NCBI GenBank assembly: GCA_016234405.1
Contig: JACRCC010000047.1
Span: 1 to 36,961, forward strand
Length of the DNA stretch: 36,961 bases
Origin: Deltaproteobacteria bacterium
Lineage (GTDB): Bacteria; Desulfobacterota; GWC2-55-46
Direction of reading: 5' to 3'
Under the pieces are notes generated by a model. That model did no database searches. It was given only the letters and a program-made list of their open reading frames with translations, and was not told where the DNA came from. The position numbers and the translations under genes are program-made. Below, in pieces: positions 1-36,961 of this stretch. The stretch's first letter is position 1. Each line of letters begins with the position of its first letter.

Positions 1-1944
1 CACGCCGTTTACCCGCACGGGATCCGCAAAGGGCTGCCCGTCCATCAGGTATAGGCGTATGTGCGCGAGGTCGAAAAACTTAGGCCCGGTCTTCAGCATG
101 GTTCTGCCGGAGCCGTCTTTTTCCATGCTGAAGTAGCCGGAGGTTTCGCGTCCGAGGAGTTTGGCGTAGTTCGGAAGCGCGCCGAGCGTCTTTGACAGTA
201 TGAGGTAGCGTGCGCCCTCCGCGTCCATTATGCCGAGAAACTCCGGCTCGTCCGTGGACAGAAAGAGCGCGGCGGATTCCCTCAACCCGTGCGTCTCGCT
301 CCCATAGAGCGTTGCTATGGCCGGTCTTTCCGCCACGTACTCAATCCATCCGCCGTACTCCCAGCGCGCCATCACTCCGTATTCAGGTTTTTTATGAGGG
401 GCGAAGAAGTGGCTCGTCGGGGGGGTATTTAACCGCATCCAGACGAGCGCCTCCTGCATGGAGCCTTTTATCATGAACGGCGCATGACGCGGCAGGTCGC
501 GGTAAAAGGAGTAAGCCGGAAGCAGCATGACGGCCCCGGCTGTCAGGGCAACGGCCAAGCCCGCTGCCCTGCCGGCCCTTCGAGAGACGATATCGTATAT
601 TTGCGCCAAAAAGAGCGCTCCGCACGCCGCGATGACGAGCGCAAGGACGTTTTCATACCGGGTGTTCACGACCGTAAGGGCGAAGAGGGCGAGGCCCGCG
701 AATACGAAAAACGAGGTTTGCGTCGGACGTTCCTTCTCCTTCTTCCATGGGTTTGAAAGGACGATAAGCATGACGGGCGTAACGGCGAGATAGAGGGTCG
801 AGAACTTGAATGTCTCGAGACTCACGCGGCCCGAGGCGTCGAGGAAGAGCGGCTGATACTGCGCGATGGTGCTCGTCCATACGTTGTCTCCGCCTACGAT
901 GCCGTAGCCGCCGAGGATGCCGTAAAAGAAGGACGGGACAACGGCCGCAAGAATGCCTCCTCCGAACACAAAGACCACAGCGCCGGAGGCAGCGGCCTTG
1001 GCAACGGTCCAGCCCCTGTCCTGCTTCATATGGAAGATAATCGCCAGAGATGAAGACGCGGAGACTGCCAAAAGGGCTGCTGCGACGTGGAACCACGAAA
1101 CCACGTTGAAACGCACCCCGGCGCCCAGACCCCACAGGCCCGTAAGACATACGGCCGCGGCAACGCCGGCCGTTACGCCGAAGATAACTACTCCGGCAAC
1201 CCAAAAACCCTTCCACGTCTTTTTATTCCGGTAACCGGCCCGGAATATCGCCCAGAGGTTGTGCCCGGCCACGACAGCCCACCATAAGAGCGCCCCGCGC
1301 CAGTAGAGGATGGAAAGCGCCGCCGCAAGACCCGTTAAGACGGCGGCGACAAGGAGCCTTCTTCCCTTGCCGCCGGGTTTTTCAGCCTCTCGGCAGCAGA
1401 TCGAGTATCCATAAAAAAGAATGCCCGCCCACAACGGCTCGAACATCTCGTTATCGAGGCGCGCAACGACGGTCGCGAATATGTGCTGCGGCAGGACGGC
1501 GAGTATGAAGGCGGCAACGGCCGCGCGCCGTTGTCCGAAGCACTCGCGGCACCAGAGAAAAAACGGGATTATTGCGAGCATGCCGGCAATCGGCGGCAGG
1601 AGCGCGGCCGCGGACTCTATGCCGCCCCAACCGGACAGTCGTAAGACCGGCAGCAAAAGCGCGGCCGCCGTAATGTCGAAAAGGGGCGACGACAGCGTGC
1701 CGCTGCCGACCGGATAGCCGATATAGTAGTCATACGGCGGATAGTATGGGAAGTCGTGGAGTATAACCACGATCTTGCGAAGGTGCTCGTAGTTGTCGCC
1801 CTCGAGAAAGTAGACGCCTTCCGGCGTTATGAAGTTGGGCAACGGTATCAAGCGGAGGGATACGCCGAGGATGAACGCGGCTGCGACAAACGCGGCCCCC
1901 GCAAGATGCGTCGTTAGTCGCCCACGGCCTTTTGTGTCCAACAT
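1..1944 (-). CDS. STT3-family oligosaccharyltransferase (PglB/AglB-like), 3' end outside window
   Basis: A continuous minus-strand frame runs from ATG at 1944 to the window edge (648 codons, no stop), so the C-terminus is missing. AAGGA lies 7 bases before the ATG. The protein is rich in hydrophobic helices up to about residue 450, followed by a soluble domain. Motifs match STT3 enzymes, which transfer lipid-linked glycans to Asn of exported proteins: an acidic GDNYEHLRK loop (D50), a second acidic pair D164/E166 in LDNE, a TIxE-like loop reading TIAQ (Q362), and a WWDYG-like motif reading RWEYGGWI (527-534) after a PEYGVMA segment. The D50 to D164/E166 spacing resembles C. lari PglB (D56, D154/E156). 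Gln replaces the usual Glu in TIxE. The gene is divergent from a polyprenyl-phosphate-type glycosyltransferase, which fits a glycosylation role. Family assignment is fairly sure; sequon and glycan are unknown. Confidence 0.82.
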   Translation of the reverse strand, partial: MLDTKGRGRLTTHLAGAAFVAAAFILGVSLRLIPLPNFITPEGVYFLEGDNYEHLRKIVVILHDFPYYPPYDYYIGYPVGSGTLSSPLFDITAAALLLPVLRLSGWGGIESAAALLPPIAGMLAIIPFFLWCRECFGQRRAAVAAFILAVLPQHIFATVVARLDNEMFEPLWAGILFYGYSICCREAEKPGGKGRRLLVAAVLTGLAAALSILYWRGALLWWAVVAGHNLWAIFRAGYRNKKTWKGFWVAGVVIFGVTAGVAAAVCLTGLWGLGAGVRFNVVSWFHVAAALLAVSASSSLAIIFHMKQDRGWTVAKAAASGAVVFVFGGGILAAVVPSFFYGILGGYGIVGGDNVWTSTIAQYQPLFLDASGRVSLETFKFSTLYLAVTPVMLIVLSNPWKKEKERPTQTSFFVFAGLALFALTVVNTRYENVLALVIAACGALFLAQIYDIVSRRAGRAAGLAVALTAGAVMLLPAYSFYRDLPRHAPFMIKGSMQEALVWMRLNTPPTSHFFAPHKKPEYGVMARWEYGGWIEYVAERPAIATLYGSETHGLRESAALFLSTDEPEFLGIMDAEGARYLILSKTLGALPNYAKLLGRETSGYFSMEKDGSGRTMLKTGPKFFDLAHIRLYLMDGQPFADPVRVNGV

Positions 1945-2006
1945 GGATATGTCCTTGCGGCAGGGACTCGCCAGCCCCGCCGGCTATCAAGAGCGCGTTC
2001 AATCGT

Positions 2007-2035
2007 TTTTTAGCATACAAGGGCGCGGCAATCAA
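2007..2035 (-). promoter_or_regulatory. Candidate sigma-70 promoter for the STT3 gene
   Basis: On the minus strand TTGATT (2035-2030) is separated by 17 bases from TAAAAA (2012-2007), about 60 bases before the STT3 start codon at 1944. The match is moderate; position and spacing are what support it. Confidence 0.35.
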
Positions 2036-2069
2036 GTGAAAGGGAGGCCAAAGGGTTTTTTTATTCCAT

Positions 2070-2098
2070 TTGACACGCGCCCGTCCTTTTGCAATAAT
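2070..2098 (+). promoter_or_regulatory. Candidate sigma-70 promoter for the GT2 gene
   Basis: TTGACA (2070-2075), a 17-base spacer and AATAAT (2093-2098) form a near-consensus promoter. It would start transcription roughly 40 bases before the ATG at 2148. The same TTGACA-N17-AATAAT arrangement occurs upstream of gcvT. Confidence 0.6.
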
Positions 2099-2147
2099 TT
2101 TTTACGCAACCGGCGGGCGCCCAGAGCCGCCCATTGTCCACTAACCC

Positions 2148-2909
2148 ATGCTGCACGGCAAAAAAATAGTCGTCGTCCTGCCCGCTTACCACGCCGAGAA
2201 GACGCTTGTCATGACCTACAACGAGATACCGCGCGACGTGGTGGACGAGATTATACTCGTGGACGACTGCAGCGCCGATAAGACGGTCGAGACGGCCAAG
2301 GGGCTGGGCATCAGGCACATCGTCGCGCATGAAAGGAACATCGGGTACGGCGGCAATCAGAAGTCATGCTACAGGGAGGCCTTGAGGCTCGGGGCAGACA
2401 TAGTCGTCATGGTCCACCCGGACTATCAGTACGCCCCGAGGCTCATCACGGCCATGGCCTCGATGATAGCCTCGGGCGAGTACGACGCGGTGCTCGGTTC
2501 GAGGATACTTGGGGCAGGCGCGCGAAAGGGCGGGATGCCGCTTTACAAATACGTCTCCAACAGGTTTCTGACGCTTGTCGAAAACATCCTCCTCGGTCAA
2601 AAGATCTCCGAATACCACACCGGCTACAGGGCCTTCAGCCGCGAGGCGCTCGAAGCGCTTCCGCTCATGGAGAACTCCGACGACTTCGTCTTCGACAACC
2701 AGATGCTCGCGCAGGCCGTGTTTTTCGGCTTCCGCGTCGGCGAGATAAGCTGCCCCACTAAATACTTCGCCGAGGCCTCCTCCATAAATTTTGCAAGGAG
2801 CGTCGTTTATGGACTCGGAGTATTGTCAACGGCCTTTAAATTCCGGCTGCAAAAGTTGGGGCTGAGAAAATTCGAGATATTCAACGCAGCCGGCGGCAGA
2901 CTCAAATGA
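2148..2909 (+). CDS. GT2 glycosyltransferase, dolichyl/undecaprenyl-phosphate mannose (or glucose) synthase-like
   Basis: This 253-residue GT-A fold family 2 glycosyltransferase has PAYHAEKTL near the N-terminus, the nucleotide-binding VDDCSADKT at about 39-47, an acidic HPDYQY motif in place of the classic DxD, and a GSR segment typical of DPM1-like enzymes. Such enzymes move mannose or glucose from a sugar nucleotide to a polyprenyl phosphate at the inner face of the membrane. No transmembrane helices follow the catalytic domain, so it is the soluble or peripheral DPM1 type. No clear Shine-Dalgarno precedes the ATG. It is divergent from the STT3 gene and 227 bases upstream of a nucleotidyltransferase/phosphohexomutase fusion, which could supply its donor. 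The sugar specificity is inference. Confidence 0.85.
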
Positions 2910-3008
2910 CGCGACTTGGACGTCCGCGGCAGGAGATTGGCCGACGGCTTTCCTCATGCCATGAGGGGGGGTTGTTCTTGCGTTTCAAGCGGTTGCGCCC
3001 CGATTATC

Positions 3009-3037
3009 TTGACGCGCGGCTTTATTGCTGTTAACAT
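3009..3037 (+). promoter_or_regulatory. Candidate sigma-70 promoter for the nucleotidyltransferase/phosphomutase gene
   Basis: TTGACG (3009-3014), 17 bases, then TAACAT (3032-3037), 100 bases upstream of the TTG start at 3137. A small CCTCAT-GCC-ATGAGG hairpin lies upstream at 2953-2967. The rest of the 2910-3136 gap shows nothing else I can name. Confidence 0.45.
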
Positions 3038-3136
3038 CTTCTCATATCCCCGCCGCAATTTTTAAACCGCCCATATCCATTAGCAGAAGACTCATGCCTG
3101 TTGGCCTGAGCTATTGTTGACCCCGGAGGTTGCTAT

Positions 3137-5647
3137 TTGAAAAGCGTAATCATGGCCGGAGGGTTCGGCACGAGACTAAGGCCCCTCACCAACAGCCTGC
3201 CAAAGCCAATGGTCTCGATGGCCAATAAACCCATCATCGAGCACATCATGGAACTCCTCAAGAAAAACTCCATCGTCGAGATGACGGCGCTTCTCTATTT
3301 CCACCCGGAGACCATATCCAACCTCCTCAAGGACGGGTCTTCCTTCGGGGTGAAGATAAAATACATAACCTCTAACGTGGATTTGGGCACCGCCGGCATT
3401 GTCGCTTATGCCATGCGCCAATGGGAGGACGACCGCACTACTCTCGTCATAAGCGGGGACGTGCTCACGGACATTGATTTGAATAAGGCCGTCGTCTTCC
3501 ACAGGAAGAGAAAATCCATCGCCACCATAGTGCTCACGAGGGTCGAAAACCCCCTGCCCTTCGGCATAGTGATAACCGACAAGATGGGGAGGATTCAAAG
3601 GTTCCTTGAAAAGCCCGGCTGGGGAGAGGTCTTCAGCGACACGATAAATACGGGCATTTATATACTTGAAAAAGAGGTGCTCGATTTCATTCCAAAGGAC
3701 AAGGAGTTCGATTTCAGCAAAGACCTCTTCCCGATTCTCCTGCAAAATAAAAAACCGATTTACGGGCACGTGGCCGAGGGTTACTGGAAAGACGTGGGCA
3801 GCCTCGAGGAATACAGGACGGCCAACATGGATATCCTCACCGGGCAGGTAAACGTGAATATGCCGGGAGACAAGGCGCCGGACAAGAATATCTGGATAGG
3901 CAAAAATTCCCGCATTGATTTTACCTCGAAACTCGAAGGCACGGTTGTGACCGGAGACAATTGCCGGATAGAAGCGGATGCGCGGATACTCAATTCCGTC
4001 ATAGGCCCAAATTCCGTCATAGAAGAAGGGGCGGTGATAATTGATTCGGTGATATGGGATAACGTTAGGGTGGGGCGCGGGTCTGTCCTGCAAGAGTGCG
4101 TCGTGGCAGACCACACGGATGTGGCCGAAGGCGCGCACGTCGCGGAAAACGCGGTCATAAGCGACCATTGCAGGATTGGGAGAAATTCAACGGTCAAGGC
4201 CAACGTCAAGGTCTGGCCGAGAAAGGTCGTCGAGGACGGCGCCATACTTTCAAGCTCTCTCATCTGGGCCGACAAGTGGGGGCGCAATATTTTTTCGGCC
4301 TACGGCGTTACGGGCATTGCGAACCTCGAATTGACGCCGGAATTCGCGGCAAAACTTGGGGCTGCATACGGGGCGTCGCTTCCCAAAGGCTCTTTCGTCT
4401 CCACGAGCAGGGACGCGCACAAGACCTCGCGCATGATAAACAGGGCGGTTATGACCGGCATACTCTCGACGGGCGTAAACGTCCATGACTACGGCGTTAC
4501 GCCCATGCCAGTCGTGAGGTTTCTTGCAAGGGGCGGCAGCGAGACCGGGGGCGTGCACACGCGGAGGAGCCCGTTCGAGCCGCAGATTATTGATTTAAAG
4601 TTTTTCGACAACAAGGGGCTTGACCTGCACCCAGGCTACGAAAAGACCATCGAGAGGCTTTTTTTCAGGGAGGATTTTACGCGCGTTTCGATTGACGAAA
4701 CGGGCGAGATGGTCTTCCCCATACACGGGTTCGAGTATTATCAAAACGCATTCATGTCCGGGATAGACGCGGAGGCGATAAGGAAGACGAACTTCAAGCT
4801 CGTGCTCGATTATTCCTACGGGTCTTCCTCGCGCATCTTTCCGGCCATACTCGGCAGGCTGAATTGCGAGGTGATAGCCCTCAACGCCAATCTCGACGGC
4901 AGCAAGACCACCAAGACCGCCGAGGAGTTCGGCAAGGCGCTCTATCAATTGTCCACCATCGTGAGGTCTTTGGGCGCTGACCTCGGGGTTTTGCTCGACG
5001 CAGGGGGAGAGAAGGTCTTTTTGGTTGACGACTCAGGCGAGATATTGGACGGCGACACGGCCTTGAATATCGTCATGCTGCTTGCCGTGAAGGGCACAAA
5101 ACCGGGGCCGAAGAAAGACCAAATCGCCGCGCCCATCACGGCCTCTCGCGCCATCGAGAAGCTCGCCTCCACCTACGGGTATAAGGTGAAAAGGACGAAG
5201 ACCAGCGCGCGCGGCCTCATGGAGGCCGCAATGGATGAGGGTATGGCGATAGTCGGAGAGCCGACGGGCGGGTTCATCTTCCCGCAGTTCCAGCCTAACT
5301 TCGACGGCATGTATGCGATAGTCAAGCTCCTCGAGATGCTCGCTAATCAGGAGGCGCGGCTCCATAAACTCATCCGCGAGATACCGCCAAGCGTCATCAT
5401 AAGGGACAAGGTTTCGTGCTCGTTTGAAAATAAGGGCATGATAATGAGGCGGCTCGCCGAAGACTCCAGAAGCAAGGACACGGCCTTTGTTGACGGGATA
5501 AAGATAAACTTCGGCGAGGACTGGATAGTGGCGTATCCCAGCCAGGACCAGCCCTACTTCCACGTGGCTGTCGAGGCCTCGACAAAAGAGACGGCCGGCG
5601 AGCTGATGGACAAATACATCGAGAAGATACGGAAGTGGCAGAGGTAG
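3137..5647 (+). CDS. Nucleotidyltransferase / hexapeptide / phosphohexomutase-like fusion (mannose-1-P guanylyltransferase type)
   Basis: This 836-residue protein starts at TTG with GGAGG 7 bases upstream. Residues 1 to about 230 are a sugar-nucleotide pyrophosphorylase domain with GGFGTRLRPLT (8-18). About 250-370 are left-handed beta-helix hexapeptide repeats (many NSVI/ADHT-type turns). From about 385 it is an alpha-D-phosphohexomutase-like domain. The mutase signatures are degenerate: the phosphoserine loop reads GVHTRRSPFEP with a possible S478 in the Ser position, the metal loop reads DAGGEK (from D621) instead of DGDxDR, and the sugar loop reads GEPTGG (about 707-712). Fusions with this altered mutase domain exist in other bacteria, annotated as mannose-1-phosphate guanylyltransferases. 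GDP-mannose supply to the neighbouring GT2/STT3 genes is a plausible role. Mutase activity is doubtful. Confidence 0.85.
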   Translation: MKSVIMAGGFGTRLRPLTNSLPKPMVSMANKPIIEHIMELLKKNSIVEMTALLYFHPETISNLLKDGSSFGVKIKYITSNVDLGTAGIVAYAMRQWEDDRTTLVISGDVLTDIDLNKAVVFHRKRKSIATIVLTRVENPLPFGIVITDKMGRIQRFLEKPGWGEVFSDTINTGIYILEKEVLDFIPKDKEFDFSKDLFPILLQNKKPIYGHVAEGYWKDVGSLEEYRTANMDILTGQVNVNMPGDKAPDKNIWIGKNSRIDFTSKLEGTVVTGDNCRIEADARILNSVIGPNSVIEEGAVIIDSVIWDNVRVGRGSVLQECVVADHTDVAEGAHVAENAVISDHCRIGRNSTVKANVKVWPRKVVEDGAILSSSLIWADKWGRNIFSAYGVTGIANLELTPEFAAKLGAAYGASLPKGSFVSTSRDAHKTSRMINRAVMTGILSTGVNVHDYGVTPMPVVRFLARGGSETGGVHTRRSPFEPQIIDLKFFDNKGLDLHPGYEKTIERLFFREDFTRVSIDETGEMVFPIHGFEYYQNAFMSGIDAEAIRKTNFKLVLDYSYGSSSRIFPAILGRLNCEVIALNANLDGSKTTKTAEEFGKALYQLSTIVRSLGADLGVLLDAGGEKVFLVDDSGEILDGDTALNIVMLLAVKGTKPGPKKDQIAAPITASRAIEKLASTYGYKVKRTKTSARGLMEAAMDEGMAIVGEPTGGFIFPQFQPNFDGMYAIVKLLEMLANQEARLHKLIREIPPSVIIRDKVSCSFENKGMIMRRLAEDSRSKDTAFVDGIKINFGEDWIVAYPSQDQPYFHVAVEASTKETAGELMDKYIEKIRKWQR

Positions 5648-5660
5648 GGGGGGGCGAGAA

Positions 5661-6218
5661 ATGGCAAGCGACAGAGAGGATATTTTAAGGGAAATACTGA
5701 AGTTCTTTAAAAAGATTTTTGAATCAAAAAGAACATCGGATGGTTATAATTATGCGGGGTATAGGCAAACTTGGTTAGAAGAAATTGGTTTGAGTCATGG
5801 GAGCGCTGATGAGGCAAAGAGCGCTCAGACAACGAAAAAACTCCAAGAATTTTTAAAGCAAAAATTTGACTCTCGTGTAAAAATAGAAGCCCATGTTGCC
5901 GAGGGAATGACGCTCAGATTTGATGATTCAACCGGCAAAGTTCCCGTAACCATAAATTCCAATAAGCTGCAGGCCTTCGATATACTCGATGTTGAAAATG
6001 GCATTGCATTCGAGATTAGTCTTGCAGATGCTTATGCCGAGTTCTTTAAAGACGTTTTGAAGGCGCTGCTTGATGCGAGGGTAAAAAACTATACATTTGT
6101 ATGCGAAATCATTATTACAAAAAAACTAAAAAAAGTGGATACATCAAAGTGGCGTCTTCTGGAATGGTGCGCCAATATATCGCATTGTGCAGATTATATA
6201 AGTTGGAAATCGAGCTGA
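5661..6218 (+). CDS. Unrecognised protein, possible PD-(D/E)XK nuclease (BglII/BstYI-like core)
   Basis: This 185-residue protein starts 13 bases after the preceding stop, behind a GGGGGG-rich Shine-Dalgarno. Its base composition is clearly more AT-rich than the flanks, with A-runs and AT-ending codons, suggesting transfer. The N-terminal half is charged and helical. Around residues 108-125 the pattern FDILD, a short turn, then IAFEIS, followed by an amphipathic helix and the strand FVCEIII, resembles the acidic core of BglII/BstYI-type restriction enzymes. The canonical Lys is not evident. I do not recognise the family with certainty; a nuclease role is inference, helped by the second nuclease-like gene just downstream. 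No DNA methyltransferase is present nearby. Confidence 0.5.
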   Translation: MASDREDILREILKFFKKIFESKRTSDGYNYAGYRQTWLEEIGLSHGSADEAKSAQTTKKLQEFLKQKFDSRVKIEAHVAEGMTLRFDDSTGKVPVTINSNKLQAFDILDVENGIAFEISLADAYAEFFKDVLKALLDARVKNYTFVCEIIITKKLKKVDTSKWRLLEWCANISHCADYISWKSS

Positions 6219-6351
6219 TTGATTTGTATGATAAATGCAATAAGATTGGCAAGATGTAGTAGTTAAAGCTTACCCGCTAATATCTTAGGCAACTCGAATA
6301 AAAAGAAAGGCGCAAATACGAACAGGATTGTAATATTCAAAAAATAATTAC

Positions 6352-6984
6352 ATGAACGCCGAATACACAAAAAAACTTGAAAATCTCATTAAGCAGATGC
6401 TCACCCCTCTCAAGGGTGTGCCTCTCAATCTGGTTATCGAGGGAATATCGAATCATAAGATTATCCCATTCAACAAAAGAGATTCTAAAGACGCGGCGGT
6501 ATTGGAAAACCTTAAAGGGGCCGCTTATGCGGCAGGCAAGACCATAAACAAAAAAGGCATCGTAAGGGCAAGACCTAACGAAATAGGCAATGACATTGAG
6601 CCGTATGTAAAGGACGCCTTGAATAAGCTTGGTTATGCCGCAGATGTGCCGTTTACCGCAAGCGGTAGAAAGAAGGCCGCCGGATATCCGGATATCGAAT
6701 TCACTGACGAGTTCGGCAGGGCGAATTATCTTGAATGCAAAACCTTTCTCAGGTCTTTTTATCTCTCACCTGATTCTAAAATAACCAAGGACGCGCGCCA
6801 CTTTGTGATGTCTTTTGAGATATACGCGGCAGGTAAGAAGGGCAGAAACAACGTTTACAAAAGCAAAGGCTGGAAAATCTTGTCTGTCGAGAACCTCGAC
6901 GTTGACGTGAAGTATGAATTCAACAGCGACAATCTAAGGCTTTACTCGGAAGGATTGATGCTTGCCGAAGGCGAATTAAGGTAA
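6352..6984 (+). CDS. Putative PD-(D/E)XK restriction-type endonuclease
   Basis: This 210-residue protein has a clear PD-(D/E)XK core: GYPDIEF, a FGRANYL strand, then ECK (about residues 105-124). This is the metal-binding signature of type II restriction enzymes and related nucleases. It is preceded by a basic SGRKKAA segment and an acidic helix containing NDIEPYVKDAL. The coding sequence is AT-richer than the flanking chromosome. No convincing Shine-Dalgarno precedes the ATG. The 133-base AT-rich gap before it (6219-6351) holds no supportable gene. Together with the upstream gene it forms a compact foreign-looking island without a methylase. Specific family and target are unknown. Confidence 0.6.
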   Translation: MNAEYTKKLENLIKQMLTPLKGVPLNLVIEGISNHKIIPFNKRDSKDAAVLENLKGAAYAAGKTINKKGIVRARPNEIGNDIEPYVKDALNKLGYAADVPFTASGRKKAAGYPDIEFTDEFGRANYLECKTFLRSFYLSPDSKITKDARHFVMSFEIYAAGKKGRNNVYKSKGWKILSVENLDVDVKYEFNSDNLRLYSEGLMLAEGELR

Positions 6985-7012
6985 CAGGACTGCCCTTGAA
7001 GGAGAAACCGCC

Positions 7013-7651
7013 GTGCTTCAAACCATCACCGTCGGCGCACTTGAGGTGAACTGCTATATACTCTGGGACGGCGCAACGAAGGACGCATTCGTCATTGACC
7101 CGGGCGGGGACGGCGATAAGATAAAAATGCTCATCGCCAAAGAGCGCCTCAAGGTCAGATACATCGTCCTGACGCACGGGCACTTCGACCACGTGGGGGG
7201 AGTCGTCGTGCTCAAATCGTCCCTGGGTGGCGCGAAGATTGCCATTCATAAGGACGACGTTGGCATGATGTCAGAATCACACGAGCACGGCGTGATATTC
7301 GGCGTAAAGACCCCTCAACAACCCTCGCCCGAAGTCCTACTTGAAGACGGGCAAGTTTTAAAGGCCGGAGGGCTTTCTCTAAAGGTCATACATACGCCCG
7401 GTCACACCAACGGCGGGGTATGCCTCTATGAAGAAAAAGAAGGGCTTTTATTCACCGGCGACACGCTCTTTGCGGGCAGCATCGGAAGGACGGACTTGAA
7501 CGGCGGGTCGCATAAAGTGATAATGGATTCGATAAAGAAAAAGATTTTGCCGCTCGCGGACACGATAAAGGTGTTGCCGGGACACGGGCCTGATTCAACC
7601 ATCGGGCGCGAGAGAAAGACCAACCCCTTTATAAGCGGAGAGGCGGTTTAG
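7013..7651 (+). CDS. Metallo-beta-lactamase-fold hydrolase (glyoxalase II-like)
   Basis: The start is GTG with GAAGGAG 8 bases upstream. The 212-residue protein shows the full metal-binding set of the MBL hydrolase fold: THGHFDHVGG (HxHxDH), HTPGHTNGG, FTGDTLFAGSIGRTD and LPGHGPDSTIG near the C-terminus, ending in ERKTNPF. This single-domain form is widespread in bacteria and is usually annotated as hydroxyacylglutathione hydrolase or simply MBL-fold hydrolase; the exact substrate cannot be read from sequence. Composition returns to the GC-rich chromosomal norm here, marking the end of the AT-rich island. Confidence 0.9.
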   Translation: MLQTITVGALEVNCYILWDGATKDAFVIDPGGDGDKIKMLIAKERLKVRYIVLTHGHFDHVGGVVVLKSSLGGAKIAIHKDDVGMMSESHEHGVIFGVKTPQQPSPEVLLEDGQVLKAGGLSLKVIHTPGHTNGGVCLYEEKEGLLFTGDTLFAGSIGRTDLNGGSHKVIMDSIKKKILPLADTIKVLPGHGPDSTIGRERKTNPFISGEAV

Positions 7652-7710
7652 GCAGCCACTTCTTCGGGGCAAAGGGAAGACTCCCTCTCCCTACGATGAA
7701 CCATACCGTT

Positions 7711-7770
7711 TCCCCTCCCCCTTTATGGGGGAGGGCAGGGTGGGGGCGGGAGAGGGTTGGGGTGAGGGGG
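7711..7770 (+). repeat. Dispersed GC-rich repeat, copy 1
   Basis: An intergenic palindrome-like stretch of C-runs then G-runs just upstream of coaBC. Its 24-base core (7727-7750) is repeated exactly, in inverted orientation, at 23248-23271. This looks like a dispersed intergenic element. It ends immediately before the coaBC ribosome-binding region, so it may lie in that gene's leader. Confidence 0.7.
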
Positions 7771-7777
7771 ATAAGTT

Positions 7778-8965
7778 ATGGTATTGAAAGAAAAAAACAT
7801 AATACTCGGGGTAACGGGCGCGATATCCGCGTACAAGGCGCTTTTTCTTACACGATTGCTCGTGAAGGCCGAGGCGCGCGTATGGCCTGTTATGACCAAA
7901 TCCGCCGCTGAATTCGTAACGCCGCTTTCTTTTTCCACGCTCGCCAAAAAAGAGGTCTACCGCGATTTGTTTCAGCTGAGCGAAGGGACGAAGATAGGGC
8001 ACATCGAGATTGCCGAAAAGGCCGACCTCATAATCATCGCGCCCGCTACCGCCAACATAATAGGAAAAATCGCCTCCGGCATAGCGGACGACCTCTTGAC
8101 GACCATCGTCATGGCCGCAAAGGCCCCTGTTTTGATTGCCCCCTCCATGAACTGCAATATGTGGGAAAATAAAATAGTGGCGGGCAATGTTGAAAAATTG
8201 AAAAAACTCGGTTACACCTTCGCAGGCCCTGACGCCGGAGGACTCGCCTGCGGATACGAAGGCAAGGGCAGGCTCGTTGCCGCCGAAGACATAATCGAGG
8301 CGGCTTTGGATATCCTCTCGCCCAAAGACCTCACGGGAGAAAAGGTGCTTGTTTCCGCCGGCCCAACGAGAGAGGCCATAGACCCCGTGAGGTTCGTATC
8401 CAACGCATCATCGGGCAGGATGGGCTATGCCATAGCAATGGCCGCGAGGAGGAGGGGCGCCGAGGTTGTCCTCATAAGCGGGCCCTCGCACTTGCCGCCC
8501 CCTCATGGCGTTACGTTCGTGCGGGCCGTGAGCGCGGAGGAGATGTATGATCTGTGCGTAACCCACTACCCGCAGTCAACGGTCGTCATCATGGCCGCGG
8601 CCATAGCGGATTACAGGCCCGCCACGCGGTATGATACGAAGGTCAAAAAAGACGCGGACAGGTTGAACGTCGAGCTTGAGAGAACCGCCGACGTCCTCAA
8701 GCACATGGGTAAAAAAAAGAAAAAAGACCAGACCCTCGTGGGTTTCGCCTTAGAGACCGAGGATCTCGAAAAAAACGCCAAGAAAAAATTGAAGGATAAA
8801 AACCTCGACCTTGTTATCGCAAACGGGGCGGCCGGACTGGACAGCAAAGTAAACGAGGTTATGATGATAAACCGCGAGGGCGACGTCGAGCTGCTTCCGT
8901 TGCTTCCGAAAGACGAGGTCGCCGACAGGATACTCGACACGGTTATAAAACTCAAGGGCAGTTGA
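7778..8965 (+). CDS. coaBC: Bifunctional phosphopantothenoylcysteine decarboxylase / phosphopantothenate-cysteine ligase
   Basis: This 395-residue protein performs two consecutive steps of coenzyme A synthesis. The N-terminal flavoprotein domain (CoaC) shows GVTGAISAYKA near the start, IGHIEIAEKAD with the catalytic His region, APATANIIGK, and the substrate-clamp motif APSMNCNMW (usually PxMNxxMW). GLACGYEGKGRL follows with the Cys of the flap. The C-terminal CoaB domain starts around residue 185 with VLVSAGPTREAIDPVRFVSN, followed by SSGRMGYAIA and ending with a VNEVMMI-type nucleotide site. Length is normal for the fusion. The leader carries a dispersed GC-rich repeat. Confidence 0.95.
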   Translation: MVLKEKNIILGVTGAISAYKALFLTRLLVKAEARVWPVMTKSAAEFVTPLSFSTLAKKEVYRDLFQLSEGTKIGHIEIAEKADLIIIAPATANIIGKIASGIADDLLTTIVMAAKAPVLIAPSMNCNMWENKIVAGNVEKLKKLGYTFAGPDAGGLACGYEGKGRLVAAEDIIEAALDILSPKDLTGEKVLVSAGPTREAIDPVRFVSNASSGRMGYAIAMAARRRGAEVVLISGPSHLPPPHGVTFVRAVSAEEMYDLCVTHYPQSTVVIMAAAIADYRPATRYDTKVKKDADRLNVELERTADVLKHMGKKKKKDQTLVGFALETEDLEKNAKKKLKDKNLDLVIANGAAGLDSKVNEVMMINREGDVELLPLLPKDEVADRILDTVIKLKGS

Positions 8966-8989
8966 AAATAAAGCAACCGCGCAAACATT

Positions 8990-10669
8990 GTGAAAACCCC
9001 CGCCACATCCCGATGTAACCTCGTATCCCCGCTCCTGTTGGTTTTTGTCTGCCTTTTTGCGGGGACCGGCGATGCGCAGGACCGCCGCACGCAGACCCAA
9101 GACGCGGGCAGCTCGTCCATGCGTCAGTCTATTTCGGAGGCCGAGAGGGAGCATATAATATCGGACTACGGTAAGCTGAAGGATGAGTATGTCAAGAGTC
9201 TTAAGGAGATAGAAGAACTTAAAAAACAGCTCGACGGGTTGAAGCGCGCGGGGGAACTCAAACAGGGCGCGGCCCCTAAGACGGATGACGAGAGGATGTT
9301 TCAGGCGGTTACGTGGTTCGAGGTGGGCTACAGACACAGCCTCAAGAACGAATACGACGAGGCGATAGTGGAGTACACTAAGGCGATATTGACGCATCCC
9401 GGCATGGCCGAGGCATACAACAACAGAGGGATAGCCTACAAGAACAACGGGAGGACCGACCTTGCGATAAAGGACTACGACGCGGCCATTGCCATAAATC
9501 AGGATTACGCCGACGCCTATAACAACAGGGGCATCACCTACGCTCAGACCGGGAAGAGAGACTTGGCGCTTAGGGATTACACAAAAGCCATTGCGCTGCG
9601 TCCCGGTTTTTCGGAGGCCTACAGCAACAGAGGCGACATATTCTACGCCGCCGGACAATTCGACGCCGCGCTAAAGGATTTCAACAAGGCCGTCGAGTTC
9701 AAACCCGACCATGCCCTCGCCTACAACAAGCGCGGCGGGGCGTATGTGAGCGTGGGCGATTACAAATCCGCCGTAAACGACTTCACCCGCGCCGTGGAGT
9801 TAAAGCCCGACTACGACACCGCATATTACAACAGGGGTCTCGCGCATGATACTAACGGCATGACCGACCTTGCCGCCGCGGATTACGGTAATGCCATCGA
9901 GCTGAACCCCGGCAATACCGCCGCCTACAACAACCGGGGCGCGGCATATAACGACAGGGGTCTGTATGACCGCGCCATAGAGGACTTCAATAAGGTCATC
10001 TCCCTTAACCCCCGGCACCCTTACGCCTTCAACAACCGCGGGCTTGCTTATGCCATGAAGGGCAACTACGACAAGGCGATAGAGGATTATAACGGCGCGG
10101 TCTTCTTAAACCCAACGGACGCCGCGCTTTACGTAAACCGCGCAAACGCCTACAAGAAAAAGGGGCTGATGCAGCTCGCGGTGGAGGACTACAATAGAGC
10201 CGTCTCGCTCAACAAGAACTTCGTCGAGGCGTTTAACAACAGAGGCGACATCTTTTATTCAAGCGGGGATTTTGACCGGGCGATAGAGGATTTTACGAAG
10301 GTCGCAGCCTTGAACCCCAAGCACCCGTTTGCATTCAACAACAGGGGGATGGCCTTTGCGGCCAAGGGCAAGTTCGACAAGGCCATCGAGGACTACGGCA
10401 GGGCCATAGGGTTGAACGCTAAAAACGCGGCGGCGTACATGAGCAGAGGCAGCGCCTTTGACTCGAAGGGCATGCTCGACAAGGCCATAAGCGATTACAA
10501 CTCGGCTATCTCGATAAAGGGCGATTACACCGAGGCGTATTACAACAGAGGCATCGCGTATTACAAAAAAGGGGCTAAAGACAAGGCCGTAGCGGATTTC
10601 AAAAAGGCCTGCGGCCTCGGCGCCGACTACGGGTGCGAGAACGCAAAGGCGTTGGGGGAGGGGAGGTAG
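8990..10669 (+). CDS. Exported protein with 13 tetratricopeptide repeats
   Basis: This 559-residue protein has a GTG start. An N-terminal hydrophobic signal segment (about 11-30, ending near GDAQ) is followed by a Q/S-rich linker and a short coiled coil (about 48-85). Then come 13 consecutive 34-residue TPRs up to the C-terminus, most with the AYNNRGIAY...A..DY..AI.LNP pattern. The end, a GADYGCENAKAL segment, resembles Sel1-type caps. TPR arrays are protein-interaction scaffolds; here it is probably periplasmic or envelope-attached. It lies 24 bases after coaBC and is followed by a hairpin-T-tract terminator. No enzymatic domain is visible. Confidence 0.88.
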   Translation: MKTPATSRCNLVSPLLLVFVCLFAGTGDAQDRRTQTQDAGSSSMRQSISEAEREHIISDYGKLKDEYVKSLKEIEELKKQLDGLKRAGELKQGAAPKTDDERMFQAVTWFEVGYRHSLKNEYDEAIVEYTKAILTHPGMAEAYNNRGIAYKNNGRTDLAIKDYDAAIAINQDYADAYNNRGITYAQTGKRDLALRDYTKAIALRPGFSEAYSNRGDIFYAAGQFDAALKDFNKAVEFKPDHALAYNKRGGAYVSVGDYKSAVNDFTRAVELKPDYDTAYYNRGLAHDTNGMTDLAAADYGNAIELNPGNTAAYNNRGAAYNDRGLYDRAIEDFNKVISLNPRHPYAFNNRGLAYAMKGNYDKAIEDYNGAVFLNPTDAALYVNRANAYKKKGLMQLAVEDYNRAVSLNKNFVEAFNNRGDIFYSSGDFDRAIEDFTKVAALNPKHPFAFNNRGMAFAAKGKFDKAIEDYGRAIGLNAKNAAAYMSRGSAFDSKGMLDKAISDYNSAISIKGDYTEAYYNRGIAYYKKGAKDKAVADFKKACGLGADYGCENAKALGEGR

Positions 10670-10784
10670 GGGTACGGTTAGTTCTTATATCTCTCGTTCC
10701 CGAGAAGTTCCGTCCTGAGACCATTATCTGCCCTAGGGAAGCTCTGATTTATTCACTTTCTTTCTGTCATTCTGAGGGCATTAT

Positions 10785-10807
10785 TAGGGACACTTCCCTA
10801 TTTTTTT
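10785..10807 (+). terminator. Rho-independent terminator after the TPR gene
   Basis: TAGGGA (10785-10790), CACT loop, TCCCTA (10795-10800), then seven T (10801-10807). It lies between the TPR gene and the convergent antitoxin gene. Confidence 0.6.
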
Positions 10808-10808
10808 G

Positions 10809-11090
10809 TCAAGCCAGTTCTATTTTTAGATTTTTTCCCACCGCAAGGGCCGCCCTTTCCAATGTTTGCAGGGTAACGGAGACATTCGTTGGATCAAGGA
10901 GCCTGTCAAGCGCCGAGCGGCTTGTGTTCATTTTTTCAGCTAAGGCGGATTTGGAAAGTTTTGCGCGCTTCATTTCCAATCCAATCTGATAGGCGATTAT
11001 CCTTTTTATTGCGGCAGCTTCCGTATCCGCGCGGAGGCCTTCTTCTTCAAGGAAGGCGTCGAAGTTGGAACCTAAATGTTTGTTTTTCAT
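10809..11090 (-). CDS. higA: XRE-family antitoxin (HigA-like)
   Basis: This 93-residue protein contains a helix-turn-helix of the XRE/Cro class: MKRAKLSKSALAEKMNTSRS followed by ALDRLLDP and a short C-terminal helix. It overlaps the upstream toxin gene by 4 bases, so the two are translationally coupled in the toxin-first order typical of higBA modules. The antitoxin would neutralise the toxin and repress the shared promoter, which should lie upstream of 11452. The symbol is by family resemblance and gene order. Confidence 0.8.
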   Translation of the reverse strand: MKNKHLGSNFDAFLEEEGLRADTEAAAIKRIIAYQIGLEMKRAKLSKSALAEKMNTSRSALDRLLDPTNVSVTLQTLERAALAVGKNLKIELA

Positions 11091-11452
11091 TTTTTGCCTC
11101 TTTTGTAATTCCCAAGACGGGCCAATGCCGTCTTGAGTTCGTTTAGCGGCGTCTTTTGGGACTTCTTTATAATACCGTGCAGCAGTATCATGTAATCGTC
11201 ATCCACCGTAAAGAATATCCGCGCAATGCCGTTTTCTGCTGCAGTGCGAACCTCCCATAGGTCTTTGTCAATCTTTCTTATCAGCGGCATCCCCAACGGC
11301 CAGCCGAGTTGAATGGTCTTGATGTCTTCGCCGATTTGCCTTTTGTGCTCACGGGGAAGTCCTTTGAGCCACATCCTAACCGGTTCGTTACCTGACTCGG
11401 TGCGATAGAAAATGACCTTAAGGATGAACTCGATTTCAACCATTCTTCCCAT
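11087..11452 (-). CDS. higB: HigB/RelE-superfamily toxin (phage-derived Gp49-like)
   Basis: This 121-residue protein has the features of Gp49-like/HigB mRNA-interferase toxins: an N-terminal strand FYRTESGNEPVRMWLKGL, a basic helical segment with KRQIGEDIKTIQLG, IDKDLWEVRT, IARIFFTVDDDYMILLHG and a C-terminal KKSQKTP. Toxins of this group cleave mRNA on the ribosome. The start may be the ATG at 11452 or the one at 11443; neither has a strong Shine-Dalgarno. The pair is flanked by dispersed palindromes (about 10690 and 11577), consistent with a mobile or hotspot location. Confidence 0.82.
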   Translation of the reverse strand: MGRMVEIEFILKVIFYRTESGNEPVRMWLKGLPREHKRQIGEDIKTIQLGWPLGMPLIRKIDKDLWEVRTAAENGIARIFFTVDDDYMILLHGIIKKSQKTPLNELKTALARLGNYKRGKK

Positions 11453-11552
11453 TGTATCATTTTTGGCACATCTGTCAATTGTTAATTCATAGGCATTATC
11501 AAAAATAAATTCGTTTCATTTATAGCAGTTTTGCATTACGTCTCCTTGTTTG

Positions 11553-11601
11553 GAAGCGGAGCTTCTCAGTCAATTGCGTTCCCGAGCAGAGCTTGGGAAC
11601 G
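11553..11601. repeat. Dispersed hairpin repeats between the toxin and radical SAM genes
   Basis: Two small palindromes: GAAGC-GGA-GCTTC at 11553-11565, and an 11-base-arm hairpin at 11577-11601 beginning CGTTCCCGAGC and ending GCTTGGGAACG (one G-T wobble). The CGTTCCCGAG arm recurs on the other side of the toxin-antitoxin pair at about 10693-10702. The rest of 11453-11698 holds no supportable gene. Confidence 0.55.
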
Positions 11602-11698
11602 AGGAATATTCTTGCGCGTCCCCCGCCTTCAAACCCCTTGAGCTTTCTAACGGTTTTTGCTATCTTGTTCTAAGCAGCCCGCACAGGGACCATCCTCC

Positions 11699-13174
11699 AT
11701 GAAGATAGCGCTAATCACCCCCAAAAACGACATCTATAACGAAAAGACCTTTTACGATTACAGGTTTTATTCCCAATTTCTTTTTACGAAGAAGTATTTC
11801 TCGTATCTGCTGGCCATACCCACGCTCGTTTCCCTTACACCGCCGGAGCACGAGATAAAGATATTCGACGAAAATATCGAAGACATTGATTTCGATTTTC
11901 CGGTTGACCTCGTGGGCATAAGCGTAAGGACTATCTTCGCAAAAAGGGCCTACGAGATAGCGGACAAGTATAGGAGCCTCGGTATAAAGGTCGTGCTCGG
12001 GGGCATACACCCCTCGATGTGCGCGGAAGAGGCGCTTGGGCACAGCGACAGCGTGGTCGTGGGCGAGGCAGAGGCGGTCTGGGCGGGGTTGTTGTCGGAC
12101 GCGCAGACGGGAAACCTCAAGAGGGTCTACAAGAGCGGCGTAAAGTCCGACCTCAAGCAAAACCCGGCCCCCGGCAGGCGCGCGCTTGCAAGAGACAGGT
12201 ATTTTTCGGACATAGTCCAAACCACCAAGGGCTGCCCCTTCCACTGCGAGTTCTGCTCGGTCTACGCATACGACGGCACGACTATAAGAAACAAGACCGT
12301 CGAGCAGGTCGTTGTGGAGATAAAGGAACTTTGCAAGGACGCGGCGGGGTTCAAGAAAAAATCCATATTCTTCGCGGACGACAACATCATCGCCAACAGG
12401 AAGTTCGCAAAGGAACTTTTCATCGCCCTAAAACCCTTTAACCTCAACTGGTCTTGTCAGGCGTCAATCAACGTGTCCAAAGACCCTGATATGCTGCGGC
12501 TCATGAGGGAGGCCGGGTGCGGGGCCATCTTGATAGGGTTCGAGTCCATTTCCGACAAGAACCTCGCCCAGATGGAAAAGGGCGTGAACCAGAGGCACGA
12601 CTATATCGAGGCAATAAAAACCATACAGGCGCAAGGCATACTCGTGCACAGCTCATTTATAGTCGGCTACGATTTTGACACAAAGGAGTCGTTTGACGAG
12701 CTTGCGGGCTTCATCGCGCAGACGAACCTCCTTATGCCCGTGATAAATATTTTGACGCCGTTTCCGGGCACGAAACTTTTTAGCCGCATGGAGAAAGAGG
12801 GCAGGATTTTGCACAAAGACTGGAGCAAGTACAACACCAAAAACGTGGTCTTCAGACCTAAGCTCATGACGCCCGAGGAGCTTTACGAGAACTACACGAG
12901 GCTCATAAAAAAGGTCTATTCCTTCGACGAGATACGGAGAAAGCTCGAACACTACTGGGAGGAGGATTTCTGGCGCAGGTCGAATGAGATAGACCCGATA
13001 AAGTTCAAATACAGGCTCCTCTTCGCGGTCCGGCTCGTAAGTTTCATGTTCTCGGCAAACGCGGCAAGGGCGGCGTTCATCATGCGCCTCCTGCCGAGAC
13101 TCTTCCGTTCCCGCGTGAGGGTCTCCACCATATTGACGCTCATGGCCTATAACGACTACGCTTACTCGACGTAA
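11699..13174 (+). CDS. B12-binding-type radical SAM protein (DUF4070-like C-terminus)
   Basis: I place the start at ATG 11699 because the protein then opens with MKIALITPKND, a typical start of the cobalamin-binding-like domain; the frame is open upstream to a TTG at 11657. The 491-residue protein has an N-terminal Rossmann/B12-binding-like domain (GISVRTIFAKRAYEIA; VVLGGIHPSM; VVVGEAEAVW), then the [4Fe-4S]-SAM motif GCPFHCEFC (C179, C183, C186), a TIM-barrel core (FADDNIIANRKFAKEL; GFESISDKNL; HSSFIVGYDFD), and a C-terminal region with FRPKLMTPEELYENY as in DUF4070 proteins. These enzymes do radical methylations, rearrangements or ring chemistry; the substrate cannot be told. It stands alone and ends at a strong terminator. 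Confidence 0.88.
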   Translation: MKIALITPKNDIYNEKTFYDYRFYSQFLFTKKYFSYLLAIPTLVSLTPPEHEIKIFDENIEDIDFDFPVDLVGISVRTIFAKRAYEIADKYRSLGIKVVLGGIHPSMCAEEALGHSDSVVVGEAEAVWAGLLSDAQTGNLKRVYKSGVKSDLKQNPAPGRRALARDRYFSDIVQTTKGCPFHCEFCSVYAYDGTTIRNKTVEQVVVEIKELCKDAAGFKKKSIFFADDNIIANRKFAKELFIALKPFNLNWSCQASINVSKDPDMLRLMREAGCGAILIGFESISDKNLAQMEKGVNQRHDYIEAIKTIQAQGILVHSSFIVGYDFDTKESFDELAGFIAQTNLLMPVINILTPFPGTKLFSRMEKEGRILHKDWSKYNTKNVVFRPKLMTPEELYENYTRLIKKVYSFDEIRRKLEHYWEEDFWRRSNEIDPIKFKYRLLFAVRLVSFMFSANAARAAFIMRLLPRLFRSRVRVSTILTLMAYNDYAYST

Positions 13175-13193
13175 GACCGGCGGTCAATGAGAT

Positions 13194-13231
13194 AAAAAAG
13201 CGGCTGCGCCTTACGGCGCAGCCGCTTTTTT
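13194..13231. terminator. Bidirectional Rho-independent terminator
   Basis: A perfect 11-bp stem GCGGCTGCGCC/GGCGCAGCCGC (13200-13225) with a TTAC loop, flanked by six A upstream and six T downstream. It lies between the convergent radical SAM gene and the minus-strand periplasmic gene and can serve both. Confidence 0.92.
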
Positions 13232-13248
13232 GCGCGCGATGCACGGTT

Positions 13249-13596
13249 CTAAATGCCGAGTTCTTTTTCCATGTCCTCGGTCTCTTTTTTGAACTTCTTT
13301 TTGCTTTTTTCGTCCTTATGGAGGGCTTTTTCGTCTTCTTTGAGTCTTGCCCCGGCCCTTGTTTCCTTGGCTTTGTTTTCGGCCAACCTGAAGCAATGTA
13401 CGGCGTCATCGGAGTAGCCGGCCGCAAGAGAAGAATCACCGCGTTTTTCAGCTAAGGCCTTGAGCTTGTCAAGGCGGGCGCGGTCGCCGGCAATTTGAAA
13501 GTATTTTTTTGCCGATTCGAGTCCATGCGCATACGGCGGCGCGGTCATCGAGGCAACGAGGTCGTCCCCGCGTTTTACGGCCCGCGAATTTATCCG
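13249..13596 (-). pseudogene. C-terminal remainder of the 13597 gene, separated by an in-frame TAG
   Basis: Reading on past the TAG at 13599-13597 in the same frame gives 115 further codons without interruption, ending at 13249. The sequence is helical and lysine-rich at the end (KKKFKKETEDMEKELGI) and continues the style of the upstream gene. An ATG at 13548 could start a 99-residue protein but has no Shine-Dalgarno. The simplest reading is one roughly 380-residue protein cut by a nonsense codon; stop-codon readthrough is a less likely alternative. Confidence 0.55.
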
Positions 13597-14391
13597 CTAG
13601 GCTTCATCCGCGTTTTCGAATACCTTCTGCCAGTCTTGCGCAAGCTCTAAAAGCCTATCGGACGACTTTTCTTGGGAGAACGCATCAATGACTTTTTTGT
13701 TGAAGTTCTTGTCTTCGCGTTCAAGGAAGCCGGCGATGTTCTTAGAGGCAATGCCCTTCAACTCCGCTGTATAAGCCGCCTCGCTGGGGACAAGTTTGAT
13801 TATGACGCCATCCCTATCCCGCGTTCCGGTCACAGCTTTTTTTGCCTCTTTGACCGCTTCAATGTCTTTAGGGTCGGCCCTTACGGCCTTCATTATAACC
13901 CTTGCGGCGTCTTCATATTTGCCGGCTTCATTAAACCACCTGTAAGCTGAGGCGCGGGGGTTGGCTTCCAATCTGGCGCCGGAGCCCTGTTCGCACAGGG
14001 CTATATACTGGACGAGGTTTTTAGGAGCTTCGGAGTCTTTACGACTGAAAGAATATATTTTTTCGCACTGTGCGTCTGGCTTGAGGACGTAGTATCTCTC
14101 ATTATTATAGAGTCTGCCCGCGGTTTCCGCCTTTGAGGCCATGAGGATGAGCATACGGGACCGGCCCCCTGCCGCATCTTTGTCGGCGCACTGGGCGTTT
14201 CTGTAGTGAAGATACGCGTCGAAAGTCTTGCCTGCGGCTTCCGCCGCCTTAGCCAGCTTCACTTCACGGTTGGAGATTATTTCTTCCTCGGTAGAGCACG
14301 CTTCTACGTCGTCGGCAAACGCGGGAGCCGAGAGGGCTAAGAGCATGGACGCCGCAGCCGCAAATACAAAAACTTTATAGATAGGTCGCAT
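13597..14391 (-). CDS. Unrecognised exported helical protein, likely truncated by a nonsense codon
   Basis: I choose ATG 14391 because it opens a good signal peptide (MRPIYKVFVFAAAASMLLAL, cleavage near SAPAFA) and has AAGGG 6 bases upstream; the frame is open further upstream. The 264-residue product is helical with Ala/Lys/Glu-rich repeats reminiscent of TPR- or Sel1-like solenoids (for example AYRWFNEAGKYEDAARVIMKA). The family is not recognised. It ends at TAG with the same frame open for another 115 codons, so the gene is probably longer. It lies 31 bases downstream of the DUF4412-like gene, suggesting one envelope-related operon. Confidence 0.65.
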   Translation of the reverse strand: MRPIYKVFVFAAAASMLLALSAPAFADDVEACSTEEEIISNREVKLAKAAEAAGKTFDAYLHYRNAQCADKDAAGGRSRMLILMASKAETAGRLYNNERYYVLKPDAQCEKIYSFSRKDSEAPKNLVQYIALCEQGSGARLEANPRASAYRWFNEAGKYEDAARVIMKAVRADPKDIEAVKEAKKAVTGTRDRDGVIIKLVPSEAAYTAELKGIASKNIAGFLEREDKNFNKKVIDAFSQEKSSDRLLELAQDWQKVFENADEA

Positions 14392-14422
14392 TATATACCC
14401 TTGTGTTTTGGAGAAAAACGGT

Positions 14423-15109
14423 TCAGTACCCGCGTCTTCCGCGCCGCCGCCCGCGCTCGGCATCACGCTCTCCGGCCTCTGTGCCCGCGTCGCGCATCAT
14501 GCCGCCGAATGACATTGGTTTGTAACCCGCCGGTATCTCGAAGAGCGACTGGTCCTGACGGCCGACCTTCAGGTCTGAAAGTTCCGTCTTCATGCGCATC
14601 TTGTGGCCGGAGCCTTTTGAAACCATATCCGTCTTTACGGCGATCCCTTCCTTGCTCATCCAGACGTACCCGCCCATGGCCGTGCCGTCCTGCATCTTCA
14701 TGACGACCTTTTTCTTTGTGGTCGCAATTCCGTTGATGGTCTCGGAGCCCATGTCGCCGCCTTCTATCTTCATGCTGGAGGCGTCCATCTCTTTGTTGCT
14801 GTCTTTGTCGGAACCCATCTTCGACTCCATGTACATCCTCTCATTCGGCATGAGCATCCAGGTCAATTTCTTGTCCTGCCGGATTATCATTATGTTTTTT
14901 TGTCCGCCCGTATGCATCTCTCTGCGTTCTTTGTTGGGCGTGTGAAAGACCTTGCCCTTTATAGTCGTATCATCGGTCTCCATGCTGGTTGCGGCGGAGT
15001 ACTCGGCCTTGGATTCCGGCATGCCGCCGGCTTGGGCATAACCGTAGACGGCCGTTGCCGTCAGAAACGCGGCAATGACGGTTAAAGCGGAATTCATGAT
15101 TTTTTTCAT
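14423..15109 (-). CDS. DUF4412-like exported protein
   Basis: This 228-residue protein has a strong AAAGGGGGAAT Shine-Dalgarno and a signal peptide (residues about 1-27, ending in AQA). The mature part is Met- and Lys-rich. It has lipoprotein-carrier-like beta strands: KNIMIIRQDKKLTWMLMPNE, then YVWMSKEGIAVKTDMVSKG and FEIPAGYKPMSFGGMM, which resemble DUF4412 proteins, a LolA/LolB-like fold. The C-terminus is a short Arg/Gly-rich tail (ERGRRRGRRGY). Function unknown; probably binds a hydrophobic or envelope ligand. It is the first gene of the pair with the truncated 13597 gene. Confidence 0.72.
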   Translation of the reverse strand: MKKIMNSALTVIAAFLTATAVYGYAQAGGMPESKAEYSAATSMETDDTTIKGKVFHTPNKERREMHTGGQKNIMIIRQDKKLTWMLMPNERMYMESKMGSDKDSNKEMDASSMKIEGGDMGSETINGIATTKKKVVMKMQDGTAMGGYVWMSKEGIAVKTDMVSKGSGHKMRMKTELSDLKVGRQDQSLFEIPAGYKPMSFGGMMRDAGTEAGERDAERGRRRGRRGY

Positions 15110-15234
15110 ATTCCCCCTTTTTTCTCGCGCAGCGATGAAAACGCGCGCATTTTTGGTTGAAAAAACGCTTAACGCAACGTCATTCTAATCAAGTCCGATG
15201 AGAAAGTCAAATGCCTTGAGAAAGGGCGGCATGC

Positions 15235-16485
15235 CTAAAACTTCACCCCCATAAAACTCAAAAGAAGCAGTCCGTTGAGGCCTATTATAATGGCCCCGCA
15301 GATGTACATCAGGAGGTTTTCGTATCTGCCGTTGGCGAATTCGCCCATGACGCGGCGCGAGCGCGTTAATATGATAAGCGGGATTATCGTGAGCGGGAGC
15401 TGGAGCGACAAGACGACCTGACTCCAGATGAGCGCCTTGTAGGAATCGGTGAGGAAGATTATCAGGACGATTGCCGGGGCCGCCGTTATAAAGACTCCGG
15501 TGCGGAACCACGGCCGGTGAGGGACGACTTCCTTTCCGAGAAAACCCGTAAAGACCGTGCCTCCGGCGAGGCACGCGGTTATGGATGACGATATGCCAGC
15601 GCAAAGGAGCGCGGCGGCGAATACCGCCCCTGAGAGGTTTCCGGCGAGCGGGCGCAGGGTCTCGCCGGCCTGCGCGACGTCGTCTACGGAGACGCCGTTT
15701 CTGAAAAAGACCGCTGCCGCGACTACGACCATGGCGCAGTTTATGAGCCACCCCGCGCCCATTGCAAGAAGGGTGTCGAGGAATTCGTATCTCAAGAGCC
15801 GCCGCTTCCTCTCCGGCGTGGAGGCCGACCAGTTACGCCTTTGAATTACCTCGGAGTGGAGATAGAGATTATGCGGCATGACAACCGCGCCGAGTATGCC
15901 CATGGCAATGAAGATGCTTCCTGAGTCTATCGTGGGAATGACGGCCCCCGCAGCGGCCATAGGCAAATCGGGCTTCACGATGAAAATCTCTATCAGATAA
16001 CAAAAGCCGATTATCGAGATAAAGGCTATGATGAGGTGCTCGATCGAATCATATTTTTGAACGGACACGAGGGTGAGCACGACAACGCCCGCTATGACCG
16101 CCGAGGCGGCAACAGGTATGCCGGTGAGGAGCATTAGCCCTATTGCCGCGCCGAGAAATGTGGCCAGGGCCGTGGCGATACACGCCGCCATTATGGAGAC
16201 GCCGAAGAGCCAGTTCGCCCACGCAGGGAAGTGCCTCCTGCAGGCCTCGGCCAGACATTCGCCCGTAACGATGCCGAGATGAGCGGCCATGTGCTGCAAG
16301 AATATGAGCATGAGGGTGGAAAGCGAGACCACCCAGAGGAGCGCGTAGTTGAAAGACGACCCTGCCGCGATGTTCGTTGCCCAGTTGCCCGGATCTATGA
16401 AGCCGACGGTGACGAGAAAACCGGGGCCGAGGTAGCCAAGGAGCTCTATGTCAATTGCGAATCTTTTTTTGAGTTTTTCTATCAT
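15235..16485 (-). CDS. mntH: Nramp-family divalent metal (Mn2+/Fe2+)/H+ symporter
   Basis: This is a protein of about 416 residues with roughly 11 transmembrane helices. The family's metal site is intact: DPGN in TM1 (about residues 31-34, in GFIDPGNWATN) and MPHN in TM6 (GAVVMPHNLYLHS). I choose the ATG at 16485 because the distance from start to DPGN then matches MntH proteins; the frame is open to 16554. Neither start has a good Shine-Dalgarno. The transporter imports manganese and related metals with protons at the inner membrane. It is divergent from the gcv operon. A CDF exporter with a manganese-type site pattern lies elsewhere in this window (34215). Confidence 0.9.
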   Translation of the reverse strand: MIEKLKKRFAIDIELLGYLGPGFLVTVGFIDPGNWATNIAAGSSFNYALLWVVSLSTLMLIFLQHMAAHLGIVTGECLAEACRRHFPAWANWLFGVSIMAACIATALATFLGAAIGLMLLTGIPVAASAVIAGVVVLTLVSVQKYDSIEHLIIAFISIIGFCYLIEIFIVKPDLPMAAAGAVIPTIDSGSIFIAMGILGAVVMPHNLYLHSEVIQRRNWSASTPERKRRLLRYEFLDTLLAMGAGWLINCAMVVVAAAVFFRNGVSVDDVAQAGETLRPLAGNLSGAVFAAALLCAGISSSITACLAGGTVFTGFLGKEVVPHRPWFRTGVFITAAPAIVLIIFLTDSYKALIWSQVVLSLQLPLTIIPLIILTRSRRVMGEFANGRYENLLMYICGAIIIGLNGLLLLSFMGVKF

Positions 16486-16636
16486 GGTTGAGCATGGTTG
16501 AGCGTGTGTCTCTGATTCGATTCCAAAATCAGCGACGTATGCGCGCATAAGCATATCACAAAGAAGTCCAATGCGCCGAAATCCTTGCCGCGCACGCGGT
16601 CCTTACGGGCGTCTCCCGTGAGCGCGGTTTTTTTCT

Positions 16637-16665
16637 TTGACATTTTATTTTCTTTTGGTAATAAT
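16637..16665 (+). promoter_or_regulatory. Sigma-70-like promoter of the gcv operon
   Basis: TTGACA (16637-16642), 17-base T-rich spacer, AATAAT (16660-16665); with a 16-base spacer TAATAA also fits. It lies about 75 bases upstream of gcvT. I looked for a glycine riboswitch between here and gcvT and found none of its conserved elements. Confidence 0.65.
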
Positions 16666-16711
16666 TCTGTTGCTTAATCAATCGAGAGGATTTTTACGGA
16701 GGGCACACGGG

Positions 16712-16727
16712 CGAAGAGGGCAATACC
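16712..16727 (-). repeat. gcv hairpin repeat, copy 1 (gcvT leader)
   Basis: The 16-mer CGAAGAGGGCAATACC, in the leader of gcvT. It is identical to 17908-17923 and is the exact reverse complement of 19622-19637. GAGGG can pair with the following CCTTC. Confidence 0.7.
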
Positions 16728-16742
16728 TTCAGTCCGTGCGTT

Positions 16743-17879
16743 TTGTTTTTGGAACTTAAAAAGACGCCTTTAAACGAAGTCCACGGGACGTCCGGTGCGC
16801 GGATGGTGGCGTTTGCGGGCTGGGAGATGCCCGTTCAGTATAAGGGGCTTATCGAGGAGCACCTTACCGTAAGGTCCGCGGCCGGGATCTTCGACGTCAG
16901 CCACATGGGCGAGATTGAGGTCTCTGGCTCGAATGCCCATGCCTTCGTCCAGAGGATTGCGACTAACGACGTGGACAGGGTGGGCGACGGTCAGTGCCAG
17001 TACACGCTCCTTTGCTATCCCGACGGCGGCGTGGTTGACGACACCATCGTCTACAGGTTCGGCGCAGACAGATTTCTCTTTTGTGTAAACGCCTCCAACG
17101 CGGACAAGGTCTACGATTGGTTCAATAAGAATAATACGGAAGGCGCATTGATAGAAGACCAGAGCGCGAACTACGCACAGATAGCCCTGCAAGGGCCCAA
17201 CGCCGCGGACGTTTTGGGGCCGCTCTTGGACGTAATGCCCGCGGAGATAAAACACTTTCACTTTGTCATGGCGCTCGTTGCCGGCGCCGAGGCAATGGTG
17301 TCGAGGACCGGATACACGGGCGAGGACGGGTTTGAGATATATTTAGAGCCGAGAGACGCGGTAAAGGTCTGGGGCGCGCTCATCGAGGTCGGCGGCCCGT
17401 ACGGCATCTCTCCGATTGGATTGGGGGCGCGGGACACGCTCAGGCTTGAGATGGGCTATCCGCTCTACGGGCATGAGATATCCGAAAAACTTACGCCCAT
17501 AGAGGCGGGGCTTAATAAATACGTCAGACTCGACAAAAAAGGGTTCATCGGCAAGGACGCTTTGAAGAGGCAGGCTGGTCTTGGCGTGGATAAAACGCTT
17601 ATCGGGTTTAAGATGCTCGACCCAGGCATCCCGCGCGAAAATTATGAGATACGCTGCAACGGCAAAAAGGCCGGATGGGTAACAAGCGGCACCATGAGTC
17701 CGTCGCTCAAGACCGGCATCGGCATGGGTTACGTGGAGACGGGCTGCAAAGGGGGAAATATCCCCTTCGACGCGGGGATCGAGATAGTCATAAGGAACCG
17801 GCAGGCAAAGGCAAAAACGTGCAGACCGCCGTTTTATACGATAAAAAGGGGTATGTCCCCCCTTGCGCGGCCGGCGTAA
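16743..17879 (+). CDS. gcvT: Glycine cleavage system T protein (aminomethyltransferase)
   Basis: This 378-residue protein transfers the methylene group from lipoyl-bound aminomethyl to tetrahydrofolate, releasing ammonia. Family features run in order: TPLNEVHGTSGARMVAFAGW at the N-terminus, FDVSHMGEIEVSG with the conserved Asp region, ALQGPNAADVL, SRTGYTGEDGFEIY, GARDTLRLEMGYPLYGHE, GFIGKDAL and TSGTMSPSL. The start is uncertain: TTG at 16743 fits the family length but has no good Shine-Dalgarno. Two oddities: a KGGNIPF segment (17747-17771) in a place where homologues are about five residues shorter, and a C-terminal tail TIKRGMSPLARPA (17841-17879) after the usual PPFY ending. Both are encoded by hairpin repeats shared with gcvPA. 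First gene of the gcvTHPAPB operon. Confidence 0.95.
   Translation: MFLELKKTPLNEVHGTSGARMVAFAGWEMPVQYKGLIEEHLTVRSAAGIFDVSHMGEIEVSGSNAHAFVQRIATNDVDRVGDGQCQYTLLCYPDGGVVDDTIVYRFGADRFLFCVNASNADKVYDWFNKNNTEGALIEDQSANYAQIALQGPNAADVLGPLLDVMPAEIKHFHFVMALVAGAEAMVSRTGYTGEDGFEIYLEPRDAVKVWGALIEVGGPYGISPIGLGARDTLRLEMGYPLYGHEISEKLTPIEAGLNKYVRLDKKGFIGKDALKRQAGLGVDKTLIGFKMLDPGIPRENYEIRCNGKKAGWVTSGTMSPSLKTGIGMGYVETGCKGGNIPFDAGIEIVIRNRQAKAKTCRPPFYTIKRGMSPLARPA
17747..17771 (+). repeat. gcv hairpin repeat, copy 2 (inside gcvT)
   Basis: AAAGGGGGAAATATCCCC followed by TTCG, inside gcvT. It encodes KGGNIPF, matching KGGNAPF encoded by the copy in gcvPA at 18576. The G-run and C-run form a hairpin. Confidence 0.55.
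17841..17868 (+). repeat. gcv hairpin repeat, copy 3 (gcvT 3' end)
   Basis: ATAAAAAGGGGTATGTCCCC plus CCTTGCG. Same ATAAA-G-run-TATG-C-run-CTT layout as the copies in gcvPA. It encodes the extra C-terminal tail of GcvT. Confidence 0.55.
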
Positions 17880-17907
17880 AATAACCACGGTTTTTGGCTG
17901 CAACAAT

Positions 17908-17926
17908 CGAAGAGGGCAATACCCTC
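17908..17926 (-). repeat. gcv hairpin repeat, copy 4 (gcvH leader)
   Basis: CGAAGAGGGCAATACCCTC, containing the palindrome GAGGG-CAATA-CCCTC. It sits 19 bases upstream of gcvH and ends just before its AAAGGAG ribosome-binding site, so the hairpin could influence gcvH translation. Confidence 0.7.
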
Positions 17927-17944
17927 AAGAAAGGAGAAAGCGAC

Positions 17945-18331
17945 ATGGAATTCCCGAAGGACCTTAAATACACGAAAGAGCATGAATGGGTCAGGCTCGA
18001 TGGGACTATCGCCACCGTCGGCATCACGGACTACGCTCAGGATTCGCTCGGAGACGTGGTCTACGTGGAGTTGCCGCCGGAGGGCGGGGCGGTCACGAAG
18101 AACGAGCCGTTCGGAGTGGTCGAGTCCGTCAAGGCGGTATCAGACCTCTACTCCCCGGTTTCCGGGAGCGTGGCCGAGGTGAACGATGCGATAGTTGACA
18201 GCCCGGAGGCCATCAACGAAGACCCCTACGGGGACGCGTGGATGATCAAGGTCGAGATATCCGGTAAGGGCGATCTCTCAGACCTTATGACGGCTGAAGA
18301 CTACCAGAAGTTCATCGAGGAAGAAAAGTAG
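17945..18331 (+). CDS. gcvH: Glycine cleavage system H protein (lipoyl carrier)
   Basis: The start is ATG 17945 with AAAGGAG 8 bases upstream; the frame is open further upstream but this start gives the family N-terminus (PKDLKYTKEHEWVRL). The 128-residue protein carries the lipoyl group on K63 within VVESVKAVSDLYSPVSG, and has the family features GITDYAQDSLGDVVYVELP, EVNDAIVDSPEAINEDPYGDAWM and a C-terminal TAEDYQKFI helix. It shuttles the aminomethyl intermediate between GcvP and GcvT. It lies 65 bases after gcvT; the gap holds a hairpin repeat. The 139-base gap to gcvPA contains nothing else recognisable. Confidence 0.96.
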   Translation: MEFPKDLKYTKEHEWVRLDGTIATVGITDYAQDSLGDVVYVELPPEGGAVTKNEPFGVVESVKAVSDLYSPVSGSVAEVNDAIVDSPEAINEDPYGDAWMIKVEISGKGDLSDLMTAEDYQKFIEEEK

Positions 18332-18470
18332 TCGCCCCGGCGCTCGGCTGTCCGCAAGACCGAAAAAAATCCCCGCTAAAAAGCCCCGGGTGAATCTTTG
18401 ATGAACTTCTCCCTCCGCCCGTTCACGGTTATTGCGGAGGGTTATTTCTATTTTCAATCGAGGTTTTTAC

Positions 18471-19859
18471 TTGCCATACATCCCGCATAGCGATGAAGAC
18501 GTCTCCCGGATACTTAAAACGCTAAAACATAAATCCGTCGAGGACATGCTCGGCGTATTCCCCGAAGAATTTAGGATAAAGGGGGGTAATGCCCCCTTCG
18601 GCAACCTTAAACTCCCCAAGGGGCTTTCGGAGCAGGAGTTGAGCGCCCTCATGTCGGAGCTAAGCTCGAAGAACACACGCTTTGGAGAATATGCGAGTTT
18701 TCTCGGCGCAGGGGCTTATAATCATTACATACCCGCCGTCGTAAGGGCGCTAACTTCGCGCTCGGAATTCTACACGTCATACACGCCGTATCAGCCCGAG
18801 GTCTCTCAGGGCACATTGCAGGCCATATTCGAATACCAGACCCTTGTCTGCCAGTTGACGGCCATGGACGTCGCCAACGCCTCTTTATATGACGGCGGCT
18901 CATCGGCAGCCGAGGCCGTGCTCATGGCCCGGCGCATAACCGGAAAAAATAAAGTAATACTGAGCGCGGCCCTGCACCCGGAATACAGGGAGACCGTAAA
19001 AACCTACTTGAAGGCAACGGGCGGAGATATTTCCGAGGTAGGGGAGGCCCTCTACTGCACCGAAGAGGGCACTACGCTTCCGGAGGCGGTTGAAGCGGTC
19101 TGCGGGGACGAACCGGCCTGTCTCGTAGTGCAGCACCCTAATTTTTTCGGATGCCTCGAGGACGTGAGCGCGCTTGCGGCATTCATACACAAGAAAAAAG
19201 GGCTTTTGATAGTCGTGGTGAACGAGGCCGTATCCCTCGGTCTTTTAAAACCCCCCGGTGAACTCGGCGCCGACATTGCGGTCGGAGAGATGCAGTCTTT
19301 TGGAAACGCGCTTAACTTCGGCGGGCCGTATCTTGGTTTCATGGCTGTAAAGAGTTCCTTTGTAAGGCAGATGCCGGGGCGTCTCATCGGCGCTACCGTT
19401 GACAAGTCCGGCAACAGGGCGTTCTGCCTTACGTTTGCCACGAGGGAGCAGCACATAAGGCGTGAGCGCGCCACGTCGAATATCTGCACGAACCACGGGC
19501 TTTGCGCGCTTGCCGCCGCCATACACATGGTAAGCCTCGGGGCAGCCGGACTTAAAGACACGGCCGTCCTCAACCTCTCGAAGGCGAATTACCTCAAGGA
19601 AAAACTCGCAAAGATAAAGAGGGTATTGCCCTCTTCGGGCGTTTCAATCGCGTTCAATGCTCCGACGTTCAACGAATTCACGATAAAAATCGCCGGAGAC
19701 GTTGACAAGACCCTGCGCTCTCTCCTCGGTCATCGCGTCATCGGGGGATTGGCGTTGAAGAGGTTTTATCCGGCGCTCGACAAACATTTGCTCGTGGCCG
19801 TAACCGAGATGAACACGAGGGAAGAGTTGGACGGATTTGCGGGGCATTTAGCATTATGA
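18471..19859 (+). CDS. gcvPA: Glycine dehydrogenase (decarboxylating) subunit 1
   Basis: The start is TTG 18471, with GAGG 7 bases upstream, giving MPYIPHSDEDV, the usual opening of GcvPA; the frame is open to 18432. The 462-residue protein is the N-terminal half-equivalent of the P protein: SFLGAGAYNHYIPAVVRAL, FYTSYTPYQPEVSQGTLQ, YDGGSSAAEAVLMA, LTFATREQHIRRERATSN and PTFNEFTIKI are conserved. It pairs with GcvPB to form the PLP enzyme that decarboxylates glycine. Two short insertions relative to typical homologues (around KGGNAPFGN and KRVLPSSG) coincide with hairpin repeats at 18576 and 19614. Its stop overlaps the gcvPB start (ATGA), so the subunits are translationally coupled. Confidence 0.95.
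   Translation: MPYIPHSDEDVSRILKTLKHKSVEDMLGVFPEEFRIKGGNAPFGNLKLPKGLSEQELSALMSELSSKNTRFGEYASFLGAGAYNHYIPAVVRALTSRSEFYTSYTPYQPEVSQGTLQAIFEYQTLVCQLTAMDVANASLYDGGSSAAEAVLMARRITGKNKVILSAALHPEYRETVKTYLKATGGDISEVGEALYCTEEGTTLPEAVEAVCGDEPACLVVQHPNFFGCLEDVSALAAFIHKKKGLLIVVVNEAVSLGLLKPPGELGADIAVGEMQSFGNALNFGGPYLGFMAVKSSFVRQMPGRLIGATVDKSGNRAFCLTFATREQHIRRERATSNICTNHGLCALAAAIHMVSLGAAGLKDTAVLNLSKANYLKEKLAKIKRVLPSSGVSIAFNAPTFNEFTIKIAGDVDKTLRSLLGHRVIGGLALKRFYPALDKHLLVAVTEMNTREELDGFAGHLAL
18576..18602 (+). repeat. gcv hairpin repeat, copy 5 (inside gcvPA, N-terminal part)
   Basis: ATAAA, six G, TAAT, G plus five C, TTCGGC. Encodes IKGGNAPFG. It shares layout with the copy at 19614-19640, which is one base shorter and is therefore read in a different frame. 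Confidence 0.6.
19614..19640 (+). repeat. gcv hairpin repeat, copy 6 (inside gcvPA, C-terminal part)
   Basis: ATAAAGAGGGTATTGCCCTC then TTCGGGC. It contains the exact reverse complement (19622-19637) of the 16-mer found in the gcvT and gcvH leaders. Encodes IKRVLPSSG. Confidence 0.7.
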
Positions 19860-21346
19860 GCTTAGGGGCGAAAAAAGGCGCATACATGGACGAGCCGCTC
19901 ATCTTCGAGCGGTCCTCGAAGGGCAGGAATGGCGTGGAGCCCGCGGCCCTCGACGTGCCCGGCGTCGTCCCCTCCAAGGTCATCCCTAAGGGCCTTTTAA
20001 GGGACGGCCTCGACGGTTTCCCGGACGTGGCCGAGATTGACGTGGTGCGTCATTACACGCGCCTGTCGCAGTGGAACTTCGGCGTTGACACGGGTTTTTA
20101 TCCGCTCGGTTCGTGCACCATGAAGTATAACCCCAAGATAAACGAAGAGGCCGCGTCCCTGCCCGGTTTTGCGAAACTCCATCCCTACGCGCCCGCCGAG
20201 TTTACGCAGGGCGCGCTGCGGCTTATGTATGAGCTTGAAGGGTATCTGGCTGAGATAAGCGGCATGGACGCGGTTACGCTCCAGCCATCCGCGGGCGCGC
20301 ACGGCGAGCTTTGCGGGCTTCTTATGATGTCCGCTTATTTCAGGGACAAGGGCAGACCCCGTAATAAAATAATCATCCCTGACACGGCGCACGGCACAAA
20401 CCCCGCAAGCTCGGCATTGGCGGGTTTTACGGTAGTTCCGGTCAAATCGGAAGGCAAGGGGCTCCTTATGCCTGAGGCCGTGGCAACGGTGATGGATGAG
20501 GACACGGCGGCCGTCATGCTCACGAACCCGAATACGTTGGGACTATTCGAGAGGAACATAAAAGAGATAGCGGAGACAGTCCACCGGAAGGGCGGGCTTG
20601 TCTATTGCGACGGCGCGAACATGAACGCCGTCATGGGCATAATGAAGCTCGGGGCAATGGGAGTTGACTGCGTGCAGTTCAATCTGCACAAGACCTTTTC
20701 CACGCCTCACGGCGGGGGAGGGCCGGGCAGCGGCCCGGTTGGCGTGAAAAAACCCCTTGCCCCGTTCTTGCCGATGCCGAGGGCGGCGAAAGACGGCGAC
20801 AAATATTCGCTCGTGTCAACGAGTCCCAAATCCATCGGCAGGATGAAGTCGTTTTACGGGAACTTTTCAATCATGGTCAGGGCATATGCCTACATCAGGA
20901 GGTTGGGCGCCGAGGGCATAAAAAAGGCGGCCGTTACGGCGATATTGAACGCAAATTACATAAAGGAAAAACTCAAGGGCGATTATCATCTCCCGTACGA
21001 CACGTTTTGCATGCACGAGTGCGTCTTCTCCGACAAGTTCCAATCAGAGAGCGGCGTTTCCACCATGGACATCGCCAAGAGGCTCATTGACTATGGTTTT
21101 CACCCGCCGACCGTTTATTTTCCGCTCGTTGTGCGCGGCGCGCTCATGATAGAGCCTACCGAGACCGAGACCCTGACCACGCTTGACGAGTTCATCGAGG
21201 TCATGAAAAAAATCGCCGAAGAGGCGCGGACCAACCCGCAGTTCTTGAAAGATTCCCCCACGACAACAAAGGTCGGCAGGGTGGACGAGACCCGCGCCGC
21301 GCGGGAGCCTGTGCTAAGATGGAGGGAAAACGGCCGTGAACCGTGA
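19856..21346 (+). CDS. gcvPB: Glycine dehydrogenase (decarboxylating) subunit 2
   Basis: This 496-residue PLP-binding subunit of the glycine decarboxylase has a start overlapping the gcvPA stop by 4 bases. The PLP lysine is K279 in NLHKTFSTPHGGGGPG. Other conserved blocks are PLGSCTMKYNPKINE, QPSAGAHGEL, DTAHGTNPASSA, LTNPNTLGLFE, YCDGANMNA and YFPLVVRGALMIEPTETE. Length is normal. With GcvPA it decarboxylates glycine and loads the aminomethyl group on GcvH. The L protein (dihydrolipoamide dehydrogenase) is not in the window. The end of the gene contains CCGTGAACCGTGACCG, a motif that recurs near 26225. Confidence 0.96.
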   Translation: MSLGAKKGAYMDEPLIFERSSKGRNGVEPAALDVPGVVPSKVIPKGLLRDGLDGFPDVAEIDVVRHYTRLSQWNFGVDTGFYPLGSCTMKYNPKINEEAASLPGFAKLHPYAPAEFTQGALRLMYELEGYLAEISGMDAVTLQPSAGAHGELCGLLMMSAYFRDKGRPRNKIIIPDTAHGTNPASSALAGFTVVPVKSEGKGLLMPEAVATVMDEDTAAVMLTNPNTLGLFERNIKEIAETVHRKGGLVYCDGANMNAVMGIMKLGAMGVDCVQFNLHKTFSTPHGGGGPGSGPVGVKKPLAPFLPMPRAAKDGDKYSLVSTSPKSIGRMKSFYGNFSIMVRAYAYIRRLGAEGIKKAAVTAILNANYIKEKLKGDYHLPYDTFCMHECVFSDKFQSESGVSTMDIAKRLIDYGFHPPTVYFPLVVRGALMIEPTETETLTTLDEFIEVMKKIAEEARTNPQFLKDSPTTTKVGRVDETRAAREPVLRWRENGREP

Positions 21347-21362
21347 CCGGGAGGCATCGCCA

Positions 21363-21923
21363 ATGAAAAAAACATTTTTGATCGTCCTCGCAGCCGCGTT
21401 TTTATGCGGCGTTTTTTGGCGCGCGGATGCAAATGCCGCCGCCGCAGGCGCAAAACCCGGATTGATAGTGGGCGGTCTTCACAGTTTTTCGGCCGACAAA
21501 TCGAAGTTGGATACGCTCTACGGCGGCGGCATTACGATGCCGCTTGATAAAAACGCGCGCCTGAATTTAGAGGGATACATCGGCAAGGCCAAAAGCGTGG
21601 AGGGCGTTCCGGACGGGACTCTCTCGAAGACCCAAGACAGGCTTTACATGGCGACCGTGGATTACGTCTTGTCATCGAGCGGCGGCAGCTATCTATTCAT
21701 GGGGGGCGGTTTTGGTTACGAAAAACTGAAGTATGAGTATCAGTATGGCTCCGGCGGGAGTATCATAAGGGAAAAACGCTCGATAGACGGCTCCTCCATA
21801 GTTACGGACGCCGGGTTTATGCTGAAGATGAGCAAGGGTATGTCCCTGATGGCGCGGTATCTAATGTTCGTGGGAGGCAAAAACTTAAAGAGCGCCGGGA
21901 CGCTGAGTCTGGTCTTCGAGTGA
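21363..21923 (+). CDS. Putative outer-membrane beta-barrel protein
   Basis: The start is ATG 21363 with GGGAGG about 8 bases upstream, directly after gcvPB. The 186-residue protein has a signal peptide (MKKTFLIVLAAAFLCGVFWR, cleavage near ANA). The mature part alternates short strands with aromatic girdle residues and Gly turns (YLFMGGGFGYEKLKYEYQYG; GMSLMARYLMFVGG), and ends in LVFE. This is the layout of small outer-membrane barrels of the OmpW/OmpA type. No specific function can be assigned. It may be cotranscribed with gcv by position only. Confidence 0.7.
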   Translation: MKKTFLIVLAAAFLCGVFWRADANAAAAGAKPGLIVGGLHSFSADKSKLDTLYGGGITMPLDKNARLNLEGYIGKAKSVEGVPDGTLSKTQDRLYMATVDYVLSSSGGSYLFMGGGFGYEKLKYEYQYGSGGSIIREKRSIDGSSIVTDAGFMLKMSKGMSLMARYLMFVGGKNLKSAGTLSLVFE

Positions 21924-21957
21924 TGTTGAGCGGGCTGGAACGAGAGGCGCGGGCGCT

Positions 21958-22881
21958 CTACCTCCCCGGCCCGTTGAATTTATCGTAAATAATGTAGCTG
22001 AACTGGCCCTTGATGTTTATCTCTTCCACCGAGAAGCCCGCCGGGAACGGCGGAAACGGAGACGCGAGGCGCAGGGCCGTTATCGCCGCGTCGTCGAGCA
22101 CCGGGTAGTTGGACGATTTGACGAGCTTTATATCCGCGACGGTCCCGTCTTTATTAATCGTAAAATCAATCTGCAGATTGCCCTGCCAGCCGTTTCTCGA
22201 CGCGGCAAAGGGGTACTCCCACTTCAGCTCTATCCTGTTTTTCATGTTGATGAGGTATTTCTGATACCTCAGCTCAGAGGTGTTGAGCGATAGGGTTTTG
22301 CCCTGCTCCCCGGCCGGGGCCTCGGCCTCGTATCTCCTCTCAAGCTCGCCAAGGCGCTCCTCCGACGGAAAAAGGCTCGGCCTTTGGGCCGGAACGGTCT
22401 TTGTTGCGTCGCCTGTTTTGCCGGGCAGCCCGAATTCTCCGTGGGTAGTCCCGTTGCTCAATCCTCCGTTTTTGTCTTTAGCGGCCTCAGCCGGATGAAT
22501 GGGATTTGTCCATGCCTCCCGGCTTGCCGCGTCAAGGCCCGGGAATGCCTTTCTCACGGGAGACTCGCGCCTGCCCCCGAATGGCGCGGGGACGGTCTCT
22601 CTCTCCACGCCCTGGGTCCTGTCGGAGTAGTAACGCGCGGGTTTTTTAAGCCTCCCGCTTGAATACGCATCAGGCGGCAGCTCGATTACGTCAACGATAA
22701 TCGGCCCTTCGTCTTTGGGCATCAGAAGGGCGCGAAGCTTATCCGCCGTGGGCCCGAAAGACAAGACCCCGGCAAGACCGGCGACATGCAGGATTATCGA
22801 GAGGACTATCGCGGCTATGAGCGGGGAAGGAGACCCATTGCTTGAATGCGAGATTTGTGTAGGAAAGGTTCTTGTTGACAT
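21958..22881 (-). CDS. TonB-family energy-transducer protein
   Basis: This 307-residue protein has one N-terminal membrane anchor (PLIAAIVLSIILHVAGLAGV, about 20-40), a proline/charge-rich periplasmic linker, and a C-terminal TonB domain from about 205: YLINMKNRIELKWEYP, GNLQIDFTINKDGTVADIKL, SSNYPVLDDAAITALRLASPFPPFP. This is the TonB C-terminal alpha/beta pattern that couples inner-membrane energy to outer-membrane receptors, or serves in related envelope machines. No ExbB/ExbD or receptor gene is adjacent. It is divergent from tatA with about 70 bases between. The linker lacks the classic Pro-Glu/Pro-Lys repeats. Confidence 0.85.
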   Translation of the reverse strand: MSTRTFPTQISHSSNGSPSPLIAAIVLSIILHVAGLAGVLSFGPTADKLRALLMPKDEGPIIVDVIELPPDAYSSGRLKKPARYYSDRTQGVERETVPAPFGGRRESPVRKAFPGLDAASREAWTNPIHPAEAAKDKNGGLSNGTTHGEFGLPGKTGDATKTVPAQRPSLFPSEERLGELERRYEAEAPAGEQGKTLSLNTSELRYQKYLINMKNRIELKWEYPFAASRNGWQGNLQIDFTINKDGTVADIKLVKSSNYPVLDDAAITALRLASPFPPFPAGFSVEEINIKGQFSYIIYDKFNGPGR

Positions 22882-22953
22882 TTCAGGGATATTCTGCCAA
22901 GATAAACCATCCGGCGTATTTTTTATTCAACACCCAAAAAACGGAGCAAAACA

Positions 22954-23133
22954 ATGTTCGGAATAGGCACATCAGAGCTTTTGATAATCCTCGTGGTCGT
23001 GGTGATTATCTTCGGCGTCGGCAAACTGCCGGAGGTCGGCACGGGGCTGGGCAAGGCAATAAGGAACTTCAAGAAGGCGTCGGAGACCGAGGGCGACGCG
23101 GCTGCCAAGGACGCCAATAAGCCGCAAAACTGA
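22954..23133 (+). CDS. tatA: Twin-arginine translocase subunit TatA/E
   Basis: This 59-residue protein starts at ATG with a GGAG Shine-Dalgarno 7 bases upstream. It shows the whole TatA architecture: [20 protein letters not shown] membrane helix, [21 protein letters not shown] amphipathic helix with the FGxxKLPE hinge, and a short charged tail. TatA forms the pore for export of folded Tat substrates. No tatC is in the window. Divergent from the TonB-family gene. Confidence 0.92.
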
Positions 23134-23143
23134 CCTGCTTGTG

Positions 23144-23190
23144 TAGCTCAGGCCGTAGCTCAGACCTTTAGGTCTGAGACTTTATCAGGG
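23144..23190. repeat. Dispersed palindromic repeat (CGTAGCTCAG type), copy 1
   Basis: Contains CGTAGCTCAGACCTTTAGGT-CTGAG, with CTCAGACC/GGTCTGAG as inverted arms. The same layout is found at 32754-32782 (CGTAGCTCAGGGCTTTAGCC...). Intergenic, between tatA and the HEAT-like gene. It is not a tRNA. Confidence 0.55.
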
Positions 23191-23244
23191 CTGCCCCCAC
23201 CCGTAAAGACATGCCTTAGCATGTCTTTACATCCGTTACCCATC

Positions 23245-23330
23245 TCCCCCGCCCCCACCCTGCCCTCCCCCGCGAGGGAGGAGGGGGATAAGGAAGCGTT
23301 CATCATAAGGGGGAGGGGGATAAGGAATTG
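23245..23330 (-). repeat. Dispersed GC-rich repeat, copy 2
   Basis: The core 23248-23271 is the exact reverse complement of 7727-7750. It is followed by two partial units of the form AGGGGGATAAGGAA (23282-23295 and 23309-23328), themselves a direct repeat. The whole gap 23134-23378 is made of such repeats and holds no gene. Confidence 0.7.
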
Positions 23331-23378
23331 CTCATCTATAAGCCCTGAGCTGCTCAAGACTCAGATGCGCCCTCCGCC

Positions 23379-24152
23379 TTAATCGCCCACATCCTCTTTA
23401 TCCGCCCTCCGCTCCTCCATCAAGTCCATTGCGCTCATCTGCACCTGAGGGTGGACGGTCTTGTCCTTGGCGATTTTTTTAAGGTCTTGCATGAGCATCA
23501 TCTCGAGGAGCGCGATGGATATGCGCGGCGGCGTGTAGGGGTTCCTCGCGATGGCCGACATCACGGCGTATCTCCGCGACCATTTTTTGTGGCCGGAGAC
23601 GAGTTTTATTATCTTAACGGAGTTCGGCCTTTTGGATGCGATCTTCAAGACCTCCCTTTCGGTTATCTTAGGGTTGTCGAGTATGTTCGATATGACGACG
23701 GGGTCGGGGTCCGAAAGCAGCCTGTCGAGGACGTGTTGGGCGCTTGTCTTGGACATGGTGCGCCTTGCGCCAAGCGGCACGTGCTCCATCGGGGCATTTT
23801 CTTCCTCCTCGTAACCGGACACCCCTTTTTTGTGCGGCGGGAGGTCGGTAAAAAGCCTGCTGATCTTTCTGAGGCCCAACTTGATGGAGGCCATGTAAAT
23901 CCGCTTGCAGGTCTCGGCGCCTATGGCGTTGTGGAGCAAGTCGGGATTGACGAGCATGGCACGCGCCTTTCTCGCGGCGACGTCTCCAGCGTCTTTGTTA
24001 TAAAGGATGTTGAAGAACGCGGCCGCCTCTTCGGGCGTGAGGGGGGCGAGGCGTTTGGCAAGGAGCGCGAGCCTCATCTTTTCTTCCGGCAGGGCGCGAA
24101 GGTCGTTAAGGACCTTGCTAAGATACTCGTCGAGTTCGATCATTTTACGCAT
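23379..24152 (-). CDS. HEAT-like/DUF2336-type helical repeat protein
   Basis: A protein of about 257 residues made almost entirely of helices. The C-terminal half has repeat-like units (LLSDPDPVVISNILDNPKI; LKIASKRPN; AVMSAIARNPYTPPRISIAL), resembling variant-LRR/HEAT solenoids. The N-terminal half has EEAAAFFNILYNK and an acidic linker. No catalytic motif or signal peptide is visible; probably a cytosolic interaction scaffold. The start could be ATG 24152, GTG 24155 or ATG 24143. It begins within 10 bases of the end of the zinc-ribbon/DUF3426 gene, so the two form an operon. Confidence 0.65.
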   Translation of the reverse strand: MRKMIELDEYLSKVLNDLRALPEEKMRLALLAKRLAPLTPEEAAAFFNILYNKDAGDVAARKARAMLVNPDLLHNAIGAETCKRIYMASIKLGLRKISRLFTDLPPHKKGVSGYEEEENAPMEHVPLGARRTMSKTSAQHVLDRLLSDPDPVVISNILDNPKITEREVLKIASKRPNSVKIIKLVSGHKKWSRRYAVMSAIARNPYTPPRISIALLEMMLMQDLKKIAKDKTVHPQVQMSAMDLMEERRADKEDVGD

Positions 24153-24160
24153 CACGGCCG

Positions 24161-25540
24161 TTAACGGCCGACTTCTATCCCGTATTCGGCCACTCCCGCG
24201 GGCGTCTCCGTGAAGACCATCATTACCGGCACGCTCGTCCTTGCCGGTATCACTCCGCCGCCGGTATCCTTGACAGCTTTTGTCAGTTCGTCTTTAGACA
24301 TGTTTTTAAGGTCGTCTTTGGAAGCAATCCTGCCCGGGGCCCCGGGCAGGGAGGCGAGTTTCGCGCCCTTTGAATCGAATATCGAGCCCACGACTTTGCC
24401 TACGCTCTGAGGGAGTCCAGTGGTATTTCTTATGACGGCGTCTATGACGAATATTTTACCGATATTTTTATTTTCGATGAAGTAGCCGTTCACCGACTCG
24501 ACGTCAACGGCCTTTACCGCCGGGGGCAAAGGCGAGATGAGGTTTTTAACGGTCTGCGCCGCGCCCGTGAAATAAACGGCGCCGGCCGCGATGATGATTA
24601 TGACGGCGGCGATTATCGCGCCCATGCCTTCGGACTTGGCCGCCGCAGTCTTCTTTTCTTTAACGACTTCCTCGTCGTGTATCTTGATGTCTTCCTTGCG
24701 CAGCGATTCTTTCAATCTCCCTGCAGGGTCTTTCCGGGTTTTGGTTTTGCCGTCCGCGTCCTCGCGCACGGGAGGAGGTTGTCCGCCAAAGGCCTCTTTC
24801 ATTATGTCGTCCACGCCCTTTTGCTCAGGCGTCGCCGATTCGTCCGAGGTCTTGAATTCAAATTCGTCTTTGTCGAGGCCGCCGGCGGCCGATGCGGGCG
24901 CGGGCTTTGTCATTTCAGGCTCTTGCGGTATCTTGCCGAAGCCGAAATCGTGTTGGGGAGGCGCAGGCTCTTGCGGTATGCCGCCCAAGCCGAAATCGCT
25001 TTGTGCGGGGGGAGGAGCGGGGGCTTCCTCGTCGTGGCTTGGAGGCTCAAAACCTCCTGACCCGAAGCTATCCTGAAAACCCTGCTCTCCTTCAAGGCCG
25101 CCAGACGCTTCGCCGCCCGGTTGGTCTGCGTTGAAGTCGAACCCTCCGTAATTGCCTTCCGTTTGCCGTGATTCGTCGCCGAACTTGAAGTCAACGTCGC
25201 CGCCTGTATCCGCGCCTGTCCCGGCCCCATAACCAGCATCCCCGCCGGCTGCACCGGTGTCCGCGCCGGTTGAAGACGGAGGAGGCGGCGCTTCAAAACC
25301 GCCGGACGGCAAAGGAGCCTGTGCGCCCTTGTCTGTTTCTATTTGATCGTTAGACGGCGGCGGGGGTTGACCGCCGGACGGCGGCGGGGGCGCGGCCTCT
25401 TGCGGGGCATCCTGATATCCCGGAGGCCTGACGATAAAAACATTTTGGCACTTAGTGCACCTGACCTTTATCCCGGCACCCGTTACCTTTGAATCGTCGA
25501 GCCGGAACTTGGTCTGGCATTTATCGCACTGGATTACCAC
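24161..25540 (-). CDS. MJ0042 zinc-ribbon / DUF3426-like membrane protein
   Basis: This 459-residue protein begins with the MJ0042 zinc finger: MVIQCDKCQTKFRLDD followed by VRCTKCQNVFIV (two CxxC pairs). A long low-complexity Pro/Gly/Glu region (about 40-225) has repeated units such as DFGLGGIPQEPAP/DFGFGKIPQEPE. A basic stretch leads to one transmembrane helix (AIIAAVIIIIAAGAVYFTG, about 310-330), then a C-terminal domain with DAVIRNTTGLPQSVGKVVGS and GVIPARTSVPVMMVF, as in DUF3426 proteins. Such proteins are common in Desulfobacterota and Proteobacteria; no function is established. Probably inner-membrane with a periplasmic C-terminus. Confidence 0.8.
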   Translation of the reverse strand: MVIQCDKCQTKFRLDDSKVTGAGIKVRCTKCQNVFIVRPPGYQDAPQEAAPPPPSGGQPPPPSNDQIETDKGAQAPLPSGGFEAPPPPSSTGADTGAAGGDAGYGAGTGADTGGDVDFKFGDESRQTEGNYGGFDFNADQPGGEASGGLEGEQGFQDSFGSGGFEPPSHDEEAPAPPPAQSDFGLGGIPQEPAPPQHDFGFGKIPQEPEMTKPAPASAAGGLDKDEFEFKTSDESATPEQKGVDDIMKEAFGGQPPPVREDADGKTKTRKDPAGRLKESLRKEDIKIHDEEVVKEKKTAAAKSEGMGAIIAAVIIIIAAGAVYFTGAAQTVKNLISPLPPAVKAVDVESVNGYFIENKNIGKIFVIDAVIRNTTGLPQSVGKVVGSIFDSKGAKLASLPGAPGRIASKDDLKNMSKDELTKAVKDTGGGVIPARTSVPVMMVFTETPAGVAEYGIEVGR

Positions 25541-25745
25541 TATTGGGCCTCTTTAAATAACTTCGCCGGGACAGTATAGGGAAATTATATTGCTTTTAGC
25601 ATAGTTTGCAAGTTAATTCAACAAGTATAGCGAGTGTGGGCGCGGCGCGCTCGGCGCTCGGCATCGGCGCGTGTGACATTAATCATGCCATCAGGCGGGT
25701 TTCGTGCTAAAATAAAAATGAAAAAGTCCTTGACGCGGAGGTTTT

Positions 25746-26240
25746 ATGTCCGGAAATGCCGTAAAACTCGACCTTAGAATCATGTCCGTCTTTGAGAGGC
25801 ACCCGAGGATATTCGACGAGTGGGATGCCCTTCCCGCCGAGGGGGTTCTCCAGATAATAAACGACCACGACCCCAAGCCCCTGCACTATCAGTTGGAGGG
25901 GGAGTTTAAGGGCAAGTTCGCATGGGACTACGTTGAGAAAGGCCCTAAGGACTGGGTGGTAAACATCACCAAGTTGAGACCTTACGAGGCAAAGGGAGAA
26001 GAGCTGAGGGCAAAGGTCGCGGCCGCGCTCAGTAACGTGCGCCCGCATCTTCAGGCCGACGGCGGAGACGTGGAACTTGTGGAGATTGACGAGGCACGGA
26101 TGCTCGTCAAGGTGAAACTCGTTGGCGCGTGCAACGGATGCCCGTCCGCTGCCATGACCTTGAAGTCCGGCGTGGAGCACACGATTAAGAAATTCGCCCC
26201 GGAGATAAAGGGCGTTGAGGCCGTGACCGTGAACCGTTGA
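25746..26240 (+). CDS. DUF2249-NifU C-terminal domain fusion protein
   Basis: This 164-residue protein starts at ATG with GGAGG 4 bases upstream. Residues about 5-80 match DUF2249 (LDLR, RHPRIFDEWDAL, IINDHDPKPLHYQ, WDYVEKGPKDWVVNI). Residues about 85-164 are a NifU-like iron-sulfur scaffold domain (LSNVRPHLQADGGDVELVEI and the cluster-binding CNGCP motif in GACNGCPSAAMTLKSGVE). The CxxC can hold or transfer an Fe-S cluster. DUF2249 proteins are often linked with redox and nitrogen-oxide metabolism. The gene precedes an ABC exporter/cytochrome series by 141 bases. A Fe-S delivery or repair role is inference. Confidence 0.85.
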   Translation: MSGNAVKLDLRIMSVFERHPRIFDEWDALPAEGVLQIINDHDPKPLHYQLEGEFKGKFAWDYVEKGPKDWVVNITKLRPYEAKGEELRAKVAAALSNVRPHLQADGGDVELVEIDEARMLVKVKLVGACNGCPSAAMTLKSGVEHTIKKFAPEIKGVEAVTVNR

Positions 26241-26317
26241 CCGCGTAAAGACCGTGCACCATGACCGTGATGAGGCCGTGGCTGTGAAAAGACTTTTCCT
26301 TTACACGGTTCACGGTC
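26225..26317. repeat. Inverted repeat around the 3' end of the NifU-like gene
   Basis: GACCGTGAACCG (26225-26236) is exactly complementary to CGGTTCACGGTC (26306-26317). Between them are further GACCGTG units (for example at 26251 and 26262). The motif also resembles CCGTGAACCGTGACCG at the end of gcvPB (about 21333-21348). Possibly a terminator-like or REP-type structure between genes. Confidence 0.5.
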
Positions 26318-26381
26318 ATGGCCGTTACGCCGCCTTCCCAATGGACACCGGCTGCAAAAACCTGTATATAATGTAAAGACC

Positions 26382-27500
26382 GTGTTCTGGCTCGCCATAA
26401 AAACATTATTTTATGAAAAGGTGCGTCTCATGACCACGCTCATGGGCATCACCTTTTCAACGCTTCTCACCATAACCCAGATAGGGATGTACTTCGGGTT
26501 CATGGGCAACGCCACGATGATAATCAGACACACGGACGCGGACGTCTGGGTTGCGTCGAAAAATATCCAGAACTTTGATTTTGCAAACCCCATACCCGAG
26601 GACAGGATAAACAGGGTCCGCGCCCTTGACGGGGTTGAAAGCGCGGACAGGATAATCGTCTGGTGGGGTTTCTTGAAACTGCCCAGCGGCGGGCAAGAGC
26701 AGGTGCAGATAGTGGGCTTTAACCCTGATTCAGGCATAGCTGCGCCGTGGGCCATGATCGAGGGGGATGCCTACGACGTTAAGGGCGGCAGGTACATGAT
26801 AGTTGACAAAACGTCGGAGCAGAGACTCGGTAAGCTGAAGTTGGGGCAGGTTTGGGAGCTTACCGGAAAAAAATTCAAGCTCGTGGGCATATCCGAGGGC
26901 ATAAAAACCTTCACGACCGCCCCGCTCGTATTCATGTCCTACAACCAGTCAAAGGCGTTTTTCCCCGCAAACACCGCCACATACGTGGTGGCCAAGATAA
27001 AGGACAAGGGCCGGTTGGGCGAGGTGGTGGAGACCTTGCGGGCGACGATGAAGGATAACGACGTTTATACGAAGGGCGAGTTCGTCTACAAGACCGTCAT
27101 GTATTGGACGGTGCAGACCGGCATGGGCATGGGATTTTTCCTTACCGCCATACTTGGGCTTACGGTCGGCGGCGTCATAGTCGGGCAGACCATCTACGCC
27201 AACACCATGGAGCACATACAGGAATTCGGGACTCTGAAGGCCATAGGCGCGAAGAATTCCGACTTATACAAGATAATCTTCACTCAGGCAGGGATAAGCG
27301 CGGTCATAGGGTTTGCGGCCGGGTCAATCATAATCCTCCTCCTTAAAGACCTGATAGAAAAAGTTGGGGTGACTCTATATTTAAGTTTCTGGCTCTTTGT
27401 GCCGATGTTTTTTATTATACTCCTTACGTGCCTTCTTTCGGCGTATTTTTCCATTCGCAAGGTCAAGATGCTTGACCCTGTGATGGTCTTTCGGGGTTGA
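26382..27500 (+). CDS. ABC exporter permease (DevC/MacB-type, FtsX domain)
   Basis: This 372-residue protein starts at GTG. An N-terminal transmembrane helix (TLMGITFSTLLTITQIGMYFGF) is followed by a periplasmic domain (about 45-230). Then come three helices of the FtsX fold (GMGFFLTAILGLTVGGVIVG; ISAVIGFAAGSIIILL; LFVPMFFIILLTCLLSAYF), ending in VKMLDPVMVFRG as usual for this family. It forms the membrane part of a DevBCA/MacAB-like tripartite exporter with the ATPase 1 base downstream and the fusion protein after it. The substrate is unknown; DevBCA exporters move glycolipids or other lipophilic compounds. No TolC gene is adjacent. Confidence 0.88.
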   Translation: MFWLAIKTLFYEKVRLMTTLMGITFSTLLTITQIGMYFGFMGNATMIIRHTDADVWVASKNIQNFDFANPIPEDRINRVRALDGVESADRIIVWWGFLKLPSGGQEQVQIVGFNPDSGIAAPWAMIEGDAYDVKGGRYMIVDKTSEQRLGKLKLGQVWELTGKKFKLVGISEGIKTFTTAPLVFMSYNQSKAFFPANTATYVVAKIKDKGRLGEVVETLRATMKDNDVYTKGEFVYKTVMYWTVQTGMGMGFFLTAILGLTVGGVIVGQTIYANTMEHIQEFGTLKAIGAKNSDLYKIIFTQAGISAVIGFAAGSIIILLLKDLIEKVGVTLYLSFWLFVPMFFIILLTCLLSAYFSIRKVKMLDPVMVFRG

Positions 27501-27501
27501 T

Positions 27502-28176
27502 GTGGATATTGCGCTTGAGACAAAAGACGTGACGAAGATTTACAGACAGGGCGGGATAGAGGTCGTTGCCGTCGAGGGGGTCTCGCTTTCCCTTGAGGCC
27601 GGGATGGTGCTCCTTATCATGGGGCCTTCGGGGTCGGGCAAGACCACGCTTTTGTCCATGATGGGCTGCATACTCCAGCCAACAAGCGGCACGGTGCGGG
27701 TGGACAAAGGGGTTGTGAGCGGTCTCAGCATAGACCTGTTGCCGGACATACGGAAAAAATATTTCGGGTTCGTCTTTCAATCGTTCAATCTCTTTCCGTC
27801 GCTTACGGCAACGGAAAACATCGAGGTGATATTGAGGCTCAAGGGATGGAAAAAGGCGGACATGCGGGAAACGGCCGTTGGACTCCTCGACGCCGTTGGG
27901 CTAAAACAAAGGGCCGGGTTCTATCCGAGGGATTTGAGCGGCGGGGAAAAGCAGAGGGTGGCCTTTGCAAGGGCAATGGCAGGAGACCCCGCGATAATAC
28001 TCGCGGACGAGCCTACGGCAAATCTTGATTCCAAGACCGGCAACTCGGTGCTCGAACTCCTTAAAGACATGGCCGAGACCTTCGGCAAGGCCGTTGCCAT
28101 CGTGAGCCACGACCCCAGGGCCGAGGCCCTGGCCCACAGGGTCGTCTTTCTCGAAGACGGGAGGCTGAGACAATGA
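27502..28176 (+). CDS. ABC exporter ATP-binding protein (DevA/LolD/MacB-type)
   Basis: This 224-residue protein starts at GTG, 1 base after the permease stop. Walker A is GPSGSGKTTL, the Q-loop is FVFQSFNLFPSLTATENIE, the signature is LSGGEKQRVAFARAM, Walker B is AIILADEPTANLD and the H-loop is AIVSHDPR. The sequence is of the MacB/LolD class of mechanotransmitting exporters, not importers. It powers the permease encoded upstream. Its stop overlaps the start of the next gene (ATGA). Confidence 0.95.
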   Translation: MDIALETKDVTKIYRQGGIEVVAVEGVSLSLEAGMVLLIMGPSGSGKTTLLSMMGCILQPTSGTVRVDKGVVSGLSIDLLPDIRKKYFGFVFQSFNLFPSLTATENIEVILRLKGWKKADMRETAVGLLDAVGLKQRAGFYPRDLSGGEKQRVAFARAMAGDPAIILADEPTANLDSKTGNSVLELLKDMAETFGKAVAIVSHDPRAEALAHRVVFLEDGRLRQ

Positions 28177-29225
28177 AGAAGCGCGTCCCGTTCATTGCGG
28201 CGATTGTCATTGCCGCAGTATTGCTTGCCGTATTGATTTTTGCGTCGAGAAGGACCGGCGAACAAAAACCCCAAGGGGGGCAAAACCCTCCTGCGATAAG
28301 CTCTCTCAAGAGGTTTGTGGCGGCCGAGGGCAAGATAGAGACCGAGGCCGGGGGGCAGGTGGACGTAGGGAGTGAGCTTATCGGCAGGATTGCCAAAGTT
28401 TACGTTAAGGTTGGAGATGAGGTTAAGGCCGGGGATGTGCTCGCGTCCCTCGATTCAAAGGATTATCAGGCAAGGCTCAAGGGATCCGAATCCGAGCTTG
28501 CGGTTGCGCTGTCAAGGCTTGCGGAGGTTAGGGCAGGCTCAAGGACTGAAGAGATAAAAAGGGCGCAATACATCCTCGATGGCGCTGTTGCCGAGGCTGA
28601 GCTTGCGAAGAAAAATCTCCTCAGGCACAGGGACCTTCACGCAAAGGGTTTTATCTCGGAGTATCAGCTTGAAGAAAAGGTGAGCGCGTTTAAGGTGGCC
28701 AAGGCGCGGGTAAAGGAGCGCAGGCAAGAATTGACCCTCCTTGAAAAAGGGCCTAAGGCCGAGACCCTCGTCTTTTACGAAAAAAGCGTCGAGGCCGCAA
28801 AGGCCGCGGCAACGTTTAACGGAAGCCTTCTTGAAAAATCCGTCATAAGGTCTCCCATATCAGGCCGTGTGATAAGAAAGCTCATGGAGGAGGGGGAGAC
28901 CGTAATACCGGAGACCCCGATGCTGACGGTGGCGGACGTAACCCGCGTCAGGGTAAACGCCGAGGTGGACGAGACGGACATAGGCCGAATCGCGTTGGGG
29001 GATGAGGCGGATATAACGTCGGATGCCTATCCGGGGCAGGTCTATAAGGGCGTCATCACGGAGATAAACGATTACGTGGGGGAGAGGAAGGTCAAGCCCA
29101 ACAACACGGCAAAGAATATGGACATGAAGGTCATACAGGTAAAACTCGCCTTAAAGGAGCGCACGCCCCTTAAGCTCGGCATGACCGTTGACGTGAGGAT
29201 AACGCCGGGCAAGAAGGGGCGATGA
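28173..29225 (+). CDS. HlyD/DevB-type membrane fusion protein
   Basis: This 350-residue protein starts at ATG overlapping the ATPase stop by 4 bases. It has an N-terminal anchor (FIAAIVIAAVLLAVLIFAS, about 6-25), a lipoyl-like half (VDVGSELIGRIAKVYVKVGDEVKAGDVLASLDS), a long coiled-coil hairpin (about 100-210, rich in Ala/Lys/Glu), the second lipoyl half (SPISGRVIRKLMEEGETV) and a beta-barrel domain (VNAEVDETDIGRIALGDEAD; GMTVDVRITPG). It links the inner-membrane exporter to an outer-membrane channel. The linker around 28268-28290 carries a G-run/C-run stretch. Confidence 0.92.
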   Translation: MKKRVPFIAAIVIAAVLLAVLIFASRRTGEQKPQGGQNPPAISSLKRFVAAEGKIETEAGGQVDVGSELIGRIAKVYVKVGDEVKAGDVLASLDSKDYQARLKGSESELAVALSRLAEVRAGSRTEEIKRAQYILDGAVAEAELAKKNLLRHRDLHAKGFISEYQLEEKVSAFKVAKARVKERRQELTLLEKGPKAETLVFYEKSVEAAKAAATFNGSLLEKSVIRSPISGRVIRKLMEEGETVIPETPMLTVADVTRVRVNAEVDETDIGRIALGDEADITSDAYPGQVYKGVITEINDYVGERKVKPNNTAKNMDMKVIQVKLALKERTPLKLGMTVDVRITPGKKGR

Positions 29226-29247
29226 AAACGGCAAAGGGATGAGATAG

Positions 29248-30402
29248 ATGAAGGTTAAGGTTTGGGACTTGCCGACGAGACTCGTTCATTGGCTGCTTGT
29301 CGCGGTTTTTGCGCTTGCCTTTTTAGCGTCAAGGGACGAGTGGCTGCTTGAATACCACGCCGCGGCCGGTTACGCGGCGCTTGTGCTCGTCCTATTCAGG
29401 GTCTTCTGGGGGTTCGCGGGCGCCCGGTATGCGCGATTTTCGGATTTTGTAAGGGGTTTTAAAGAGGTTGGCGAATTTCTCCGCGGCGTTGTCAGGTTTC
29501 ATCCCAAGAGATACCTCGGTCACAACCCGGCGGTCGGCTGGATAATCCTCTTTATCCTCGCGTCCGCGGCCGCGATAGTCGTAACCGGCGTTATAACTTA
29601 CGGCGGAGAGGAAAATAGAGGCGTATGGGCGGGCGTCTTTACGTTAGAGGCCGCGGTCTACGCAAGGGCCGCGCATGTCTTTCTCTCATACCTGCTCGTC
29701 TTCGTGATAGTGCTGCACATTTGCGCGGCCTTGTTCCATGATTTTATCTTGAAGGAAAACATCATACTTGCGATGTTCACCGGAAAGAAAGAGGACGCGG
29801 AGTCGTGGGGCGAGCGCGTTGCACACCTTAAACCGGAAGAGGAACCCACGAGGACGGGCCTTATCGTCTGGATAATTATTTCCATCCTTGGCGGCCTGGG
29901 GCTTGTCTTTATGCGGCCTGAAGGCAGGAGCGATCCGGCGCGGATTGAGCCGGTCAAGATAATCGCCTCATCCGGAATGGCCGTGGAACTGAAAATAAAC
30001 AGGGTCTGGTTTGAGGAGTGCGCGCGGTCGTGCCACGCCGGGTTTCACCCTACGCTCCTGCCCGAGGCGTCGTGGAAAAAGGTCATGGCCGGCCTTGAAG
30101 ACCATTTTGGGGAAAACGTTTCCCTTGACGCGAAGACCAACGAAGAGATAAGTTATTACCTCGTTTCCGCATCCGCCGAGCGTTCTACGTCCGAGGCCTC
30201 AAGAAAAATCCTTTATTCATTGAAGGGCGCTCCTCCGAGCCTCCGTATAACCCAAGCGCCGTATTGGAAGGATAAACACGCAAGGATACCCCCGGACGTA
30301 TACGCGAGAAAATCCGTCATGAGCAAGGGTAACTGCGTTGCTTGCCACCCCGGGGCCGAGAAGGGGTCTTTCGAGGACAGGGACATCGGCATCCCGGATT
30401 AG
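29248..30402 (+). CDS. Cytochrome b561 fused to a diheme cytochrome c (DHC)
   Basis: This 384-residue protein has residues 1 to about 190 as a di-heme cytochrome b561 domain with four helices and candidate heme histidines in LPTRLVHWLL, LEYHAAAGYAAL, AHVFLSYLL and VLHICAALFHDF. A fifth helix (TGLIVWIIISILGGLGLVFM, about 208-230) leads to a periplasmic DHC domain: a first heme site reading CARSCH (C258, C262, H263), then HPTLLPEASWKKVM, DHFGENVSLD and APYWKDKHARIP, and a canonical CVACH site (C363, C366, H367). The first site has three residues between the cysteines instead of two. The paralogue at 30957 has a normal CSLCH there. Probably quinol-linked electron transfer to periplasmic partners such as the adjacent SHP. 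Confidence 0.9.
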   Translation: MKVKVWDLPTRLVHWLLVAVFALAFLASRDEWLLEYHAAAGYAALVLVLFRVFWGFAGARYARFSDFVRGFKEVGEFLRGVVRFHPKRYLGHNPAVGWIILFILASAAAIVVTGVITYGGEENRGVWAGVFTLEAAVYARAAHVFLSYLLVFVIVLHICAALFHDFILKENIILAMFTGKKEDAESWGERVAHLKPEEEPTRTGLIVWIIISILGGLGLVFMRPEGRSDPARIEPVKIIASSGMAVELKINRVWFEECARSCHAGFHPTLLPEASWKKVMAGLEDHFGENVSLDAKTNEEISYYLVSASAERSTSEASRKILYSLKGAPPSLRITQAPYWKDKHARIPPDVYARKSVMSKGNCVACHPGAEKGSFEDRDIGIPD

Positions 30403-30462
30403 GTTTTTTGTTGCCGCGTATTTCTAATGAAGGTTTAATGATTAAGGGGATAGCATATTGCT

Positions 30463-30927
30463 ATGAGGGAAAAACCGTCTTTATATTTGCTCAGTGTAAA
30501 CTCCGCGAAGAATCTGCTTCTTCTCGTGTTTTCAGCCGTTCTTTTTTCAGGAGGCATTGCGTTTGCCGCCGCCCCGGAGACGCAGGCCATATTGAACGCC
30601 TTCATGGCCGAGTCCCGAAAGGCCGAGCCGAACCTCAAGACATTCAGCGCGGAAGAGGGCAAGATGTTTTTTAACTCCAAAAGGACGCATACCGCAAAAA
30701 AAGAGGAGCGTTCATGCACCACCTGCCACACGGACAATCCTGCCCGGCAGGGAAAAACGCCCGTCGGAAAAATCATAGAGCCTATGGCCGCATCGGTAAA
30801 CAAAGAACGCTTTATGGATAACAAAAAGGTCGAAAAGTGGTTTAAGAGGAATTGCGTTTGGGTGCTTGAGAGGGAATGCACGGCAAAGGAAAAAGGCAAC
30901 TATATAACCTTCATGCTTTCACGGTAA
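30463..30927 (+). CDS. SHP-type monoheme cytochrome c (sphaeroides heme protein, DUF1924)
   Basis: This 154-residue protein has a signal peptide (about 13-36, ending AFA). The mature part matches SHP: GKMFFNSKRTH, one heme site CTTCH (C85, C88, H89), GKTPVGKIIEPMA, ASVNKERFMDNKKVEKWF, then RNCVWVLEREC. In Rhodobacter sphaeroides SHP the distal heme ligand is an Asn next to a Cys pair; here N130, C131 and C139 correspond. SHP binds oxygen and nitric oxide, releases Asn on reduction, and takes electrons from DHC. Its neighbours are a b561-DHC fusion and a free DHC, the known functional partners. Strong assignment. Confidence 0.9.
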   Translation: MREKPSLYLLSVNSAKNLLLLVFSAVLFSGGIAFAAAPETQAILNAFMAESRKAEPNLKTFSAEEGKMFFNSKRTHTAKKEERSCTTCHTDNPARQGKTPVGKIIEPMAASVNKERFMDNKKVEKWFKRNCVWVLERECTAKEKGNYITFMLSR

Positions 30928-30956
30928 AAAATCTTTTTTGAATGGAGAGGGTTTCG

Positions 30957-31463
30957 ATGGGAATAAGATATGTTTTTTTTGCGTTTTTGATTGCCGGTGG
31001 ATTTGCGGCTGCGGCCGGGCCGGCCATTGCCGGTGACGGCGAAAAGCTGTTTCCGGTCGTAGACAATCAGGTCTACGCGCAGGAGTGCTCGTTATGCCAT
31101 TATCTGTATCAGCCGGGTCTGCTGCCCGAGCGTTCGTGGGAAAAACTCATGAAAGAATCAAACGACCACTTCGGAGAGAACCTCGGCCTCGACGAAAAGA
31201 CCGCGTCCGAGATACTCTCATATCTCAAGGCAAACTGCGCTGAAAAGACTCGTAACAAGCGGGCGAAAAGGATTCTATCCTCGGTCGGCGGCGCCGTGCC
31301 TTTGCGCGTCACGGAAACCCCCTACATGAAGGGAGAGCACCGGAGGATAAAGGCCGAGGTCTTCAAACGCCCCTCTATTCAGAGTTTTTCAAACTGCGCG
31401 GCCTGCCACAAAACAGCGGCCCAAGGGGATTTTGATGAGGACAACGTTTCAATCCCAAAGTAG
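30957..31463 (+). CDS. Free-standing diheme cytochrome c (DHC)
   Basis: The start is ATG 30957, with GAGAGGG 5 bases upstream; the in-frame ATG at 30942 has no site of its own. The 168-residue protein has a signal peptide (about 1-25, ending AIA) and two canonical heme sites: CSLCH (C44, C47, H48) and CAACH (C147, C150, H151). Between them are the DHC family segments PGLLPERSWEKLM, DHFGENLGLD and a KRILSSVG helix. It is homologous to the C-terminal domain of the 29248 protein. It would act as periplasmic electron donor to SHP. Confidence 0.9.
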   Translation: MGIRYVFFAFLIAGGFAAAAGPAIAGDGEKLFPVVDNQVYAQECSLCHYLYQPGLLPERSWEKLMKESNDHFGENLGLDEKTASEILSYLKANCAEKTRNKRAKRILSSVGGAVPLRVTETPYMKGEHRRIKAEVFKRPSIQSFSNCAACHKTAAQGDFDEDNVSIPK

Positions 31464-31465
31464 CA

Positions 31466-31632
31466 TTACGCGCCTTCGGCGGCCTTTGCCTCTTTTGCGG
31501 CGATGTAATTTCCGTGTTGTCCTTGAAATCATTCGCCGTTATCTTGAGACCCATAACTTCACCTCCGTTTGAGATAGAAAAAGACAGTAGTATAAGACAA
31601 AGCCCCGAAGACGCGGCAAGAAACCATTTCAC
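31466..31632 (-). pseudogene. Small exported-protein gene, apparently frameshifted
   Basis: From GTG 31632 the frame encodes a signal-like peptide (MKWFLAASSGLCLILLSFSI) and then, after an in-frame ATG at 31554 with an excellent GGAGGTGAAG site, MGLKITANDFKDNT. In that frame it runs into atypical sequence, antisense to the DHC gene, and stops at 31375. Shifting by one base at the GG near 31516 instead gives GNYIAAKEAKAAEGA and a TAA at 31466, exactly abutting the DHC stop without overlap. A single missing G would explain this. The product (about 55 residues, or 29 from the inner ATG) is not recognised. The rest of 31464-31782 contains nothing else supportable. Confidence 0.4.
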
Positions 31633-31782
31633 GCCCGACCTCCATACAATGAAGCATAGTTCAGTTTATCCCAAAACGGCATCCCCGCAAACGCATGGGG
31701 GCGCAGTTCCCGCTCATCAATTCCACTTGATAAAAAAGATGGAAGTTTTATACTGATACATGATGAAGAAGGGGGGTTTTGT

Positions 31783-32667
31783 TTGAAGGTGCGGATAATA
31801 ATAAATCCCGTATCAGGCGGGAGGAATAGGGTTGAAGAGATAGCCGGGGCGGTCAAGAGGCTATCCTGCGCGGTTGACGGGATATTCGAGATAAAGGTGA
31901 CCAAGACCAAGGGCGGGGCCTCGGAGATTTCGAGGGACGCCGTGAGAAGGGGCTATGAGGTCGTTTTTGCGTGCGGCGGCGACGGGACGCTCAACGAGGC
32001 AGCCGGGCCGCTCGTGGGCACAGCGACGGCGCTGGGCATCGTGCCGATAGGTTCCGGCAACGGTCTGGCCATGGCGCTTAACATCCCAAACGGCGTAGAA
32101 GCCGCAATCGGGCTTCTCAAAGATTATAAAATCAGGGAGATTGACGCGGGCGTGATATGCGGCAGGTATTTTTTCTCGACCGCAGGGTGCGGGTTCGACG
32201 CGCACCTCAGCAGGGCATACAATGGCGGTTTCGTCTCCTCGAAGATGCGCGGGCTCCTGCCCTATTATCCGGCGGCCCTCTGGGAGTATCTTTGGTACAA
32301 GGCCAAGTCTTCGACCGTGAAGATAGGAAACTACAACGAGCAGTTTTTTCCGTTTCTCCTCACCGCGGCCAACACGGGATATTTCGGCGGCAACGCCCTC
32401 ATCGCGCCGGACGCGGTGCCGGACGACGGGCTTGTGGACATCTGCATCGTGCCGCAGCCCGGTTTTTTCAAGGCGGTAAAGCTCGGCGCCCGGCTCATGA
32501 ACGGCACGATAGACGGCCATGAAGGGTTCAGGACCTTCCGCACGGATGAGGTTGACATATACAGGGAAGGGCCGTCCATGGTCCACGCCGACGGCGAGCC
32601 GTTCGAGTGGGGAGGGGTGATACCCATTAAGGTGTTGAGGAGGCAGCTGAAGGTGTTGACGCCTTAG
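31783..32667 (+). CDS. Diacylglycerol kinase-family lipid kinase (YegS/DgkB-like)
   Basis: This 294-residue protein starts at TTG with a GGGGGG Shine-Dalgarno 6 bases upstream. The catalytic domain shows INPVSGG near the N-terminus, the nucleotide-binding CGGDGTLNEAAG, and PIGSGNGLAMAL, followed by a beta-sandwich C-terminal domain with FSTAGCGFDAHL, NTGYFGGNALIAPDAVPDDG and the end motif HADGEP. The family phosphorylates lipids such as diacylglycerol or sphingosine-type alcohols with ATP at the membrane. The exact lipid is not deducible. No partner genes are adjacent. Confidence 0.92.
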   Translation: MKVRIIINPVSGGRNRVEEIAGAVKRLSCAVDGIFEIKVTKTKGGASEISRDAVRRGYEVVFACGGDGTLNEAAGPLVGTATALGIVPIGSGNGLAMALNIPNGVEAAIGLLKDYKIREIDAGVICGRYFFSTAGCGFDAHLSRAYNGGFVSSKMRGLLPYYPAALWEYLWYKAKSSTVKIGNYNEQFFPFLLTAANTGYFGGNALIAPDAVPDDGLVDICIVPQPGFFKAVKLGARLMNGTIDGHEGFRTFRTDEVDIYREGPSMVHADGEPFEWGGVIPIKVLRRQLKVLTP

Positions 32668-32714
32668 GCCGTTTAAAAAGTCCATCCACAAAGTCTCTGC
32701 CGTCATTGCGAATT

Positions 32715-32782
32715 GGATGCAGACCTGAAGGTCTGCGCTACAAAGCCGGTGCCCGTAGCTCAGGGCTTTAGCCCTGATAACC
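32715..32782. repeat. Dispersed palindromic repeats (CGTAGCTCAG type), copy 2
   Basis: Two adjacent palindromes: GCAGACCTGAAGGTCTGC (32718-32735) and CTCAGGGCTTTAGCCCTGA (32759-32777), the latter preceded by CGTAG as in the copy at 23144-23190. The frame of the downstream gene is open through them, but this looks fortuitous. Confidence 0.6.
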
Positions 32783-32826
32783 TTATGCGCGGTCAGGAGC
32801 GCAACGAATGGAGCAACCCGCGCAAT

Positions 32827-34080
32827 ATGGACATCCCCGCAGGCAACAAAAAATTATCCGTAGTCCTTCCGTCCGGCAAGGTTGTAAGGCAGAAGTCTTT
32901 TAAAACCCTGCCGGACAGGGAAAAGCTCCTCGTCGCGTACAAGCACCTCGAGGGGCTTCGTCAATTGAACGGCGGATACCTCGCCTCAGACTACATCGGG
33001 GACAAAGGCGGGGACAAGTATAACGTCTTCTGGCTGCGCGACATCATGTACGCCACCTACGCCAACGAGTACGTGGGCGCGTACGACAGGATGATAGAGA
33101 GCTACCGCCTCATCATACGCATCTTCGAGAAGTACAGGCACAAGATAACGAGCGGCGCGAGAAAGCGCCATTATTTAGGGAGCTGCGCGGACGAGGCCAT
33201 ACACGCGAGGGTGCATCCGGTTACGCTTGAGGAGATAACCAAGGAGTGGGGACACCACCAGCTCGACATCTTCGGACTTTTCCTCTATAAGACCGGAGAC
33301 CTCATGAAAAAGGGGCACAACGTCATTGGCACGGGCCAGGCCGAGACCTTCATACTCCTCCGGGACATCGTTCTATATCTCACGACCGTGCGCTGGCACA
33401 CTGACCCGGACTTTGGCGTATGGGAGGAGGGGCCCGAGGTGCACGCCTCGAGCGTCGGCGCCGTGCTCGCGGGCCTCACCATGTGGCACGACGACGGCCA
33501 CTACCACCACAAGTACAAGTCCCACAACCCGCTCTACGGGCTTCTCCCCATACCGCAGGAGTTCATCGAGATAGGCAGGGCGTCGCTCGACAGGACGCTG
33601 CCGTCGGAGTCGGCTTCGCGCCCCTACGACCTCGTGCAGCTGAGCCTCATCTGGCCGTACGCCATCGTGAGCGAGGCGCAGGCCCAGCAGATACTCGTGA
33701 ACGTAGAAACCCATCTCGTGCGCGAAAAGGGTCTTGTGAGATACCCCGGAGACCTGTATTACAACGCGGATGGCGGTAATCCAGTGGGCAACGAGGCACA
33801 GTGGCCGCTCGGATTCGCGTGGCTCTCGATAGTCTACTCAAAGCTCGCCATGAAGTCCCTGAGGATGGGTTCGATATTCCCGGTGCCAAGCGAGTTCATC
33901 GAAAAGGCCCAAGCATATCTCAAAAGACTCGAGGACATGATGACCGAGGACGGGCGCGTGCCTGAGCTTTATACCAACGGGCAGCCCAACTGGAGCATAC
34001 CTCTTGCATGGGCGCAGAGTTTTTACGTGGTCGCGCACCAGAGCCTGAATCGGGTCTACGAGAGGATGGGCAGCAGATAA
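32827..34080 (+). CDS. GH15 glucoamylase / phosphorylase-kinase-alpha-like protein
   Basis: I start at ATG 32827, since the upstream open frame passes through a dispersed repeat; 32785 is an alternative. The 417-residue protein is an (alpha/alpha)6-barrel type: FWLRDIMYATYANEY, KEWGHHQLDIFGLFLY, FGVWEEGPEVHASSVGAVLA, RPYDLVQLSLIWPY, GNEAQWPLGFAWLSI and GRVPELYTNG with PNWSIPLAWAQSFYVVA. The acidic residues of WEEGPE and VPELY sit where GH15 enzymes have theirs. The segment is closest in feel to the PHK-alpha subgroup of GH15. It may hydrolyse or bind alpha-glucans. No signal peptide is visible, so it is probably cytosolic. Confidence 0.8.
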   Translation: MDIPAGNKKLSVVLPSGKVVRQKSFKTLPDREKLLVAYKHLEGLRQLNGGYLASDYIGDKGGDKYNVFWLRDIMYATYANEYVGAYDRMIESYRLIIRIFEKYRHKITSGARKRHYLGSCADEAIHARVHPVTLEEITKEWGHHQLDIFGLFLYKTGDLMKKGHNVIGTGQAETFILLRDIVLYLTTVRWHTDPDFGVWEEGPEVHASSVGAVLAGLTMWHDDGHYHHKYKSHNPLYGLLPIPQEFIEIGRASLDRTLPSESASRPYDLVQLSLIWPYAIVSEAQAQQILVNVETHLVREKGLVRYPGDLYYNADGGNPVGNEAQWPLGFAWLSIVYSKLAMKSLRMGSIFPVPSEFIEKAQAYLKRLEDMMTEDGRVPELYTNGQPNWSIPLAWAQSFYVVAHQSLNRVYERMGSR

Positions 34081-34139
34081 GGGCATATCGCCCAACATCC
34101 CAGAGCCGTTCTCCCTCCAGCTTTTTCGACCGCGCCCCC

Positions 34140-34203
34140 GGCGCCGCTTTCCGATGCCGGAGTTTATCAATCATTACAGGCCCATGTGATGGAAAGCGGC
34201 GCC
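34140..34203 (+). promoter_or_regulatory. Perfect 13-bp inverted repeat in the CDF gene leader
   Basis: GGCGCCGCTTTCC (34140-34152) and GGAAAGCGGCGCC (34191-34203) are exact complements around a 38-base loop. The structure ends 12 bases before the CDF start codon. As RNA it would be a stable stem right before the ribosome-binding region; no known metal riboswitch consensus is recognisable. Confidence 0.5.
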
Positions 34204-34214
34204 GTCTTAAGGAC

Positions 34215-34862
34215 ATGAAAAGACGCCATAAAATGAAGCCCGCGGCCTTCAGGGCCACGCTTATAAACATCTTCGGCAACACCGCTCTCTTTGTCCTCAA
34301 ACTCGTCGCAGGACTCATGTCCGGGTCCATCGCCATCATATCGGAGGCCTTGAATTCTCTAAGCGACATTGCCGCGTCCGTCGGCACTTTCGTGTGCGTT
34401 AGGATTTCGGACAAGGAGGCTGACGCCGGGCATCCCTTCGGACACTCCCGCGCCGAACCCATCGCCGGGCTTATCATCGCCGTGCTCGCGGGCATCTTGG
34501 GCTTCGAGGTCATAAGGACTTCCGTGATACGGTTTTTTCGGCATGAGGAGATTGAGATAACAGCGTTTACTCTCCTCGTGCCGTTTATTACTATGGTCAC
34601 GAAGGGCGCGATGGCGCTGCACTTCAGCGCAGTCGGCAAAAAGGCGGGAAGCCCGGCCTTGAAGGCCACTGCCGTTGATTCCTTCATGGACGTCTTCGTG
34701 GCAATGGCCGCGCTCATCGGCATAGCGGGCGCGAAGATCGGGTTTCCGTTCTTTGACCCGGCGGCCGGTCTTGCGATAAGTTTTTGGATAATCTACGCGG
34801 GCTACAGGATAGGCATGGAAAATATCGCGTATCTCATGGGGCAAGCGCCTCCGCCTGAATGA
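34215..34862 (+). CDS. Cation diffusion facilitator, membrane domain (split gene, part 1)
   Basis: This 215-residue product starts at ATG 34215 (frame open upstream; start inferred from family N-terminus). It has the six-helix membrane domain of CDF exporters: SGSIAIISEALNSLSDIAAS in TM2, the GHPFGHSRAEPIAGL loop and ALKATAVDSFMDVFVAMAAL in TM5, giving NxxxD and DxxxD at the transport site. That pattern is the one I associate with bacterial manganese exporters such as MntE. It ends LMGQAPPPE with a TGA overlapping the ATG of the next ORF, which encodes the cytosolic domain normally fused to it. An Mn2+/Fe2+ efflux role is inference. Confidence 0.88.
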   Translation: MKRRHKMKPAAFRATLINIFGNTALFVLKLVAGLMSGSIAIISEALNSLSDIAASVGTFVCVRISDKEADAGHPFGHSRAEPIAGLIIAVLAGILGFEVIRTSVIRFFRHEEIEITAFTLLVPFITMVTKGAMALHFSAVGKKAGSPALKATAVDSFMDVFVAMAALIGIAGAKIGFPFFDPAAGLAISFWIIYAGYRIGMENIAYLMGQAPPPE

Positions 34863-35074
34863 TAAAAGAGGCGGCGTTGAATGTTTCGGGAGTCAAAAAC
34901 ATAAATACCGTCCGGGCGCACTTCGTCGGCAGTTTCATCCACGTGGAGATACACATCGAGGTGGATAAGCTCCTCCCGACGCTTGATTCCCACGCCATCG
35001 GCAAGCAGGTGGAAAGGGGCGTTGAATCTCTCAAGGCCATTGAAAAGGCGTTTGTCCACATTGACCCGGTGTGA
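34859..35074 (+). CDS. CDF cytosolic dimerisation domain (split gene, part 2)
   Basis: This 71-residue ORF overlaps the membrane part by 4 bases (ATGA). Its sequence (EAALNVSGVKNINTVRAHFV; IHVEIHIEVDKLLPTLDSHA; VERGVESL) is the ferredoxin-like C-terminal domain of CDF proteins with the metal-regulatory His/Asp. In usual CDF proteins this follows directly after the last helix in one polypeptide. Here the two may be translated separately by coupling, or a one-base frameshift (natural or assembly error) has split a single gene. It overlaps the next GTG start by 4 bases as well. Confidence 0.8.
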   Translation: MIKEAALNVSGVKNINTVRAHFVGSFIHVEIHIEVDKLLPTLDSHAIGKQVERGVESLKAIEKAFVHIDPV

Positions 35075-36738
35075 ATTTAAAACGCCCCATGACGCGCCGT
35101 CCCGGCATGATACCTAATCTCAACGAAGAGCAGAGACAGGCGGTTTATTCCCAAGCGCGGCATATCCTCGTTGCCGCGCCGCCGGGCAGCGGCAAGACCG
35201 CGTGCCTTGCGGCGCGTTTTGGCCGTCTTGCCGCCGAAGGCGTCCGGCCGGAAGAACTCCTCGCCATAACCTTCACCAACAGGGCCGCAAGGGAGATGAA
35301 GGGACGGGTCGCGGCCACGATCGGCCTTAAAGAGCAGTCTCTCAATATCGGCACGTTTCACGCCTTTTGCTTGAGGGTCTTGAAAGAGACGCGCCCGGGT
35401 TTTCGTCTTTACGGCAGGCAGGATTCAGAGCGGGTCTTAAAGGACATCGGCGTAAAAAACCCGGGCCGCGCCGCCGACAAGATATCCGCGCTCAAAAACG
35501 CGCTGATACCGCCGGGGGCGGACGCATTGACCGTGCTCGACGCTTACCGGAAAAAACTCTTCGATGCCGACGCGCTCGACCTCGACGACCTCGTCATCGA
35601 GGCCGCGGCCGCGCTTGGTTCAGGGGCCGCACAAAAGAGATTCGGCCACGTCCTCGTTGACGAATATCAGGACATAAACCCCCGTCAATCGGCGCTCATA
35701 AAATGCCTCGTTAAAGACGGCGCGTCGCTGTTTGCGATAGGAGACCCGGATCAGGCGATATACGGCTTCAGGGGCGCGGACGCGAGGGGGTTTTTGGAGT
35801 TTGAAAGGGATTTTCCGGGCTGCGCGGTCATAAGGCTCAAACGCAATTACCGGAGCGCCGGCAATATCGTAAAGGCGGCAGGCGCGTTGATACGCGGTAA
35901 CGCTGATAGGGTTGAAAACGAAACCCTGCCCACGCGGGGCAACGGAGTGATATTGCGCGCGGAGGCCGCGGACGGCCGCGCCGAGGCCGGGTTCATAATA
36001 AAGGAGATTGAGTCCGCGATGGGCGGGCTGACAAGCCTCACGGTAAAGGACGCGGGCAACAACAGGTTTTCGGACTTCGCGGTCCTCTTCAGGACAAAGA
36101 GGCAGGCGCACGCGCTTATAGAGGCGTTCGACGGGTCGGCGATTCCGCATCATTACGTTACCCTGCCCGGGGCGACGATCGCGGAGTTTATCGCCTATAT
36201 ATCGTCTCACGAACATCCGCCTGATGCTGATATTTCAGGGTATATCGAGGCGCAGGCGCGGCTCTTAAAAATCCCAAAACCCGTGTTTGAGATTCTCATG
36301 CAGGCTGCATGGCCGTATAAAGGCGCCCGGATTTCCGAGTCCTTCGCGCAATATCTCGAAGACCTAAAACTCCTTGACGGCCCGGATACCTACGACATAG
36401 AGGCGGACAAGGTGAGCCTCATGACCATTCACGCGAGCAAGGGGCTTGAGTTCAAATATGTTTTCATCGCCGGAGTCGAGGACGGGCTGATACCGCTTAG
36501 AATGAAGGATAAAGATTTCGATATCGAAGAGGAAAGGAGGCTTCTCTACGTCGGCATGACAAGGGCAAAGGACGCGCTGTATCTCTTGAGTGCGCGAACA
36601 AGGACGCTTTGCGGCGTTGAGTCCGGGCAGAGCACGTCGTTGTTTCTGTCCGAGCTGCCTACAGAGCTTGTCCCTGCCGCGATTATCGAAAAGAAAAAAA
36701 CAAGGCGAAGGGCGATACAAAAGGGACTGTTCGAGTGA
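35071..36738 (+). CDS. Compact UvrD/Rep-family superfamily 1 helicase
   Basis: This 555-residue protein starts at GTG overlapping the previous stop (GTGA); ATG 35107, which gives MIPNLNEEQRQAV, is an alternative fitting the family better. All SF1A motifs are present: NEEQRQAV (Q motif), APPGSGKTACLA (I), ITFTNRAAREMKGR (Ia), LVDEYQDINPRQ (II), GDPDQAIYGFRGAD (III), LKRNYRS (IV), LMTIHASKGLEFKYVFIAG (V) and LYVGMTRAKDALYLLSAR (VI). It is shorter than UvrD/PcrA (about 720) because the 2B subdomain and C-terminal tail are reduced. A 3'-5' DNA helicase in repair is likely; the exact role is unknown. Confidence 0.92.
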   Translation: MNLKRPMTRRPGMIPNLNEEQRQAVYSQARHILVAAPPGSGKTACLAARFGRLAAEGVRPEELLAITFTNRAAREMKGRVAATIGLKEQSLNIGTFHAFCLRVLKETRPGFRLYGRQDSERVLKDIGVKNPGRAADKISALKNALIPPGADALTVLDAYRKKLFDADALDLDDLVIEAAAALGSGAAQKRFGHVLVDEYQDINPRQSALIKCLVKDGASLFAIGDPDQAIYGFRGADARGFLEFERDFPGCAVIRLKRNYRSAGNIVKAAGALIRGNADRVENETLPTRGNGVILRAEAADGRAEAGFIIKEIESAMGGLTSLTVKDAGNNRFSDFAVLFRTKRQAHALIEAFDGSAIPHHYVTLPGATIAEFIAYISSHEHPPDADISGYIEAQARLLKIPKPVFEILMQAAWPYKGARISESFAQYLEDLKLLDGPDTYDIEADKVSLMTIHASKGLEFKYVFIAGVEDGLIPLRMKDKDFDIEEERRLLYVGMTRAKDALYLLSARTRTLCGVESGQSTSLFLSELPTELVPAAIIEKKKTRRRAIQKGLFE

Positions 36739-36814
36739 AAACCCCGAGGCCGCTTGCCAACTCAAACCTTTGAGCTATGATTATCACCGGGGGGCGGCGC
36801 GGCAAGGGGGAACC

Positions 36815-36961
36815 ATGAAAGAGAGGAGACGATACAGGAGATTTCACCTTGCGGGCAGCGTAAAGATACGGCGCTCAAAAGGCAGCGTGGACGCGCTCAC
36901 GCTCAACCTGAGCTTAGGCGGCATCGGGGTCTACGCTAAAAATAAATTAAAGACCGGTGAA
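36815..36961 (+). CDS. PilZ-domain protein, 3' end outside window
   Basis: ATG 36815 is preceded by AAGGGGG. The 49 visible codons start with KERRRYRRF (RxxxR c-di-GMP motif) and contain NLSLGGIGVYA (the (D/N)xSxxG motif), which together define a PilZ cyclic-di-GMP receptor. The frame is open to the window end. Effector function and any second domain are outside the window. Confidence 0.82.
   Translation, partial: MKERRRYRRFHLAGSVKIRRSKGSVDALTLNLSLGGIGVYAKNKLKTGE

Follow-up and report, generated by a model that had tools for sequence, protein, structure and literature searches.

A CytB/mDHC–SHP–sDHC operon of the Rhodobacter type in a Deltaproteobacteria bacterium, with a CX3CH site in its fused diheme cytochrome c

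The window analysed here is a stretch of 36,961 nucleotides from a Deltaproteobacteria bacterium (GenBank assembly GCA_016234405.1, contig JACRCC010000047.1, forward strand). Three consecutive genes on its plus strand encode a cytochrome b561 fused to a diheme cytochrome c (b561-DHC; 29248..30402), the SHP protein with its DUF1924 domain (30463..30927) and a free, soluble diheme cytochrome c (sDHC; 30942..31463). These positions and identities, proposed in an earlier note from the letters of the sequence, are borne out by the open reading frames, Pfam profiles, matches to solved structures and the heme ligands.

The fusion protein is 384 residues long. Its N-terminal part matches the Ni_hydr_CYTB profile (PF01292; residues 5–179, E 5.6e-24) while the C-terminal part, the mDHC, matches the DHC profile (PF09626; residues 254–375, E 3.1e-34) and the solved DHC structure 2fw5 (E 1e-20). 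The b561 domain has four transmembrane helices and four His ligands for two b hemes (H14, H37, H143 and H157), all invariant in an alignment of 53 fusions. The c-heme residues of the fused DHC (C258, C262, H263, H286, H344, C363, C366 and H367) are likewise invariant among the 53 sequences, and the alignment provides bis-His ligation for its two c-heme sites. Site 2 is CVACH (C363–H367; 30334..30348, plus strand). Site 1 is CARSCH (C258–H263; 30019..30036, plus strand), whose spacing is CX3CH and not CX2CH, a correction to the gene description given earlier. In the AlphaFold2 model of the fusion (mean pLDDT 87, pTM 0.83) helices span residues 8–27, 31–57, 94–122, 133–167 and 202–221. The last of these is a predicted fifth transmembrane helix located between the b561 domain and the DHC, and hydropathy and the model both give five membrane helices ahead of the DHC. 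The distribution of Lys and Arg, with 8 in segment 58–98 and 3 in residues 1–14, fits an N terminus on the inside. An odd number of helices combined with an inside N terminus would place the fused DHC in the periplasm; hydropathy, charge and predicted structure together favour this side.

SHP carries a signal peptide and a single heme site, CTTCH (C85–H89). A profile search returned PF09086 (DUF1924) with an E-value of 6.4e-37 and 126.3 bits against a curated cut-off of 22.5, so the SHP features that the earlier note expected from such a search are present. The best PDB match is cytochrome c'' (1e8e, E 8e-20), followed by SHP itself (1dw0, E 3e-18), and the AlphaFold2 model has a pLDDT above 90 over nearly the whole mature chain. 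Alignment with 1dw0 confirms the Asn ligand N130, at the distal position, with its flanking C131 and C139, and also identifies W126; the four residues are conserved across the SHPs aligned. In the alignments N130 falls on the Asn of 1dw0 and on the His of cytochrome c''. The cytochrome c'' of Methylophilus methylotrophus is a member of the SHP family by sequence whose sixth ligand is His, whereas that of the window SHP is Asn.

The free DHC matches PF09626 (E 2e-38) and PDB 2fw5 (E 5e-25) and has heme sites CSLCH and CAACH. Its more likely start is the ATG at 30957, preceded by a GGAGAGGG ribosome site, which revises the start assigned previously. A tree of 118 DHC domains splits the fused from the free forms of all lineages by one branch (SH-aLRT 84, not strong support, with few alignment columns). 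Because the two forms lie on opposite sides of this branch, the duplication of DHC is probably an old paralogy, and the same split speaks against a local event. The fused form may have a single origin; several origins were thought likely in a previous study (PMC2909971).

The arrangement is not new. The R. sphaeroides operon described by Meyer, Kyndt and Cusanovich in 2010 (PMC2909971) consists of a CytB/mDHC chimera followed by SHP and then by soluble DHC, and the path quinol to CytB to mDHC and sDHC to SHP was already proposed there. According to the earlier note this organism encodes SHP, DHC and cytochrome b in separate genes, which the chimera contradicts, and its claim of novelty fails because gene order, chimera and path are identical in the published system. 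The locus of the window is an ordinary copy of this operon type, carried by an uncultured bacterium. The two operons share the three proteins, the fusion, the gene order, the Asn ligand with its neighbouring Trp and two flanking Cys, and the lack of adjoining regulators. They differ in lineage, in SHP sequence (43% identity) and in site 1 of the fused DHC, which is CX3CH in the window and CX2CH in the alphaproteobacterial fusions compared, Rhodobacteraceae included. CytB/mDHC chimeras accompanied by SHP were also reported in Rhodoferax ferrireducens, Campylobacter fetus, Arcobacter butzleri and Wolinella succinogenes, but in these four species SHP lies ahead of CytB, and the three epsilon-class SHPs of the set lack the Cys pair found in the window SHP (PMC2909971).

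The distribution of the operon was surveyed in two samples. Among 59 genomes, composed of the window's own and 58 relatives, SHP is present in 22 and DHC in 27. The order b561-DHC, SHP, DHC is found in all 22 further SHP loci, which belong to 21 other genomes (in one of them a contig end truncates the free DHC). Scanning species genomes gave a second sample, of 80 named SHP loci. The fusion is present in 53 of them and absent in 26, the remaining one (L075) being cut by a contig end; the gene order of the window is found in 46/80. Carriers of the fusion are alphaproteobacteria, one betaproteobacterium, "Deltaproteobacteria" metagenome-assembled genomes (many from groundwater) and Nitrospinota. 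The b561-DHC fusion is the commonest architecture among the surveyed SHP loci. Far from setting this locus apart from known systems, as had been suggested, it extends over several lineages and takes in, besides the proteobacterial species of the 2010 list, the "Deltaproteobacteria" metagenome-assembled genomes and Nitrospinota.

The CX3CH spacing is more restricted. It is found at site 1 of 15 of the 53 fusions, always ending in SCH, and all 15 belong to the window's clade. This clade has 23 fusions (support 100), of which 15 are CX3CH and 8 CX2CH; 14 of the 22 other members therefore share the spacing of the window. Outside the clade CX2CH is found in 30/30 fusions and CX3CH in none. The truncated fusion of L075 is also CX3CH, while the free DHCs of the survey are all CX2CH. 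The pattern, C[AG]xSCH at the heme site that comes first behind the membrane helices, was recorded in the window and in 15 further loci, the truncated one included. A sequencing error is ruled out since many genomes have the motif. In a tree built with the motif columns left out, six changes are needed and well-supported branches force two, from which it appears that CX3CH is a trait gained or lost more than once inside one clade. Attachment of heme to CX3CH by the Ccm system of E. coli has been reported. CX3CH by itself has precedents, since the quinol-oxidising ImcH and two CymA homologues also have an atypical CX3CH beside a membrane domain, a likeness to the window fusion that concerns the motif alone (PMC6295460). 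Its recurrence at the first post-membrane heme offers the fields of cytochrome c maturation and quinol oxidation a small, testable variation.

The genes upstream of the operon encode a DUF2249-NifU protein (25746..26240, plus strand) and an ABC exporter composed of a DevC-like permease, a DevA-like ATPase and a membrane fusion protein (26382..29225, plus strand). The short gaps reported before the operon are real. The exporter ends 22 bases upstream of the b561-DHC gene on the same strand, and the two units are possibly co-transcribed; scans for promoters and terminators in this region gave no site deciding whether they share a transcript. These distances are what speaks for a functional tie of the operon to the exporter and the DUF2249-NifU protein, at which the earlier note had hinted. 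Against it, the DUF2249-NifU, permease and membrane fusion protein genes are found in none of the 23 clade loci (in fetched stretches of up to ~5 kb on either side of SHP), where nothing matched but distant ATPases belonging to a metal ABC transporter encoded on the opposite strand. The linkage is not conserved, and a functional tie is very improbable.

In the relatives, ABC-3/ZnuC/Fur genes are more often found upstream of the SHP operon, and genes for MBL-fold, thioredoxin-like, DUF3570 and ApbE proteins downstream. Metal-related genes of this kind were recorded for ten loci of relatives: the ABC-3/ZnuC metal transporter genes, in some cases with a Fur-family gene, lie on the other strand, and Nramp is found in two loci. 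DUF3570 recurs near the operon in eight loci, mostly together with the thioredoxin-like, ApbE and MBL-fold genes, a block that is missing beside the operon of the window. The presence of ZnuABC, Fur and Nramp beside SHP in relatives makes metal homeostasis a candidate link; the window has instead a cation efflux gene at 34008-34862. CzcD was found near SHP in other species (PMC2909971).

Gene content, heme ligands and gene order are obtained here from the sequence, while we infer the order of electron transfer from the literature, in which reduction of SHP by DHC in R. sphaeroides is the only step of the path demonstrated (PMC2909971). The locus is very probably (a probability of roughly 0.85) a CytB/mDHC–SHP–sDHC operon of Rhodobacter type, with a putative path from quinol through b561, mDHC and sDHC to SHP that would end at O2 or NO. 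Quinol would deliver electrons to the two b hemes of b561, an oxidation assumed from family membership, and the hemes would send them outward to the tethered DHC on its predicted periplasmic side. The tethered DHC would then reduce the soluble DHC and the latter SHP. Reduction of SHP may free the sixth coordination site occupied by Asn130 for binding of O2 or NO. The best proposal at present for the reaction of SHP is NO dioxygenation, an activity for which a report is cited in PMC2909971, or some other reaction of oxygenase type. The path drawn in the earlier note is in this respect well supported, although it repeats the published one.

The direction of this path deserves consideration, as b561-type cytochromes can in principle work both ways and many further c-type cytochromes are encoded in the genome. 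SHP or the DHCs might instead draw electrons from donors in the periplasm and pass them via b561 to quinone, or swap electrons with other periplasmic cytochromes. Such a reversed operon or electron sink is quite improbable: the Asn ligand of an open site gives SHP a ligand-binding chemistry unlike that of a simple carrier, and it is DHC that reduces SHP in the published experiments (PMC2909971). Alternatively, SHP could sense or scavenge NO or O2 and be merely reset through reduction by DHC, without being a reductase or oxygenase terminus. Many SHP operons do contain genes for a sensor kinase and a response regulator (PMC2909971), and four sensor kinases and four response regulators are among the neighbours of the other SHP loci analysed here, but no regulator was detected among the ten neighbouring genes of the window tested with profiles. 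A role of this kind is unlikely.

The genome of the window is a draft with an estimated completeness of 97.8%. No heme-copper oxidase subunit I above cut-off was found in it, an absence that at this completeness is not proof; most of the relatives yielded several strong matches to COX1. The best COX1-like match is a 138-residue frame with 28 bits, below cut-off. The genome encodes three CydA-like proteins (627-741 residues), beside c-type cytochromes. It is highly improbable that the operon, with its CX3CH heme at the handover from membrane to periplasm, constitutes in a genome devoid of heme-copper oxidase a real respiratory or detoxifying route from quinol to O2 (or NO) as opposed to a side pathway. 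Cytochrome cd1 nitrite reductase, looked for as a possible supplier of NO, was not found in the genome. These observations on oxidases in this genome concern C88:20341-20727 (locus L136), C10 (L138) and C102 (L139). Positions 1492-1908 of L136 encode a 138-residue membrane protein resembling part of CcoN over its residues 38-90; its neighbours are a NifU-like frame and a frame of 72 residues. Contig C10 encodes two multicopper oxidase-like proteins.
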